Numbered from the stretch's first letter, positions 1-64,000 are shown. The stretch: 64,000 nt of DNA from Chlorobiaceae bacterium (GCA_013824245.1 PNNN01000065.1:1-64000); one strand, 5' to 3'. Notes: a model not told the origin generated them from the letters alone. Program-made: numbers and translations.

Positions 1-19
1 AAAGTAATAATATCTGTAA

Positions 20-68
20 AACCTTGCGAAGGGCTTGCCCTGAACGAAGGGTCTACCTTCGCAAGGTT
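20..68. repeat. Inverted repeat, hairpin element
   Basis: Two exact 13-base arms (AACCTTGCGAAGG at 20-32 and its complement at 56-68) enclose a loop containing CCCTGAACGAAGG. No T-run follows, so it is not a clear intrinsic terminator. The loop resembles the core of the hairpin at 35629-35669, which suggests a dispersed small palindromic element. The rest of 1-205 is an AT-rich leader in which I see no clear promoter. Confidence 0.7.
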
Positions 69-205
69 ACAAATAAAGTTTTAAGCGGGATTTCTGGGGA
101 GAAAAAGAAGTTCTCTTGAAATCTGAAATTAAAAATAAACTAAAACTAATTAACAATTAATTCTCTAATCCACCAATTAAATAACTATTTACAAAGGAGT
201 TAAAC

Positions 206-760
206 ATGAAGAAACTCATGTTCTTATTGGTTGCTGTGTTACTCGTTTCACTATCAGCAATGTCACAAGTTCAGGGCGTATATGATTATACAGTAACAGG
301 AGCCGGACTCGGTTTAGTGCTTGAAGGCGGAACTGTCGCTGCGGGTCCATTATACTCTGGCGTTTGCTACGAAATCGTCCCTGATCCACAGGGTATCACT
401 TTAGCAGGCGGAATCACCCCAATAACAAACGACGAATTAGCAGAAATTGCACCAGTTACATTAACCGGCGATGCATATGCTAACGTTATGGTAAGCTGTG
501 CGGTTCCAACATTATTGTTAAGTTCCGATGGTTTCGCGCCATTAGGTTTAACATACACTGCAACTTCAGGATTTGCTGATGTTTCTGGCGACGGTACAGT
601 GGGTTTATTCTTTAACCCAACAGCCGGAGCAATCGACATCAATCTTAATGCTGATGGAAATGCTTTCATATGGATCGGATTCAATGCATGCGCACCGAAA
701 TTCGGCGCCGCAGCAGCAGAATGGACCGGACAAGCAATGATCAGTGCACAATACAAATAA
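206..760 (+). CDS. Exported DUF4402-like protein, candidate pilus subunit
   Basis: A 184-residue exported protein. Residues 1-20 form a Sec signal peptide (MKK, a Leu/Val-rich core, then SAMSQ). The mature chain is rich in Gly, Ala and Thr and looks all-beta. Its last strand (WTGQAMISAQYK) resembles the closing strand of DUF4402 proteins. Three cysteines lie at residues 54, 98 and 162. The start is fixed by AAGGAG seven bases upstream. A strong terminator at 807-843 follows, and then come a PapD-like chaperone and an usher-like gene. From that order I infer a structural subunit of a chaperone-usher-type fibre. I cannot see a clear donor-strand motif by eye, so an unrelated exported beta protein remains possible. 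The family resemblance is moderate and the subunit role is inference. Confidence 0.6.
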   Translation: MKKLMFLLVAVLLVSLSAMSQVQGVYDYTVTGAGLGLVLEGGTVAAGPLYSGVCYEIVPDPQGITLAGGITPITNDELAEIAPVTLTGDAYANVMVSCAVPTLLLSSDGFAPLGLTYTATSGFADVSGDGTVGLFFNPTAGAIDINLNADGNAFIWIGFNACAPKFGAAAAEWTGQAMISAQYK

Positions 761-806
761 GGGTCTAGGTTAATATTCTAGATACATACTTGTATTAAAT
801 CGATTG

Positions 807-843
807 AAGGTAGCTTGTAGAAATATTACAAGCTACCTTTTTT
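807..843 (+). terminator. Intrinsic terminator after the subunit gene
   Basis: A perfect 13-bp stem (AAGGTAGCTTGTA at 807-819 pairing with 827-839) with a 7-base loop runs into a T-tract at 838-843. It sits between the subunit gene and the chaperone gene. Any shared transcript must therefore read through it, which would give more subunit than chaperone and usher mRNA. Confidence 0.9.
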
Positions 844-872
844 ATATAAAAACAATGTAGCTGATTCTCCAA

Positions 873-1721
873 GTGTCTAAAACGATGATAAAATACCGAA
901 CAATAATAATCCTTTCTGTAATAATATTTTCGATATGTTTTTTCCAAATAGGTTTTGCCGGTATTTCGGTAATACCAAAACATGTTTTCATGGATGATTT
1001 GCGCAAAACTGCTCCAATAACCGTGAGGAATATGGATAACAGCGAGGTTGAGGTTCATATCAAAATTATTTTTGGTTACGTTACCACCGATGATACCGGG
1101 AAATCAATTATCGTAATGGATTCAATTTCAGTCGATTCAAATTCTTCAGCCAGGTGGATTCGTCCTTATCCGGTCCGTTTTGTTTTAGGCGGAGGAGAAT
1201 CGCAAACTGTAAGGTTAGTAGCAACACCATCGCCCGGACTTGCAGATGGAGAATACTGGTGCAGAGTATTGATTACATCATATCCGCGTGGAATAACTAC
1301 ATCGAGCAAAAAAACATCAACTAAGGGTGCAATGACATTCGCATACGAAATTGGACTTCCAATTTATTTTCGACATGGAAAAATTAGTACTGGCTTAGAT
1401 CAACATGATTTTTCTTTGAAAAAAATAGACAATGAATTAGAAGTTCACCTAGATCTGGAAAGAACCGGCAATGCATCTTTTAACGGATCACAGATGATAA
1501 GAATTAGAAATAAAGAAGGCGAGGTAGTTCGGACTGTCGAATCTGAAAATCTTGTTGTGTTTAACAAGTATAAACTGAAAGAAAAAGTGAAGGTAAGCGA
1601 TTTGCCTGCCGGTATGTATAATATTGAATTAGAGATTTTATCAAAACGTAAAGATATCAGCGCAAAATATTTATTGTCATCTCCCCCGCTAAGATTATCG
1701 GGGAAAATTGAGTTACCATAA
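873..1721 (+). CDS. PapD-like periplasmic chaperone
   Basis: A protein of about 280 residues with an N-terminal hydrophobic export segment (roughly residues 9-29). It is followed by an immunoglobulin-like domain that reads like the N-terminal domain of pilus chaperones. The stretch RPYPVRFVLGGGESQTVRL matches the conserved P-x-R-x-x-L-x-x-G-x-x-Q-x-V-R-L strand, and DGEYWCRVLI follows where PapD-type proteins carry their G1-strand region. The second half has a further beta domain. Such chaperones cap pilin subunits in the periplasm and deliver them to an outer-membrane usher. The start is GTG at 873 or ATG at 885, and neither has a clear ribosome-binding site. The usher-like gene follows within 15 bases. 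The assignment rests on motif pattern and gene order. A stand-alone Ig-like exported protein is the alternative. Confidence 0.7.
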   Translation: MSKTMIKYRTIIILSVIIFSICFFQIGFAGISVIPKHVFMDDLRKTAPITVRNMDNSEVEVHIKIIFGYVTTDDTGKSIIVMDSISVDSNSSARWIRPYPVRFVLGGGESQTVRLVATPSPGLADGEYWCRVLITSYPRGITTSSKKTSTKGAMTFAYEIGLPIYFRHGKISTGLDQHDFSLKKIDNELEVHLDLERTGNASFNGSQMIRIRNKEGEVVRTVESENLVVFNKYKLKEKVKVSDLPAGMYNIELEILSKRKDISAKYLLSSPPLRLSGKIELP

Positions 1722-1734
1722 AATAGGGTGGAGT

Positions 1735-4287
1735 GTGAAAAAGGGAATTCACATAGCGTTATTATTAATTTTCGTAATATCGCATCTCATCGGTCAAGCT
1801 ACTCAAGAAGAGCGCATACCGATTGAATTGCGTGTTACCGGTATTGGATCGATACCTCTTGAAGTTATCGCTCTTGATACAATTATTTATTTCAATTCAA
1901 AAACTATTTTTGATTTTCTCGGTATATATAATACTTACTTCTCCGAAAGGCAAACTATTGAAGGCTTTTACAAAAATAAAAGGACCCCTTACGTAATAGA
2001 TTGCTCTGTACCCGAAGCAAGGATGAAGAAAATATCGGTGCCATTAACATCAGACGATTTTCTGATAAGGGACATGGAGGTATATCTTAATAAAGATTTT
2101 ATCAATAAATTTTTTAAATTAGATTTGCGATATAATAAAAGACGACTGCTCGTCGAAATGCCGAGAGTAGGAGATCTTCCGAGGGTGAAATATATTGAGC
2201 AACTACGACGGCGTGAACATTTAGCCGAAAGCGCAATAAATCTTCCGCCACCCGAAATGACAATCGACAGATCGTTCTACATTATTGATGGAGGACGGCT
2301 TACATATAATTTTTATAACAGGTTTACTAAATCCACCTCTCCCCACAGGAATTATAATTTTAATTATGGTGGAGGTATTTTAGGTGGCGATATAAACTTA
2401 CGTTATTATGGTACCCAGAGAAAATTTCGTTCTTTTGATCAATTTCGGGCGAAATGGAGATATCCGATTTTTAACCAACCATATTTACGTCAAATCATAG
2501 TCGGTGATTTGGTTTCCTCGGGTTTTTTAGCTAGTCTCGTCCGAGGTTTCGGAATTACAAATAAGCCCTTGCAACAAAGATATTTTTTTGGTAACGAAGA
2601 TGTTGAAGGTGTATTTTCACCTAATATTGATGTAGAATTGAAAAGCACCCAAAGTGATTATCAATTTTCTAGAACCGATTCAAGTGGTAAATATTATTTT
2701 AGTTTGCCAATATATTATGGCCAAGGAAGATCCACTATCCAGACGCTTGATCCGTGGGGTTTTCAGGAGATGGAACAATTCCGTTCTAATCTGCCTGTTT
2801 CCATGGTGCCACCCGGAACTGTGGAGTATTCAGTCATAGCCGGTAAAGCTCGATATGGATTAAAACGTTATACTTCGACTGCAAATTTACAATGGGGAGT
2901 AACCTCAAATCTGACTATAGGTTCAACTCTATCTTATTTTGATCAACCGAAAATGAGGTCAAAAATTTATCCTACTATTAATTCTATTGTTCGCATTAAC
3001 TCGGGTATGTCATTCGATTTGCAAGTCACGCCATTAGCTTATTCCAGCGCGAAATTACAGTGTTTGCTTCCCTCCGATGTTGAAATAAAAGCTAATGCAA
3101 TTTATTATGCAGAAAATATTTATTTCAATCCAGCACGGTTGAAAAATAAATACGACATTTTAACAAACATACCATTTTCAGCGTGGGGTGGTTTCAGTGT
3201 AAATCTCGTTCAAGCGAGTTTACATACCTATCGTTATAGAAACGCTGATTTATCATTTTATTTAACATCGCGTTTTATATCTACCAGATTTTTATCACGT
3301 TGGTCTTGGCGCGTAAATGGGGAGAAAAATATTTTATTAACACGCCAATCATATTTTGACATATCATTAAATCTTCCATTGGGTGTATTTATAATGGGCG
3401 AAGCGTCGTATAATCATGTGCGAAAAGAGTTGGAGATTGTAGGTGTATCAATCAATAAAATATTGTTCAATTCGTTGCACATAGGATTTTCTCATAATCG
3501 ATTACCGATATTCGGATATAACATAACTTCCTTGCGTCTCGAATATGTTTTTCCTTTTGTACGTGCTATAGCCGGTGCTTCTCAGAATGGTCCTCATATG
3601 AGAGAATATTTTGCGGGTGCTACCGGTACGGTTAATTTTTCTATCCGTCCATTTTTTATGCTGCCCGAAAACAGGATGACTAATTTGGGATTTGGCGGAT
3701 TGAAAATAAATCCATTCTTTGATACTAACTCTAATGGTGTTCTTGATGACGATGAAGTGGAAACCAAAGAGGGAAAAGTGTTGTTTAGCAATGTATCAAG
3801 AAGTTCTAAAGTAGCCGCGATTCCAGTTACATCGAATAGATTAATGAGACTACCATCATACGAAGAATATGATATATCGCTCGATCCACAGTCGCTTGAG
3901 AACCCGATGTGGACCCCAACCACCGGAGTAGTTCGAGTATCGGCAGAGCCCGATCGAATCAAAGAAATTAATATTCCGCTGGTTATAGGCGGAACGATAC
4001 GCGGGATGATCAAAGTTCAAGGGACACAAATGCCGGCAGAAGGAATAAAAGTTATACTTCGTGCAAAAAGAAATAGTAACGGGAAAAAATATACAACCAC
4101 ATCGTTCTCGACGGGAGAATATGAATTCTCAACTATACCGCCCGGTAAGTACCGGCTCGAATTGGAAGATGTACAATTAACACAGTTAGGTTATAAATTT
4201 CAACCTCTCGGTTTTGATGTAGAAGTTCGAACTTCGGAAGAGGGCGATTTAATTAGTGAAAAAGATTTTACGCTGTTGCCTAAATGA
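1735..4287 (+). CDS. Usher-like outer-membrane protein
   Basis: An outer-membrane protein of about 850 residues. After a signal peptide (KKGIHIALLLIFVISHLIGQ) comes an N-terminal periplasmic region to about residue 190, then a Tyr/Phe-rich beta-barrel region. The barrel is interrupted by a stretch reading GVFSPNIDVELKSTQSDY...YYFSLPI...VPPGTVEYSVIAGKARYG. This parallels the usher plug pattern, in which a fibre-like segment is followed by V-P-x-G-x-x-x-Y-x-x-x-x-G-x-x-R-Y. A DTNSNGVLDDDE loop (calcium-like) and a Cna-B/carboxypeptidase-regulatory-like beta domain form the C-terminus. I prefer the GTG start at 1735, with AGGG upstream. A TTG at 1708 would overlap the chaperone gene by 14 bases. 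Ushers secrete and assemble chaperone-bound pilins. The sequence is divergent and the call leans on the neighbouring chaperone. Confidence 0.6.
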   Translation: MKKGIHIALLLIFVISHLIGQATQEERIPIELRVTGIGSIPLEVIALDTIIYFNSKTIFDFLGIYNTYFSERQTIEGFYKNKRTPYVIDCSVPEARMKKISVPLTSDDFLIRDMEVYLNKDFINKFFKLDLRYNKRRLLVEMPRVGDLPRVKYIEQLRRREHLAESAINLPPPEMTIDRSFYIIDGGRLTYNFYNRFTKSTSPHRNYNFNYGGGILGGDINLRYYGTQRKFRSFDQFRAKWRYPIFNQPYLRQIIVGDLVSSGFLASLVRGFGITNKPLQQRYFFGNEDVEGVFSPNIDVELKSTQSDYQFSRTDSSGKYYFSLPIYYGQGRSTIQTLDPWGFQEMEQFRSNLPVSMVPPGTVEYSVIAGKARYGLKRYTSTANLQWGVTSNLTIGSTLSYFDQPKMRSKIYPTINSIVRINSGMSFDLQVTPLAYSSAKLQCLLPSDVEIKANAIYYAENIYFNPARLKNKYDILTNIPFSAWGGFSVNLVQASLHTYRYRNADLSFYLTSRFISTRFLSRWSWRVNGEKNILLTRQSYFDISLNLPLGVFIMGEASYNHVRKELEIVGVSINKILFNSLHIGFSHNRLPIFGYNITSLRLEYVFPFVRAIAGASQNGPHMREYFAGATGTVNFSIRPFFMLPENRMTNLGFGGLKINPFFDTNSNGVLDDDEVETKEGKVLFSNVSRSSKVAAIPVTSNRLMRLPSYEEYDISLDPQSLENPMWTPTTGVVRVSAEPDRIKEINIPLVIGGTIRGMIKVQGTQMPAEGIKVILRAKRNSNGKKYTTTSFSTGEYEFSTIPPGKYRLELEDVQLTQLGYKFQPLGFDVEVRTSEEGDLISEKDFTLLPK

Positions 4288-4333
4288 TGACTATAGGGAG
4301 AATGATGTATTGTGATGAAGGAGTATGATAATT

Positions 4334-6541
4334 ATGTGTAACTTATTTAGAATATTAGGATTATTTTTAATTTACTCACTTTTTCTTGCTTCATTTGCTT
4401 TTGCGCAGGAAGAAGATGATTCGTTGTCCACCGCAGATTTTAATTTTCTTGCAAATCCGGATAATGATGCAGAAGAGCTTTTAAGTATAGATGAAATAAA
4501 TGCAGGATTAAACTGGCACTGGATGAATCCGTACCCCCAAGGGAATTCGCTCTACAGTGTCGACATATATCGCGATACTGGAATGTGTGCGGTTGGGGAT
4601 ATCGAAAATTTTATCCTCACTACCGATCGGGGAGCATCGTGGTTAAATAAACCTTCAGCCGGTTACGGAACCAGACGCTTCATGGTCGTTGATGCAGTGA
4701 ATGAGAAATATATTTATGCGGCGGGGACACAGGGGCTTGTTGTTCGCTCGACTGATGGTGGAAATAATTGGACTGTTCTACCTTTTGGCACATCTATGCC
4801 CATACATGCAATGAAATTTGTTGATACACTTGCCGGCTGGATAGCCGGTTTTAACGGTATTATTGCCAAAACAACAGACGGTGGAACAACGTGGATCCAT
4901 CAAAATTTATTCAGTTATATTCGCGTTAGAGGGATTGAATTTATCGACACACAGCGCGGATGGGTTGTTGGCGATTCGGGGAGAGTATTTTCGACTACGA
5001 ACGGGGGGACAACTTGGACATCGCAAAACTCTGGTGTTAATAAAGCATTAACTTCGGTTCGTTTCGTGAATGCAGATACGGGCTGGATAGCAGGAGATGG
5101 CGGTGTAATTAGGAGAACCACAAATGGTGGTATTTCTTGGTTATTGCAGGGCGTACCGGTTGTTACATATCAAGCAATTGATTTTACGGACGGACAATAT
5201 GGATGGGCTGTGGGGCAAAACGGGACGATAATAAAAACAACAAATGGCGGACTTGCCTGGACAACATCTACTACAGCAGTAACAAATTGGTTGACAGGAG
5301 TGAAATTCGCTAATCGTTCACTTGGATGGGCTATCGGTTATGGCGGTGTAATACTCCAATCAAATGATGGAGGATCTTCCTGGTCCCAATTGAATAGAGG
5401 CGAGAGCGGATACTTTCGTGGTGTACATTTTGTAACATCTGAGATTGGATGGGCTGTTGGCGATTTGGGTATAATAACGAAAACTACCAACGCCGGCTTA
5501 AACTGGACCCGACAAAATTCAGGAATGCTTCTGAGATTTAATGCAGTATATTTTGTAAATCAATTGATCGGGTGGGCGGTTGGGAAATCAGGCGTTGTCG
5601 TTCATACAACAGATGGTGGTTCAACCTGGATCGAACAAAGCACCCCGACGTTAAGTACTTTATATGGAGTGCACTTCTACGATTCTCAGAATGGAGTTGC
5701 AGTTGGTACGCGCGGGAAAATCCTTCGTACAACGAATGGCGGCTCAACATGGATATCGAAAAATGCAAATACATCAATTCAGCTAAATAGCGTTAAGATG
5801 GTAACGGATTTGTCCGTATGGGCATGTGGAAGGAATGGACTTCTTGTTCGATCATACGATGGTGGAAATGGCTGGGTACCACAAGAGATTCGGTCTCAAC
5901 GTAACAATCTTAGCAGTATTGATTTTATATCGGCAGATCGCGGAATAGCAGTCGGGAATCGGGGAACAATAGTTCTCACCACAAACGGCGGATCGAGTTG
6001 GAGTACGATGACTTCAGGTACCAAGCGTAATTTATTGGGAGTCAAATTTGTTAACGCTAATCAGGTGTGGGCTGTTGGTGATTACGGCACATTGCTTCAC
6101 TCGGTTGATGGGGGCGGCAGTTGGAGCCGTGTTGGTAGCGGCACATCAAATGTTTTGACCGGATTATCGTTTATTGATTCAACACGAGGATGGGTCGTTG
6201 GACGGAATTCTACAATTCTCCGTTACGATTCAGGTGGTGGCTATACACCTCCACGAATTATTCCTCAACCTTTAATTGCCGAATTGGGAAATTACCCTAA
6301 CCCGTTCAATCCCCGGACAAAAATTTCATTCAAAGTTCTTGAATCATCTGCACTAACAATCCGACTATTCAATATCAACGGTGAAGAAATATCTCGATTG
6401 GCAGACCATCGGGAATATGAAATTGGTAACCACAACATCGATTTCGATTTTTCTAATTATTCAACTGGCGTTTATTTTGTTCAAATATTGTCAGAGCGAA
6501 ATAAATATCAGATAACCCGAAAATTACTTTATATCAAATAG
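4334..6541 (+). CDS. Ycf48-like beta-propeller protein with T9SS tail
   Basis: A secreted protein of about 735 residues. A signal peptide (LFRILGLFLIYSLFLASFAFAQ) precedes a long array of roughly 45-residue repeats with the pattern GWAVG...G-x-I-x-x-TTNGG-x-x-W, typical of Ycf48/Hcf136-like and BNR propellers. The last 95 residues are a T9SS type A-like sorting domain (NYPNPFNP, then STGVYFVQIL and KLLYIK), so export across the outer membrane and surface attachment are expected. AAGGAG at 4318-4323 is ten bases from ATG 4334 but only one from ATG 4325, so I favour 4334. It starts 46 bases after the usher gene and is followed 26 bases on by a paralogous gene, so co-transcription is plausible. 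The ligand is unknown. Confidence 0.85.
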   Translation: MCNLFRILGLFLIYSLFLASFAFAQEEDDSLSTADFNFLANPDNDAEELLSIDEINAGLNWHWMNPYPQGNSLYSVDIYRDTGMCAVGDIENFILTTDRGASWLNKPSAGYGTRRFMVVDAVNEKYIYAAGTQGLVVRSTDGGNNWTVLPFGTSMPIHAMKFVDTLAGWIAGFNGIIAKTTDGGTTWIHQNLFSYIRVRGIEFIDTQRGWVVGDSGRVFSTTNGGTTWTSQNSGVNKALTSVRFVNADTGWIAGDGGVIRRTTNGGISWLLQGVPVVTYQAIDFTDGQYGWAVGQNGTIIKTTNGGLAWTTSTTAVTNWLTGVKFANRSLGWAIGYGGVILQSNDGGSSWSQLNRGESGYFRGVHFVTSEIGWAVGDLGIITKTTNAGLNWTRQNSGMLLRFNAVYFVNQLIGWAVGKSGVVVHTTDGGSTWIEQSTPTLSTLYGVHFYDSQNGVAVGTRGKILRTTNGGSTWISKNANTSIQLNSVKMVTDLSVWACGRNGLLVRSYDGGNGWVPQEIRSQRNNLSSIDFISADRGIAVGNRGTIVLTTNGGSSWSTMTSGTKRNLLGVKFVNANQVWAVGDYGTLLHSVDGGGSWSRVGSGTSNVLTGLSFIDSTRGWVVGRNSTILRYDSGGGYTPPRIIPQPLIAELGNYPNPFNPRTKISFKVLESSALTIRLFNINGEEISRLADHREYEIGNHNIDFDFSNYSTGVYFVQILSERNKYQITRKLLYIK

Positions 6542-6567
6542 GAATAAGGGGGGAGCTCGAATCAAAT

Positions 6568-8805
6568 ATGTCTAACAAAATCAAACATACAAGACGAGGC
6601 ATGATTTCCTACCAAGTATTATTCTTTCTATTAGTGATTTCATTGTTCATGATCTCCACTAATCTCTCAAGTCAAATTATCGATTCATCCGGCTGGTTCT
6701 GGCAAAATCCCCTTCCCCAAGGGAACGATCTTTATGGGATAACAACCGTTGACGCTCAACATGTTTATGCAGTCGGAGATGCAGGAATGCTGTTAAATAG
6801 CACTGATGGTGGTGTTTCTTGGTCGATACAAGGTAACATCGAAGATATTCGAACGTCATTACGATCGATAAAATTCCCAATTCAAACTAATGGTTGGATA
6901 GTGGGAGAACAGGGTAGGATACTGAATACAACCAATAGCGGTGAAAGCTGGAGAGTTCGTTATGTGGGGACATCGAATATTCTCAAAGATGTTTTTTTTC
7001 TGGATAGAAATCTTGGCTGGGTAGCAGGTCAAAACGGATATTTGATTCGCACAACGAACAGCGGTTCATCATGGGAACGGTTAGGACTTAATCTTACAAA
7101 CTCACTTAATTCTATTCAGTTTATTTCGCCTCAGGTTGGTTTTATAGCTGCAGATCAGCATACCTTGTATTCAACAAAGAACAACGGTAATGACTGGCAG
7201 TCAACCGATACTTTAGTCTCACCACGCGATTTTGTCAGTCTCAAATTTATTAATTCTTCAAATGGATGGATTCTATCTCGAGAATTTGGTGATATTTTTA
7301 TTACAACTGATGCAGGTTCAAACTGGACAAAAAAAACTACCGGTAGTGGAAATCTGAATGCCCTCGATTTTTTCTCTCAGCAAGTTGGAGTTGTCGTCGG
7401 TAATAATGGTCTATTATTAAGAAGCGTAACTGGTGGTGTTGTCTGGAACAAAACCGTTCTTGATAGTACTACGGACTTTATGAACGTATCTGTTTTACCG
7501 TCGCCAAACTCTGTCGGCTGGCTCGTTGGTACAAATGGACGAATTTGGAAAACAACGGACAGCGGAATTAATTGGGATAATTACTCAAGCGGCGATGTGA
7601 GCGATATGCGGGGGCTTGCTGTCCTTGATCAGAACCGAGCTTTTGCCTCATGTGCTAATGGCGTTATCATGTTCACAAGAAATGGCGGTACAAAGTGGGA
7701 TACTGTTCGTACAAATCACAATATCGTTTTAAACTCAATAGATTTTCTTGACGAGTTGACAGGCGTTGCTGTTGGCGATTCGGGTTTCATTTTGTACACC
7801 TTAGATCGTGGTTTGAATTGGACAAAACTTACGAACGTTGTTACAAGCCGCCTCCTAAAAATTAAATTATATTCCTCTCTCGTCGGCATCGCTGTTGGAG
7901 AAGAAGGAGTTATACTGCGTTCAACTAATGGCGGACTTGACTGGAACCTCATTCAGCTTCATCAAAATTATCGTATTGCTGATGTTCAGTTCGTAGATAA
8001 AGATACGATTATTGCAGTAGGCGATTCTTCCGGATTGGGAAGGATGTTCAAAAGTACAGACGCTGGCTTAACATGGGATATTCCACATGCTGAACCTTAT
8101 ATGGCATTATTATCGGTTCAATTTATTTCACCCAGAACAGGATTTGCCTCTGGCCGTAACGGAACAATTCTTACAACAACAGATTATGGCACAACATGGT
8201 ACCCTCGAAGAATTAGCGAATCTTCTTTAAAAGTAGATTTTCAATCAATCTTCTTCAGCGACGATAGTGTTGGATGGGTTGCGGGACGCAAAGGTACAGT
8301 ATTAAAAAGTATAAACGGAGGAAAAAATTGGTTCGCTCTTGCAAGCGGCACTAACCGCGATTTGTATGCGGCAAATTTTATTTCCGATAAAGTTGGGTGG
8401 ATTATTGGTGATCGCGGCACAATTTTAAAAACCATTGATGGAGGCGGTCGTATTTTAAATACAGATCCGATAGTTTCCAAAACTGCTAAGGAGATTAGAT
8501 TATTGCCTAATTTCCCTAATCCATACTACCCAATGAATCATCCAATGGGTACATATCTACCTTTCGAATTAGATGTATCCACATTTGTTACGCTAAAAAT
8601 TTACGACCTGCTTGGGCGGAAGATACAAGAAATTCCACTCGGTTATGTTTCCGCCGGAGTTTATGATAATTCACGCGGTAATCCGTTTGCTCCATCTTGG
8701 GATGGAAGAGATATGAATGGTATATCGGTCACAACCGGCGTCTACGTCTACGCTCTCTCAACTCCGCGGGCGCGGGATACAGGGAAATTACTCCTGATCA
8801 GATGA
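6568..8805 (+). CDS. Second Ycf48-like propeller protein with divergent T9SS tail
   Basis: A paralogue of the preceding gene, 745 residues, with the same mature N-terminus style (WFWQNPLPQGNDLYGI against WHWMNPYPQGNSLYSV). It has about a dozen GW-x-x-G...TT-x-x-G-x-x-W propeller repeats. A hydrophobic signal segment spans about residues 13-35. The C-terminal sorting domain is unusual: NPFNP is replaced by NPYYPMNHPMG, and an extended SWDGRDMNGISVTTGVYVYAL precedes the final KLLLIR. The start ATG has AAGGGGGGAG about 12 bases upstream. Transcription probably ends at the hairpins at 8835-8942. Tandem duplication followed by divergence explains the pair. The binding target is not evident. Confidence 0.85.
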   Translation: MSNKIKHTRRGMISYQVLFFLLVISLFMISTNLSSQIIDSSGWFWQNPLPQGNDLYGITTVDAQHVYAVGDAGMLLNSTDGGVSWSIQGNIEDIRTSLRSIKFPIQTNGWIVGEQGRILNTTNSGESWRVRYVGTSNILKDVFFLDRNLGWVAGQNGYLIRTTNSGSSWERLGLNLTNSLNSIQFISPQVGFIAADQHTLYSTKNNGNDWQSTDTLVSPRDFVSLKFINSSNGWILSREFGDIFITTDAGSNWTKKTTGSGNLNALDFFSQQVGVVVGNNGLLLRSVTGGVVWNKTVLDSTTDFMNVSVLPSPNSVGWLVGTNGRIWKTTDSGINWDNYSSGDVSDMRGLAVLDQNRAFASCANGVIMFTRNGGTKWDTVRTNHNIVLNSIDFLDELTGVAVGDSGFILYTLDRGLNWTKLTNVVTSRLLKIKLYSSLVGIAVGEEGVILRSTNGGLDWNLIQLHQNYRIADVQFVDKDTIIAVGDSSGLGRMFKSTDAGLTWDIPHAEPYMALLSVQFISPRTGFASGRNGTILTTTDYGTTWYPRRISESSLKVDFQSIFFSDDSVGWVAGRKGTVLKSINGGKNWFALASGTNRDLYAANFISDKVGWIIGDRGTILKTIDGGGRILNTDPIVSKTAKEIRLLPNFPNPYYPMNHPMGTYLPFELDVSTFVTLKIYDLLGRKIQEIPLGYVSAGVYDNSRGNPFAPSWDGRDMNGISVTTGVYVYALSTPRARDTGKLLLIR

Positions 8806-8834
8806 AAATGGATCTCATCAGTCAAACCCTTAGA

Positions 8835-8882
8835 AAACCTCCGACTTTTTACTATGATGTCGATAGTAAAAGTCGGAGGTTT
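8835..8882. terminator. AAACCTCC/GGAGGTTT hairpin, probable terminator
   Basis: Arms at 8835-8855 and 8863-8882 pair over about 20 bases with one bulged T; the loop is GATGTCG. The outer arms are AAACCTCCG and CGGAGGTTT, and the sequence ACTATGATG spans the end of the first arm. The hairpin at 34855-34902 shares both features and the one at 35569-35616 shares the arms. There is only a weak T-run after it. Confidence 0.7.
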
Positions 8883-8904
8883 AACTTTTGATCGATAGAA
8901 TAAC

Positions 8905-8942
8905 CACCCGCCCGCGTAATAGCCGACGGGTGTTTTGTTTTT
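8905..8942 (+). terminator. Intrinsic terminator
   Basis: A short GC-rich stem (CACCCG at 8905-8910 with CGGGTG at 8927-8932, 16-base loop) runs into TTTTGTTTTT. It closes the 1735-8805 gene group. Confidence 0.75.
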
Positions 8943-9147
8943 ATATGGAAATTTACAATATTAGTGTAACTTTAAAGCCGGTATTTTCTAAATTGGTTAT
9001 CAAAAAATAACTCAGCTTGAATGCTAAAAAGCTTAGCGCTCTTTGCGTTTATATTTTTTTTAAAAAACTCTTCAGACGAAAATTAAAATATTTTTAAAAG
9101 ACAAACAACCCACAAAATCACACATTAATATTTTGGAGGAAAGGATT
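8943..9147. other. AT-rich intergenic leader
   Basis: About 205 bases between the terminator at 8942 and the ATG at 9148. It holds the ribosome-binding site GGAGGA at 9135-9140, seven bases from the ATG. I see no promoter with both boxes in good spacing and no open reading frame worth calling. Confidence 0.6.
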
Positions 9148-12100
9148 ATGAAAAATTTATTGATAACGCTGCTCATTCTTACTGTCTCGTTATTCACATC
9201 GGCACTGGGACAGGGAACCCTTCCACTAACGGAAAACTTTGAATATGCCACAGGTAATTTGATCGGAAATGGTTACTGGATAACCATTAGCGGTACTGCA
9301 AATCAAATTCAAGTTGTAGACGGAAATTTAAGTTATGCAGGATATATGGACCCGAGTGGAAGATCTATCTCACTACTAAGTTCAAACTCGGAAGATGTTG
9401 TCGATAGTTTGTCACTTATTAACGGTGGTAAAGTTTACGCATCATTTTTATTGAATGTAACAAATAGTACAGGATTAGGAACAGGAGGCGCTTACTTTGT
9501 TCATTTTTCTAGCGGTCGCACAATTTTCAATTCGAGAATCTGGATCAGGACTTCCGGTAGCGGATTTAATTTAGGAATATCAAAGACAAGTACCGGTACT
9601 ATAGTGTGGAGTTCCAACGTATACAATTATGGCACCACTTACCTTATGGCTATAAATTATGAATTCACTGACGGAGTTGATAATGATCCGGTCAAATTAT
9701 GGATTAATCCATTATTATCTGGAACTGAACCAGTAGCAGATGCTACTTTATCAATCGGTACTGATCTCACTCAAATAACCGGTTTTAATATTCGAGAAAC
9801 AACCGGCAGCCCGAATGCGATTGTTGATGGTATTAGGATCGGAACAAGTTGGGAATCAATACTACCAGCATCCGGAGTTAATCAACCACCGTCAATCTCA
9901 AGTGTGTCCAGAACTCCTTATGTACCTGCTACGGGGAATACTATAATTGTTCAAGCAAATATTTCAGACGATCATAATATTTCAAGCGCTAAACTTCATG
10001 TCAAAGTGAACGGAGGACTTTATGACTCATCTCTTACTATGTCGATCGTATCTGCTCCAACATATGAAGCAACAATACCGGCATCGAAACATATAGCAAA
10101 CGGCGATCTAGTGGAATATTTTATTTCAGCTATTGACGATTCGTCGGCTTATTCATCGACAGGTGTACAGGGATATTTCGTTGGTGATTCACCAATCAAT
10201 ACTATAAAATCTCGTGCCGTTACAAGTATTTCGGGGTATGCCGCACGTTTAAACGGTACAATGAATGTTGATGCTAACATATTTTCATCTGGTTCTGCTT
10301 ATATGCAAGATGCAACCGGTGGAATGAGAATCGCGGTGACCGGAATGCCCGGATCATTACAAGCAGGCAGGAATGTTAAGGTAGAAGGCACTGTTGCTGC
10401 GAGGTATAATTCTTATCAGTTAACAACTCCCAATTTTACATTTGTTGATACAGCACTTGGAACATCAACACTCACTCCTGTTACAATGACATTACCGACA
10501 GTTAAAGATTCTTCGTACATCAATGAAGGACGCTTGGTAAAAATTGTGAGCATGACAACTGATTCTGTAGGGACATTCGTAGCAGCAAGAGCATACAATT
10601 TTAAAGAAGCTGATAATGATACTATATCGCTTTACGTTGAGAGCAATGGAACTGCTAACACTATCGTCGGAAAAGCTATTCCTACAACGCCTAAAGATGT
10701 TATTGGAATTTTAGCTTATTATAACACATACATGGAAATCAAGCCCCGCAAAGCTGAAGACTTAGGTCTTTCCACAGGCGATGGCTCAGGTACTGCAACT
10801 ATAAAACCGACAACCAGACTTGTTTCTCTAACTGCAGTTGCAGAAACTCTCACAGTTACAGGCGATGGCATTAATACATTGGAAAGTGTCAGCATTCAGA
10901 TCCCTCTTACATGGACATGGACAAACACGACTTCATACGTATTAACCGGAGCGTTTGCAGGAAAAACTCCTGTCATTACTGGCGATGGATCGGCAACTCC
11001 GTATGTTATAACTATTTCCGGGTTGCTCTTAACAGATGTTAATCCCGGAACAATCGAAATTAAAAATTTAAACACACCTTCTTCAAGCGGCAACACAACA
11101 TTTACTGTGAAGACAGTTCTCACAAGCGGAATTCTTACACCTATCGCTTTTTCACCAACAGTTAATATTACAACTATGACATACGAAGCGATAATGACCG
11201 GTAATTGGAACAGTAGCGCAACATGGTCGGGTGGTATTGTCCCAACCGCGACCGATGATGTTACGATGACGACAGGGAATGTTGTTGTTACAATTACTGC
11301 CGATGCGCAATGTAATAAATTAACTATGGTTGGTGTGGATACAGTAGGCGGAATCGCAGGTCCCGTTTTACAATTTAATTCTTCAGGTGTGCTAACATTG
11401 ACCGTTAATGGTAAATTAGATTTATCCGGTACGCCGGGTCGACCAAAACTGACTTCTAACGGAAATACCGATGCAATATTGGTATTGAAAGCCGGAGCTT
11501 TTACAAATGTATCAAATTCAACAACCATTGGCAGCCCTGGATTGAACATGAACGAAGGGACTGTAAAGTTTCTTGGCTCAACAACCGATACATTAAAAAC
11601 AGATGCCGGTTTCCGTCTTGGTAATTTAATTGTAGGTGATGGCACCAATCCGAAAACATTGTATTGGAATCAAACAACCAGCGCAACTATGAACATCCGC
11701 AGCTTAACCGTAAAGGCACTTAGTTCATTCATAATCGGGATGGAGAGTGAAGCGAACATAAACGGCATTGGCAATTTCTCAACAGCAGGAGTACCGATGC
11801 TAACAGGCGGAATATCGATTGAAGCAAACGCCAGTATGCTTGTGAATAATACATCAGGTGCATCGTATTCAGCTTATATCAATCTAAAAGATGGAGGCAT
11901 TACTAACAATGGTACCCTCAATCTTAAATCACCCAATGGCTCGCGTAAATATTCATTGGCATTCGGTGAATTAACGGCAGATCCAACCGGCTCCAAACAA
12001 ACCATCGGTGGCAACAATGTAAGTACATACTCTTTTGTAAAAGTAGGTGCGATTGATACAGTGATCTTGAATAAATCGATGAACGTAGATACTATGCTCG

Positions 12101-13680
12101 TCAATGGTGAACTTGTTGAATCATCAGGCAAGACTGTTGTTGGAGTTGTTAGAACAAAACGTAAATTACTCCAGTCAGTTGCCAACACATGCGGTGGCAT
12201 TGGAGTTATTGTAAACGCTTCTGGTGCCTCACCTGATACTACTGTAATTTATCGTATCACAGGATCACCACAGAGCGGCGGCGGCAACCAATCAATTTTA
12301 CGCGCATTCTCTTTCAGTCCAACTGTAAATACCGGATTGAATGCAACATTATCGTTTTATTATGATGATGCCGAATTGAACGGTCAGAATGAAGCAACGT
12401 TAACATTCTGGAAATCAACAGATTACGGCGTATCGTGGTGGGCGCAGGCAGCAACTTTTGATGCCGGCTTAAATAAGATAGAAGCGTCGGGATTAAGTTC
12501 ACTCGATTTTTATACTGCGTCAGATGCAGCTCATTCAATAGGGGCGACAACCAAATCTCATTCGGTAACGGCTGGTTGGAATTTAATCTCCCTGCCGTAT
12601 TATGTTGCCGACGCAAGAAAGAGCGTTCTATATCCAACAGCACCGGGTAACGCATTTTATTATGAAGGAACATACAAAATTGAAGATACACTGAAAAAAG
12701 GTGTTGGCTATTGGTTGAAATTCCCCAAAGATACTACATTCAATATTTCAGGCGCTGATATAATCAACAATACAATTATTGTTGTCGATGGTTGGAACTT
12801 GATCGGTTCAATTGGTAAACAAGTTCTAACAACCAATATTCAACAAATTCCTGCCGGTATCGTTACATCAAGATATTTTGAATTTATTGATACATATCTG
12901 ATATCCGATACTATCAAACCGAGCAGAGGATATTGGATAAAAATAAACGGTGGCGGAGAACTTGTTCTGAACGCTGGAACATTAATTGGAGCGAAAAATT
13001 CTTCACAGTTAGAATCGCTTCCTGATTTGAACAGCATAACAATCACAGATAAAACTGGGAAGAAGCAAACACTTTATTTCGGAGGCGATATCGAAGATAA
13101 TCAGCTTCAATATCATGAGATGCCGCCGTTAGCACCTGAAGAAACTTTCGATATACGGTTCGCTTCGAATCGAAATTTAGAAGCTCTAAATCAAATCCAA
13201 AAGACATCAAAAGAATTTCCTATACTTCTTCAAGGCGTTCAATATCCAATCACAATTGGATGGGATATTAAGCGAGAGATCGGAAATTGCTATCTCAGAA
13301 TAGAAAATAAAAATCAATTATTAACCGGCAATAACAGCATCATAGTTGATGAGCCGGTAAGTTCATTAGTGCTGGGATACAATTCTGCAACAGAATTACC
13401 GAAGAATATTTTGCTTGGCGAATCGTATCCAAATCCATTTAATCCAACCACTAAATTCCGAGTTGAGATTCCTTATTCAACCTATCTAAACGTTACCGTT
13501 TACGATCTGTTAGGGAAAAAAATAAAAACACTTTACGCAGGTGAAAAAGAAGAAGGGATTTCTATTATGGAATGGAATGGATTAAACGATGATAATCGTG
13601 AAGTTCCGAGCGGTATTTATTTCATTAAAATGACTGCCGATAAATTTAATGGGATGAATAAAGTTGTTTTATTGAAGTAA
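9148..13680 (+). CDS. Large multidomain secreted T9SS cargo protein
   Basis: A 1510-residue exported protein. Domains in order are: signal peptide (KNLLITLLILTVSLFTSALGQ); a jelly-roll-like domain to about 245; an Ig-like domain (NQPPSISSVSRTPYVPAT) to about 345; an OB-fold-like domain of the type found in secreted nucleases (about 350-470); a Thr-rich beta region; a G8-like beta-helix region starting at GNWNSSATWSGG; a paired GWNLI...GYW module at about 1140-1280; and a T9SS sorting domain (SYPNPFNPTTKF to KVVLLK). The start is the ATG seven bases after GGAGGA, because the upstream in-frame TTG overlaps that site. No catalytic motif stands out, so adhesion or surface scaffolding is more likely than an enzyme. 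It follows the pair of propeller genes but has its own leader. Confidence 0.8.
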   Translation: MKNLLITLLILTVSLFTSALGQGTLPLTENFEYATGNLIGNGYWITISGTANQIQVVDGNLSYAGYMDPSGRSISLLSSNSEDVVDSLSLINGGKVYASFLLNVTNSTGLGTGGAYFVHFSSGRTIFNSRIWIRTSGSGFNLGISKTSTGTIVWSSNVYNYGTTYLMAINYEFTDGVDNDPVKLWINPLLSGTEPVADATLSIGTDLTQITGFNIRETTGSPNAIVDGIRIGTSWESILPASGVNQPPSISSVSRTPYVPATGNTIIVQANISDDHNISSAKLHVKVNGGLYDSSLTMSIVSAPTYEATIPASKHIANGDLVEYFISAIDDSSAYSSTGVQGYFVGDSPINTIKSRAVTSISGYAARLNGTMNVDANIFSSGSAYMQDATGGMRIAVTGMPGSLQAGRNVKVEGTVAARYNSYQLTTPNFTFVDTALGTSTLTPVTMTLPTVKDSSYINEGRLVKIVSMTTDSVGTFVAARAYNFKEADNDTISLYVESNGTANTIVGKAIPTTPKDVIGILAYYNTYMEIKPRKAEDLGLSTGDGSGTATIKPTTRLVSLTAVAETLTVTGDGINTLESVSIQIPLTWTWTNTTSYVLTGAFAGKTPVITGDGSATPYVITISGLLLTDVNPGTIEIKNLNTPSSSGNTTFTVKTVLTSGILTPIAFSPTVNITTMTYEAIMTGNWNSSATWSGGIVPTATDDVTMTTGNVVVTITADAQCNKLTMVGVDTVGGIAGPVLQFNSSGVLTLTVNGKLDLSGTPGRPKLTSNGNTDAILVLKAGAFTNVSNSTTIGSPGLNMNEGTVKFLGSTTDTLKTDAGFRLGNLIVGDGTNPKTLYWNQTTSATMNIRSLTVKALSSFIIGMESEANINGIGNFSTAGVPMLTGGISIEANASMLVNNTSGASYSAYINLKDGGITNNGTLNLKSPNGSRKYSLAFGELTADPTGSKQTIGGNNVSTYSFVKVGAIDTVILNKSMNVDTMLVNGELVESSGKTVVGVVRTKRKLLQSVANTCGGIGVIVNASGASPDTTVIYRITGSPQSGGGNQSILRAFSFSPTVNTGLNATLSFYYDDAELNGQNEATLTFWKSTDYGVSWWAQAATFDAGLNKIEASGLSSLDFYTASDAAHSIGATTKSHSVTAGWNLISLPYYVADARKSVLYPTAPGNAFYYEGTYKIEDTLKKGVGYWLKFPKDTTFNISGADIINNTIIVVDGWNLIGSIGKQVLTTNIQQIPAGIVTSRYFEFIDTYLISDTIKPSRGYWIKINGGGELVLNAGTLIGAKNSSQLESLPDLNSITITDKTGKKQTLYFGGDIEDNQLQYHEMPPLAPEETFDIRFASNRNLEALNQIQKTSKEFPILLQGVQYPITIGWDIKREIGNCYLRIENKNQLLTGNNSIIVDEPVSSLVLGYNSATELPKNILLGESYPNPFNPTTKFRVEIPYSTYLNVTVYDLLGKKIKTLYAGEKEEGISIMEWNGLNDDNREVPSGIYFIKMTADKFNGMNKVVLLK

Positions 13681-13694
13681 TAATGGTTTAAAAA

Positions 13695-13721
13695 GGGAGC
13701 TTACTGGCAAGGTAAGCTCCC
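13695..13721. terminator. Strong hairpin after 9148-13680 gene
   Basis: A perfect 10-bp stem (GGGAGCTTAC / GTAAGCTCCC) with a 7-base loop begins 15 bases after the stop codon. No T-tract follows, so it may protect the 3' end of the mRNA rather than terminate by itself. Confidence 0.6.
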
Positions 13722-13854
13722 CAATGCCATTAGGGGATAAAAATATTGTCAAAATAGACGGAATAGCAAGGTTATTAGATATTAGCGGAGAGAAACTGGT
13801 TTTTTTGAGGAAAAAAGAAAATCTCATATTTTCCCATTTTTTTTATATTAAGTA

Positions 13855-13883
13855 TTGACTGTAATTGTATATTTTAGTATACT
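13855..13883 (+). promoter_or_regulatory. Sigma-70-type promoter
   Basis: TTGACT at 13855-13860 and TATACT at 13878-13883 are separated by exactly 17 bases. Transcription would begin near 13890, giving a leader of about 360 bases before the gene at 14252. Confidence 0.75.
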
Positions 13884-13889
13884 TTGTAG

Positions 13890-14251
13890 AGTAATAACCA
13901 AGTAAAGCGCCACACCTCCGAGCTAATAAATAAGATTTTCAACAGATACCGGAATAAAAACCGTTCAGTTGTAGAAAAATAGCTCTGGGGCTTAATAAAA
14001 AGTACATTATTCCTGATTCACGCGATCCATAATTAAAGAAAATAATATTCGATCTAGCGATGGGTAAGAAGATAGTTGACTCACATAGATTAGATCTGTT
14101 AAAGAAATGTATCGGGATTGAATTCTATTAAGTATCGTTTCAACCCGGATATATTTTCGAAATAATGGTTTTGGTGTTTTATAAATGCGATAAATGTAAA
14201 GCAGTTAATGATAGATGTGGCAAAGATACACTCGAATTTTGTGAATATAGA
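13890..14251 (+). other. Long untranslated leader with a possible stem-loop
   Basis: The stretch between the promoter and the chosen start of the next gene has no convincing gene. A nested stem-loop can be drawn at 13920-13985: GAGCTA pairs with TAGCTC, then CAAC with GTTG, with a short CGG/CCG helix inside. An in-frame extension back to 14165 would add a Cys-rich 29-residue peptide before the signal sequence. I regard that as non-coding because it would bury the signal peptide. Confidence 0.45.
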
Positions 14252-16648
14252 ATGACCAAATTTGTAAGGATTATACTTCTAAATATTTTAGTTGGTCTGC
14301 TTTTTACGGGAACATCATTGGCAGACTGGCCCTGCCGGACCGATAGCAGCGCTCCAATCGTTACAGCTTCTGGAGGTCAATGGAATCTTCATGTCTCAAG
14401 CGACGCGAAGAATGGTGCATTTTATGTCTGGCAAGATCGTCGAACAGGCGGCGATAAATTATATATTCAGAGATCAACCCCTTCGGGTATTCCAGCATGG
14501 AGTACCGGTGGAATTCCCCTCACTTCAACTTATGGTTACCAGTATTATCCTCAAATTCTTTCGGACGGAAAAGGTGGCGCCTTTATCGTTTGGCAAGATA
14601 ACAGATCTGGTAGCGATTATGATATTTTTGTCCAAAAGATAGATGGCAACGGTGTTTCAAACTGGGCACCGAATGGTGTCTCTGTTTGCAATGCGATCGG
14701 TCATCAATATAATCCTCAACTCGCAACAGATGGTGCAGGTGGTATAATTATTACTTGGCAAGATAGACGCAAAGGGCAATTCGATATTTTCGCACAAAGA
14801 GTTGATTCACTGGGGCAGACCCGATGGACGGTAAATGGGCAACTGATTTGTAACGATACCACAAGTCAGATAAATCCTAAAATCACGAGTGACCACAGAG
14901 GAGGTGCATTTATAGCGTGGGAAGATTTCCGTCTGGGTAGCGGCTCATCCGATGTTTATTTACAAAGGATTTTTTCTACAGGTCAGAACGCCTGGGTTAC
15001 AAACGGATTACCACTTTGCACTGCACAAAATACACAATGGAATATCCAAATGATTCCTGATACTATCGGAGGTACCATTGTTGTTTGGCAGGATAGACGG
15101 AGTAACACCTATGATAATATTTATGCGCAGAGAATAGATCCATACGGGAATATAAAATGGCAAGATAATGGATTAGCGATTGCACCCGTTCAGGGAAATC
15201 AATATTATCCACAATTGGTCTCCGATTGGCTCGGCGGTGGAGTTGTTGTGTGGCAAGATAATCGATTAGGTATCGACTATGATGTCTACGCGCAACGGGT
15301 AACAAGAGAAGGATTAATCCAATGGGGTGCGGCTGGAATTCCAATCTGCAATGCAATCGGACATCAGTACAATCCTCAAATCATTTATCAAAATTCTTAT
15401 TTCATCACTGCATGGCAGGATAAACGCGGTGCCGATTTTGACATCTATGCACAAAGATTTAATCAGCAGGGTCAGATTCTTTGGGCAACAAACGGAAATC
15501 CGGTTGCTACATTGCCCATGGATCAATTCATTCCGCAATTAGCTATTGATAGCACTAATGGCGCAATCATTGGATGGGCAGATTATCATCTCAACAGCGG
15601 TTCAACAGATATATTTAGTCAGCGAATTGGTGCTAACGGATTACCTGCCGGTGGTTGTTACCGTACATTTATCCAAGATAGTTTAGGTGCAAAATCTAAA
15701 CGATATATTAATACTTGGTCTAAAAAAGTTTTATCGCTACCTAACGCCGGTAATATTCGCGACTCGGTATTCAAACGCGGAGTGTTTCCGTATGGACTTT
15801 ATGCCGGCATATCTCGGCTCGATAGCGCAAAAAAATATGGTTGGATAAGATATACGAAATCATATTTCTTAAAAAAAGCAATTCCCCAACAAAACACAGC
15901 GCGCCCATTTGATTGGATTGTGGATAAGTTATTTGTTGGCGAAAAAAGAAATTATAGTTCAATGCGGTATAATAATCGCGTTTCAGGTGAGTTAATTGCA
16001 CTGAAGCTTAATATCGGTGCAAGTGATGCAGGACTTATACAAGAAGGATTGGGCGACATCGTTTTTCAGGATACTGTTCAAACCAATCCTCTCAACAATC
16101 TTAAGCTAAGAAACATCGGATCGTTAGTAGATTCAATGTTAACTATGTGGCAATTTTATAAACAGGTCAATTATAATTTAGTTGCCACTTCACTTGCAAG
16201 AATTAACTGGGCGTTCCATGGTGAATTCGATACGGTTTCAGCATCTCCTTTACGAATGAAATCAGTAAAAGCGTTATTCTCTGTTCCATTCCTACGTCCA
16301 AGCGTTGAACCGCCACCTCCATTGCCGGCTTTCCAGGCTATAAGAGATGAAGGTGAAATACCCGAAAGTTTTAAATTACTTCAAAATTATCCCAATCCCT
16401 TCAACCCGTATACTACGATCGAGTTTTCTGTTCCCGAACAGTCGTTCGTATCTCTCACAATCTACAATATTCTTGGTCAGCAGGTTGCATCGCTTATGGA
16501 TCGCGCACTACTTGATGAAGAACAGTACAGTTTAGATTTCAATGCCACAAATCTTTCATCAGGCGTCTATTTTTACAGGTTAATAGCCGAGCCGCTTTCA
16601 GGTGCCGAGGTTCATCATCTGGTCAAGAAGATGGTAGTCCTCAAGTAA
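14252..16648 (+). CDS. Secreted WQD-repeat protein with unnamed domain and T9SS tail
   Basis: A secreted protein of about 798 residues. The signal peptide is TKFVRIILLNILVGLLFTGTSLA. It is followed by about eight repeats of roughly 50 residues with the pattern GG-x-x-V-x-WQD-x-R-x-x-x-x-D-I-x-AQR-x-x-x-x-G-x-x-x-W-x-x-NG, probably forming a beta-propeller. From about 15665 to 16310 it carries a domain also present in the next gene (FIQDSL, FVGEKR, GELIALKLNIGASDAG). The T9SS sorting domain is NYPNPFNPYTTI to KKMVVLK. I chose ATG 14252 because it places the signal sequence at the N-terminus. The next gene starts 27 bases on, so the two are probably one operon from the promoter at 13855. The function is unknown. 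Confidence 0.8.
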   Translation: MTKFVRIILLNILVGLLFTGTSLADWPCRTDSSAPIVTASGGQWNLHVSSDAKNGAFYVWQDRRTGGDKLYIQRSTPSGIPAWSTGGIPLTSTYGYQYYPQILSDGKGGAFIVWQDNRSGSDYDIFVQKIDGNGVSNWAPNGVSVCNAIGHQYNPQLATDGAGGIIITWQDRRKGQFDIFAQRVDSLGQTRWTVNGQLICNDTTSQINPKITSDHRGGAFIAWEDFRLGSGSSDVYLQRIFSTGQNAWVTNGLPLCTAQNTQWNIQMIPDTIGGTIVVWQDRRSNTYDNIYAQRIDPYGNIKWQDNGLAIAPVQGNQYYPQLVSDWLGGGVVVWQDNRLGIDYDVYAQRVTREGLIQWGAAGIPICNAIGHQYNPQIIYQNSYFITAWQDKRGADFDIYAQRFNQQGQILWATNGNPVATLPMDQFIPQLAIDSTNGAIIGWADYHLNSGSTDIFSQRIGANGLPAGGCYRTFIQDSLGAKSKRYINTWSKKVLSLPNAGNIRDSVFKRGVFPYGLYAGISRLDSAKKYGWIRYTKSYFLKKAIPQQNTARPFDWIVDKLFVGEKRNYSSMRYNNRVSGELIALKLNIGASDAGLIQEGLGDIVFQDTVQTNPLNNLKLRNIGSLVDSMLTMWQFYKQVNYNLVATSLARINWAFHGEFDTVSASPLRMKSVKALFSVPFLRPSVEPPPPLPAFQAIRDEGEIPESFKLLQNYPNPFNPYTTIEFSVPEQSFVSLTIYNILGQQVASLMDRALLDEEQYSLDFNATNLSSGVYFYRLIAEPLSGAEVHHLVKKMVVLK

Positions 16649-16675
16649 CATCTCAGAAAGGTGGTAAACACCCAT

Positions 16676-19000
16676 ATGAAACAGATAAAAGTTGAGCGAT
16701 ATCTCATCTTGTTGTTTCTATTTTCTGCACTTTCTTTCTCTCAAGATACCCGACAATGGGTTTCACATCTCACAGGTTCATTAAAAAATTCACATAGTAG
16801 CGGATCAGCACTCGTCGTTGATAAATCGGGGCAACTTATTGTAACCGGTTGGCTAACGAATAAAAGTACAGGTGTGGATATTGTTACTGTTAAATATTCA
16901 TCCGATGGCGAAGAACTAAAAAGAAATTCGTTCGCAAATGCAGGAATAGATAAACCCGTTGCGATCGCGGTCGACACAGGTAAAAATATTTATGTTGCCG
17001 GTTATACGACATCCGGCGGCGGTGGTTTTGATTTCGTTACAATCAAATATGACAGCAACCTTCAGCTAATTTGGAGTGCTTTGTATAACGGCAGTGATAA
17101 TAAAGATGATCAACCGACTGCAATTGCGGTTAACGATTCTCTAAACATATTTGTCAGCGGCTGGAGTAAAGGCACTGGATCAGGAGTAGATTATGTTACG
17201 ATTAAATACGATCAATCTGGTGTTGAAAAATGGGTGAGGCGGTATAATGGTCCTGCCAACAGCACAGATAGCGCGCTTGGTATGGTATTATATAGAAATA
17301 CCGATTTATACGTAACCGGAACAAGCGTTGATTCCGGATACGATTATTTTACCATAAAATATAATCCGGTAACGGGCGATTCCATTTGGTCGGCTCGATA
17401 CAATGGATATCTTCTCGGCAACGATATAGCTCGTGGAATTGTCAGGAACACGAATAACGAAGTATATATCACAGGATCAAGCCAAAATTCTTTAGGGAAT
17501 AATGACTATGTTACTATCGGGTATACATCGAGCGGCGCAGTAAAATGGGTCGGCAGGTACAACAGCCCGACGAATACTCATGATGAAGCGTACGCAATTG
17601 GTTTATATAGCACAAGTCGTATCTATGTAACCGGCAAGAGTATCCAGACCGGATCTTTTAACGACATTGTTACAGCTTGTTATGCGCAGTCAGATGGCGA
17701 TTCAAATTGGGTTCGATCTTATAACGGAACAGCAGGTGATGAAGATATTGGAACGGCAATGGTAGGTGGCACAAATCCTTACATCATCGGTACAAGCATG
17801 GGCACAGGCGTTGGTAAAGATTTTATTCTAATTCAGCTTAACGGAACAAATGGAGGGATAAATCTTACTGTCAGGTATAACGGATTCGCGAACAGCGACG
17901 ATACACCTGTTGCTCTTTTCTCATCATCGGGTTCTATTTACATCACAGGGCAATCAAAAAAAATAAAGGGATCAGAATTATTAACAATAAAATATGTTGA
18001 TAGCGAAGTAATAAAGTACCGGTCATTCATTCAGGAAAGTTTAGCCCTAAAAGCTATCAGTATCAAACTTACTCAAAAGCCGAATGAAGGAAATGTTTGT
18101 GAAGAAGCGATGAAATTAGCATATCCGAAGATTAAGAAAGGATATGTCGGTTATCCGGGTGGCATGTTAATTGGAAGCCAAAATCCGGATTCTGCATCTT
18201 CATACGGTTGGATGAGATTTGATAAAGGTAAAAGTGTCTCAGCATATTTGCCGGATACAGGGTCTGCAAAATGGTTCGATCTTTATGCAACCGCTCCATT
18301 CGTTGGCGAAAAGAAAAATCCTAAACGCGATAAACACAACAATCATCTTGCCGGAGAGTTAATAGCATTAAAAGTGAGCATCGCCGCGAGTGATGCCGGG
18401 GTAACGCCGCCGACATTCGGCGATATACGGTTTGATGATGGCAATTCTCTTAATCCTTATCGAAATAAAACATTACGACAAATAGCCGCGACAGCCGATA
18501 ATTACCTGACTTATGGAAAATATTATTCAACGGTCGATTGGAAACTACTCGATAGCATATTATCGTTGATTAACCATTCATTCATTGATACTCTTCAAAT
18601 TGTATGTCGTGATCCTTTGGTTGTTACCGGAGTGAATCCGATTGACAGTGTGTGGTTCTTAAAACCTGCTATTGCTCCATTACTTGAACCGTTAGCATTT
18701 GATAGAAATGCGATCGAGCTTACACCTGATAAATTTCAGCTTTATCAAAATTATCCAAATCCGTTTAATCCCAGCACCACAATATCATTTGATTTGCCGG
18801 AGCAAACATTGGTAACTCTGAAAGTGTATGATATGCTCGGTAAGGAAGTGGCAATTTTATTGGAGAATGAGGAATGCGATGAAGGTACAACCGAGGTCAT
18901 TTTCGATGCAAACTCATTGGCATCGGGCGTCTATTTTTATCGTTTAAGCACAACCGATTCTCAATATCATCAATTACAAAAGATGGTATTGCTGAAATAA
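16676..19000 (+). CDS. SBBP-type propeller protein with unnamed domain and T9SS tail
   Basis: A protein of about 774 residues. The signal peptide is KQIKVERYLILLFLFSALSFSQ. The N-terminal half consists of roughly 50-residue repeats (D-x-V-T-I-K-Y-x-x-x-G-x-x-x-W-x-x-x-Y-N-G...I-Y-V-T-G), the pattern of SBBP beta-propeller repeats. From about 18020 to 18690 it has the same domain as the preceding gene (FIQESL, YGWMRF, FVGEKK, GELIALKVSIAASDAG, NPYRNKTLRQIA). The T9SS sorting domain is NYPNPFNPSTTI to QKMVLLK. ATG 16676 is preferred over GTG 16661 because AAAGGTGG lies about 11 bases before it. A terminator follows at 19029. It is likely co-transcribed with the preceding gene. Confidence 0.85.
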   Translation: MKQIKVERYLILLFLFSALSFSQDTRQWVSHLTGSLKNSHSSGSALVVDKSGQLIVTGWLTNKSTGVDIVTVKYSSDGEELKRNSFANAGIDKPVAIAVDTGKNIYVAGYTTSGGGGFDFVTIKYDSNLQLIWSALYNGSDNKDDQPTAIAVNDSLNIFVSGWSKGTGSGVDYVTIKYDQSGVEKWVRRYNGPANSTDSALGMVLYRNTDLYVTGTSVDSGYDYFTIKYNPVTGDSIWSARYNGYLLGNDIARGIVRNTNNEVYITGSSQNSLGNNDYVTIGYTSSGAVKWVGRYNSPTNTHDEAYAIGLYSTSRIYVTGKSIQTGSFNDIVTACYAQSDGDSNWVRSYNGTAGDEDIGTAMVGGTNPYIIGTSMGTGVGKDFILIQLNGTNGGINLTVRYNGFANSDDTPVALFSSSGSIYITGQSKKIKGSELLTIKYVDSEVIKYRSFIQESLALKAISIKLTQKPNEGNVCEEAMKLAYPKIKKGYVGYPGGMLIGSQNPDSASSYGWMRFDKGKSVSAYLPDTGSAKWFDLYATAPFVGEKKNPKRDKHNNHLAGELIALKVSIAASDAGVTPPTFGDIRFDDGNSLNPYRNKTLRQIAATADNYLTYGKYYSTVDWKLLDSILSLINHSFIDTLQIVCRDPLVVTGVNPIDSVWFLKPAIAPLLEPLAFDRNAIELTPDKFQLYQNYPNPFNPSTTISFDLPEQTLVTLKVYDMLGKEVAILLENEECDEGTTEVIFDANSLASGVYFYRLSTTDSQYHQLQKMVLLK

Positions 19001-19028
19001 TTTTATAAGTGATGTAAAAGATTATTAG

Positions 19029-19057
19029 AAACCCACTTCTCATTGAGTGGGTTTTTT
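19029..19057 (+). terminator. Intrinsic terminator
   Basis: A 9-bp stem (AAACCCACT / AGTGGGTTT) with an 8-base loop merges into a T-tract, 28 bases after the stop of the SBBP-repeat gene. Confidence 0.9.
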
Positions 19058-19204
19058 AATTTAGATACTTGAACTATTCATCAATAAGAGCGGGATAGTA
19101 TCGGTAATAATCAGGACGCATTCACATTCTCAATAGATGATGGTTGTTTTTGTTTTTCAACTGTAATTTTCATAATTTCTCCATGAACAATATTGGTTTT
19201 TACT

Positions 19205-19519
19205 ATGGATCAAATATCAAAAGACGAACTGCTTCTTACTCAACTTATTCTCATGTTTCAAACTGCATCGCTCCAGCATATGGGTAAATTGAAAAATCCT
19301 ATTTCCGATAAAATAGAGCAGGATTTACCCCAAGCACAAATCTCGATTGATTTACTCGATATGCTTCATAACAAAATGAAGAATAATCTTTCAAAAGAGG
19401 AAGAGAGGATGTTCACAGGAGTTTTGCAAGAATTAAAACTCAATTATGTTGATGAAGTGAATAAAGCCCAGAATGCGGCAAAAATTTCATCGGCAGAGCA
19501 ACAACCTGCACAGCCATGA
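19205..19519 (+). CDS. DUF1844 family small protein
   Basis: A charged, helical protein of about 104 residues (MDQISKDELLLTQLILMFQ...). It matches DUF1844, a small family of unknown function often encoded near core metabolic genes. The helix around residues 10-35 and a second around 50-90 carry most of the conserved pattern. The C-terminus is a low-complexity AEQQPAQP tail. ATG 19205 is chosen over TTG 19193; neither has an evident ribosome-binding site. The stop overlaps the NAD kinase start (ATGA), so the two are translationally coupled. This is the first gene of a tight housekeeping run to RdgB. Confidence 0.75.
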   Translation: MDQISKDELLLTQLILMFQTASLQHMGKLKNPISDKIEQDLPQAQISIDLLDMLHNKMKNNLSKEEERMFTGVLQELKLNYVDEVNKAQNAAKISSAEQQPAQP

Positions 19520-20403
19520 AATTCGGAATATTTGGAAACACCAGGAAACCTGCGATCATTGAGGTAACCGAGAATCTTATCGGTTACCTTACGATGAAAA
19601 AAATTCCTTTCGTTGTACACGAGAAATTGGGTAGATGGTTCAACGAATCGTGTGCGGGCTTGGCAATTGATGAATCAATGATGGTACTTGAATCGGAGAT
19701 ATGCGATAAATGTGATATACTTATCGCTCTTGGCGGCGACGGAACTATGCTCTCTGCAGCGCGAATAGTGCGCCAGCGTGGATTGCCGATATTAGGTGTT
19801 AATCTTGGAAAACTCGGCTTTCTTGCCGAAGTATCGATTGATGACATGAACGATTGCATTGATGAGATTGCACGAGGACAGTATTTCATCGAAGAACGTT
19901 TGGCGTTACAAGGAGCCACGGTAGCCGATAATGATCTTTTTTTTGCTCTGAATGATATTGTTATAGATCGTGGTTCTTCTCCGCGCGTTATCGAGATTGA
20001 AACAATTGTTGATGATGCTTATCTTGCAACCTACGTTGCCGATGGCATTATCATCAGTACACCAACCGGATCAACAGCATATTCTTTGGCAACAGGCGGG
20101 CCGATTGTTGTCCCCGGAAGTGCGGTATTGGCAATCAGTCCAATTTCGCCTCACACTCTTTCTGCCCGTCCGGTAATTATCCCCGACCGAAGTGAAATCG
20201 TAATTAAACTACCCGCGGGTAACCAGCCGATTCATCTAACAATCGATGGTCAAGAAGAAAAATTTTATAATCCTCCCGTCGAATTCAAAATCAGGAAATC
20301 TCTTTTAACCGTGAAACTCGTTAAACGAAAAGAACACACATATTTTGATCTGCTGAGAACAAAGCTTAACTGGGTAAAAGATGTTCGGAAAGAAAATAAG
20401 TGA
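19516..20403 (+). CDS. nadK: NAD kinase
   Basis: A 295-residue cytoplasmic enzyme that phosphorylates NAD to NADP using ATP or polyphosphate. The diagnostic GGDGT motif is at about residues 73-77, followed by NLGKLGFLAEV, the NDIVIDRG motif, and the TPTGSTAYSLATGGPIV substrate-binding loop. Its length fits the family. The start ATG overlaps the stop of the DUF1844 gene, and the next gene (radA) starts directly after its stop codon, so this is a compact operon. Nothing is missing or unusual. Confidence 0.97.
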   Translation: MKFGIFGNTRKPAIIEVTENLIGYLTMKKIPFVVHEKLGRWFNESCAGLAIDESMMVLESEICDKCDILIALGGDGTMLSAARIVRQRGLPILGVNLGKLGFLAEVSIDDMNDCIDEIARGQYFIEERLALQGATVADNDLFFALNDIVIDRGSSPRVIEIETIVDDAYLATYVADGIIISTPTGSTAYSLATGGPIVVPGSAVLAISPISPHTLSARPVIIPDRSEIVIKLPAGNQPIHLTIDGQEEKFYNPPVEFKIRKSLLTVKLVKRKEHTYFDLLRTKLNWVKDVRKENK

Positions 20404-21756
20404 ATGGCAAAGGTGCTATCGAAATATATTTGCCAGAGTTGCGGATACGAATCGCCGCGTTGGACAGGCAAGTGTCCGAATTGCAGCGGTTGGAATACTT
20501 TTGTTGAGGAACTGACTCAGCGAGGCGCAACACGCAAGACAACTACTTCATCTAAAGTAAGAGGAATGCCTCTCACTGAAATTGATATACAGGATGACTA
20601 TCGTACCCGGACTAATATTGACGAGTTAGATAGGGTTTTAGGCGGTGGAATTGTAGACGGCTCTGTCATGTTGATTGGAGGAGATCCCGGAATAGGAAAA
20701 TCGACCTTGATGATGCAGATTGCCGCACACCTTGCAGATAAGATAATTCTCTATATTTCGGGAGAAGAATCTGCTCGTCAAATAAAATTACGCGCCGACA
20801 GATTGAAATTCCCGAAGAACGATTCATTCCTCGTATTAGCAGAAACCAATCTCGATATTATTCAAGAAGTGATTGAAAGAACGCCACCCGATATAATCAT
20901 CGTCGATTCAATCCAAACAATGTTTAAACCTCAATTGGAAAGCTCTGCCGGAAGCGTTGGACAAGTTCGTGAAAGTGCCGGGTTATTCACCCGGATTGCA
21001 AAAGAGAAGTCGATTCCGGTTTTCCTTATCGGTCATGTTACAAAGGATGGTATGATCGCTGGTCCAAAAGTCATCGAGCACATGGTGGATACGGTTATGC
21101 AATTTGAAGGGGAACGGCATTATGCTTATAGGATTCTGCGCGTGATGAAAAATCGATTTGGATCGACGAACGAAATCGGTGTTTTCGAAATGAGAGAGAA
21201 CGGATTGGAAGAAGTAAAAAATCCTTCCGAGGTATTTCTTTCAGAGCGATCATTCGGTGCTTCGGGGTCATCGGTGGTAGCGAGCATTGAAGGGACGCGT
21301 CCGATTTTGATCGAAGTTCAAGCCCTCGTAACTGCGACGAATTATGGAACTCCACAGAGGAATTCAACCGGAGTCGATCTGCGTCGATTAAATTTATTGC
21401 TCGCTGTTTTAGAAAAACGTCTCGGTATGCATCTCGGTCAACAAGATGTTTTCGTCAACATTGCCGGTGGAATATCTGTTGATGAACCCGCGGTTGATTT
21501 AGGCATTGCGGCAGCTATAATTTCAAGTTTTCGAGATGTGCCGGTTGACAGCCAAACAGTTTCTGTGGGCGAAATAGGTTTGGGCGGAGAGGTTAGAACA
21601 GTTAGCCATATCGAAAAGCGTGTTCAAGAAGCAACGAAACTTGGATTTCAGAAGATCATCATACCAAAGAATAATATAAAAGAATTCAATAAACCAAACG
21701 GAATTGAGATCATCGGTGTGGAAAGAATCGATGATGCAATAAAACTTCTCCTTTAG
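20404..21756 (+). CDS. radA: DNA repair protein RadA
   Basis: 450 residues, full length. The N-terminal zinc finger uses Cys10, Cys13, Cys24 and Cys27. The RecA-like ATPase core has Walker A GGDPGIGKST at residues 92-101, and the RadA-specific KNRFG motif lies near residue 249. The C-terminal third is the Lon protease-like domain (DVFVNIAGGI...AVDLGIAAAI) without a catalytic role in this family. RadA is a branch-migration helicase acting on recombination intermediates. The ATG follows the nadK stop immediately. It is conserved throughout and I see no oddity. Confidence 0.97.
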   Translation: MAKVLSKYICQSCGYESPRWTGKCPNCSGWNTFVEELTQRGATRKTTTSSKVRGMPLTEIDIQDDYRTRTNIDELDRVLGGGIVDGSVMLIGGDPGIGKSTLMMQIAAHLADKIILYISGEESARQIKLRADRLKFPKNDSFLVLAETNLDIIQEVIERTPPDIIIVDSIQTMFKPQLESSAGSVGQVRESAGLFTRIAKEKSIPVFLIGHVTKDGMIAGPKVIEHMVDTVMQFEGERHYAYRILRVMKNRFGSTNEIGVFEMRENGLEEVKNPSEVFLSERSFGASGSSVVASIEGTRPILIEVQALVTATNYGTPQRNSTGVDLRRLNLLLAVLEKRLGMHLGQQDVFVNIAGGISVDEPAVDLGIAAAIISSFRDVPVDSQTVSVGEIGLGGEVRTVSHIEKRVQEATKLGFQKIIIPKNNIKEFNKPNGIEIIGVERIDDAIKLLL

Positions 21757-21760
21757 TTTG

Positions 21761-22372
21761 ATGATAGATAGAATGATAAAAATTATTTTCGCTTCCAATA
21801 ATCCCGGAAAATTTAAAGAGGTAAAAAGTTTGATCGCCGATTTCCCTGTCAATCTCGAAAGTTTGATCGGTAGAAACGATCTTCCGGATATTATTGAGGA
21901 TGGAAGCACGCTTGAAGAGAACGCATTGAAGAAGGCGAGAATAATTTATAACTCGACAAAATCACCCACGATATCTGACGACACGGGATTAGAAGTGTAT
22001 TATCTCAATATGGCGCCCGGAGTTATATCAGCACGCTATGCCGGTGAAAATGTTAGTTATGCAGATAACAATAAAAAATTGCTCAAGGAGTTGGAAGGTG
22101 TTCCCGATGAACAACGCGGCGCTCGGTTTCGTTGCGTTGCTGTATTCACAGACGGAAATATTGAAAGATCATTTGAGGGAATTTGTGGGGGAAAGATTAT
22201 ACATGCAACACGCGGGGCAGAAGGATTCGGCTACGATCCGCTTTTTGTTCCTGATGGTTTTCAGGAAACGTATGCAGAATTAACACTGGCGGAAAAAAAT
22301 AAAATCAGCCACAGAGCTATCGCGTTTCAGAAATTGATAAAATTCCTTGTCGATTATTACCACCTTTCCTGA
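21761..22372 (+). CDS. rdgB: RdgB/HAM1 non-canonical purine NTP pyrophosphatase
   Basis: About 203 residues. The N-terminal substrate motif is FASNNPGKFKE and the metal site is SDDTGLEV. The C-terminal part has GFGYDPLFVPDG and the SHRAIAFQKL motif. All are standard for the inosine/xanthosine triphosphate pyrophosphatase family that cleans the nucleotide pool of ITP, dITP and XTP. The start could be ATG 21761 or ATG 21773. The latter gives the usual family N-terminus (MIKIIFASNN), and neither has a Shine-Dalgarno sequence. It follows radA by a few bases and ends the housekeeping operon. Confidence 0.95.
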   Translation: MIDRMIKIIFASNNPGKFKEVKSLIADFPVNLESLIGRNDLPDIIEDGSTLEENALKKARIIYNSTKSPTISDDTGLEVYYLNMAPGVISARYAGENVSYADNNKKLLKELEGVPDEQRGARFRCVAVFTDGNIERSFEGICGGKIIHATRGAEGFGYDPLFVPDGFQETYAELTLAEKNKISHRAIAFQKLIKFLVDYYHLS

Positions 22373-22446
22373 AACCTGCTGAAATCTTACATAAAATACA
22401 CTTTACCTCTATCAATTCGTAATTATTAATATTATCGAGAAATTTC

Positions 22447-22475
22447 TTGAAAATCGTCTGTAGTATGATTATCTT
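22447..22475 (+). promoter_or_regulatory. Possible sigma-70-type promoter
   Basis: TTGAAA (22447-22452) and TATCTT (22470-22475) are separated by 17 bases, about 20 bases upstream of the ATG at 22496. The -10 match is imperfect. Confidence 0.4.
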
Positions 22476-22495
22476 ATACAAAATTTATTTCACAG

Positions 22496-23335
22496 ATGAT
22501 TAAACTTCCAATTTTCAAAAACCGGCCACGCCTTATCTGGAAATATGAAGCGGCGGGTAAGTTTTGGCAAATTATCCCTGACTCGGATCAATATTTAGTT
22601 CTTGAAGATCGGAACACGGAGCAGAAAGTTGTCGATTATGCTGTGCTCGATTATCGCACTGGAAGGGAACTTTGGAGAAAATCGTTCGCTGAGAAATGGT
22701 GGATCGGTATTGAGACTGTTTATGACGGGGTTATCGTTTATCATGGATTTGCAACTCCAGAGTTGCCGGAACATAAAAATATTCAAGTGGTCGACCTGCA
22801 AACAGGAAATATACTTTGGTCTGATCAAAATCTTAAATATCTTTTTTGTTCATCCGGTCATCTTGTTGCAGAACGCCGGACAAATCTCGACATCAGGTAT
22901 GTCGAGTGTAAGATGAAGACTGGAGAAGTTATTGCCGAACATGATGAAAGCGCGGTTCGGTTGTTACAACAAAATTCTAAAATATCTGTGCCAAAATCGG
23001 TTGTCTATCCTGAGTCGAATGAATTTCATCCGCTCACATCGACCATCAAGATTGATTTGTTGACGAAGAAAATATCAGGATTCAAAATAACTGAATATAT
23101 CGATATTGACGATTTAATTGTTTTGACAGGATATTACATCTCGGCAGAAAGAGACAATCGTTCGATAATGAATCAAGACATTATTATTATCAACACAGAA
23201 AAAAATAAAATAATATTCCGAGATAATATAACACGTTCCGCCAGTTATCCCATGCTAGGGGTATTTCTTAATTCGGGGAAAACAATCTTATATTTAAAAG
23301 AACGAAAAATATTAAATGCTTTGCAGATCAAATAA
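22496..23335 (+). CDS. DUF4905-like protein
   Basis: A 279-residue protein without a signal peptide, rich in beta-strand repeats (LIWKYEAAGKFWQIIPD, VLDYRTGRELWRKSF, WWIGIETVYDGVIVYHGFATPELPEHK, VVDLQTGNILWSD). The pattern resembles PQQ/propeller blades and the Bacteroidota DUF4905 family, whose members share the WW-x-G-L-E...L-x-H-G-x-x-x-P-x-L-P-x-H-K signature. The biochemical function of the family is unknown to me. The PhzF-like gene begins 9 bases after the stop, so they are likely co-transcribed. It may start its own transcript from the weak promoter at 22447. The family name is my recollection of the motif and should be confirmed by a profile search. Confidence 0.6.
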   Translation: MIKLPIFKNRPRLIWKYEAAGKFWQIIPDSDQYLVLEDRNTEQKVVDYAVLDYRTGRELWRKSFAEKWWIGIETVYDGVIVYHGFATPELPEHKNIQVVDLQTGNILWSDQNLKYLFCSSGHLVAERRTNLDIRYVECKMKTGEVIAEHDESAVRLLQQNSKISVPKSVVYPESNEFHPLTSTIKIDLLTKKISGFKITEYIDIDDLIVLTGYYISAERDNRSIMNQDIIIINTEKNKIIFRDNITRSASYPMLGVFLNSGKTILYLKERKILNALQIK

Positions 23336-23344
23336 TAGAAATCT

Positions 23345-24250
23345 ATGCGGAAAATAAAAGTTAAAACAGTTGATGCATTCACCTTAACACCAAATACCGG
23401 CAACCCTGCCGGTGTAGTTCTTGATGCTTCAGAACTAAGCACGGTAATGATGCAAAAGATCGCTCGTGAAATTAATTTGTCTGAAACCGCATTTGTATGT
23501 AAACCCACGAAGTCCGATGCAGATATCCAACTGCGGTGGTTTACGCCGACAACAGAAGTGGATTTATGCGGACATGCAACAATTGCTACTTTTCATGCTC
23601 TGGCGCAAGATGGTTTGTTAGGAATGAAAGATGTGGGGGAATATAATTTCAAGATCGAGACGGCATCAGGTATTTTACCGGTCGAGGTTATCAAAGAAAC
23701 CGGGCGTATTACCATTTGGTTCGGTTTGAAGCATCCCGTTATTGATCAAGGTGTGCAACCGAAAGTTGAAATGATACGAGTGCTCGACATAAATCCCGGT
23801 GAATTCGAAAATCGTGCGGCAGATGTTTGCGATAAAAACTTGTACGTACAAGTTAAACGGCTGCACACTCTTTTTAATATGAAACCGAATTTCACAACGA
23901 TGTCGTATTTCCTTTCATCGCGCAATTTGGAAGGGATATGTGTGTACGCAACCGAAACAGTTGAGCGCGATTCTAAAGTGCATTCACGCTTTTTCGCTCC
24001 AACTATCGGAATCAACGAGGATCCGGTTACCGGCTCTGCGCATGGACCTTTGGCATACCTGCTTTATGAAAATGGGTATCTGGAACATGCCGAAACTTTT
24101 TATGAATTTCAGGGCGAGCAGGGTGATGTGATCGGAAGGAAAGGGAGAGTGCGGGTGCAAATAGAAATAAGCGGGCACAAAGTTACTTCTGTTCGGATAG
24201 GTGGTAATGCAATTACCGTTATGGAGGGGGAGATGCAAATACATGAGTGA
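23345..24250 (+). CDS. PhzF-family isomerase/epimerase
   Basis: 301 residues. The family motifs are present: GNPAGVV near residue 20, the catalytic glutamate in LSETAF (Glu47), DLCGHAT near 74-80, and the second-half DPVTGSAHG, which is the mirror of the first site in this two-domain fold. PhzF proteins are diaminopimelate epimerase-like isomerases. Most members outside phenazine clusters have unknown substrates. No phenazine genes are nearby, so the symbol phzF would overstate the case. It sits 18 bases upstream of the Fe-S oxidoreductase gene, although a functional link is not evident. Confidence 0.9.
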   Translation: MRKIKVKTVDAFTLTPNTGNPAGVVLDASELSTVMMQKIAREINLSETAFVCKPTKSDADIQLRWFTPTTEVDLCGHATIATFHALAQDGLLGMKDVGEYNFKIETASGILPVEVIKETGRITIWFGLKHPVIDQGVQPKVEMIRVLDINPGEFENRAADVCDKNLYVQVKRLHTLFNMKPNFTTMSYFLSSRNLEGICVYATETVERDSKVHSRFFAPTIGINEDPVTGSAHGPLAYLLYENGYLEHAETFYEFQGEQGDVIGRKGRVRVQIEISGHKVTSVRIGGNAITVMEGEMQIHE

Positions 24251-24268
24251 GATTAAATAGGAATTAGA

Positions 24269-26299
24269 ATGACTAAATCGATAATATTTATCTTTATACT
24301 GATCGGGGCTTTTGCTCTTTTTATAGTTAATGTAAAAACATTGCTCTCGTATTTAAAACTTGGAAAACCTGAGAATCGATCCAATAATAAATGGCGGCGG
24401 ATAAAAAATGTCATCACAATTGCATTCGGACAAAAAAAACTTCTTCGCGAGCCGCTTGCCGGCATTATGCACTTCCTAATATTTTGGGGTTTCGTAATAC
24501 TGCTACTCGCAATTCTTGAAACTATCGGGGAAGGTTTATATCCTGCTTTTAATTTTTCTTTTTTGGGATTTCTATACAAACCTTTAGCCATGCTTCAAGA
24601 TGTTATGGGTTTATTGGTAGTCATTTCGGTTGCATTCGCGTTATTCAGACGATATATATTGCGCCCCAAAAGGTTGGATGTTAGCGGGCATGCACAATTC
24701 GATGCGACGTTGATATTGACGATTATTGTTTTAATCATGCTATCGATGTTCGGACAAAGCGCCGCTCAAATATCGATGTCTGAATCTCAGATTTATTCCG
24801 GCAAATTTATCTCAGCTTATATCGCCGGGTTATTCTCAAACCTAACACCCGACCAACAGCAATTTTGGTACGAAATGTTTTGGTGGATGCATATCTTGTT
24901 CGTGTTAGGATTAATGAACTATCTTCCGTATTCGAAACATCTTCATATACTTTCTTCAATTCCCAATGTCTATCTTGCAAAATTAGATAATCGGGCAAAC
25001 CTGAAAGCGTTAAATCTTGCAGATGAAACAGCAACAAAGTTCGGTGCGTCGGATGTTGAAGATTTGACATGGAAACAATTGCTTGATGGATATACATGCA
25101 CGGAGTGCGGCCGTTGTACTGCTTCCTGCCCGGCAAATATAACAGGTAAACCGCTATCTCCAAAAAAAATAATTGTCGACATCAGGCATCGGTTGCTTGA
25201 AAAAGCACCGGTAATCGTTAATCGTCAATCGTCAATCGTTGATAGTGCATTAAAATCCCAAATAGAGCAGGTTAATAACAAACAACTTATTGATGACTAC
25301 ATCACCGAAGATGAATTATGGTCTTGCACAACTTGCATGGCATGTGTTCAAGAATGCCCGGTTCAGATCGAGCACATCGATTCGATTATCGATTTGCGAA
25401 GGTATCTTGTGCTTAACGAATCGCGTTTCCCGAAAGAGATGCAAGTTGTTTTTCAAAATCTTGAACGAAATTTTGCACCATGGGCATTCAGTCATTCCAC
25501 TCGTGCCGATTGGGCAGAAGGGTTGAATGTTCCGCTACTTGCATCGAAGGAAAAGGTTGACGTACTGTTTTGGGTGGGATGCGCCGGTTCATACGACGAG
25601 AGATATAAAAAGGTAACGAAATCATTTACTAAGCTGATGCAGATGGCAGGAATTGAATTTGCAATTCTCGGCACAGAAGAAAAATGCAACGGCGATCCGG
25701 CACGCCGCGCCGGAAATGAATACCTAGCCCAGACGCTCATTAACGAAAATATTGCTACGCTGGCAAAATATAAATTCAATAAAATTGTAACTACTTGTCC
25801 GCATTGCTTTAATACGATCAAGAACGAGTATCCTGATTTTGGCGGCAAGTATGAGGTAATACATCATACCGACTTTATCCTGAACTTAATTAATTCCGGT
25901 AAGTTGATACTATCTAAAGAAAAAATTGCAACCATCACCTATCACGATTCATGTTATCTTGGACGATATAATAATATTTATGACGCACCACGAGACGTGA
26001 TTGCTGCCGTTCCGGGATTGAAGTCGGTTGAAATGAACAGATCAGGCGACAAAGGATTTTGCTGCGGTGCCGGCGGCGCAAGAATGTTTATGGAAGAAAC
26101 TATCGGCAAGCGTGTCAATCACGAACGAACCGAAGAAGCGCTCACCATTAATCCTAATATAATAGGCACTGCCTGTCCGTTCTGTATGACGATGATGAGT
26201 GATGGCGTGAAGGATAAAGAAGTAGCAGATAAAGTTCAGGTGAAAGATATTGCCGAACTGGTCTTGGAAGCGATAGAAAGTAAGAATGAAATTATCTAA
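24269..26299 (+). CDS. Membrane-anchored HdrD-like Fe-S oxidoreductase
   Basis: 676 residues. About five membrane helices occupy residues 1-235, resembling a cytochrome b-like respiratory gamma subunit. Two 4Fe-4S ferredoxin motifs follow: Cys277/280/283/287 and Cys353/356/359/363. Then come two cysteine-rich CCG-type domains (WVGCAGSYDERYKK...CNGDPARRAGNEY...TCPHCFN, and YHDSCYLGRYN...GFCCGAGGARMF...ACPFCMTMM). This layout is that of heterodisulfide-reductase-related proteins that pass electrons between flavoproteins and the quinone pool. The GlcD-type flavoprotein gene follows by 23 bases, so I infer a partnership. A 28-base run of 7-bp repeats at 25213-25240 lies between the two ferredoxin motifs and encodes VIVNRQSSIV. 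Confidence 0.88.
   Translation: MTKSIIFIFILIGAFALFIVNVKTLLSYLKLGKPENRSNNKWRRIKNVITIAFGQKKLLREPLAGIMHFLIFWGFVILLLAILETIGEGLYPAFNFSFLGFLYKPLAMLQDVMGLLVVISVAFALFRRYILRPKRLDVSGHAQFDATLILTIIVLIMLSMFGQSAAQISMSESQIYSGKFISAYIAGLFSNLTPDQQQFWYEMFWWMHILFVLGLMNYLPYSKHLHILSSIPNVYLAKLDNRANLKALNLADETATKFGASDVEDLTWKQLLDGYTCTECGRCTASCPANITGKPLSPKKIIVDIRHRLLEKAPVIVNRQSSIVDSALKSQIEQVNNKQLIDDYITEDELWSCTTCMACVQECPVQIEHIDSIIDLRRYLVLNESRFPKEMQVVFQNLERNFAPWAFSHSTRADWAEGLNVPLLASKEKVDVLFWVGCAGSYDERYKKVTKSFTKLMQMAGIEFAILGTEEKCNGDPARRAGNEYLAQTLINENIATLAKYKFNKIVTTCPHCFNTIKNEYPDFGGKYEVIHHTDFILNLINSGKLILSKEKIATITYHDSCYLGRYNNIYDAPRDVIAAVPGLKSVEMNRSGDKGFCCGAGGARMFMEETIGKRVNHERTEEALTINPNIIGTACPFCMTMMSDGVKDKEVADKVQVKDIAELVLEAIESKNEII
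25213..25240 (+). repeat. Intragenic 7-bp tandem repeat (AATCGTY x4)
   Basis: Four consecutive heptamers (AATCGTT, AATCGTC, AATCGTC, AATCGTT) lie inside the HdrD-like gene, in the linker between its two ferredoxin clusters. The reading frame is kept. Confidence 0.85.
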
Positions 26300-26322
26300 T
26301 TATCAGTGATTGCATAAAGGTT

Positions 26323-27777
26323 ATGCTAAAATCATCAACAATAAAAAAACTGAGTGAGATAATTGGGAATGAGAATGTTCTCGAATCAATCGAAACGCGG
26401 ACTGCATATTCGTACGATTCCTCACCGATTGCTCCAAGAGTTCCTGATTTAGTACTTCGACCTCATACTGCGGAGGAAGTATCTAAGATAATCACTCTCG
26501 CTAACGAAGAGAAGTTGTCGATCATACCTCGCGGTTCAGGAACCGGCTTAAGCGGCGGCACTGTACCGATGGAAAATTCAATCGTCCTTCTCGCCAATCA
26601 TTGGAATCGCATTATTGAAATTGATGAAGAAAATCTAACTGTTTGGGTTGAGCCGGGGGTTATTACTGCGGTCCTTCAGCAGGAAGTAGAGAAATTTGGA
26701 TTCATCTATCCGCCCGATCCGGGAAGCTCGAGCATTTCTACACTCGGGGGAAATGTTGCCGAGAATGCGGGTGGTTTACGCGGATTGAAATATGGTGTAA
26801 CAAAAAATTATGTTCTCGGACTTGAAGTTGTTTTACCGACCGGAGAAATATTAAAGACGGGCGGCAAATCTGTAAAGGATGTTGCGGGCTACAACTTGAA
26901 AGATATTCTTGTTGGATCGGAAGGCACGCTGGGTATCTTCACAAAAATATTGTTGAAGATTGTTCCCAAGCCCGAAACGTCTCGAACCTTTCTGGCATTT
27001 TACAATTCTATGGATGATGCAGCAAAGACAGTTTCTGCAATAATTGGCGCTAAGATTACTCCTTCTATGCTTGAGTTTCTTGATAACACAACAATCAGAT
27101 GCGTGGAAGATTATACACACATCGGTTTGCCTGTCGATACTGCCGCGATTCTCCTGATAGAAGTGGATGGTAAAAAAGTTGTGGTTGATGAAGATGCAAG
27201 ATTGATTCACGAGATTTGCAAGAAACATAACGCATTCACGTTGAAAACTGCCGAGAGCGAACAGGAATCGCTTAGATTAAAAGCCGCCCGACGATCTGCA
27301 TTTGCTTCGCTTGCAAGAGCAACACCGAATACCATGTCGGAAGATGTGGCAGTCCCGCGTTCACGAGTTGCAGAATTAGTCGCTCGCATTCACGAAGTGG
27401 GGAAAAAAAATAATATTCGCATTGGAACATTTGGTCATGCTGGCGACGGTAATCTTCATCCTAATTATATGACTGACAAGAGAGATAAAGCGGCTTTCGC
27501 ACGGGCTGAAAGATCTATACTTGAAGTTGAAGAAGTTGCTATTGAGTTGGGTGGAACGATTACCGGCGAACATGGCGTTGGTTTATATAAGAAACGGCTT
27601 TTAGAAAAGATGGTCGGTTCACCATCGCTGACTATGATGAAAACTCTGAAGCAGATGATGGACCCGAATAATGTTCTCAACCCCGGTAAAATATTTGATC
27701 TGAAACCGAAGTGTGAAGGGACATTGCCTACGGACAGAGATCATATAAAAAAGTTTGAAGATGTTGCATGGATATAA
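26323..27777 (+). CDS. glcD: FAD-linked 2-hydroxyacid dehydrogenase, GlcD-like
   Basis: 484 residues. The N-terminal PCMH-type FAD-binding domain spans about residues 40-215, with PRGSGTGLSGG, PPDPGSSSISTLGGNVAENAGG and YGVTKNYVLGLEVV. The C-terminal FAD-linked oxidase domain ends with FGHAGDGNLHPN, GGTITGEHGVG and MDPNNVLNPGKIF. These are the standard motifs of glycolate/D-lactate dehydrogenase flavoprotein subunits. Substrate cannot be chosen between glycolate, D-lactate and related acids from sequence alone. The upstream HdrD-like membrane protein and the downstream GlcF homologue at 30345 are the likely electron acceptors, although GlcF is separated by three other genes. Confidence 0.92.
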   Translation: MLKSSTIKKLSEIIGNENVLESIETRTAYSYDSSPIAPRVPDLVLRPHTAEEVSKIITLANEEKLSIIPRGSGTGLSGGTVPMENSIVLLANHWNRIIEIDEENLTVWVEPGVITAVLQQEVEKFGFIYPPDPGSSSISTLGGNVAENAGGLRGLKYGVTKNYVLGLEVVLPTGEILKTGGKSVKDVAGYNLKDILVGSEGTLGIFTKILLKIVPKPETSRTFLAFYNSMDDAAKTVSAIIGAKITPSMLEFLDNTTIRCVEDYTHIGLPVDTAAILLIEVDGKKVVVDEDARLIHEICKKHNAFTLKTAESEQESLRLKAARRSAFASLARATPNTMSEDVAVPRSRVAELVARIHEVGKKNNIRIGTFGHAGDGNLHPNYMTDKRDKAAFARAERSILEVEEVAIELGGTITGEHGVGLYKKRLLEKMVGSPSLTMMKTLKQMMDPNNVLNPGKIFDLKPKCEGTLPTDRDHIKKFEDVAWI

Positions 27778-27825
27778 TTAATTTAAAATGAAAAAATAAT
27801 CTAATAGAATTTGAGGAATATATTG

Positions 27826-28743
27826 ATGTCACATTGTATTTTTTGTTCATTGGAAGTATCTCGGGATGAAAGAATAGGCGATAAGCAAATGTACGCGATA
27901 TCGTGTTATGTTTGTGGGGATTATAGGGTTAGTGGGACTGCACGAGCATCTATCTTCTCCAAACTAAATGATCGGCAATTAATTCTTTCAGGATTCCTAC
28001 GTGAGAGAAAATATTTAGGATTAGAACCGATAGAATTTTATTCTAATAATCTCGAAGAAATATTTTCAAACATCAATCCACCCAAGACATTATCAGAAAA
28101 ACTTGATAAATTAATAACATATCTTGGATACCAGTCTGAAAAATCCGAGAACAATTTGGTTAGTATTAATCCCGATATTGATTATCCGCTCTCATATGCA
28201 AAAAATCCAAACGATTTTAGGTTTCATCAGCAACATCTTCACGAGCAAAGTCTTATCGGTTTTGATCACCCTGAAAAAATATATTTAACATATGCTGGTT
28301 GGAAAAGATATGAGGAACTCCAACGTAATCCAATCAAAATAAATCAAGCTTTTGTTGCAATGTGGTTTGGTCAACCTAATAGAGTTGAGGGAATGAAAAA
28401 TATTTATGATCTTGGCATCAAGAGAGCAATTGATGATGCGGATACATTTCCCCAATATACTCCTATGAGGATCGATTTGGTAGAACATAATGACCCTATT
28501 GATCAAAAGATATTAGTCGAGATCAGAAGAAGTCGATTTGTCATTGCCGATCTAACTGGGAACAGAGGTGGAGTTTATTTTGAGGCAGGATATGCTCTCT
28601 CACTTGGTATACCAGTTATATGGTTGTGTGAGAAAGGGACAAAAGTTCATTTCGATGTTGGACAATATTCACGGATAGAATGGGAAAACGAAAAAGATCT
28701 TTATGAAAAACTGAAACGAAGAATTGAAGGTAGTATATTCTGA
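27826..28743 (+). CDS. Zinc-ribbon protein with deoxyribosyltransferase-like domain
   Basis: About 305 residues. The N-terminus has two CxxC pairs (CIFC and CYVC), a probable zinc ribbon. The middle is helical. The C-terminal third (about 170-300) has the pattern FVAMWF...IKRAIDDA...IDLVEHNDPIDQKILVEIRRSRFVIADLTGNRGGVYFEAGYALSLGIPVIW. It contains the ADLTG and E-x-G-x-A motifs of nucleoside 2-deoxyribosyltransferase-like/TIR-like nucleotide hydrolases. Several relatives are proposed NAD- or nucleotide-degrading effectors in prokaryotic conflict systems; that role here is inference. GAGGAA seven bases upstream fixes the ATG at 27826. The gene lies between GlcD and GlcF and is followed by a 7-bp repeat array, so it may be a recent arrival. 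Confidence 0.65.
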   Translation: MSHCIFCSLEVSRDERIGDKQMYAISCYVCGDYRVSGTARASIFSKLNDRQLILSGFLRERKYLGLEPIEFYSNNLEEIFSNINPPKTLSEKLDKLITYLGYQSEKSENNLVSINPDIDYPLSYAKNPNDFRFHQQHLHEQSLIGFDHPEKIYLTYAGWKRYEELQRNPIKINQAFVAMWFGQPNRVEGMKNIYDLGIKRAIDDADTFPQYTPMRIDLVEHNDPIDQKILVEIRRSRFVIADLTGNRGGVYFEAGYALSLGIPVIWLCEKGTKVHFDVGQYSRIEWENEKDLYEKLKRRIEGSIF

Positions 28744-28803
28744 TAGATAAATAAATCAACAATGTAAAATGAAAAAATGAACTTAAATCCTAAATAAATA
28801 GTC

Positions 28804-28845
28804 TCAAATCCGAAATCCGAAATCCGAAATCCGAAATCCGAAATA
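28804..28845 (+). repeat. 7-bp tandem array CGAAATC, upstream of esterase
   Basis: Four exact copies of CGAAATC (28811-28838) are flanked by degenerate copies TCAAATC and CGAAATA. The array ends five bases before the ATG at 28850, so it occupies the usual promoter-to-ribosome-binding region. A change in copy number would shift spacing by 7 bases. Confidence 0.95.
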
Positions 28846-28849
28846 TAAA

Positions 28850-29500
28850 ATGAACCTCATCAACTCAACCCTAGTTCACAAAATCCATCTTCCGCGAAAA
28901 CAATCAACAGAAAAAGCACCTGTGTTGATTATGCTTCATGGTCGTGGAGCTGATGAAAACGATTTAATCGGACTTTCCGAATATCTCGATGAGCGATTAT
29001 TCATCGTTAGTGTCAGGGCGCCGTTCCAGTTTGCTTATACCGGTGGCTTCACCTGGTTTGATATTGAGGATATCGGCAAACCTGATCTCAAAATGTTCAA
29101 TGAGAGTTATCAAAAGTTAATGCGATTCATTGAAGATGTTAAGGTTGGTTATCCGGTTGATCCCGAAAAAATATTTTTGTTCGGATTCAGCATGGGTACA
29201 ATGATGTCGTATGCCGTATCGCTAACTCACCCTGAGATGATCAGAGGAGTCGTAGCAAACAGCGGAATTATTCCGGAAGGATTGGATTTGGAATATAAAT
29301 GGGAAGAGATTAAAGATAAACCATTCTTTGTGTCTCATGGTGTCCATGATTCAATAATTCCTGTAGCATTCGCCAAGCGAGCCAAGGTATTATTAGAAAA
29401 ATCTGAAGCAAGCGTTACTTATCGTGAGTATGATATGGATCATCAAATCGACGAAGAAAGTTTGGCGGACATCATCAAATGGATTGAGAAATATCTGTGA
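28850..29500 (+). CDS. Alpha/beta-hydrolase, carboxylesterase/phospholipase family
   Basis: A 216-residue cytoplasmic serine hydrolase. The oxyanion motif is HGRGADEND, the nucleophile elbow is GFSMG (serine near residue 114), the acid is in HGVHDSIIP (aspartate near 167) and the histidine in MDHQI (near 197). Size and motif order match the small carboxylesterase/lysophospholipase family (YpfH/EstB-like). The substrate is unknown. There is no Shine-Dalgarno sequence: a heptanucleotide array fills the upstream region, and a second array starts right after the stop codon. The gene is therefore bracketed by repeats. Confidence 0.88.
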   Translation: MNLINSTLVHKIHLPRKQSTEKAPVLIMLHGRGADENDLIGLSEYLDERLFIVSVRAPFQFAYTGGFTWFDIEDIGKPDLKMFNESYQKLMRFIEDVKVGYPVDPEKIFLFGFSMGTMMSYAVSLTHPEMIRGVVANSGIIPEGLDLEYKWEEIKDKPFFVSHGVHDSIIPVAFAKRAKVLLEKSEASVTYREYDMDHQIDEESLADIIKWIEKYL

Positions 29501-29503
29501 ACG

Positions 29504-29636
29504 TTGAATCAAGAATCAAGAATCAAGAATCAAGAATCAAGAACCAAGAACCAAGAACCAAGAACCAAGAACCAAGAACCAAGAACCAAGAACCAAGAAC
29601 CAAGAACCAAGAACCAAGAACCAAGAACCAAGAACT
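29504..29636 (+). repeat. Long 7-bp tandem array AAGAATC/AAGAACC
   Basis: Nineteen contiguous heptamers: a degenerate TTGAATC, four AAGAATC (29511-29538), thirteen AAGAACC (29539-29629) and a final AAGAACT. The array starts three bases after the esterase stop codon and ends about 40 bases before the rhomboid gene. The block structure (all T-type copies, then all C-type copies) points to expansion by slippage or unequal exchange. There are no spacers, so it is not CRISPR. Confidence 0.97.
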
Positions 29637-29674
29637 AATCGCATATCTCATATCGCAAATCTAATATCTAAATC

Positions 29675-30343
29675 ATGATCCCACTCCGCGACACTAATCC
29701 ATCACGCAAAGTTCCGATAGTAAATTATATCTTAATCGCGACGAACATTTTGGTGTTTCTATTCGAACTATCGCTAGATGCTGATTTGGAAAAATTTATT
29801 TATAATTATGGGGTTGTTCCCGCATATATTATGAATGATTTCAGGATGATGTCTATCGGTGTTGGCACGATCTTCCCTTTATTTACCTCGATGTTCCTGC
29901 ACGGAGGATGGATACATTTGATTGGGAACATGTTGTTCCTTTATATCTTCGGAGATAATGTAGAAGACAGATTTGGTCATATCAGGTATATTCTTTTTTA
30001 TATAATCGCCGGGGTTAGCGCGGCAGTAATGCAAACAATAATATTCCCAGAATCGACGGCTCCAATGGTTGGTGCAAGTGGTGCAATTGCTGGAGTACTT
30101 GGTGCATATGTTTTTATGTTTCCACAAGCGAAGGTTGTAACACTGATTCCAATATTTTTGTTTTTTCAGATTGTTGAATTACCGGCATTTATTTTTCTCG
30201 GTATATGGTTTATTATGCAAATATTCAGCGGCATCTTTTCTCTTGGTATCGGTGCGGACGCAGGAGGAGTTGCATGGTGGGCGCATATCGGCGGTTTTCT
30301 TGCAGGAGTTATTATGTTGCCTTTTTTACGAAAGAGGTCATAA
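29675..30343 (+). CDS. Rhomboid-family intramembrane serine protease
   Basis: A 222-residue polytopic membrane protein with about six helices. The catalytic serine is in GASGAIAG near residue 134 and the histidine in WWAHIGGF near residue 204. The H-x-x-x-N motif of the second helix is visible in GGWIHLIGNMLFLYIFGDNVED. Rhomboids cut substrate proteins within the membrane; the substrates here are unknown. The N-terminus (MIPLRDTNPSRKVPIVNYILI) is typical of bacterial short-form members. GlcF starts one base after its stop, so the two may be co-transcribed although no functional link is known. Confidence 0.92.
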   Translation: MIPLRDTNPSRKVPIVNYILIATNILVFLFELSLDADLEKFIYNYGVVPAYIMNDFRMMSIGVGTIFPLFTSMFLHGGWIHLIGNMLFLYIFGDNVEDRFGHIRYILFYIIAGVSAAVMQTIIFPESTAPMVGASGAIAGVLGAYVFMFPQAKVVTLIPIFLFFQIVELPAFIFLGIWFIMQIFSGIFSLGIGADAGGVAWWAHIGGFLAGVIMLPFLRKRS

Positions 30344-30344
30344 A

Positions 30345-31640
30345 ATGGATACCTCACTTCGTACACATCTGGACGATATATTTAACAAATGTTTACACTG
30401 CGGACTTTGTTTGCCAACATGTCCGACTTATAACATCGATCTGAGAGAGGAATCATCACCGCGCGGAAGAATACAGCTAATGCATGCGGTGGAGAATAAA
30501 TCAATCCCACTCACAAAAAAATTTGTTGATGAAATCTATTACTGCCTAGATTGTCAAGCATGTGAAACGGCATGTCCTGCAGGCGTGCGTTATGGAGAGC
30601 TTGTTGAGGCAATGAGAAATGTTATAAGTGAATCAAAAAAAGATCCCTTATTTTTAAAGATCGTAAAAATAATATTTATGAGGGGAATATTATCTTCGCC
30701 TGTACGGACGAAATTATTTGGAAGAATTCTTGGTCTGTATCAGGATAGTGGATTAAGATATGCTGTCGATGAATCGGGAATACTGAAAATTATATCTGAA
30801 TCTCTGCAAGAAAAACATCGGTTGTTGCCAAGATCTGATCGAAACTGTTTCGATGAATCGGTAGATGAAATTATTCCTGTTCAAAACTGTGAAAAACGCG
30901 GCAGGGTAGCATTCTTATCAGGTTGTATTATGAATATCGCCTTAACAAAAATTCATCAAGATGCAATACGAGTTTTAAATCTTAATGGATATGAAGTTGT
31001 TATACCGAAGAGACAAGTATGTTGCGGTTCACTGCATTCTCACAACGGTGATCTTGAAGAAGCGAAGCGTTTGGCGAAAATAAACATTGAAGTCTTTGAA
31101 CAGCATCAATTCGATTTTCTCGTCGCCGATTCTGCCGGTTGCAGTGCATTCATGAAAGAATATGGAAAAATATTCGCCGACGACCCTGATTACTCTCAAA
31201 GAGCGAAATCCCTTTCAAGTAAAGTTAAGGAGATAACCGAATTCCTCTTTGAGGTTGGTCTGACCAAAGTACCTAAAATATATTCGGCAACAGTTACATA
31301 TCACGATGCCTGCCATCTTGTTCACACTCAAAAAATTAGTCGACAACCGCGTGAGCTATTGCAAAATATTCCCGGTATTAAGTTGATTGAATTGCCTGAA
31401 TCGTCATGGTGTTGCGGCTCCGCTGGAATATACAATGTAGTACGACATGAAGATTCGATGAAAATATTGGATAGGAAGATGGAAAATATAAAATCTACAG
31501 AAGCCGAGATAGTAGTAACAGCAAATCCGGGTTGCCATCTGCAACTTGAATATGGAATCGAAAAGAATGGTTTAAAAATGGAAGTATTGCATCCTGTGAG
31601 TATTTTATCACGCGCCTATCCTGAAATTCTTGACCATTAG
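30345..31640 (+). CDS. glcF: Glycolate oxidase iron-sulfur subunit-like protein, GlcF
   Basis: 431 residues. Two 4Fe-4S motifs stand at Cys16/19/22/26 and Cys67/70/73/77, followed by two cysteine-rich CCG domains (SGCIMN...VCCGSLHSHNGD; YHDACHLVHTQKI...WCCGSAGIYN...NPGCHLQLEYG). This is the layout of GlcF, which takes electrons from GlcD. AGAGG about eight bases upstream supports ATG 30345; a longer reading would run through the rhomboid gene in another frame. Its partner flavoprotein gene at 26323 is about 2.6 kb upstream with three unrelated genes between them. Confidence 0.9.
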   Translation: MDTSLRTHLDDIFNKCLHCGLCLPTCPTYNIDLREESSPRGRIQLMHAVENKSIPLTKKFVDEIYYCLDCQACETACPAGVRYGELVEAMRNVISESKKDPLFLKIVKIIFMRGILSSPVRTKLFGRILGLYQDSGLRYAVDESGILKIISESLQEKHRLLPRSDRNCFDESVDEIIPVQNCEKRGRVAFLSGCIMNIALTKIHQDAIRVLNLNGYEVVIPKRQVCCGSLHSHNGDLEEAKRLAKINIEVFEQHQFDFLVADSAGCSAFMKEYGKIFADDPDYSQRAKSLSSKVKEITEFLFEVGLTKVPKIYSATVTYHDACHLVHTQKISRQPRELLQNIPGIKLIELPESSWCCGSAGIYNVVRHEDSMKILDRKMENIKSTEAEIVVTANPGCHLQLEYGIEKNGLKMEVLHPVSILSRAYPEILDH

Positions 31641-31692
31641 TATGAATTCAACTATATTCAAATGGTTTCATTTAAATATTATGGAGAATGGT

Positions 31693-33177
31693 ATGAAGCT
31701 TTTTAAAATTGTATTAATATTGATTCTGGTCCTTGTGACAGGTGGATTTGCGCAGGAGCAGTTGCGCTCTCAATTATTCACAACGGTGGAAGAGTTGTTG
31801 AATAAAGCCCGCGCGCAGAATGGTGAGCTTTTTGCACCATCCAATTTCTCGAAGGCGATGAAATATTATGCCGAGGCGAACGATTATTACGAACGCGGAA
31901 AAAGTTTAGAAGATATCAGAGAGAGCATAAAAAATGGAGAGGCATATTTTACGAAAGTTCTTGATCTATGCAAATTGGGAGATGCAACTTTCAGCTCTGT
32001 TACTGCGGCTCGCACAGATGCCGATAGCGCCGGAGCGCGAAAACATGCAACTGAGTTGTGGGAAAAAGGAGAAAAATATTTTCAATCTGCTGGAGAAGAG
32101 CTAGAAAGCGGTAGTCTTGCAAATGCAAAGGAGGAAGGGAAGAAAGCCGAGGAAAGTTACAGAAGCGCCGAGCTGGAAGCTATCAAAGCAAATTATCTAT
32201 CGCCTGCGCGTGAACTCCTTAACAGAGCAGATGAGATGGACGTAGTAAAAAATGCACAAAAAACTTTACAGAATGCGTGGCGCGTTGCGCGTCAAGTTGA
32301 AGGGATGTTGAAAGGCAATCGCTACGATACGGATGAGGCAAGACAACTTGCTCAGGAAGCGAAGATCGAGGCGGCACATTCTATTCATCTCCATCGTACG
32401 ATTGAACAATATAAGATAGACGAAAAATCTTTGGAAGATATTATTTTGATTGCCGAAGGAGAAATAAAAAAAATAGCCGTCTCATTAGGACTCAATGTTC
32501 ATTTCGATAACGGACTTACCGGCGCTGTTATTGAAATTCAGAATGCATTAAAAGAGCGAGATTCAAAATCGGCAGGTGATGCAGAAGCATCGCGTTTAGC
32601 TAATGAAACCATAAAACAAAAAAATGCAGAAATTGAAAATCTAAAGAAACAAAATGATCTAATGGTTCGGAGGTTAGGGACGCTGAGCGACGCAGAAAAG
32701 AAATTGCAGGATGAAGGGAAAGAACTGCAGCGCAAATTGGCATTAAAGCATGAACAAGAAGAAACAGTTAAGAGCTTCCTCTCTTTGTTCACCGAGCAGG
32801 AAGCTAACATTGTGCGTGAAGGTGATAATATTATAATTAGGATGTACGGATTAACATTCGGTGTTGCTAAGAGTTCTATCGAGTCTGAATTTTATCCTTT
32901 ACTCGCGAAACTTCAGCAAGCTATCAGAAAATTCCCGAGTAGTCAGGTAACCATCGAAGGACATACCGACTCTCAGGGTAGCGACGATGCGAATCAAACT
33001 TTGTCCGAGAAAAGGGCAAATGCAATCGCCGAGTATTTAATGGCAAATATGAGCGTCGATCCTCCGATTATGTCGCAAGGTTACGGCGAAAGCAGACCGA
33101 TTGCGAGTAACGATACACCGGAAGGGCGTACAAAGAACAGAAGAATTGATGTGGTTATCGTCCCCCAATGGAAATGA
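31693..33177 (+). CDS. OmpA-family envelope protein with coiled coil
   Basis: About 494 residues. The signal peptide is KLFKIVLILILVLVTGGFAQ. Helical, Ala/Glu-rich repeats resembling DUF4398 fill residues 25-230. A coiled coil at about 295-365 is rich in Lys and Glu (EIENLKKQNDLMVRRL). The C-terminal OmpA-like domain binds peptidoglycan (VTIEGHTDSQGSDDANQTLS, then RANAIAEYL and GYGESRPIASNDT...NRRIDVVI). The start is ATG 31693 with GGAG seven bases upstream. The likely job is linking the outer envelope to the cell wall. The N-terminal half looks like a long periplasmic helical spacer. Confidence 0.88.
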   Translation: MKLFKIVLILILVLVTGGFAQEQLRSQLFTTVEELLNKARAQNGELFAPSNFSKAMKYYAEANDYYERGKSLEDIRESIKNGEAYFTKVLDLCKLGDATFSSVTAARTDADSAGARKHATELWEKGEKYFQSAGEELESGSLANAKEEGKKAEESYRSAELEAIKANYLSPARELLNRADEMDVVKNAQKTLQNAWRVARQVEGMLKGNRYDTDEARQLAQEAKIEAAHSIHLHRTIEQYKIDEKSLEDIILIAEGEIKKIAVSLGLNVHFDNGLTGAVIEIQNALKERDSKSAGDAEASRLANETIKQKNAEIENLKKQNDLMVRRLGTLSDAEKKLQDEGKELQRKLALKHEQEETVKSFLSLFTEQEANIVREGDNIIIRMYGLTFGVAKSSIESEFYPLLAKLQQAIRKFPSSQVTIEGHTDSQGSDDANQTLSEKRANAIAEYLMANMSVDPPIMSQGYGESRPIASNDTPEGRTKNRRIDVVIVPQWK

Positions 33178-33219
33178 TTAACGATATGAAAATATCAAAT
33201 ATTCTTTTATATTAGAAAC

Positions 33220-34827
33220 GTGGAAAAAGACAACGAGAAAAAATTAGAACCGAATCAGGTATTGCACAGCTTGAATTTCGGAAGAGTGGATGCTGAGTCC
33301 GATAACCGATTTGAAAATTGCTTCATCGGAACAGACATGCTGCGTCATACGCTTCGAGCGCAACATTCTCTTGTCCTCGGCAGTAAAGGATCAGGGAAGA
33401 GCGCGGCATTCCGGCTGCTCTGCACAGATAAAGAACGATTACGTCCGTTGTTTCCCCGTAACTTCGAAGATGTATTCCCGATTCCGGTCTATGGTCTATA
33501 CAACGAAGAGTATGTTTACGGCAGTGAATTCCGTGAAATGAAATCCGATTCGATAGATGAGTTCAGGTATTTCTGGCTGATGATTATCGGATTGAGAGCG
33601 GTTACAACCATTGCTGAAGAACCGAAGATTAGGGATATCGTTGCCAAAAGCAAAAATCAAAAACTCAAAGACGCATACAAAACACTCCAGCAGGTTTTTG
33701 AAGATTTAAGTCTTGAACCGGATAAGGGTGCTGTCTCGAAATTAAAACAGCGGGTGATGCAGCTTGTAAAGCCATCGATGAAAGGAAACGGATCGAACGA
33801 TCCGCCGCAATTAATACTTGCCGAAGATTTTAAACACAGAACGGGGATGAGCGTTACTGCTGTTATGGATAAAATCGATACCATACTGCAAGAGATCAAC
33901 TGCACAGCGTGGCTTATGCTCGATAAACTTGATCTTCTTTTTATAGATGATTTTGAAAAACTGAAATCATCCATAACTGGTTTAGTTCAATTACTCATAG
34001 AGCAAAGCAACAGATTTAAAAATATACACTTCAAGATATTTCTCCGCTCGGACATATATCGTCAGTTGCGGATTGTGAACAAATCGCACCTTATCAGTTA
34101 CACAAGCGAAATGAAATGGAGCGATTCATTATTGTTGAAATTGCTCGTATCGCGGGCAGTTGCCGATCCCAACGTGCGTGCTTACTGCGAAGAGCAGACA
34201 GGCATGGAGGTAACCGTAGCGGATATCATCAACGGAACCGATGAAGATGTTCTCGGCATGTTCTATGTTATTTTCGAATCGACGATGGATGAGAGCGATG
34301 CAGAAGTTGGACAGTTTCCGTTTGTACATTCATGGATGCTCAAGCATTTAACCGACGGTATGGGGAATGTATATCCGCGCGAGCAGATACATTTAGGAAA
34401 TCTCGCGGTTGAGAAACAGTTAGAGATGAACAGAAAAGAAGGGGAGCATAGTGCAACTCGTTTGATTGGCGCAATCGCATTGAAAGAAGCATTCGCGCAT
34501 CTTTCTATTTACCGATGCGACACATATCTATATTCGGAGTTTCCTCATCTTACTAAACATTTTGATGTTTTTAGGGGATCTCCGAAAGTCCGTTTTACGC
34601 GGGATGAGTTGAATAAATTATTCGAAAAACTTACGCCGAACGGTGACGAAGGTATTCGTTCCGTTCATGATACAGGACTTCTAACCCCTAACGGCAGAAG
34701 CGTAGATTCGAGCATGGAGTTCAGCATTCCGCTGCTTTACAGGATTGGATTAGGAGTTGCAGAAAAAGATGATAGCGCGACTAAGGGAGATAAATCGGAT
34801 GATTCAATCCTTGGATTGAAATCGTAA
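33220..34827 (+). CDS. P-loop ATPase, Sll1717-like family
   Basis: 535 residues starting with GTG. Walker A is GSKGSGKS at residues 54-61. A Walker B-like strand, AWLMLDKLDLLF, lies near 230. FKIFLRSDIYRQL and the SYTSEMKWSD motif follow, as in the Sll1717-type P-loop ATPases, a poorly studied group related to STAND and AAA-like NTPases. The C-terminal part (about 400-510) looks like a winged-helix region (FTRDELNKLFEKL...FSIPLLYRIGLG). Its biological role is not established; some members sit in defence neighbourhoods. Here it is followed by a terminator and then a minus-strand DUF4160/DUF2442 pair, a suggestive but not decisive context. Confidence 0.7.
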   Translation: MEKDNEKKLEPNQVLHSLNFGRVDAESDNRFENCFIGTDMLRHTLRAQHSLVLGSKGSGKSAAFRLLCTDKERLRPLFPRNFEDVFPIPVYGLYNEEYVYGSEFREMKSDSIDEFRYFWLMIIGLRAVTTIAEEPKIRDIVAKSKNQKLKDAYKTLQQVFEDLSLEPDKGAVSKLKQRVMQLVKPSMKGNGSNDPPQLILAEDFKHRTGMSVTAVMDKIDTILQEINCTAWLMLDKLDLLFIDDFEKLKSSITGLVQLLIEQSNRFKNIHFKIFLRSDIYRQLRIVNKSHLISYTSEMKWSDSLLLKLLVSRAVADPNVRAYCEEQTGMEVTVADIINGTDEDVLGMFYVIFESTMDESDAEVGQFPFVHSWMLKHLTDGMGNVYPREQIHLGNLAVEKQLEMNRKEGEHSATRLIGAIALKEAFAHLSIYRCDTYLYSEFPHLTKHFDVFRGSPKVRFTRDELNKLFEKLTPNGDEGIRSVHDTGLLTPNGRSVDSSMEFSIPLLYRIGLGVAEKDDSATKGDKSDDSILGLKS

Positions 34828-34854
34828 ACAGGGGTGTGTAACTTCAATCTTGAT

Positions 34855-34905
34855 AAACCTCCGGTATCTCACTATGATGACTTAAGAAGATACAGGAGGT
34901 TTTTT
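34855..34905 (+). terminator. AAACCTCC-type hairpin terminator
   Basis: Arms AAACCTCCGGTATCT (34855-34869) and AGATACAGGAGGTTT (34888-34902) pair with one mismatch and run into a T-tract. An outer GGGTGT/ACACCC pairing at about 34832-34913 extends the structure. It ends transcription of the ATPase gene. The first arm is identical to the first arm of the hairpin at 35569. Confidence 0.85.
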
Positions 34906-34928
34906 ATTACACCCGATTTTGATAAAAT

Positions 34929-35240
34929 TCATTTCTTCCTCGATTTATATTTTGAAGTTGAGTCACTCACCTGAAGCTGGAGAGATTGTTTATCGTTCCA
35001 AACAGGTTTTCGGTCAAGTATGAGAACGTCAGGATCAATATCCGCACCATTATCCCAAACAACCGTACCCAATTCTTTATCAACGTGAATAGTCTTAAAT
35101 AATGTTCGGTCAGCGCGGATTGGGTCGAAAATCGGACCATAAAGGTACGGCTCAAGATCAACTATTTTACGTTTGCCATCAGTTAATAAAAGTTCAACCT
35201 TGAAATCTTCTAAATGTTTTACAGATTGTATTCTAATCAT
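34929..35240 (-). CDS. DUF2442 protein, putative antitoxin-type partner
   Basis: A 103-residue protein on the minus strand. The DUF2442 pattern is clear: VKHLEDFKVELLLTDGKRKIVDLEPYL, GPIFDPIRADRTLFKTIHVD, GTVVWDNGADIDPDVL. A short basic tail (KYKSRKK) follows. AGAGGT precedes its ATG. It lies 12 bases downstream of the DUF4160 gene. The two families are often neighbours and are predicted to form type II toxin-antitoxin-like pairs, but I know of no firm experimental proof. Which member is toxic is unclear. Confidence 0.82.
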   Translation of the reverse strand: MIRIQSVKHLEDFKVELLLTDGKRKIVDLEPYLYGPIFDPIRADRTLFKTIHVDKELGTVVWDNGADIDPDVLILDRKPVWNDKQSLQLQVSDSTSKYKSRKK

Positions 35241-35252
35241 AACTACCTCTAA

Positions 35253-35513
35253 TTATTCTAAAGGTTGAATTCTTTTTAATTGTTTACCCTGTCTCGCTCG
35301 TTCCCAATTCCGGAATAACTCAGATCGATAACTCACTGCCCATTCCAGCACCATTGCTAAAGCACGGTGTGGTAATTCTCCTTCATATATTTCTAATGTA
35401 TCGATAAGCATTGTCGCTTCGTAGTCTGAATATCGCGCATGAAAGTGCGGCGGTGCATGATCATTGTAATACATGCTGATAATAATACCGAAAAATTCAC
35501 TAAGTCGTGGCAT
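35253..35513 (-). CDS. DUF4160 protein, putative toxin-type partner
   Basis: An 86-residue minus-strand protein with the family signature PRLSEFFGIIISMYYNDHAPPHFHARYSDYEA, in which the HAPPHFHARY segment is the most conserved part. The rest is helical (HRALAMVLEWAVSYRSELFRNWERARQG). AGGAAAG a few bases upstream supports the ATG. It is first of a two-gene unit with DUF2442. The histidine cluster could be a metal or catalytic site, but its biochemistry is unknown. Hairpins at 34855 and 35569 flank the pair. Confidence 0.82.
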   Translation of the reverse strand: MPRLSEFFGIIISMYYNDHAPPHFHARYSDYEATMLIDTLEIYEGELPHRALAMVLEWAVSYRSELFRNWERARQGKQLKRIQPLE

Positions 35514-35568
35514 AAACTTTCCTAAATGATATAAAGAAAAATCCCGTTAAAATCAAATCAGATTTATT

Positions 35569-35616
35569 AAACCTCCGGTATCTATCTTTGAGTCGCTCTG
35601 AAGATACCGGAGGTTT
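35569..35616. repeat. Perfect 15-bp inverted repeat, AAACCTCC family
   Basis: AAACCTCCGGTATCT (35569-35583) and its exact complement (35602-35616) enclose an 18-base loop. It lies 55 bases upstream of the DUF4160 start. Its arm matches that of the terminator at 34855 on the other side of the gene pair. No strong T-run follows on either strand. Confidence 0.9.
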
Positions 35617-35628
35617 ATCTTTGTTGGC

Positions 35629-35669
35629 CCTCTCCCAAACTTGCTCTGAGCGAAGTCGAAGGGTTGGGA
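35629..35669. repeat. Palindromic element with GAGCGAAGTCGA core
   Basis: CTCCCAA and TTGGGAG arms enclose TGCTCTGAGCGAAGTCGAAGG. The core GAGCGAAGTCGA recurs with one change (GAGCGTAGTCGA) inside the glycosidase gene near 52625, and a shortened relative lies at 34-50. Small palindromes with this core are familiar as dispersed repeats in many genomes. Confidence 0.65.
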
Positions 35670-35856
35670 GACGGATGGTTAGCTTAAGTGCGACTCACTT
35701 TCACGGTTAGGGCTTCGTTAGAAGTTAATCGTATATCAGTGAATTATTTTTAAAACCGAATGACAGAAAATGTATCGGATGTTTTAGTCTGTTTAAAAAT
35801 AAATCTTTGAAATTTAAAGATATTGGAAAAAACTACCTACCGTTTTATAATTTAAC

Positions 35857-35885
35857 TTGACAGAATTAAATATATTTTGTAAATT
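35857..35885 (+). promoter_or_regulatory. Sigma-70-type promoter
   Basis: TTGACA (35857-35862) and TAAATT (35880-35885) are separated by 17 bases. It would drive the gene at 36121 with a leader of about 230 bases. Confidence 0.65.
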
Positions 35886-35891
35886 GCACCT

Positions 35892-35938
35892 GCCGTGGAT
35901 AGCGTAGGTATTCCTAAAGTAGATTACTTTTCCACCGC
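35892..35938 (+). other. Candidate structured leader RNA (three-way junction)
   Basis: Just after the promoter, GCCGTGGA (35892-35899) can pair with TCCACCGC (35931-35938) at seven of eight positions. Two helices fit side by side inside: TAGG/CCTA (35905-35916) and AAGTA/TACTT (35917-35929). An A-run and a weak AAAAACAT/ATGTTTTT hairpin follow. I do not recognise a known riboswitch. The remaining sequence to 36120 is AT-rich with no gene. Confidence 0.4.
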
Positions 35939-36120
35939 AAAAAAACATGATGTTTTTGTTCTGATTATTTTTTAGTTAATGAAATTTAACTCTGGTTTCC
36001 AAAATCTTTTTGGGAACAATAAAGATAGATTGATAAATGAAAATTAAAGAAAATGCAGACGGTTAAACATATATCTTATCTTAAAACGCTCGGGATTATA
36101 AAATATTATGTGTTAGAAAA

Positions 36121-37419
36121 ATGAAAACACAAGCTCCATTTCGATACTCATTTATTATAACAGTGCTTACTATTATTATTTCTCTCCAAATGTTTTCTCA
36201 AGATTGGGTAAAGATAAAAATGAATTTTTCATCGGGGGATACGATCATTCCAACATTTCAAGCAGACTTTGCGAATAAAAATATTGGATGGATAATTCAT
36301 GACGCGCAGAGGAAGATTTCAAAAACAACTGACGGTGGTTATAACTGGATATTGGAAGAAAATAATTCAAATCGTAAATGGTATTTATTTGTAGTTGATT
36401 CAAATAATGTTTATATGAAAAAAGATTATCATTGGATATCCTATACAAAAGATGGGGGTGAAACATGGGATTCAACATATGTTCAAAGTTCCCATACAGG
36501 AGGCGGATTGTATTTCTTTAATTCTGATGAGGGATATTATTTTGGTATGTACCTTTATTATACTTCGGATGGAGGCAAAACGTGGAGTATTATAAATAAG
36601 AATGATAGTTTGGTGATTATAAGTTCGATGCAAGTAGATTTCATTGATAGAAATCATGGATGGGTCGGTGGTGGTCATCCTTCTGTCATAGATGGAGGTT
36701 TTATAGGTTATACTATGGATAGTGGTAAATCATGGTATTATCCGTACGAGTCACTGTATTATCAATACGTCACCGGCTTAGATATGATTGATTCAATAAG
36801 AGGTTTTGCTGTGGGATTTGGTAGTACATTCTTTAAAACATCTAATGGTGGACTTTCGTGGGATCAAACAATCATTACAAACGCAAGTTATTATTTGAAT
36901 GATGTTGGTTTTATGGATTCAGCTAATGGATGGGTGGCTGCCGATAATGGAGTCTTCCAAACAATAGATGGTGGTAGTACATGGACAAAAGTTACCCTGA
37001 GTGCAAACACGGCATATAAAAAAATATCTATTTTGCGGGATGATAAAATTGTATTTGCTTTCGGGACAGATGCTTCATTGTTAAAATTGGATCTTACTAC
37101 TGATGTGGATGAGCCATCTGAGAACTTACCGCAAAAATTTAATCTTTATCAAAATTATCCAAATCCATTCAACCCAATGACGATAATCAATTATCAATTA
37201 CCATACGATAATTATGTAACAATCAAAGTGTATAACATACTTGGAGAAGAGGTAGCCACACTTGTTTACGGGATGCAGGATGCAGGGTACAAGTCGGTTG
37301 AGTATGATGCGAGCAGTTTATCGAGCGGCGTTTATTTCTACCGGATGCTAGCCCGCCCAGCAGATGGCGGGCAAGCGGAAAGTTATACAAATGTTATGAA
37401 GTTTATTGTGATGAAATAA
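36121..37419 (+). CDS. Ycf48/BNR-like propeller protein with T9SS tail
   Basis: A 432-residue secreted protein. The signal peptide is FRYSFIITVLTIIISLQMFSQ. Roughly six propeller blades follow with TTDGG-x-x-W, YTKDGGETW, YTSDGGKTW, YTMDSGKSW and TIDGGSTW Asp-box motifs and GWV-x-x repeats. The T9SS sorting domain starts at NYPNPFNPMTII and ends in KFIVMK. Within the last strands an ARPADGGQAE segment is encoded by a perfect GC-rich palindrome (37351-37372); the other sorting domains in this window lack it. It is monocistronic, between the promoter at 35857 and the terminator at 37449. Confidence 0.88.
   Translation: MKTQAPFRYSFIITVLTIIISLQMFSQDWVKIKMNFSSGDTIIPTFQADFANKNIGWIIHDAQRKISKTTDGGYNWILEENNSNRKWYLFVVDSNNVYMKKDYHWISYTKDGGETWDSTYVQSSHTGGGLYFFNSDEGYYFGMYLYYTSDGGKTWSIINKNDSLVIISSMQVDFIDRNHGWVGGGHPSVIDGGFIGYTMDSGKSWYYPYESLYYQYVTGLDMIDSIRGFAVGFGSTFFKTSNGGLSWDQTIITNASYYLNDVGFMDSANGWVAADNGVFQTIDGGSTWTKVTLSANTAYKKISILRDDKIVFAFGTDASLLKLDLTTDVDEPSENLPQKFNLYQNYPNPFNPMTIINYQLPYDNYVTIKVYNILGEEVATLVYGMQDAGYKSVEYDASSLSSGVYFYRMLARPADGGQAESYTNVMKFIVMK
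37351..37372. repeat. Palindrome inside T9SS sorting domain
   Basis: GCCCGCC and GGCGGGC arms with an 8-base loop lie in frame and encode RPADGG. The base composition is far more GC-rich than the surrounding gene. This looks like a small palindromic element that has entered coding sequence. Confidence 0.75.
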
Positions 37420-37448
37420 CTAAAAATAATAACTAAGATGAAGAGAAG

Positions 37449-37474
37449 AGGGCAGAATACATCTGCCCTTTTTT
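37449..37474 (+). terminator. Intrinsic terminator
   Basis: AGGGCAGA (37449-37456) and TCTGCCCT (37462-37469) with a 5-base loop run into a T-tract. It separates the propeller gene from thiI and shows that thiI cannot begin at the in-frame ATG at 37438. Confidence 0.92.
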
Positions 37475-37503
37475 CATTCCAAAAATTTAGCTATCTTTAT
37501 TTC

Positions 37504-38679
37504 ATGCAACCTGTAATAATTATTCATCATCATGAGATTACTCTCAAAGGTAACAACCGAAAGTGGTTCGAACAGAAATTGCTGAAAAATGTCCGTACCG
37601 CACTTGGTGAGTTGGTACCGCACAGCGCTATCACAGGCGGTTACGGCAGATTTGTAATTCAACTTCAAAGCGAATCTAAAAGCGAATTGATTATTGAGCG
37701 ATTGAAATACGTTTTCGGTCTCTCGAATATTTGCATTGGAGTAAAAGTTGAGCAAGACATTGATGCTTTCACAAACGCCTCGCTTGACTTGTTAAAAGAT
37801 GAACAATTTAAAACTATCAGAGTAACAACGCGCCGGGCAGATAAGAATTTCCCAATTGGTTCTATGGAAATGAATGCGAAGGTGGGGGCGGCAATCTGTG
37901 AAAAATTCAATGTACGTGCCAACCTAACCGGGCCGGATGAGACTATATTCATCGAAATTGCAGACAAGGTTGCGTACGTTTATCGTGCTAAAGTCCAGGG
38001 TGCAGGCGGATTGCCCTCAAGTATAAGCGGAAAAGTTGTATCGCTTATCTCGGCAGGTTTTGATTCACCTGTTGCATCGTGGCAAATGATGAAGCGCGGC
38101 GTGACAACAGTGTTCGTCCACTTTCACAGTATGCCTTATACAAGTCAGAACTCAATCGATCAGGTAAAACAGATTGTTGAGTTACTGACGAAATATCAAT
38201 TTAAATCGAAACTCTACTTGGTACCATTTGCCGATGTGCAAAATGAGATTGTTCTTAAAACCCCGATGCCTCTTCGGGTTATACTTTACCGCCGGTTGAT
38301 GGTGCGTATAGCCGAGGCAATTGCTTTTAAAGAAAAAGCGGAGGGCTTAGTTACGGGTGAAGCAGTTGGTCAGGTTGCATCGCAAACACTAAGGAATATC
38401 AGAAATATTGACAACGCCGCCACATTGCCGATTCTTCGTCCCATTTCCGGAAATGATAAAGAGGAGACGATGGTTATTGCACGAAAAATTGGCACGTATG
38501 ATATTTCCAAAGAGCCGTATGATGATTGTTGCTCATTTCTGGCGCCCCGGAAACCTGAAACCTGGTCGAATTTTCATGAGATAGAAGTGGCAGAAGCAAA
38601 CTTAGATATACCGACGCTTATCGCGTTGGCGATGGAAAAACAGACAATTGAGCAATTCTCATTTCCTCAGTCGGCTTAA
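37504..38679 (+). CDS. thiI: tRNA 4-thiouridine synthetase / thiamine sulfur transferase ThiI
   Basis: 391 residues. The N-terminal ferredoxin-like and THUMP domains cover about 1-165 (HHHEITLKGNNRKWFEQKLL; TGPDETIFIEI). The PP-loop adenylation domain has SAGFDSPVASW near residue 183, a small variant of the usual SGGxDS motif. GEAVGQVASQTL, PILRPISGNDKEE and YDDCCSFLAPRKPETW follow. There is no C-terminal rhodanese domain, so sulfur delivery must come from another protein. I moved the start to ATG 37504, because an upstream in-frame ATG lies before the terminator hairpin. The CDGSH gene follows after 79 bases. Confidence 0.93.
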   Translation: MQPVIIIHHHEITLKGNNRKWFEQKLLKNVRTALGELVPHSAITGGYGRFVIQLQSESKSELIIERLKYVFGLSNICIGVKVEQDIDAFTNASLDLLKDEQFKTIRVTTRRADKNFPIGSMEMNAKVGAAICEKFNVRANLTGPDETIFIEIADKVAYVYRAKVQGAGGLPSSISGKVVSLISAGFDSPVASWQMMKRGVTTVFVHFHSMPYTSQNSIDQVKQIVELLTKYQFKSKLYLVPFADVQNEIVLKTPMPLRVILYRRLMVRIAEAIAFKEKAEGLVTGEAVGQVASQTLRNIRNIDNAATLPILRPISGNDKEETMVIARKIGTYDISKEPYDDCCSFLAPRKPETWSNFHEIEVAEANLDIPTLIALAMEKQTIEQFSFPQSA

Positions 38680-38758
38680 GTTGATTTTCCGAGAAGAGTT
38701 TCGTATTATCGATAATTCAACAATATTTTCCTTATTAAAATATAGAAAGGGTGGAATC

Positions 38759-38962
38759 ATGGCAACAAAGATAACGGTGAAAGATCATGGAAGCATTCAG
38801 GTTGAAGGTGAGTTTGAAGTGTACGATCTGAAAGGCAAGAAATTCGATTTAACTGGCAAACAAACCATTTATCTTTGCCGGTGCGGACACAGTAAGAACA
38901 AACCGTTTTGCGATGGTGCTCATAAAGCTGCAAATTTTGTTTCAGAGATTAATGCAAAATAA
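38759..38962 (+). CDS. CDGSH-type 2Fe-2S protein
   Basis: A small protein of 67 residues. The cluster-binding motif CRCGHSKNKPFCDGAH (Cys-x-Cys-x2-Ser-x3-Pro-x-Cys-Asp-Gly-x-His) is complete near residues 41-56. The N-terminus is a short beta domain with GSIQVEG. AAAGGGTGG about six bases upstream fixes the ATG at 38759; an upstream in-frame GTG is not needed. CDGSH proteins carry a labile 2Fe-2S cluster and are thought to move clusters or electrons. The gene downstream starts 13 bases later. Confidence 0.92.
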   Translation: MATKITVKDHGSIQVEGEFEVYDLKGKKFDLTGKQTIYLCRCGHSKNKPFCDGAHKAANFVSEINAK

Positions 38963-38975
38963 TCGGAGTTATATT

Positions 38976-39800
38976 ATGTATCAGCGAATTAATAAATTCA
39001 TTATTATTACATCTTTCCTGATGATCGGGTTAACTCAAATGTCCATCGCTCAATTTGAAGGTGTGATAGATATGAAGGTAACGATGATGGATCAAGGAAA
39101 GCCGCAAGTTATGGAATATTCGATGATGGTGAAGAAAGACCTCATCGCTTCTGAAATTAAGTCGGGAGGTGGCAGTGAAGCAGGTGGTAAATTCATATTT
39201 CGCGGCGATAAAAAATTACTCTGGATTGTAAACGATGCCGAGAAAAATTATTTAGAGATTTCGTTGAGCGACGTGGATAAAAAGAAGGCGAACAATCAAG
39301 AAGATAAAAATAAACCGAAGGTAACCAAGACCGGAAAGACAGAAAAACTACTCGGATATATCTGCTATGAAGTGATAGTTGAGGAAGGAAAAGAAGTAAC
39401 ACAGCTTTGGGGAACATCGAAACTTGGTAATATTTATCAAGATTTAATGAAATTGTTCGGTAGTATGGCTGACAATTACGATCCGGAACAGAAAGGGGGC
39501 TGGGAATCGGAATTAGAAGCGTTGAAATTATTCCCATTAAAAATAATCTCGAAAGAAAATGGCAGTGTAACTCAAACACAAGAAGTAACTAAGATTGAAT
39601 CGAAAATGATCTCATCGAAAATATTTGATTTGCCTGCAGGGTATGAAAAGATATCAATGGGATTGGATATGCAACAGATGATGCGCGAACCTGATAAAGA
39701 TGACCCCGGCATCAATACCGATATGGAAAAGATGATGAAACAAATGCAGGAGATGCAGGAGATGCAGGAAGAAAAGGAAGATTCATCTGATGGCGGATAG
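38976..39800 (+). CDS. DUF4412-like exported protein
   Basis: About 274 residues. The signal peptide ends at MSIAQ. The mature part has the DUF4412 layout: FEGVIDMKVTM at the start, MMVKKDLIASEI, a central KTEKLLGYICYEVIVEE motif, and IFDLPAGYEKISMGLDMQQMM near the end. The C-terminus is a Met/Gln/Glu-rich tail with three copies of a 9-base repeat (ATGCAGGAG, 39744-39770) encoding MQEMQEMQE. CGGAG upstream supports ATG 38976. The family function is unknown; the protein is likely periplasmic. Confidence 0.75.
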   Translation: MYQRINKFIIITSFLMIGLTQMSIAQFEGVIDMKVTMMDQGKPQVMEYSMMVKKDLIASEIKSGGGSEAGGKFIFRGDKKLLWIVNDAEKNYLEISLSDVDKKKANNQEDKNKPKVTKTGKTEKLLGYICYEVIVEEGKEVTQLWGTSKLGNIYQDLMKLFGSMADNYDPEQKGGWESELEALKLFPLKIISKENGSVTQTQEVTKIESKMISSKIFDLPAGYEKISMGLDMQQMMREPDKDDPGINTDMEKMMKQMQEMQEMQEEKEDSSDGG

Positions 39801-39894
39801 ATTGGATATTTGTTAAAATTGTTCTCTATACGTATGTTGATAAAGCACTCTTAAACCGAAAATATTGATTGAATAATAAAGTGTAAGGAAATAA

Positions 39895-42162
39895 ATGAAG
39901 AACACACGACGTGAGTTTCTCACAAAATTAGGTGTAACGGTTGGCGCAGTAACATTGGGTAAAAATATCATGGAAGCATTACCTTTACCATCCGATGAAT
40001 TTCAGAAAGAAGGAATCATTCGTCCTCAGGCAGCTCCAAAACTTGATGAGACAGTAGATTTCCGTTATTCGCCGAAAGATTGGCAATCGACATTTTGTTT
40101 CCCCGATGATCCGTCGAAAAATCTTGTTGGAAAGTTGGGCGACCTCAGATATGGGCACCCCGGCATAGGAAATGATGAGAAAATATTTCCACAGCGCATA
40201 TCATTCGGGTTGCAGGGAAAGGAACCTCTTCAGTACATCGATCAAAAACTTGAATCACCTGCAATTCCGATAATTACAACTAAATTGGATGGTGGAGATG
40301 TAATTGTTGAGACGATAACTTTCGCATCAAAAAATAAATCGGAAGGAAGAGTGGATAATGTTATAGTACATATCTATCCTAAATCTGAAATCGATGTCGA
40401 GGTAGAGCCGGAGATTGTTCTTACTTCTGTATCTAAATTCTTATTCAACAAAGATGATGATTATTCTTTTATCAAGCATGCTGATACCGGGAAAATATAT
40501 TTTGTAACGAATCATGAAGGAGTATTGAAAGAGGAGCAAGGCGTTTACCGGATTCAATATGCTAAAGGTAAAGCGACGATAGAAAAACCGTATCAAATAT
40601 TTCTCCGATTGCCGCAGGAAGATCAGGATTTTGGCAAACTTGAGGATGGATTTGATGAACAAGACGATCTATTAAATGAAACTCGAGAGTTTTGGAAATC
40701 TTGGAAATCGACCGAAGGGAAAATAGTCTGGAATCTCGGTGAACCGTATGAGAATTTCAGAATCGCTTGTACGAGGAATATACTTGAATCACGCGAAATT
40801 AAAGATGGGAAAAAAATATTTCAGGTTGGTCCTACATGTTATAGAGGACTTTGGATAGTGGATGGACACTTTCTTTTGGAAGCGGCACGATATCTCGGTT
40901 ATGATAAAGAAGCACAGGAAGGTTTGGTCACAATCTGGGATCGGCAGGATGCAAAAGGATTATTCACTGCCGGTGCTGGTGAAACTCACTGGAAAGATAC
41001 AGCAGTTGCGGTCTATGCATTGGTTCGCCAAGCAGAGTTATCACAAAACTGGGACTATTTCAATGAGATGTATCCTGATGCATACAAAGCAATCGATGCA
41101 CTTCGTGAAATGGTACTAAAAGCAAAAAATGATGGTACTACTAACGGAAAATATGGAATTCTGCCCGGTGGCTTCGGCGATAGCGGCATTGGCGGGGCGA
41201 GAAGAGATGAATACACTAATACTCTATGGACACTTATTGCCACCAAAGCTCTCGCTGATACAGCAGAACGATTACGCTTAGCGAAGACCGTTGAGCTAAA
41301 ATCTTTCTTTGGCGAATTGTGGTTCCCATTTATGGAATCTACGAAAATCGAAATGAAAAAACATCCACAAGGTTTTAGATACCTTCCGATGTTGATGGCG
41401 AGCGATCCCAAGTGGCAGGAAGTTGATGAACGAAAACAGCCGCGCCCTCAAGCCGCCCAAATATATTTGTCACATGCGATTTTCCCAGGATTGTTATTCA
41501 AAAAAGATAATCATATCCCGAATGGGCATGTTAAATTGATGGAAGCTGTAATGCAGGAAGATATACCGATTGAAACCGGTTGGCTGACAAATAATGCACT
41601 GTGGCCCTATAATGCTGCCATATTTGCACAGACATGTCTATTCCTCGGTAAACCTGAACTTGCACGCAAAGTGTTTTTCGGATTCCTGAATCATGCATCG
41701 CCATTATACGCTTGGCGAGAAGAACAATCTTTGCAAGATGAACCCAACTTTAATTTCATTGGGGACATGCCGCATAATTGGGCAAGCGCAGAGTGCATAA
41801 GATTTTTGCGCCATAGATTGATTTTAGAAGATGAGAGAAATTTGCTTTTACTTCAAGGAATCGGACTTGCCGATATGGAATCGAATAAACCGTTTGGCTT
41901 ATCTTACTCGCCGACTAGATGGGGCAGAGTTACGGTTGAGTTAAATAGGATTGATGATCTGAGTTGGAATATGAAATTTAAGAGAGAAGATTTCAATCAA
42001 CAGATCATCGGACCATTGGAATATATCATGATGCCTGCTGCAATAGGTGGGAAATATTATTTCCTCAAAACGAACGGTGTGAAATCGGTGCGTAATGGTG
42101 AGATTATTTATATCCGTGGTCATGAATTGGAATGGGAGTGCATCTGGAAAAAAAGAAAATAG
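39895..42162 (+). CDS. Tat-exported (alpha/alpha)6-barrel glycoside hydrolase-like protein
   Basis: 755 residues. A twin-arginine signal (TRREFLTKLG at residues 4-13, then a mild hydrophobic stretch) indicates folded export. A beta-rich N-terminal domain (about 45-260) is followed by an (alpha/alpha)6 toroid with CTRNILESREIKDG, FQVGPTCYRGLWIVDGHFLLEAARYLGY, AGETHWKDTAVAVYALVRQAE and GGFGDSGIGGARRDEYTNTLW. Conserved acidic and aromatic residues at these places fit GH15/GH63/GH94-like enzymes, but I cannot pick a family. It opens a locus with an ABC sugar importer and two more enzymes of similar fold, so degradation of a glucan or related oligosaccharide in the periplasm is a reasonable inference. 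Confidence 0.7.
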   Translation: MKNTRREFLTKLGVTVGAVTLGKNIMEALPLPSDEFQKEGIIRPQAAPKLDETVDFRYSPKDWQSTFCFPDDPSKNLVGKLGDLRYGHPGIGNDEKIFPQRISFGLQGKEPLQYIDQKLESPAIPIITTKLDGGDVIVETITFASKNKSEGRVDNVIVHIYPKSEIDVEVEPEIVLTSVSKFLFNKDDDYSFIKHADTGKIYFVTNHEGVLKEEQGVYRIQYAKGKATIEKPYQIFLRLPQEDQDFGKLEDGFDEQDDLLNETREFWKSWKSTEGKIVWNLGEPYENFRIACTRNILESREIKDGKKIFQVGPTCYRGLWIVDGHFLLEAARYLGYDKEAQEGLVTIWDRQDAKGLFTAGAGETHWKDTAVAVYALVRQAELSQNWDYFNEMYPDAYKAIDALREMVLKAKNDGTTNGKYGILPGGFGDSGIGGARRDEYTNTLWTLIATKALADTAERLRLAKTVELKSFFGELWFPFMESTKIEMKKHPQGFRYLPMLMASDPKWQEVDERKQPRPQAAQIYLSHAIFPGLLFKKDNHIPNGHVKLMEAVMQEDIPIETGWLTNNALWPYNAAIFAQTCLFLGKPELARKVFFGFLNHASPLYAWREEQSLQDEPNFNFIGDMPHNWASAECIRFLRHRLILEDERNLLLLQGIGLADMESNKPFGLSYSPTRWGRVTVELNRIDDLSWNMKFKREDFNQQIIGPLEYIMMPAAIGGKYYFLKTNGVKSVRNGEIIYIRGHELEWECIWKKRK

Positions 42163-42212
42163 ATCGTAATTAATTTATAAAATGACTGATAAAATAATCA
42201 GGATGCGAAGGG

Positions 42213-44486
42213 ATGAATAGAAATTATTTCTATTTCCTTTTTATTCTATTGGTTATTTCAGCGGCTCCTCTGATCGCACAAAATAAAATTACTCTTCGAC
42301 TGGTTGATTGGGCATCAGCCAACGAGATCGAGATTGACAAGCAAACTATCGAAGCATTCCATCGTTGTCATCCCGATATTGAGGTACTTTATGAACCTAA
42401 TCCCGGTCCTCAGTATGAAGAAAAAATTCTAACCGGTTTAGTTGCCGGGGAACCACCGGATGTTTTTCTTCTTGATTCGAAACTCATACCTACTTTTACA
42501 AACAAAAATATTTTACTCGATCTTAATCAGTATATTGGAGAATTAGGGATCGATACTTCGCAGTGGTTCAGTGCGGTAACTAATATAGCGCGACGCGATT
42601 CATTTCTTTTCGCCTTCCCAAAAGGATTTTCGTCGCTTGCGGTTTATTTCAATAAAAAACTTTTCGATGATGCCGGAGTACCTTATCCTTCTCCGATATG
42701 GAATTGGAACGATTATCAAATTATCGCTGAGAAGCTCACAATAGATATCAACGACGATGGAGAAACAGATCAGTATGGCACAGCAATTTCAAATCATTAT
42801 TATTCATGGATTCCTTGGTTATGGTCGGCAGGTGGAGATGTAGTTGACCCTTCGGGGAAATATTCGAGTGGATATTTAAACTCTAAAACATCAATTGATG
42901 TATTTCAATTTTTAATTGATTTGAGATTGAAATCAAAAGTCGCGCCTGATATTGGCACGTGGGTTCAGGAAGAAAAGACAGGCGCTATTTCTGCGCTCTT
43001 TGCAAACGGAAAAATCGCGATGATGATTGATGGACATTGGCGAATGCCCAGATATTTAAAATTTATAAGCGAAAATAAACTCGAGATCGGAGTGGCGCCG
43101 TTTCCATTTCACCCATCAGGAAGAAAAGTAAATGTATTGTATGAATCGGGATGGTGTGTTCCCGTTTTATCAAAGCACAAAAGAGAGGCAGTTACATTAG
43201 CGGCGTTCATGGCGGGAGAAGAAGCATGCCGCATTCGGGCAGAAGCACGGCTCGAGATTCCGGCAAATATTAAAGCCGCAAAATTGGCAGTAGATTCGGA
43301 TGCGACGGGGATGACAAAAGTATTTCTTGATGAATTACCTTTCTCGCGTCAGCCATGGGGATCGATAATTGAAAGGTTCAGCGAAGTAGAGTGGACGTTG
43401 CAAGATGCAGTGGACGAAGCACTTATCAACAAGAAACAACTTTCCGATGCGCTGAGTATTTATTCAGTTAAAATCGATAAACAATTAACTCAAATCCGAA
43501 GCCACGAAGGATCGGGTTTTAAACCTATTCGCGAGCATTCTGAAATACTTTATTTTCTAATTGTTGTATGTTTCTTAATTATCTTTCTCTCAACTATTCT
43601 ATATTCATTTTCCGATAAAAGTGACAAAAGAAAAACGGGCACTGCAATTCTGTTTCTAACACCTTCAATATTTCATCTCACCGTGTTTTTAATTACCCCG
43701 ATTATATTTTCCTTTTATCTCAGCGTACATCAATGGGATATAGTTGTGCCGCAAAAGCCGTTCGTTGGATTTCAAAATTATGTTGAAATGTTTAATGATC
43801 GAACATTTTGGAATGCACTTACGAATACGCTTCTTTACTCGATAAACGTTCCGTTCGGTATGGCTATTTCGTTATTCATAGCTAACATGCTTCACAAGAG
43901 ATTGCGATGGTTGGGATTTCTAAGAACCATTTATTTTTTACCAAGTGTTACATCGTTTGTTGCAATCGCACTTGTATGGATGTGGATTTATCATCCATCA
44001 TTCGGAATTGCGAATTATTTTTTAAATATGCTGGGAATACAGTCATTATCGTGGCTCAATTCAACATCAACGGCGATGATTTCGATTATCATTTTTAACA
44101 TCTGGCTTAATTTAGGTTATCAGATGGTTATATTCCTTGCCGGATTGCAGGGAATTCCTGACGAATTATACGATGCATCGCGCGTGGATGGCGCTTCAGG
44201 TATGAAACAATTTTGGAAAATCACTTTTCCATTGCTAATGCCTACAACATTCTTTATCCTAGTTACATCGTTGATAGGTTCGTTCCAAGTTTTTACAACT
44301 ATATATATTATGACATCCGGCGGACCAGTTGGAAGCACCGATGTTATTGTTTACCACATTTACCATGCGGCATGGGAACAATTGAGAATGGGATACGCTT
44401 CGGCAATCGCATGGATTTTATTCGTTATAATCATGGTTGCAACCTGGATTCAATTTAAGTTTCTTAACAGAGAAATCGAAAACTGA
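42213..44486 (+). CDS. Sugar-binding protein fused to MalF-type ABC permease
   Basis: 757 residues combining two normally separate proteins. Residues 1-22 are a signal peptide. Residues 23 to about 430 form a family 1 extracellular sugar-binding domain (EPPDVFLLD, GFSSLAVYFNKKLFDDAGVPYP, WNDYQIIAEKL, NGKIAMMIDGHW). A first membrane helix (about 448-468) is followed by a MalF-type permease with six helices. Its EAA loop for the ATPase is DELYDASRVDGASGMKQFW...FPLLMP. The fusion keeps both halves intact with no stop or frameshift. The MalG-type partner is at 45757 and no ATPase gene is nearby. The substrate is probably an oligosaccharide. Confidence 0.88.
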   Translation: MNRNYFYFLFILLVISAAPLIAQNKITLRLVDWASANEIEIDKQTIEAFHRCHPDIEVLYEPNPGPQYEEKILTGLVAGEPPDVFLLDSKLIPTFTNKNILLDLNQYIGELGIDTSQWFSAVTNIARRDSFLFAFPKGFSSLAVYFNKKLFDDAGVPYPSPIWNWNDYQIIAEKLTIDINDDGETDQYGTAISNHYYSWIPWLWSAGGDVVDPSGKYSSGYLNSKTSIDVFQFLIDLRLKSKVAPDIGTWVQEEKTGAISALFANGKIAMMIDGHWRMPRYLKFISENKLEIGVAPFPFHPSGRKVNVLYESGWCVPVLSKHKREAVTLAAFMAGEEACRIRAEARLEIPANIKAAKLAVDSDATGMTKVFLDELPFSRQPWGSIIERFSEVEWTLQDAVDEALINKKQLSDALSIYSVKIDKQLTQIRSHEGSGFKPIREHSEILYFLIVVCFLIIFLSTILYSFSDKSDKRKTGTAILFLTPSIFHLTVFLITPIIFSFYLSVHQWDIVVPQKPFVGFQNYVEMFNDRTFWNALTNTLLYSINVPFGMAISLFIANMLHKRLRWLGFLRTIYFLPSVTSFVAIALVWMWIYHPSFGIANYFLNMLGIQSLSWLNSTSTAMISIIIFNIWLNLGYQMVIFLAGLQGIPDELYDASRVDGASGMKQFWKITFPLLMPTTFFILVTSLIGSFQVFTTIYIMTSGGPVGSTDVIVYHIYHAAWEQLRMGYASAIAWILFVIIMVATWIQFKFLNREIEN

Positions 44487-44504
44487 TAAAATAATATTAC
44501 TCAT

Positions 44505-45389
44505 ATGAATTATTTGAATATATCATTAGAGATCGTTACGATAGCGCTGGCTTTGATTGTATTTCACTTTTACAGGAGGCGAGCAAGAAAGGATCTTCAA
44601 AATAAATTTTCTGAACAAACAAAAGCTCTTGTAGATGCAAAGGATAAAGCGGAAAAAGCTCATGCCGAGGCGATTATGGAACACAAAAATCTTATTAGCG
44701 TCAATCAATCAAAAACAGATTTATTGAATATACTTGCCCATGATTTAAAAAGTCCGATGATATCTATTAAGATGTTGTCTAAAATGATAATTGAAGAAGC
44801 AGATAATAAATCTCCGGTTGCCGATTATGCGGCAGATATATTCAGTACCGTTCAGCGTGTGCATAATTTAGTAGATGAAATATTAGATTCTTCGATAATT
44901 GAATCAGGTGTTTTAATTCTCGATAAAAAATCGGTCGATATTGGTAAACTTGCCGAATTAGTTGTTCTTGATAACTCGATTGCGGCTGAGCAAAAAGATC
45001 AGAAGATTATTTTAAAAACAGAAGATGAATGTGTAGTGAATGGTGATGAATCGAGATTACGAATGGTGATAGATAATCTGGTCACTAATGCTATTAAATA
45101 TTCACATTTGGGCGGTGGCATCTGGGTTACAGTTAGAAAAACGATAAAAAATATCGAGATCAATGTAAAAGATGAAGGACTCGGTTTGTCTCAAGTTGAT
45201 TTGGAAAATATATTTAAGAAATTTCAGAGACTGAGTGCGCAACCTACGGGTGGTGAACCTTCAACGGGACTTGGACTTTCGATTGTAAAGCAATTGGTGG
45301 AAATGCATAATGGCACGGTTACAGTAAAAAGCGAATTAGGTAAGGGTAGCGAGTTTACAGTCTCAATCCCTCGAAAAGGAAATTCGTAG
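44505..45389 (+). CDS. Sensor histidine kinase without extracytoplasmic sensor
   Basis: 294 residues. There is one membrane helix (about 7-23), then a charged coiled coil (about 28-65). The dimerisation domain has the phosphoacceptor His79 in LAHDLKSPM. The ATPase domain has DNLVTNAIKYS (N box), VKDEGLGLS (G1), FKKFQRLS (F) and TGLGLSIVKQL (G2). No periplasmic loop or PAS/GAF domain is visible, so the signal must come through the membrane or from a partner. The gene follows the fused permease by 18 bases, and its stop codon overlaps the response regulator start. The context suggests that it senses transport by the importer. Confidence 0.92.
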   Translation: MNYLNISLEIVTIALALIVFHFYRRRARKDLQNKFSEQTKALVDAKDKAEKAHAEAIMEHKNLISVNQSKTDLLNILAHDLKSPMISIKMLSKMIIEEADNKSPVADYAADIFSTVQRVHNLVDEILDSSIIESGVLILDKKSVDIGKLAELVVLDNSIAAEQKDQKIILKTEDECVVNGDESRLRMVIDNLVTNAIKYSHLGGGIWVTVRKTIKNIEINVKDEGLGLSQVDLENIFKKFQRLSAQPTGGEPSTGLGLSIVKQLVEMHNGTVTVKSELGKGSEFTVSIPRKGNS

Positions 45390-45760
45390 TGCTGCCGAAT
45401 TCGAAAATACTGATAGTTGATGATAATAGAGAGTTTCGTGAAGCGCTTGCAAGAATTCTATCGGCAACAGGATACGATGTTGATATGGCTGGGGATGGCG
45501 AGGAAGCATTGGCGCTGATTAAAACAAAGAAAATGCATCTCGCGATAGTAGATATCGATATGCCGCGGATGGATGGAATTCAATTTACAATAAAAGTTAA
45601 AGAGTTGATTCCAAGTTTTCCGGTGATTATTGTAACAGGTTACACTCAATTTTATAAGGCGGAAGAAATATTGGCAACCGGTGCGGAGGCGTTTCTCAAG
45701 AAGCCGGTTGAATTACCAATGTTACTCGATTTGATAAAAAAACTTAAAACATCTGGATGA
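45389..45760 (+). CDS. Single-domain response regulator
   Basis: 123 residues starting with GTG, one receiver domain only. The acid pocket is Asp11/Asp12, the phosphoacceptor is Asp55 in VDIDMPRMDG, the switch residue is in IVTGY and the lysine in FLKKPVELP. There is no DNA-binding or enzymatic output domain, so it must act by protein contact or pass phosphate on. It overlaps the kinase gene by one base and the MalG-like gene by four (ATGA), showing tight translational coupling with both. Confidence 0.95.
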   Translation: MLPNSKILIVDDNREFREALARILSATGYDVDMAGDGEEALALIKTKKMHLAIVDIDMPRMDGIQFTIKVKELIPSFPVIIVTGYTQFYKAEEILATGAEAFLKKPVELPMLLDLIKKLKTSG

Positions 45761-46575
45761 TAAAAATCAGATCAATCATAGTATATCTTATCTTAATAAT
45801 TCTTGCGGGGACTATGCTTCTTCCTTTTCTATGGATGATAAGTACCGCTTTGATGAGCGATCTGGAAGTCTATCAGTTTCCACCGAAAATATTTCCTAAG
45901 GTTTTCAGATGGTCGAATTTCTCAGAGGCGCTTACGATGCAGCCATTCGGCAGATATTTTATCAATACATTGATTGTTTCCGTTGCATCTGTAATTGGGC
46001 AATTGTTTTTCTGCTCTATGGCAGCATATGCTTTTAGCAGACTAAGATTTCGTTGGAGGGATAAAATATTTGCAACTTATTTGGCAACTATGATGGTTCC
46101 CGCGATTGTAACTCTAATTCCAGCTTTTCTCATAATTAACGTTTTAGGTTGGATGAATACTTATTGGGCACTATTTACTCCCACACTCTCCAGTGTATGG
46201 GGAATTTTTCTACTGAAACAATTTTTTCAAACTATACCAAAAGATCTCGAAGATGCGGCAAGAATTGATGGCGCCTCCGAATTCACGATATACTGGCGAA
46301 TCGTACTGCCACTCTCTAAACCTGCACTTTCAACTCTCGCAATCTTTGCTTTCATGGGAAGTTGGAAAGATTTTCTCTGGCCCCTTATTGTTACCAATAG
46401 ATTGGACATGCGCACTCTGGAGGTCGGCATTGCAGGTTTTAGCTCGATGTACAGCACAGATTGGACTCATCAAATGGCTGCCGCGGTTGTTGTTTTGCTG
46501 CCAATCGTTATTATATTTATATTCGCACAAAAGTATTTTGTTCGCGGTATAACCTTCAGTGGATTAAAAGGATAG
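45757..46575 (+). CDS. MalG-type ABC sugar permease
   Basis: 272 residues with six membrane helices. The EAA loop is KDLEDAARIDGASEFTIYWRIVLPLSKP. The N-terminus (IRSIIVYLILIILAGTMLLPFLWMISTAL) and C-terminus (IFAQKYFVRGITFSGLKG) are typical of MalG/LacG-type permeases. It pairs with the fused binding-protein/MalF subunit at 42213. It is unusual that two regulatory genes lie between the two permeases and that this start is coupled to the response regulator stop. The MsmX/MalK-type ATPase must be encoded elsewhere. Confidence 0.95.
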   Translation: MIKIRSIIVYLILIILAGTMLLPFLWMISTALMSDLEVYQFPPKIFPKVFRWSNFSEALTMQPFGRYFINTLIVSVASVIGQLFFCSMAAYAFSRLRFRWRDKIFATYLATMMVPAIVTLIPAFLIINVLGWMNTYWALFTPTLSSVWGIFLLKQFFQTIPKDLEDAARIDGASEFTIYWRIVLPLSKPALSTLAIFAFMGSWKDFLWPLIVTNRLDMRTLEVGIAGFSSMYSTDWTHQMAAAVVVLLPIVIIFIFAQKYFVRGITFSGLKG

Positions 46576-46603
46576 TTATTATTTTCGATATGAGGTTTTA
46601 GAT

Positions 46604-48658
46604 ATGAAGAAATACATATTTTGTATCTTGATGTTTTGTTCACTCGCTGTGTGCCAATATAAAAACATTCGGGTAAACAATCCCACATCAATAAATCCTG
46701 AAGAAGTAACTATCGCTATTAATCCAACAAATCCACTCAACTTAGCTGCCGGCGCTAACATCAGGTATTATTATTATTCGATGGACGGAGGGCATACCTG
46801 GACAGAAGGACAGTTAAACTCCCCTCTTGGAGTTTGGGGCGATCCTTGTGTTACGTTTGATGCAGATGGAAATTTATTTTTTGGTCACCTTTCTAATCCA
46901 CCGGATCCGGGATATTGGATAGATAGAATTGTTGTTCAAAAATCGACCAATGGCGGACAAACATGGAACAACGGTTCGGGCATTTGGTTTTCTCCTCCGA
47001 AAAATCAGGATAAAGAATGGCTCATAGCAGATATGACACAATCACCATACCGTAATCGTTTGTATGCAGCTTGGACCGAGTTCGATCAATATGGAAGTAA
47101 TCTTATTACCGACAGTACCCGAATTCTCTTCTCGTTCAGTACCGATGCAGGTGATACATGGTATCCGGCTATCAGAATCAGTGATGATGGAGGTAATTGT
47201 GTTGATGGCGATTCCACGGTTGAAGGAGCGGTTCCCGCGGTTGGCGTGAATGGTGAAGTTTATTTGAGCTGGTCTGGTCCGAAAGGAATTATGTTCGATA
47301 AATCATCTGATGGCGGTGTGACATGGGGAAACGATATCTTTGTTACATCTCAACCCGGTGGATGGGATTTCAATGTGGATGGAATTTATAGGTGTAATGG
47401 TATGCCTGTTACAGCATGTGATGCAAGTAATTCACCTTATCGAGGTAATATTTATATCCAATGGTCTGATCAGCGAAATGGAATAGGCAACACCGATATT
47501 TTTATAATTAAATCGACCGATGGCGGAGCTTCATGGGGAATCGTCAAACGAGTGAATGATGACTTAACCAATCGGGAACAATTTTTCTCATGGATGACTA
47601 TAGATCAGAGCAACGGAAATCTGTACGTTGTTTTTTATGACCGTCGTGCGCGAACAGGTAATTACACTGATGTCTATGTCGCAAAGTCAACAGATGGAGG
47701 TGAAACATTCACAAACTTTAAAGTGAGCGAAACTTCTTTCGATCCGACCTCAAATATATTTTTTGGAGATTATATAAATATTTCCGCATTGAATGGAAAA
47801 ATATATCCAATTTGGATGAGATTAGACGGCTCTGCATTAAGTGTTTGGACTACCATCATAGAAGAACCGAAAATTATTAACCTTGCAGTTAATTCTGGGT
47901 GGAATATGATTTCTCTTCCATTCAAACCGATCGACCCTCGGAAGGAGATAATATTTCCTACTGCTGAATCAGAAGCATTCGCATTCAATGGCGGATATTT
48001 AATCCACGATTCATTAACTCACGGCAGAGGATATTGGATGAAATATACCGATGCGGCTAACGTAACTTGCAATGGATTTGAACTGCACAGCGATACGATT
48101 GAAGTTCAAATTGGTTGGAACATGATTGGATCAATAATTAATTCCGTGATGATTCAATCGATCGGCAGTGAGCCTCCAAAAATTGTTACCGGAAATTTCT
48201 ATAAGTTCAACGGCACAGGTTACGATGTTGCGGATACTATAAAACCGGGAATCGGATATTGGGTCAAGGTTCAGCAGAGTGGTAAATTAATTTTATATGA
48301 TTCAACGATGGCCGAGACAAAGTACAAAATATCTATCCAACCAACCGACGAGCTTCCGCCACCGCCGCCTGTTTTTGCAGAAAATAATCTACCGGTCGAA
48401 ATATCTTTGTCGCAAAATTATCCTAACCCGTTTAACCCGATCACGCTTATACAATATTGGATGCCTGAGAAATCAAAAGTGTCGCTTGCCGTATATGATA
48501 TGCTTGGTGAGAAGATATCAACTTTAGTTGATAAAGTTGAAGAACCGGGGATGAAGAATGTAATATTCAACGGCGATAAGTATTCGAATGGAATTTATTA
48601 TTATCGATTAATCATCGGCAATCACAGAGAAACAAAAAAAATGGTATTGATGAAATAA
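46604..48658 (+). CDS. Sialidase-like BNR propeller protein with T9SS tail
   Basis: 684 residues. The signal peptide (KKYIFCILMFCSLAVCQ) precedes a six-bladed propeller with Asp boxes such as SMDGGHTW, STNGGQTW, STDAGDTW, SSDGGVTW, STDGGASW and STDGGETF, as in exo-alpha-sialidases. I do not see the sialidase arginine triad with confidence, so the call is a fold rather than an enzyme. A paired GWNMISLP...GYWMK / GWNMIGSI...GYWVK module (about 430-565) is shared with the 9148 gene. The T9SS sorting domain is NYPNPFNPITLI to KKMVLMK. The location in the sugar locus suggests binding or trimming of surface glycans. Confidence 0.8.
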   Translation: MKKYIFCILMFCSLAVCQYKNIRVNNPTSINPEEVTIAINPTNPLNLAAGANIRYYYYSMDGGHTWTEGQLNSPLGVWGDPCVTFDADGNLFFGHLSNPPDPGYWIDRIVVQKSTNGGQTWNNGSGIWFSPPKNQDKEWLIADMTQSPYRNRLYAAWTEFDQYGSNLITDSTRILFSFSTDAGDTWYPAIRISDDGGNCVDGDSTVEGAVPAVGVNGEVYLSWSGPKGIMFDKSSDGGVTWGNDIFVTSQPGGWDFNVDGIYRCNGMPVTACDASNSPYRGNIYIQWSDQRNGIGNTDIFIIKSTDGGASWGIVKRVNDDLTNREQFFSWMTIDQSNGNLYVVFYDRRARTGNYTDVYVAKSTDGGETFTNFKVSETSFDPTSNIFFGDYINISALNGKIYPIWMRLDGSALSVWTTIIEEPKIINLAVNSGWNMISLPFKPIDPRKEIIFPTAESEAFAFNGGYLIHDSLTHGRGYWMKYTDAANVTCNGFELHSDTIEVQIGWNMIGSIINSVMIQSIGSEPPKIVTGNFYKFNGTGYDVADTIKPGIGYWVKVQQSGKLILYDSTMAETKYKISIQPTDELPPPPPVFAENNLPVEISLSQNYPNPFNPITLIQYWMPEKSKVSLAVYDMLGEKISTLVDKVEEPGMKNVIFNGDKYSNGIYYYRLIIGNHRETKKMVLMK

Positions 48659-48708
48659 TCATCAATAGGAAATATAAAAAACAAAAAATCACAGATAGAG
48701 ATTCCCTC

Positions 48709-51372
48709 ATGAGACAGATAATTTTTATTTTGGCACTCTTTTACTCTATTTCAATTGCCCAAGCTCAAAAATCTAATGAATCTTTGATCTCTGCATTCAA
48801 GATTGAACCAAACGACCTGGAGCTTTCCCGTCTCGCCCAGCCAACACAGTACTTCGATAAAATCGGTCCACGTGCTGGACTTATGGGATACGAGAGTGGA
48901 ACGTTCGAGATGTGGGTTTGGCCCTGGAAACCACTGAGGAACTTCGAGCTTCAATTTATACTTGGAACTTCAACTCAGCCAATTCTTGCAAAGGATATTG
49001 TTCGATCAATTTCCGTAACACCCGAAGTTACAACTCTGACTTACACCTATGAATCTTTTACAGTGAAAGAGCATATTTTTATTCCAAGGGATGAGCCTGG
49101 AGCAATCATCTTACTAGATGTTCATACAACAACTCCACTATCCATTATTCCGGGATTTATTCCTGTGATGCAGCCGATGTGGCCCGCAGGTATTGGTGGA
49201 CAATTCAGTTATTGGGATGACGATGTGAACGGATACATAATTTCGGAAGGGCAGTGGAGAGCAATTGTTATCTGCGGATCACCTGCGGGACAACAAATGG
49301 CGGCACCGCCTGCGCATATGTTTGCCGATAATCCGTCACAGTTTAAGATTGATGTCAAACCGGGCGAGACGGAAGGGAAATTTATCCCAATTGTTATCGC
49401 GGGTGCAGTGCCGGATACAACGACATGGAAGATGAAGACCGATTCCGTAAAATCAACTTATAAACGACTCTGGAAGAATGCCGAGAAATATTACCACGAG
49501 AATTATGATTATTACCAGAATCTCCGCAATTCAACAATGCAGATTACAACTCCTGACAAAGAAATAAATCTCGCTTACGAATGGGGAAAAGTTGCTTTAG
49601 ATAATTTGATGATAAAAAATCCGCGCCTCGGTTATGGTATGGTTGCCGGTTTCGGACTTTCTGGCGGCGGCGCACGTCCCGGTTTTGGTTGGTACTTTGG
49701 TGGAGATGCGTTTATCAATGTCCTTACAATGAACAGTGTTGGGATGTTCAAGCAATCACGTGATGCGCTTGCATTCACACAAAAATGGCAGAGGCAGGAT
49801 AATTTCCCAATCAGAAAAAAGAATCCGACAGCTCCTCCTGTAGATATTGGCAAAATGGCACATGAACTTTCACAAAGCGATGGCATCTGCGATTGGTGGA
49901 ACGATTACCACTACGGCTACAATCATGCCGATACATCGCCATGGTATCTCGTAGCCATGGGAGATTATGTACGGACAAGCGGCGATACGACCTTTCTCCG
50001 AGAAAGCTGGAAGTCGGTAAAGATGGCGTACGAATGGTGTCTAAGCAAAGATAGTGATGGTGACGGTTTAATGGATTTAAAAGGTGCGGGACTTGGCGCC
50101 CTTGAGTTTGGGAAACTGGTTGCTATTTACGCTGATGTTTACACGTGCGGTGTATTTGTGCAAGGAATAAAAGAGATGAAGTATATGGCTGAGCTTGTTG
50201 GTGATAGCTTGATGGCTGCGCAAGCAGAAGCTCAATTTAAAAAAGCACAACCGCGATTGGAGAAATTATTTTGGTTGGAAAAAGAAGGTTTCTACGCTTA
50301 CGGTGCGACAGAAAAATGTGAGCAAGTCCGAGAAAAAACTCCATGGTCTGGCGTAGCAATGATGTTCGGATTGTTGAGGGAAGAGCGGAGTGCTAAGAGC
50401 ATAGAGGCGTTTAATTCTGCTGACTTGTGCACTGATTGGGGAGTGAGATCACTTTCCAATAAGTCAGAGTTATTCGATCCGACAAACTATAACTATGGTG
50501 CAGTGTGGCCCTTTATCTCGTCGTTTTTCAATACGGCACAGTTTAAACATCACTATGCTTTGTCAGGTTACCAAATTCTACAAGCAAACATCAAACATGT
50601 ATTTGATCATGCACTTGGTGTTGTACCGGAAGTATTCTCAGGAGAGTTAAACGAAAAGCTCGGAGAGGGATATCATCATCAGGGGTTCTCAACAACGGGT
50701 TACATGCTGCCGTTGGTGAGAGGATTGTTGGGATTGGAGGTGGATGGGAAATTAGGAAGTTTCATTTTTTCGCCACATCTACCTCCTAATTGGAAGGAAA
50801 TTGAAATAAAATATATTAAAATTGGTACAAGTAAGATAAATATTGATATGAATAATGCAGTTGTACCGAAGGGTTATAAAATTTATGTTGAACATGATCG
50901 GACTAATGAAATATTAGGAAAACTCTCACCTGCATTTCCACTTGGAACTGAAATAGATGATTCTTCCATTGTAACCAATCAAGATATTCATGCAATATCT
51001 TTGATTGACTTCCAATATTCAGACGTTTATGGTTCGCCTTTACTTCGATCAATTGCAATTGCTTTACCCGATTCACATCTATTAATTGGTCAGAGAAATT
51101 CAGGATTGAAATTTATTTCTCAGCGTATAGAGGGAAATCGACTCATATTTATCGTCGAAGGATTAAGTGGTGAGTCTTATACAGTAAATGTTAGAGATAG
51201 AGATATTGAGAGAATAGACTTTGAAAAAGGAATTATAGGAGCTACAATCCAATTACCCGAGAGTTTACTTGACCGATCCCGTTTTCAGTTTCTACGTCCC
51301 ATGAAGATTACATTTGATAAAAAGCCCAAGCAGGAATTCGTCCGGAAAGAAATTGTGATAACATTAAAATAA
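48709..51372 (+). CDS. Exported amylo-alpha-1,6-glucosidase-like glycoside hydrolase
   Basis: 887 residues with a Sec signal (RQIIFILALFYSISIAQAQ). A beta-sandwich N-terminal domain is followed by an (alpha/alpha)6 domain with GWYFGGDAFINVLTMNSVGMF, HELSQSDGICDWWNDYHYGY, NHADTSPWYLVAMGDYVRTSGD, DSDGDGLMD and YGAVWPFISSFF. These motifs resemble glycogen-debranching/GH15-like enzymes. The C-terminal 200 residues are beta-rich. The protein has no T9SS tail and is likely periplasmic. A heptamer-like run at 50381-50408 encodes ERSAKSIEA. It lies between the sialidase-like gene and the cytoplasmic glycosidase. The substrate linkage cannot be told from sequence. Confidence 0.75.
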   Translation: MRQIIFILALFYSISIAQAQKSNESLISAFKIEPNDLELSRLAQPTQYFDKIGPRAGLMGYESGTFEMWVWPWKPLRNFELQFILGTSTQPILAKDIVRSISVTPEVTTLTYTYESFTVKEHIFIPRDEPGAIILLDVHTTTPLSIIPGFIPVMQPMWPAGIGGQFSYWDDDVNGYIISEGQWRAIVICGSPAGQQMAAPPAHMFADNPSQFKIDVKPGETEGKFIPIVIAGAVPDTTTWKMKTDSVKSTYKRLWKNAEKYYHENYDYYQNLRNSTMQITTPDKEINLAYEWGKVALDNLMIKNPRLGYGMVAGFGLSGGGARPGFGWYFGGDAFINVLTMNSVGMFKQSRDALAFTQKWQRQDNFPIRKKNPTAPPVDIGKMAHELSQSDGICDWWNDYHYGYNHADTSPWYLVAMGDYVRTSGDTTFLRESWKSVKMAYEWCLSKDSDGDGLMDLKGAGLGALEFGKLVAIYADVYTCGVFVQGIKEMKYMAELVGDSLMAAQAEAQFKKAQPRLEKLFWLEKEGFYAYGATEKCEQVREKTPWSGVAMMFGLLREERSAKSIEAFNSADLCTDWGVRSLSNKSELFDPTNYNYGAVWPFISSFFNTAQFKHHYALSGYQILQANIKHVFDHALGVVPEVFSGELNEKLGEGYHHQGFSTTGYMLPLVRGLLGLEVDGKLGSFIFSPHLPPNWKEIEIKYIKIGTSKINIDMNNAVVPKGYKIYVEHDRTNEILGKLSPAFPLGTEIDDSSIVTNQDIHAISLIDFQYSDVYGSPLLRSIAIALPDSHLLIGQRNSGLKFISQRIEGNRLIFIVEGLSGESYTVNVRDRDIERIDFEKGIIGATIQLPESLLDRSRFQFLRPMKITFDKKPKQEFVRKEIVITLK
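50381..50408 (+). repeat. Intragenic imperfect 7-bp repeat
   Basis: Four heptamers (AAGAGCG, GAGTGCT, AAGAGCA, TAGAGGC) occur in register inside the glycosidase gene. They resemble the clearer arrays at 51711 and 53363. The match is imperfect and could be partly chance. Confidence 0.5.
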
Positions 51373-51373
51373 A

Positions 51374-51443
51374 TTCACCGCTGAGTCACAGAGGTCGCAG
51401 AGAGTAAAGCTTGTACTCTGTGTTCTCTGCGCCTCTGCGGTGA
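51374..51443. repeat. Palindromic repeat (CACCGC...GCGGTG)
   Basis: An imperfect inverted repeat: TTCACCGCTGAG...CGCAGAGAG on the left and CTCTGTGTTCTCTGCG...CTGCGGTGA on the right. It fills almost the whole gap between two glycosidase genes, ending 10 bases before the next ATG. Elements of this kind are widespread dispersed palindromes. It could form a hairpin in the mRNA that limits read-through or translation. Confidence 0.75.
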
Positions 51444-51453
51444 GAAAGAAAGC

Positions 51454-53724
51454 ATGAAAAAGCTAAACCTCCTAAAATACTTAGAACGCAAAGACAAATG
51501 GTACTTAGGCGGTGGGAACCGTCTCATCTGGGCGCCACCGTTTCCCGTCTGGCTCGATTATCCAGGATTCTGGGATAAAGCACATTACTACAATTACGAA
51601 ATTGAGCCGGTGTTTACATGGACGATCCTCGATGAAGATGGTATAGAGATTCCTTTACGAGGAGTAGAGAGGAAGTGGGATCCATCGAAACTTAAAACAC
51701 GATTTGAGGTAAGAGCTAAGAGTTTAGAGCATAGAGCGCTGAGCTTTGAAGAGATAAAATGTTGTTTGCCGGATGATGTACCAACTTCTGTAATTCGCAT
51801 AGAGAATAAATCGAAGCAAAAGAGAAAGATTCATCTAATTGCTTGGTCGATACAGCCAAGTCATCCATCAAAAAAGAATACATGGATATCTGATGTTAAG
51901 GTAGGTAAGTCAGAGATTAATTTCACAAAGCATACACGCCATCTCCAGTACTCCGATACTCCAATACTCCCCATACATTGTTCGTTAGCTCTTAATCGAA
52001 AAATTGATTCTTATTCTATCAACTTAAGTGAAGGTTCAACCATTCAACCTCGTTGGCGGCTCACTCCTGCCTTTGAAAAATTCCAAGATGGAAAATTACC
52101 CAACGAGGTAAAACTCACTGGTGTGAATAATGATGGATTGATTTTTATGGCTCTGCATACAAGCATAGAGCTTGGGGCTGAGAACGAAGAGCAGATCGGC
52201 GTATATTTTACGGCGTCACCAACCATGAATGCTGCTAAGAAAAATATCAGTGTTGCTAAGAAAATGAGAAATCCGGTCGCAATCAGCGAAAAGCATTGGA
52301 CAGATTATTTTGCGAGTGTTCCTTACTTTGATTGTTCTGACGAATATCTCACTCGTTATTATTGGTACCGTTGGTACGGATTAAAACTTAATACGATTAA
52401 TGTGAAAGAACAAAATTATAAACATCCTTTTGTATGCGAAGGAATTGGATATTTTCGTGCGCCGATTTCTTACAGTGCAACGTGCCATATGCTTGAAAAT
52501 CGTTGGCGGCATGATCAGAAACTTGCGCAGGGCAGTTTATTAACGTTTACTAAAAATCAAAAGAGGGATGGTGGTTTTCGAGGTTATATCGATGTTAACT
52601 ATTATAGGAATGAGAAGCTTGGGGCGAGCGTAGTCGAGCCCTTTTATCATACGAATTGGGGAAATGCTGTCCGGGAGTTGTATCGAATTCATCCTGATAA
52701 AATATTTTTGAGAAAAGCATATAACGGACTTGTAAAATATGTTCGTTACTTTGATCGTGAACGAGATACGGAAGGCAGCGGTTTGTATGATATTGATAAC
52801 CACTATGAAACTGGACAGGAATATATGCACCGGTATCTTGCGGTTGATCCGAAGGCTGATAAAGATAATTGGGGAAAGGTATTCCGACTTAAGGGAGTAG
52901 ATGTTACTGTTTATATTTATGAATTAAAAAAAACACTTGCTTGGATAGCAAAAGAATTGAAGATGGAGGATGGAGTAATGGAGGTATGGAATGATGGAGC
53001 GGAAAAAATTAAGCAAGCAGTTCTTGAAAAAATGTGGGACCCAAAGAAAGAGATCTTCTTCGATGTCAATCCAAAAACAGGGAAACGAACTAAAATTAAA
53101 GCCGCAATCTGTTTCTATCCTTACATGACCGATATAGTTTCAGAAGTTCACATACCTGGTCTAATAAGGCATCTTCTTAATCCGAAAGAATTTTGGACTA
53201 AATATCCTATTCCTTCTTCAAGTGTTGATGATAAATATTTTTCAGCCGAGCCGGAGTGGAAAGGGAAGAGGATGAATTGTCCGTGGAATGGCAGGGTATG
53301 GCCCATGACGAACAGTCATATTGCAGAAGTGTTAGTGCAATCAGCTATTCGTTTTAACAATAAAGAGCTAAGAGCAAAGAGTGTAGAGTTCATAAATAAA
53401 TTTATAAGGATGATGTTCTTCAATATGGATTCAAAGAGACCGAATTGTTTCGAACACTACAACCCCTTAACAGGTGAGCCAAGTGTCTATCGCGGGGTAG
53501 ATGATTATCAACATTCATGGATTATAGATCTTATATTAAAGTATGTAGCAGGAATTCGTCCATTTGACGGTGGGTTAGAAATTAATCCTCTACCTTTCAA
53601 TCTAAAAAATATTATCGTTGACAATTTAAAGGTTGGATCGAAACTATTAAAGATCGTATTGCACCCGAAGATGATCTATTTTTGGATAGATGGAAAAAAA
53701 TATTCGGTTGACAGAAAAACATAA
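51454..53724 (+). CDS. Cytoplasmic MGH1-like glycoside hydrolase
   Basis: 756 residues without a signal peptide (MKKLNLLKYLERKDKWYLGGGN). An N-terminal beta-sandwich (about 20-270) precedes an (alpha/alpha)6 domain with EGIGYFRAPISYSATCHMLE, FYHTNWGNAVRELYRIH, YDIDNHYETGQEYMHRY, NGRVWPMTNSHIAEVL and CFEHYNPLTGEP...VDDYQHSWIIDL. The pattern matches the GH63-like group often labelled MGH1-like. The gene holds several simple-repeat tracts (51711, 51947, 52962, 53363) and a palindromic core near 52621, all in frame, and these likely form loops. The cytoplasmic location suits hydrolysis of imported oligosaccharides. Confidence 0.75.
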   Translation: MKKLNLLKYLERKDKWYLGGGNRLIWAPPFPVWLDYPGFWDKAHYYNYEIEPVFTWTILDEDGIEIPLRGVERKWDPSKLKTRFEVRAKSLEHRALSFEEIKCCLPDDVPTSVIRIENKSKQKRKIHLIAWSIQPSHPSKKNTWISDVKVGKSEINFTKHTRHLQYSDTPILPIHCSLALNRKIDSYSINLSEGSTIQPRWRLTPAFEKFQDGKLPNEVKLTGVNNDGLIFMALHTSIELGAENEEQIGVYFTASPTMNAAKKNISVAKKMRNPVAISEKHWTDYFASVPYFDCSDEYLTRYYWYRWYGLKLNTINVKEQNYKHPFVCEGIGYFRAPISYSATCHMLENRWRHDQKLAQGSLLTFTKNQKRDGGFRGYIDVNYYRNEKLGASVVEPFYHTNWGNAVRELYRIHPDKIFLRKAYNGLVKYVRYFDRERDTEGSGLYDIDNHYETGQEYMHRYLAVDPKADKDNWGKVFRLKGVDVTVYIYELKKTLAWIAKELKMEDGVMEVWNDGAEKIKQAVLEKMWDPKKEIFFDVNPKTGKRTKIKAAICFYPYMTDIVSEVHIPGLIRHLLNPKEFWTKYPIPSSSVDDKYFSAEPEWKGKRMNCPWNGRVWPMTNSHIAEVLVQSAIRFNNKELRAKSVEFINKFIRMMFFNMDSKRPNCFEHYNPLTGEPSVYRGVDDYQHSWIIDLILKYVAGIRPFDGGLEINPLPFNLKNIIVDNLKVGSKLLKIVLHPKMIYFWIDGKKYSVDRKT
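51711..51745 (+). repeat. Intragenic 7-bp tandem repeat (AAGAGCT-like x5)
   Basis: Five heptamers in register (AAGAGCT, AAGAGTT, TAGAGCA, TAGAGCG, CTGAGCT) encode RAKSLEHRALS in the glycosidase. Confidence 0.75.
51947..51970 (+). repeat. Intragenic 8-bp tandem repeat
   Basis: Three octamers (AGTACTCC, GATACTCC, AATACTCC) encode YSDTPILP inside the glycosidase gene. Confidence 0.75.
52621..52640. repeat. Intragenic palindromic element with GAGCGTAGTCGA core
   Basis: GGGGCGAGCGTAGTCGAGCC is in frame and encodes GASVVEP. Its core differs by one base from the intergenic element at 35629-35669, and it is more GC-rich than the gene around it. Confidence 0.55.
53363..53390 (+). repeat. Intragenic 7-bp tandem repeat (AAGAGCT-like x4)
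   Basis: Four heptamers in register (AAGAGCT, AAGAGCA, AAGAGTG, TAGAGTT) encode LRAKSVEF. They match the tract at 51711 of the same gene. Confidence 0.75.
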
Positions 53725-53739
53725 GTAATCTATAGAAAA

Positions 53740-54831
53740 TTAATATTCAAATCCTTCCGGGTTGTAAGCAACGATTCCCATATTGGTTCCAATCCAGAGA
53801 TTTCCTTTACCGTCGTATGCTAATGCCTGAATCTTATTGCTCGGTAATTCCGGTGTTGTTGTCTGATCAAAAAGAGTCCATGTTGTATCCTGAAAACGAG
53901 TCAAACCATAATCAGTTCCAAACCATCTTATAGGTCGGAAAAAATCCACAGCAACGGCATTAATTTTTTGGTTTGGTAATTGGTTATTTGTGTTGCTTGC
54001 ATCGTAATGGTTCGTTTTAGTTGTATTGGGATTCCAGCTTGTGGTACCAAATGTTTTACCCATCCATACTGTGTTTGAATAATCTACAGCGAGAGAATGG
54101 ATTGGCGAATTTTCCGGTCCGGATAAATTAAATTTACCCCACTGTAGGCCGTTTTCGTCATGCACATAAGGAAGTCCATCATGTGTTCCAAAGAATGTCC
54201 AACCATTTGCCGGATTAAGAGTTACAGATCGAACAAGCGATGATGTAAAATACTCAGAATAATCTGAGTAAGGATACCAAATTCCATCTATGGTACTGCT
54301 TGGGAGGTAATGTGCCACCCCCGCTAGAGTTGTAACCCAAACGTCACCATTCCTATATTTATCAGCAACCAAACCGGTTATGAAATCGCTTGGAATTCTG
54401 TTGATAGGATCAGGTTCATTTGGCGAGTATCTTTGCCATGCGCGTTGTGGGTTGTAGCGATTGTATCGTCGGATGCCGCCACCATCTAAACCGAACCAGA
54501 TAGAACTTTGCCTTCCTTCAGTGATTGCTAAAACCTTTTGGGCTTTAATGATTGTGCCATTGCCATATATGAAATAGCTGAGAGAGTCTCTGATCGAGCT
54601 CCATATTCCGCTATAATATGAGATTGCTCCACTATCAGTTCCGAACCAAACAAATCCACCTCCGGTAGGATAAATTGTGTATATATTATCATCAACAATA
54701 TCTTTATTGTTGATTTTTGAAAATACGAGCCAGACCGGTCCGCGTGCCTTGGTGCTCGTGGTATTTTTTTTACATCCTGTTGAACAAACAATCAATACTA
54801 TAAAAAGTATGCACAAAAATAGAAAGTTTCG
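53740..54831 (-). CDS. Lipoprotein with two-component-regulator-type propeller repeats
   Basis: About 363 residues on the minus strand. The signal peptide is RNFLFLCILFIVLIVCSTGC, with lipobox STGC. The body has propeller blades of the kind seen in hybrid sensor kinases: GFVWFGTDSGAISYY, SSIWFGLDGGGIRRYN, GDVWVTTLAGVAHY, GWTFFGTHDGLPYV, GNLWIGTNMGIVAYNPEG. No kinase domain is attached, so it is a stand-alone lipid-anchored propeller. The start at 54831 is chosen because it gives a proper lipoprotein signal; an upstream in-frame ATG at 54906 would add 25 residues. It converges with the glycosidase gene, and its role is unknown. Confidence 0.82.
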   Translation of the reverse strand, partial: RNFLFLCILFIVLIVCSTGCKKNTTSTKARGPVWLVFSKINNKDIVDDNIYTIYPTGGGFVWFGTDSGAISYYSGIWSSIRDSLSYFIYGNGTIIKAQKVLAITEGRQSSIWFGLDGGGIRRYNRYNPQRAWQRYSPNEPDPINRIPSDFITGLVADKYRNGDVWVTTLAGVAHYLPSSTIDGIWYPYSDYSEYFTSSLVRSVTLNPANGWTFFGTHDGLPYVHDENGLQWGKFNLSGPENSPIHSLAVDYSNTVWMGKTFGTTSWNPNTTKTNHYDASNTNNQLPNQKINAVAVDFFRPIRWFGTDYGLTRFQDTTWTLFDQTTTPELPSNKIQALAYDGKGNLWIGTNMGIVAYNPEGFEY

Positions 54832-54983
54832 CATATATAAGATCAATTTTGAAATGGATTTAAAATAAATTTGTTCTGTTGAAAAATTTACTAAAATAAG
54901 ATACAAAAATAATGTGATGTTCTCAAATTTATTACAACCAGAGGAAATACTCTCTTATTTTGCAAATATTATGATGATTAAAC

Positions 54984-55012
54984 TTGACTGTTGATTATTT
55001 TTTTGTTATAAT
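54984..55012 (+). promoter_or_regulatory. Near-perfect sigma-70-type promoter
   Basis: TTGACT (54984-54989), a 17-base spacer and TATAAT (55007-55012) lie about 57 bases upstream of the first gene of the envelope operon. Confidence 0.85.
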
Positions 55013-55068
55013 TCAATCATAAATATATTCGTTAACGATTCCCCCTAATTGACATATCATATTACTTT

Positions 55069-55659
55069 ATGAAACATTTTACTCGCTTTTATAAGACGGG
55101 TGTTTTAGGAATGTTAGCAATTCTGATGATATTCCTGACATCAAGTTGTCAGTACGATTACAGCAGTCCTCAACCGGGTATAATTCAAATTCGATTGAAA
55201 ACTATATCGAGCTATATACCATTTTCCGAGTTGAACAATTTCATAATAACATATTCACTCGTTCAAGCAGTCAGAAACGATGGTTCGCGTGCTGCAATAT
55301 ATGAAGATCTTAGAGCGATTGATACAAAGCCACTCGGAATCAATGTTCTCGATTTTCGCGCGAGGGACTCTGTCCTGATAATTGGTGAAACATATGTCCC
55401 ACCCGGTGATTACAGCGGAGTTCAATTTACAATAACACCCAAAGATGATTTAACACTTCGAGGTTATCAGAAGATAAAGGTTAATAACATTGGGTTTGAA
55501 TCAAGCGCTCTAATAGTGTTGACGCAATCTTATAAGGTCAATGAATATAATTTAACGGTTGTGACGATTGAATTTAATTTAGACCAAACATTAATTAAAG
55601 ATGCATTCGATTATAATTTTATACCGAATTTTCATATTTCATCAATTAAAAATTATTGA
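55069..55659 (+). CDS. Lipoprotein, DUF4382-like
   Basis: 196 residues. The lipoprotein signal peptide is GVLGMLAILMIFLTSSC. The mature part is a beta-sandwich-like domain with IIQIRLKT, NNFIITYSLVQAV, GETYVPPGDYSGVQFTITP and NLTVVTIEFNLDQTL, resembling DUF4382 proteins. These are surface or periplasmic lipoproteins of unknown function. It is first in the operon that continues with a second lipoprotein after 24 bases, then the TonB-dependent receptor. There is no Shine-Dalgarno sequence. The family assignment is tentative. Confidence 0.6.
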   Translation: MKHFTRFYKTGVLGMLAILMIFLTSSCQYDYSSPQPGIIQIRLKTISSYIPFSELNNFIITYSLVQAVRNDGSRAAIYEDLRAIDTKPLGINVLDFRARDSVLIIGETYVPPGDYSGVQFTITPKDDLTLRGYQKIKVNNIGFESSALIVLTQSYKVNEYNLTVVTIEFNLDQTLIKDAFDYNFIPNFHISSIKNY

Positions 55660-55683
55660 CTACTTAGCGATTGGAAGCACGGA

Positions 55684-57474
55684 ATGAAATCGAATTACAA
55701 TATAATAATTTTAACCGTTTTAATTTTATTCAGTTGGGGTTGTCCGAATCCTAGCGACCCAGGTGGTTCACATGAGAATCTCACTCCGCGAACACGTTTA
55801 TCAAATGTTCCACCGCCTGATGATACGACGGTTACGAAAAATCCCAGATTAACTTTAAATTGGATTGGTGATGATGCCGATGGTTACATCGTAGGTTTTA
55901 TGTACAGATGGAATTATTTTCTCGATAATAAACAACAATATCGAAAATATAAAATCATTCTCAACATAATTGTTCAAAAATTTGCGTTGATGGTTGAAAC
56001 AGAAAATCCGCAAATTATCCCGCCAATATACAAATATTTCGCAAATCTTGTTGGTAACGAAGGACTCCCCGCTGATCAGGAAGCTGCTCTAATTCGTGGT
56101 GATACAATTACCGTACTCGGAACGAGGGTTTACGCTTCTAATCCTGATTCTATATTATTGCAAACTGGAAGTAGAGTTCGATATAGCTTCCCGGTGCATA
56201 CCAACCCGAACAGTGGTACTTTTATTTTTGAGTCTCCCGATAGAGAAAATTTACATACTTTCGAGGTTTCTGCAATCGATAATTTGGGAATAACTTCTGC
56301 AACCCCAGCGGTAGTATCTTTTATTACGCCACAGGTTCAACCGCCACAAGGTAAAATTACGAGCAAACACGAAAGCACAGAAATTGTACGGATGGACAAA
56401 ACTCCTACATTTGAGGGCATCAGGTTCGAATATAAAGGTGTTGATCCTAATACTAGGACTATGGATTATAGATGGGTTGTTGATAAGGATAAATGGAAAG
56501 CAGACAGCATACCTTGGTCTGAATTTACTACAAATGAATATGCTTATGTAACGGCAAGAAATTTTTATGATCCTTATGATACGGTTCATACATTTACTGT
56601 CCAGGCGCGTAATGAATTTGGAGCGATTGATACAGTTGGACTTGTCTATGATGGAGATGGACTTGTAGTCGATTCTGCATGGAGAACATTCAAAACTATT
56701 TATCCCGATTTTTTACGTTTTGGTACAGAAAAAATTTTGATAATTAACGATTGCTACGATCGTTTAATCGGAAGTCCAGCCTACCCTTATTATTGGGATG
56801 TAGATAGTTTTTATCATAGCATCCTTCATGGACTGGGGAAGGGTGATGATATGATTGATAATTTTAGGATGGGCGATAACATATTCCCGGACCTTGGACA
56901 AATTGGAAAATATTCTTTAGTTATACTTGTAGCCGATGTTATTGATGATTCGAAAAGCTCTCACGTTGCCTTAACCAAGCCGTATCAATCGATTTTGAAA
57001 GATTATTGCTACATCGGTGGTGACTTAATAATAGGTGGTTGGTATCTGTCTAGCACCTTTAATATGACGAGGGATCTTGTATTTTTTGAAAGGATCATTC
57101 ATGTGGATCTTAAATCACCAGCATATGCTAAAGATCTCTTTGTTAGGGCAATCGGACAAAACAGGGCAATCGGGAGTAAGTATCCCGATTTATATATTGA
57201 CACCATAAAAGCAGATCTTTCATGGCGGTACGGAATGGGTTCGGTACCCGTGAATCTTCCTGCCGGATTCGGCGAGATCATACATAAATATGATGCAAAA
57301 TTCGATAGTATAAAGGCCGAAAATATATCTCTTTCAATCATTTATAAAGGAATAACATTCAATTCAGCTTACTTTGGAATCCCATTATATTACATGGAAA
57401 GACCTGCAGTTGATTCTACAATCTCGTACGTCTTACAAGATTTCCAACGTTCAAAAGAGGAGCGTCCTAAATGA
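55684..57474 (+). CDS. Large lipoprotein of unknown function
   Basis: 596 residues. The lipoprotein signal is YNIIILTVLILFSWGC. Three regions can be seen: an Ig/FN3-like part (about 30-100, RLTLNWIGDDADGYIVGFMYRWN); a second such part (about 165-330, with HTFEVSAIDNLGITSATPAVVSF and HTFTVQARNEFGAIDTVG); and a C-terminal alpha/beta region (about 345-585) starting FGTEKILIINDCYD with YDxDSFY and GGDLIIGGWYLS. The last resembles the Rossmann-like domain of secreted flavodoxin- or gingipain-like proteins, but no catalytic His-Cys pair is evident. Its stop overlaps the TonB receptor start (ATGA), which points to a partner role in receptor function. Confidence 0.65.
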   Translation: MKSNYNIIILTVLILFSWGCPNPSDPGGSHENLTPRTRLSNVPPPDDTTVTKNPRLTLNWIGDDADGYIVGFMYRWNYFLDNKQQYRKYKIILNIIVQKFALMVETENPQIIPPIYKYFANLVGNEGLPADQEAALIRGDTITVLGTRVYASNPDSILLQTGSRVRYSFPVHTNPNSGTFIFESPDRENLHTFEVSAIDNLGITSATPAVVSFITPQVQPPQGKITSKHESTEIVRMDKTPTFEGIRFEYKGVDPNTRTMDYRWVVDKDKWKADSIPWSEFTTNEYAYVTARNFYDPYDTVHTFTVQARNEFGAIDTVGLVYDGDGLVVDSAWRTFKTIYPDFLRFGTEKILIINDCYDRLIGSPAYPYYWDVDSFYHSILHGLGKGDDMIDNFRMGDNIFPDLGQIGKYSLVILVADVIDDSKSSHVALTKPYQSILKDYCYIGGDLIIGGWYLSSTFNMTRDLVFFERIIHVDLKSPAYAKDLFVRAIGQNRAIGSKYPDLYIDTIKADLSWRYGMGSVPVNLPAGFGEIIHKYDAKFDSIKAENISLSIIYKGITFNSAYFGIPLYYMERPAVDSTISYVLQDFQRSKEERPK

Positions 57475-60422
57475 AAAATTTTAATATATCTCTTAGCATA
57501 TTTCTTTTAATTTTAACTGTTGTAACTTTGAGCTATGCTGGGAACACTGGGAAAATTACAGGAAAGATTACAGATGCTATTTCAGGGGAACCGATCATCG
57601 GAGCAAATGTATTGGTGCAAACTACTTCGCGTGGCGCTGTAACTGATTTTGATGGAAAATACACAATCATCGGAATTCCTATCGGAAGCTATGCTGTAAA
57701 AGCAAGTCAAGTTGGTTATGCAAGCGTAGAAGTAAATGATGTGAAGGTTGGTGCGGACGAAACAACTCCATTAAATTTTAAAATGACGTCGAGTGAAGTC
57801 CAATTGACGGGAGTTACTATAACCGCAGATCAGCAATTGGTTAATTCACTTACCACTAGCTCAACACAGACGGTAAGTGAAAAATCAATCGCAAGTATTC
57901 CCAACGTAAAAAGTGTTGAAGACGTATTAAAATTACAAGCGGGTTTTGTAAAACAGGGAAATAACATGTTTCTCCGAGGAGGTCGTGCAAATGAGGTTCA
58001 GTATCTTGTCGATGGTATCCCGACAAACAATATCGTAAGTAATTCGGGTGAGTTGGTCGCCACGAAAGCAAATGTACAATTGGCGCAATTGTATGCTGGA
58101 GTAAACTCTGGTGTCATTGGTGGTGGCGCAAGTGGACTTGCAGTATCAGCCAATGCCATTCAATCAGTTAGTGTACAGACAAGCGGATTTGATGCAGATT
58201 ATGGTAATGCTCAATCAGGAATTATCAACATAACTACAAAGTCAGGGTCCGAAAAATATACAGGATCAATTCAATTTAGAACTGATAGATTAAACGAACA
58301 AAGTCAAAACGAAGCATATAGCGCATTCTCTTTTGGCGGACCTGAACCACTAACTAAGTATATTCTTCCCGGATTTGGTTTTCAGATACCTGGTGCATTA
58401 ACATTTTTTGTTAGCGCCGATATGAACAGAACTGATGGACCATATCAATATGTGCACAACGAGTTTTATAATCCTGTTGAGCGTAACGTGGAACTTAATG
58501 GTTTTCTTGGTGGTGTTCTGAACGGACTGGGATTTAAGTTCCGGGACAACCAAAGAAATTCATTTACCTTTAATTCAAAATTAAAGTACGATATTAGCGG
58601 AAACGATCAAATAAGTTTCGGTTACCGTGCAAGTATCGGTTCGCGACACGATTATATTCGTTCATGGAAGTACCGAGCCGATTCTTCTTCAATAGGTGCA
58701 AGTTTATCAATTCAGAACAATCTTTCATGGCAGCATTTTTTCAATGAAAGATCATTTATGAAAGTGTATTTCGCTAAACTTGAAAATCATGATGGAAATG
58801 ATATCGCCGGTATTACACCACCAATGTATTCGTCGGCATGGGAAAATCAAGATATCAATAACGATTTCTTCAACGACTTGGGTACGTCTCAACGTTGGTA
58901 CAAATCGTTGACTAGAATATGGTCATTCCGGTTAGATCTTAATACACAGATTCATCCACTTCATATGTTGAAAACCGGTTTTGAAATCAATTATGAAGAA
59001 ATTAACTCCACAGAAATTGTGAATCCAACTGTTACTCATGATATCGGTGGTCGAGTTGTTGTACCACCTATTCTCCCAGCAGACGACCCGGAGGGCAAAT
59101 ATCAACGTGGACTTTATCCGGGATATGGGGTTTACCGCTGGTATATGAATCAATATCCAAGTCGTGGTGGTTTGTATCTCCAGGATAATATTGAACTTTC
59201 AGGACTCAATCTACACATTGGTTTACGATATGATTACTTTGATATCGGTCGCCAAGTCTATGATCAAAGCTTTATAGATATGTGGAAATTACAGTATAAT
59301 TGGGTAGATTCCATCGAAGGTAAGCCAAATCCGGATTGGGTTTATGATTTAGAGTATGGTAATCAGATAAATGAAAAGAACGGCAGTACGATTGTTGGGC
59401 GTATACATAAAGGGAGAGGATTAGATGATGGTGCCAGGTTCTGGTATTACCTCACGCATGGATATTTTAGCCCACGTCTCTCCATCGGATATCCGGTAAC
59501 AGATCGAATTGTGTTCTACTTTAATTACGGTCATTTTTTACAATTCCCCGATCGAGATCAATATTATCGTGACCCGTTTGCTCCGGACAAAGATGCTTGG
59601 ATTGGTAATCCATCGCTTAAACCGCAACGTACAGTTGCGTATGAAGCTGGATTTGAAGATCAATTCACAGATGACATGGCATTTTCTGTGCATGCATTTT
59701 ATAAAGATATTTTCGACTATGCCACACCGGTGAATCGAGGTGATTATTCGATATATAAAAATTTAGATTATGCAAGTACTCGTGGTTTCGAATTAACAAT
59801 CAATCAAGCATTCGCCGGTAATTTTTCAACCGCTATCAGCTATTCTTATCAAATTGCCAAAGGTAGGTCATCAAATCCGCTTGCTGCTATCTTCCAAAGA
59901 GAATTTCAACTACCTCGAGAAACTCGACTCGATTGGGACCAAAATCACACTGCTAATATATTCACATCATATCGCGTGGGACCACAGGAAGATGGAACGT
60001 TCGGAATCCCATATCTGAACAATTATGGTATCTCGGTGACGTGGAATTTTGGAACAGGATTTCCGTATGATGGATTCAATGGTGGACGGACAACCGCCAG
60101 AAACGTCTATTTAAAGAATAGCGAAACTACACCTTCTACAACAACCTTAAATTTATCTCTTTACAAAGGGATCCAATTGTTCAATAAAATTAATCTTTTG
60201 TTGACGTTTGATATCACGAATCTTTTAGATCGAAAAAATCCAACTAAACCGGCAATCTATAACTTAACCGGGCAAGTATACAGGTATGGAGATATCGATC
60301 CTGATAACCCCACTCTGGGCGTAATTTTACCTTGGTTTAAGGCGGACAATAGGTTACTTGATCCGACGAATTTTGAAGCTCCACGTCAGGTCTTGTTTGG
60401 ATTAAAATTGAATTGGGATTAA
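57471..60422 (+). CDS. TonB-dependent receptor
   Basis: 983 residues. The signal peptide is followed by a carboxypeptidase-regulatory-like domain (about 28-105: GKITGKITDAISGEPIIGANVLV...GKYTIIGIPIGSYAVKA). The plug domain (about 120-250) has SVEDVLKLQAGFVKQGNNMFLRGGRANEVQYLVDG and VSVQTSGFDADYGNAQSG. The rest is a 22-strand outer-membrane barrel rich in aromatic residues, ending NFEAPRQVLFGLKLNWD. Such receptors import nutrients using energy from TonB. There is no SusD-like gene next to it, so it is not a classical SusCD pair. GAGGAG precedes the start. The gene order with lipoproteins and a PorV-like protein recurs in this lineage as far as I recall. Confidence 0.93.
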   Translation: MKNFNISLSIFLLILTVVTLSYAGNTGKITGKITDAISGEPIIGANVLVQTTSRGAVTDFDGKYTIIGIPIGSYAVKASQVGYASVEVNDVKVGADETTPLNFKMTSSEVQLTGVTITADQQLVNSLTTSSTQTVSEKSIASIPNVKSVEDVLKLQAGFVKQGNNMFLRGGRANEVQYLVDGIPTNNIVSNSGELVATKANVQLAQLYAGVNSGVIGGGASGLAVSANAIQSVSVQTSGFDADYGNAQSGIINITTKSGSEKYTGSIQFRTDRLNEQSQNEAYSAFSFGGPEPLTKYILPGFGFQIPGALTFFVSADMNRTDGPYQYVHNEFYNPVERNVELNGFLGGVLNGLGFKFRDNQRNSFTFNSKLKYDISGNDQISFGYRASIGSRHDYIRSWKYRADSSSIGASLSIQNNLSWQHFFNERSFMKVYFAKLENHDGNDIAGITPPMYSSAWENQDINNDFFNDLGTSQRWYKSLTRIWSFRLDLNTQIHPLHMLKTGFEINYEEINSTEIVNPTVTHDIGGRVVVPPILPADDPEGKYQRGLYPGYGVYRWYMNQYPSRGGLYLQDNIELSGLNLHIGLRYDYFDIGRQVYDQSFIDMWKLQYNWVDSIEGKPNPDWVYDLEYGNQINEKNGSTIVGRIHKGRGLDDGARFWYYLTHGYFSPRLSIGYPVTDRIVFYFNYGHFLQFPDRDQYYRDPFAPDKDAWIGNPSLKPQRTVAYEAGFEDQFTDDMAFSVHAFYKDIFDYATPVNRGDYSIYKNLDYASTRGFELTINQAFAGNFSTAISYSYQIAKGRSSNPLAAIFQREFQLPRETRLDWDQNHTANIFTSYRVGPQEDGTFGIPYLNNYGISVTWNFGTGFPYDGFNGGRTTARNVYLKNSETTPSTTTLNLSLYKGIQLFNKINLLLTFDITNLLDRKNPTKPAIYNLTGQVYRYGDIDPDNPTLGVILPWFKADNRLLDPTNFEAPRQVLFGLKLNWD

Positions 60423-60448
60423 TTTTCTGACAGCATGAGGAATTTATT

Positions 60449-62881
60449 ATGAGAAAAATTTTAAGTTTATTATTTATTTTTGTGCTTACTATAGGAGTAG
60501 TACAATCTGAAACAAAAGGAAAGCGAAATAATAATTTGCAGAAACCGACTGTAAATTGGGCAGTTCGTGTAAAACAGGGATTTAACATGAAGGTTTGGTT
60601 AAGCAACCAGATGACAATGGGATTGCAAGCATGGGATGGCGGACCTACATTTACACCTGATGGATTCGGGTTGGAATATCCTGCCGGTTCAGGGGTTGAG
60701 CACTTGTACGGCGCTGGTCCAAGGATAGGGGGCATTATTGATGATAAAATCCGTGTATCAGAAGGATACGAAGGTTCGGAAGGAAGAAAAGAGATTCTTC
60801 CTGAACAGATTCATCTCCCACGTGAAAGATTTTGGCAAACTTCCATCAGGGACACTACTTGGTTTAATCCTTACAAAAAAATTAAAGAAGCTATCCCGAA
60901 TAAACGAGGATGCGACGATGATAAAGATGGCGCAATTGATGAAGATGATTTAGATGGATTCGACAATGATGGCGATTGGAATCCTCTAACAGATGATGTT
61001 GGGTATGATGGTTTAGCTAATCCTGATGAATTATCATGCGATGGAAAAGTTTATAACCCTACTACCAATCCAGATCCATTCGGAGATGATTACGATCCGG
61101 GAGTCAGAGATCACTGTCATCCAACCGCTGATGGTGAATACCCATATAAACGTAATCCCGATGTTTACACTGAGAAAAACGGTATTCCAGATCATGGCGA
61201 ACCCCATGTGGATGAAGATTATTTCGCGATTTCAGAAAATGATTTATATTGCTCGGCAACCGATACATTCCGAAAGCCAACGATAACGGGGCATTTCGCC
61301 ATGGGAATAAAAGTGATTCAAAAATCGTATGCATGGGATAATAAAACTGCTGAAGGTATACTTCCATTTGATTATTATTTTATCAATGTTGGAAAGAAAA
61401 TAATAAATAAGGTTTATGTTGGTTTTTTTGCAGATTGCGATTTAGGACCTGTTAATGTCGGTGCATACTATGAACATAATTACACGGCATATATGGAGTC
61501 GTTGCGTACTGCATATACACATAACCCGGTAGACCGAGGCTCAACACCCGTAGGTTTTACAGTCCTTGCTACACCAAGACCATTGGATTCAATAGATTTT
61601 GTTTGGAATTGGGCAGATTGGACCACCCCTGGACATATTGATCCACGTACAAATGATTCATTGATTTATACTTGGATGGATGGTACAGCTTTTCCAACCA
61701 AAATTGGACCTAATCAATCCCCTAATCAATTGACGGATACACGTTTTTATTTTTCATTTGGGCCTTTTGAAACCTTAAATCCGGGAGATACGTTGCGAAT
61801 TTCCATGGCGCTTATTGCCGGTGACGCCGTATCTGCAGGACCAAATAATCTAAAAGAGAATGCCGAAGACGCGATGAAATTATATACGCGTGGTTATGTG
61901 ACGCCGATTGTCCCGGTATCTCCTATGCTTAAGCTTGACACATTACCAAGTCCAGCACGAGGAATCCGATTAACTTGGTTTCCCCATTTCGACTATAAAG
62001 GAAATCCGAATGGTCCGTTTACTGTCTGGGACGACTCTAATAAAATTGCTCAAGGATTTCCGGTGGATCATTGGCGTCGAGCAAACCCCCCTTGTGGTGA
62101 AGGAATAGATGAGTGCAGTGGTCACAGATGTATTGGTGATTCACTTCCCGGAGGAAGAATATTTTCGGGTTTCAGGTTATACCGCAGCGAAGAGGTTAAT
62201 GAAAATCCACTATTGACTAGTTTCACACTTTTAAAAGAATATTCAATACCGGATTCCGCTAAATTATGGACAATAGAAGAACTAGTTGCAAAATATCTAG
62301 ATTCAACATTCGTTGATTCGCCACTTGTACGGGGTAAAAAATATTGGTACTCAGTAACAGCATTCGGTTTACCAGATATTACTATAATTTCAGTTCAGCA
62401 ACCAGATAACACAGTCCGTTATGATACACTTTATTCATTAAATAGTGAATCAGACATATCGCAAAATCGGGTCTCAATTGATTTACCATTTGCGCCATCA
62501 ACTGAGATTGGAAAAGTTTTAGTTGTGCCAAATCCTTATCGTGTCAATGAAGAGTATACTTATGAAAACGGCGGATGGGAAGGAGTGGCAAAAATGTGGG
62601 ACGAATCGAAGCGAAAAGTCAAATTTATTCATCTTCCCACGGGTGAATGGACAGTTAGAATTTTTACGCTTGTTGGAGATCTAATCACTACTATCAAGAA
62701 TACACAAGCATCGGGATACACAAAAGGCGATCAATTATTCGGAGAATATCGTCCCGATCGTGGAGAATTTGAATGGGATCTTCTCAGCGAAAGTTATCGG
62801 GCGTTAGCTAGCGGAGTATATGTATTCAGTGTTGAATCCTCATTCGGCGCGCAAATCGGTAAATTCGTTTTGATACGTTAA
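60449..62881 (+). CDS. Large secreted protein with calcium-type Asp-rich motif and variant sorting tail
   Basis: 810 residues. The signal peptide is RKILSLLFIFVLTIGVVQS. Around residues 153-190 an Asp-rich run (GCDDDKDGAIDEDDLDGFDN) resembles thrombospondin type 3 or EF-hand-like calcium loops. The middle is beta-rich with FN3-like parts (SGFRLYRSEE, GKKYWYSVTAFG). The C-terminus resembles a T9SS sorting domain, but PNPFNP is replaced by VPNPYRVN, followed by WTVRIFTLVGDLITTI, ASGVYVFSVES and GKFVLIR. GAGGAA lies eight bases before the ATG. It sits between the TonB receptor and the PorV-like gene, so it is probably the exported product that the operon serves. It has no known enzymatic motif. 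Confidence 0.78.
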   Translation: MRKILSLLFIFVLTIGVVQSETKGKRNNNLQKPTVNWAVRVKQGFNMKVWLSNQMTMGLQAWDGGPTFTPDGFGLEYPAGSGVEHLYGAGPRIGGIIDDKIRVSEGYEGSEGRKEILPEQIHLPRERFWQTSIRDTTWFNPYKKIKEAIPNKRGCDDDKDGAIDEDDLDGFDNDGDWNPLTDDVGYDGLANPDELSCDGKVYNPTTNPDPFGDDYDPGVRDHCHPTADGEYPYKRNPDVYTEKNGIPDHGEPHVDEDYFAISENDLYCSATDTFRKPTITGHFAMGIKVIQKSYAWDNKTAEGILPFDYYFINVGKKIINKVYVGFFADCDLGPVNVGAYYEHNYTAYMESLRTAYTHNPVDRGSTPVGFTVLATPRPLDSIDFVWNWADWTTPGHIDPRTNDSLIYTWMDGTAFPTKIGPNQSPNQLTDTRFYFSFGPFETLNPGDTLRISMALIAGDAVSAGPNNLKENAEDAMKLYTRGYVTPIVPVSPMLKLDTLPSPARGIRLTWFPHFDYKGNPNGPFTVWDDSNKIAQGFPVDHWRRANPPCGEGIDECSGHRCIGDSLPGGRIFSGFRLYRSEEVNENPLLTSFTLLKEYSIPDSAKLWTIEELVAKYLDSTFVDSPLVRGKKYWYSVTAFGLPDITIISVQQPDNTVRYDTLYSLNSESDISQNRVSIDLPFAPSTEIGKVLVVPNPYRVNEEYTYENGGWEGVAKMWDESKRKVKFIHLPTGEWTVRIFTLVGDLITTIKNTQASGYTKGDQLFGEYRPDRGEFEWDLLSESYRALASGVYVFSVESSFGAQIGKFVLIR

Positions 62882-62906
62882 TGAAGAATTCTAGGAGAAT
62901 AATACA

Positions 62907-63851
62907 ATGAAAACAAAATTACAATTCAGAATAACAACGATCCTCATATCATTTTTATTAATTGTCAATCTGAATGTTATAGCTGGCAATCGATCTGGAA
63001 CAGTTTCCGAGCAATTCTTAAAAATTTCTACAAGCGCTCGAGCTGTTGGTATCGGCGGTGCCCAAGTTGCTGTAGCTGAAGGTGTTTCCTCGATAGCATT
63101 CAATCCGGCAGGTATGATGTCGGTAAACGATATGAGCGTTGGAATGTCGTACACGGCATGGTTTGCCGATATTCAGCACAGTTTCGTTGGTGTTGTGAAA
63201 AACATTCCTGGAATAGGCGCGGTTGGGGTTAGCCTTATCATGCTTGTTACCGATGATATGATTGAGACAACTACTGCTTTTCCTGAAGGGACTGGCAGGA
63301 ATTTTCGTGCTAGTGATTATGCCTTCAGTATAGCATATGCAAGGCAAGTTACCGATCAGTTCCGAGTTGGCATTAATGGAAAGTATATTCGTTCCTACCT
63401 TTATAACGATGAGATATCTGCTTCATCTTTTGCGTTTGATATCGGAACACTTTATCATATACCAATGTTAAAAAGTCATATTGGTGTTTCTCTTACTAAC
63501 ATCGGTAAAGATGTTAAATTTGTTCAAGAACAATATTCATTGCCAACTGCCCTACGATTTGGAATACTGCTAGATGTTCTAAAGGAGGATAACAATCAAG
63601 TAATCACCACAATGCAAATTGCTCGTCTAAACGATTCCGATGAACAATATAATTTTGGAGCGGAGTACGTCTTCAATAACTTAGTAGCATTGAGGACAGG
63701 ATGGAAATTTGCATATGATCATGAAAGTTTTACAGGCGGATTTGGTGTGAAAATGGATCATATCGGAATCAACGGTACATTCGATTACGGTTATAATTAT
63801 TTCAAGTATTTACCAGGAACTCATTCATTTACATTTGAACTGCAATTTTAA
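62907..63851 (+). CDS. PorV/PorQ-family outer-membrane protein
   Basis: 314 residues. The signal peptide is followed by the family hallmark TSARAVGIGGAQVAVAEGVSSIAFNPAGM, then MSYTAWFADIQHSFVGV and repeated amphipathic beta-strands of a FadL-like barrel, ending in a C-terminal phenylalanine (HSFTFELQF). PorV and PorQ are T9SS outer-membrane components that receive cargo or tether attachment complexes. Ignavibacteria carry several paralogues. AGGAGA upstream supports the ATG. Its place right after a large T9SS-type cargo gene suggests a dedicated partner. Confidence 0.85.
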   Translation: MKTKLQFRITTILISFLLIVNLNVIAGNRSGTVSEQFLKISTSARAVGIGGAQVAVAEGVSSIAFNPAGMMSVNDMSVGMSYTAWFADIQHSFVGVVKNIPGIGAVGVSLIMLVTDDMIETTTAFPEGTGRNFRASDYAFSIAYARQVTDQFRVGINGKYIRSYLYNDEISASSFAFDIGTLYHIPMLKSHIGVSLTNIGKDVKFVQEQYSLPTALRFGILLDVLKEDNNQVITTMQIARLNDSDEQYNFGAEYVFNNLVALRTGWKFAYDHESFTGGFGVKMDHIGINGTFDYGYNYFKYLPGTHSFTFELQF

Positions 63852-63889
63852 AAGTTGACCGCTCGCTGTCTTTTTAATGGAGAAAGTAA

Positions 63890-64000
63890 TGAAATCAATT
63901 TTATTATATCTTAATTTAATATTAATTACATCTGCAACTATTATATTCAACGGTTGTGAATTATTCACTAAGCCGAATGGTTCCACCGATGTCATACGGC
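63890..64000 (+). CDS. Lipoprotein, 5' end only (cut by window)
   Basis: An open frame runs from ATG 63890, preceded by GGAGA, to the window edge. It encodes a lipoprotein signal (KSILLYLNLILITSATIIF, then NGC as lipobox). Only about 37 residues are visible, so the function cannot be assigned. It continues the envelope operon after the PorV-like gene. Confidence 0.75.

Follow-up and report, generated by a model that had tools for sequence, protein, structure and literature searches.

A probable DUF4402-pilin chaperone-usher fibre system in a Chlorobiaceae genome and its relatives across the phylum

The window, by which we mean the whole analysed stretch of 64,000 nucleotides, begins at the start of a contig (C5) in a genome of 3.23 Mb (G000), and the gene lying 5' of the locus described here is therefore truncated. 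Three open reading frames follow head to tail on the same (+) strand, at positions 206-760 (184 amino acids), 873-1721 (282 amino acids) and 1708-4287 (859 amino acids). The second opens with a GTG at 873 and likely starts at the ATG at 885; the third is open from a TTG at 1708, its likely start being the GTG at 1735. A preliminary description of this DNA had read the three, in this order, as an exported protein, an Ig-like protein and a barrel protein, and the order and the common strand are indeed as claimed. The gap between the first two genes contains an intrinsic-terminator-like hairpin (806-847, + strand), and two conserved neighbours lie downstream on the same strand, namely a YCF48-like beta-propeller protein with a T9SS sorting domain recognized by its Por_Secre_tail match (4325-6541) and a second YCF48-like protein (6568-8805). 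Near the contig end, 5' of the first gene, there is also an inverted repeat, ACCTTGCGAAGG...CCTTCGCAAGGT, at 21-67, of which the window has one copy; a promoter scan gave nothing above chance. It should be mentioned that single-sequence searches of Pfam, NCBIfam and the PDB with the three window proteins returned no chaperone, usher or pilin match above cut-off.

The largest protein (1735-4287) was analysed by profile, by AlphaFold2 modelling and by structural comparison in Foldseek and VIA, all of which pointed to an outer-membrane usher. The profile was built from 21 relatives, taken from a survey that covered 296 of the phylum's genomes, and was compared by hhalign with seven E. coli ushers (FimD, HtrE, EcpC, YbgQ, YehB, ElfC and YraJ), giving a probability of 99.3% and an E-value of 2.2e-20 over 625 columns, with the plug in register; controls in which the profile was reversed or its columns shuffled stayed at or below 0.6%. 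The AlphaFold2 model (pLDDT 86) has an N-terminal periplasmic domain (residues 27-145; positions 1810-2166) and a beta-barrel (residues 185-637; 2284-3642) with 24 strands as counted from the strand list. The usher-plug-like segment noticed earlier corresponds in the model to an inserted domain, residues 285-354 (about 2584-2793), that separates barrel strands 6 and 7 as in the FimD/PapC architecture. When this model was searched against the PDB with Foldseek, ranks 1-18 were all FimD/PapC chains (E 7e-27 to 5e-14), and the rank after this block stood at E 2e-8; in VIA, likewise, ushers had Z-scores of 20-24, and the barrel ranked after them had 16. The N-terminal domain gave no alignment with the FimD N-domain in these two structural comparisons. 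Overall, the family-level evidence is decisive in identifying the window barrel protein as an usher by fold and homology.

In none of the 296 genomes surveyed did the Pfam Usher model (PF00577) give a match above cut-off, and its three sub-cut-off matches all fell within this usher family. A scan of genome contigs with the window usher as query found nothing. The C-terminal region of the window usher carries a calcium-loop-like motif, DTNSNGVLDDDE, at 3721-3756, followed by a carboxypeptidase-regulatory-like domain (CarboxypepD_reg, PF13620) at 3994-4167. The latter family was matched by 19 of the 21 usher family members at E<=1, and the DxNxNGxxDxxE-like loop was present, by strict regular expression, in 13 of the 21 relatives and in none of the seven E. 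coli ushers. Other C-terminal additions vary, with SPOR matches in seven of the 21 members and TPR matches in six; such TPR or peptidoglycan-binding SPOR domains may tether the ushers of these relatives to the cell wall.

The middle gene (885-1721, + strand) would, by sequence comparison, encode a periplasmic pilus chaperone of the PapD superfamily with a non-classical, possibly archaic-like anchor signature. The pilus-chaperone strand that had been quoted for it is present as RPYPVRFVLGGGESQTVRL, and profile comparisons of its family, represented by 20 members in alignment A1, place it inside the superfamily, where the preliminary description had allowed that it might fall outside. In hhalign, the 20-member family matched the E. 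coli chaperones with a probability of 95.6% (controls at most 0.4%), and for the subfamily of the window chaperone the probability was 99.7% against a set of nine proteins, among them one from a Polaromonas plasmid that NCBI names 'fimbria/pilus periplasmic chaperone'. Ten of the 20 relatives also matched PapD_N at E<=1, the best at 2.5e-5. A search of the window's own genome with PapD_N (PF00345) gave no match, which is to be taken as a limit of the model and not as absence of a chaperone. One proline has been described as invariant across the whole chaperone superfamily (PMC4654587), and it is apparently invariant here too, being found in all 20 members. In the 20-member alignment there is no conservation of the columns for the basic anchor pair (Arg8/Lys112 type) of the classical FGS/FGL systems. 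Residues common among the relatives, namely one Arg of the F-strand region, the motif R-x-G and one Tyr (where the window chaperone has Phe), appear to resemble R89, R174 and Y196, the non-classical anchor residues of CsuC (PMC4654587). Judged from these comparisons, the window protein is a predicted two-domain PapD-type periplasmic chaperone. The plasmid-type chaperones, compared with the PDB, gave weak matches only, to PapD, WxLIP and FimC. Separately, genomes that lack this usher family were seen to contain PapD-like proteins of a remoter class, with E-values from about 1e-7 to 1e-18; one member of that class, L132:6671-7483, lies beside small exported proteins and a protein of 932 amino acids.

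The first gene (206-760, + strand) encodes a small protein with a signal peptide, its mature form beginning at about Gln21 (position 266) with a free N-terminal extension and ending in ...EWTGQAMISAQYK, with a penultimate Tyr. Its earlier designation as DUF4402-like holds for the family and not for the single sequence: Pfam DUF4402 did not match the window pilin itself, and yet 22 of the 31 small exported proteins found upstream of a chaperone, the window's own being included in the 31, matched it at E<=1 (best 2.4e-26). The window pilin aligns with these DUF4402-matching relatives (alignment A7), and closer homologues exist within its own family. SCPU (PF05229) was not among the families listed for the subunits at E<=1. 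The AlphaFold2 model of the pilin (pLDDT 91) leaves mature residues 1-17 unpaired and then forms a beta-sandwich. In Foldseek, 43 of the best 50 rows were chaperone-usher pilins by hand count, including CfaB, FimF/FimG, Caf1, SafA and CsuA/B, each match being individually weak (best E 0.012). The VIA Z-scores of 6-7.7 lie in the range of common folds; CsuE, CsuA/B and CfaE stood near the top at about 7, tied by an archaeal cannula fibre protein. With scores of this weak order, the predicted model would have the putatively incomplete Ig fold and the putative N-terminal donor extension of a pilin. A C-terminal aromatic residue was present in 21 of 30 pilins, and was combined with a Gly 12 residues earlier in 14 of the 30; in the window pilin the aromatic is Tyr and the Gly position is Ala. 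An orphan pilin-like gene, 30% identical, occurs elsewhere in the same genome (G000:C17:25265-25804; L114:7260-7817) with no chaperone or usher nearby.

The number of subunit genes differs between lineages: the window lineage has one pilin gene, and in many relatives a run of two to five subunit-like genes precedes that of the chaperone. Four loci (L040, L041, L033 and L046) carry subunit paralogs 5' of the chaperone, one of which has a conserved GPPPTP-like motif; in L033, L040 and L046 these sets stand behind a large Invasin-domain protein with a T9SS tail, and perhaps represent multi-subunit fibres.

The hairpin in the pilin-chaperone gap has 15 pairs and a T-rich tail, with a z-score of -3.8. 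A hairpin was found in the same gap of two near relatives (L031 and L115), and hairpins of unrelated sequence occupy this gap in six others (L033, L035, L040, L041, L046 and L050), each of these six being equalled in 0 of 200 mononucleotide shuffles, although the T tail of the L050 hairpin is weak. The gap is devoid of such a hairpin in several other relatives. In classical chaperone-usher operons, pilin excess is achieved through attenuation, and the hairpin described here is probably an attenuator that sets such an excess.

The same genes were then surveyed in related genomes. The usher family was found in 61 of the 296 genomes of the phylum, i.e., about a fifth, and the chaperone (E<=1e-20) in 50 of 197 genomes of the class. 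All 46 genomes with DUF4402, out of the 296, also carry the usher, a co-occurrence with a hypergeometric P of 3e-41 when relatedness is ignored. At 61 of 69 usher loci the chaperone gene lies directly upstream, within 2.5 kb and on the same strand, so that the arrangement is far beyond chance. Usher relatives are carried by Balneola, Gracilimonas, Aliifodinibius and Fodinibius, among others. Outside the phylum, plasmids of Polaromonas, Sphingopyxis and Novosphingobium have the same three-part module in the same order, their ushers being annotated merely as 'carboxypeptidase regulatory-like' or hypothetical, and similar loci were seen in Pseudoalteromonas and Deinococcus. The system is thus not peculiar to one lineage, as had been supposed, since it is spread over the phylum and occurs on proteobacterial plasmids as well.

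The presence of type IX cargo genes beside the locus, also pointed out earlier, is real, and the gene order is conserved in relatives. The order of a T9SS protein of about 650 amino acids, the pilin, chaperone and usher, and two YCF48 proteins recurs in L031, L116, L117, L120, L124, L125 and L128, as scored in the window's family and one sister family; in L118 the downstream YCF48 pair is not adjacent. The T9SS tails were checked by Pfam in four of the upstream proteins. In more distant lineages (L033, L040 and L046) the upstream position is taken by an Invasin_D3 protein that carries a T9SS tail. The window's own genome has a rich type IX cargo set, with 125 Por_Secre_tail proteins in 3.23 Mb, which weakens any significance of nearby T9SS genes per se; because such tails are so common, only the conserved order is informative, and not proximity.

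Taken as a whole, the three genes very probably constitute a complete minimal chaperone-usher fibre system of a DUF4402-pilin class. The divergent chaperone-usher system originally proposed for this locus is supported by the fold and homology of the usher, the profile-level homology of the chaperone, the pilin-like fold of the subunit and the conserved linkage of the genes, all of them computational observations. Of the two results that the preliminary description had named as fatal to its reading, a non-usher family for the barrel protein and a place outside the pilus-chaperone superfamily for the 873 protein, neither was obtained. By analogy with known systems, the pilin would pass the inner membrane via Sec, and the Ig-like chaperone would bind its incomplete Ig fold in the periplasm, lending it a strand, before handing it to the usher. 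The 24-stranded usher with its plug would then export and polymerise the pilins by donor-strand exchange, in which the N-terminal extension of the next pilin replaces the chaperone strand, and the extruded product would be an adhesive fibre on the cell. The hairpin probably stops most transcripts between the pilin and chaperone genes, and pilin would therefore be made in excess over chaperone and usher.

Other readings of the same genes have to be weighed against this one. The least probable, and an extremely improbable one, is that the barrel belongs to some other kind of outer-membrane protein, such as a porin, a TonB receptor or an LptD-type protein, and merely has an Ig-like protein as its neighbour. 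It could appeal to the fact that the window protein is above the Pfam cut-off only for its C-terminal CarboxypepD_reg and SdrD_B domains; however, the protein groups with ushers by profile, Foldseek, VIA and strand count, the two structural comparisons setting ushers clearly apart from other barrels, and the profile match is long and has clean controls. The plug is also at the usher position, and a chaperone gene adjoins, so that a non-usher identity is refuted as far as fold and homology are concerned. Very improbable too, if slightly less so, is that the 873 protein is a surface protein resembling WxL-interacting proteins instead of a pilus chaperone. The best PDB match of the chaperone family profile is indeed an Enterococcus WxLIP (E 0.009), and three of the 20 members weakly match WxLIP_PGBD; nonetheless, more members match PapD_N, the superfamily proline is kept, homologs are annotated as pilus chaperones, and the gene stands just before the usher at those 61 of 69 loci. 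The WxLIP matches may reflect common Ig-like ancestry.

A more substantial rival, which we still regard as improbable, accepts the usher-like barrel and the PapD-like protein and takes them for a secretion route that releases the DUF4402 protein, or loads it onto T9SS surface proteins, and forms no polymer. The window lineage has a single pilin gene and its trio is without an obvious adhesin subunit, and T9SS cargo genes are conserved on either side. However, the one-gene layout equally suits a homopolymeric fibre such as F1. Moreover, donor-strand polymers need a free N-terminal extension, and the pilin has retained one; subunit-like genes are multiplied before the chaperone in many relatives, and the recurrent hairpin would favour an excess of pilin.

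Compared with known fibre systems, the DUF4402 locus shares with the archaic (sigma) chaperone-usher systems, such as Csu of Acinetobacter and CupE of Pseudomonas, the subunit-chaperone-usher logic, a chaperone family without the classical basic anchor pair, and a pilin whose model aligns with CsuA/B and CsuE. It differs from them in having DUF4402 and not SCPU pilins, in the usher C-terminus with its calcium-loop-like motif and CarboxypepD_reg domain (TPR or SPOR in some members), in an usher that falls below the PF00577 cut-off, and in a chaperone that, for the majority of the Bacteroidota members sampled, reads YWxR and not EYR. With the classical systems (FimC/FimD, PapD/PapC) it has in common the usher architecture (a barrel of 24 strands, a plug separating the sixth from the seventh, and beta-domains at the C-terminus) and the pilin fold with a free N-terminal extension, whereas identity to type 1 and P pili is about 12-15%, the subunit family is different, and the Arg8-like anchor position is not conserved. 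The DUF4402/chaperone/'carboxypeptidase regulatory-like' clusters on the Polaromonas, Sphingopyxis and Novosphingobium plasmids represent the same module in the same order but, unlike the window lineage, are without T9SS neighbours in their annotated stretches. The fibre usually cited for Bacteroidota, the Type V (FimA/Mfa1) pilus of Bacteroidales, is also donor-strand based, and uses lipoprotein precursors and proteases with no usher and no PapD-type chaperone, in contrast to the usher and chaperone present here. In the features compared, the system is a chaperone-usher system at the level of the superfamily; it is not a classical one, by anchor residues and Pfam model, and it has no SCPU subunits.

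The literature that was searched, which did not extend to subscription journals, contained no mention of DUF4402, and its titles and abstracts contained no description of chaperone-usher fibres of this class in Bacteroidota, so that the DUF4402-pilin class is apparently undescribed there. To our knowledge DUF4402 is a family without known function, and it would now gain a specific role, that of a pilin. The finding would add chaperone-usher fibres to a phylum for which pili of other kinds are usually cited, where the Pfam Usher model reports none above cut-off although about a fifth of the genomes (61 of 296) carry a system of this type, and it offers Gracilimonas and Fodinibius as cultured relatives that possess it, G. 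mengyeensis DSM 21985 and F. halophilus being non-pathogenic examples. A further reading, which we put forward tentatively and consider rather unlikely, is that the fibre and the type IX secretion cargo are one co-conserved surface apparatus, in which two outer-membrane export machines would serve one organelle. Proteins delivered by T9SS could then possibly be a partner, an anchor or an adhesin of the DUF4402 fibre, the candidates being the upstream protein of about 650 amino acids and the two downstream YCF48-like propellers, and elsewhere the upstream Invasin-domain proteins. We know of no cooperation between chaperone-usher and type IX secretion; if it is functional, the conserved link to T9SS cargo would join the two export systems.
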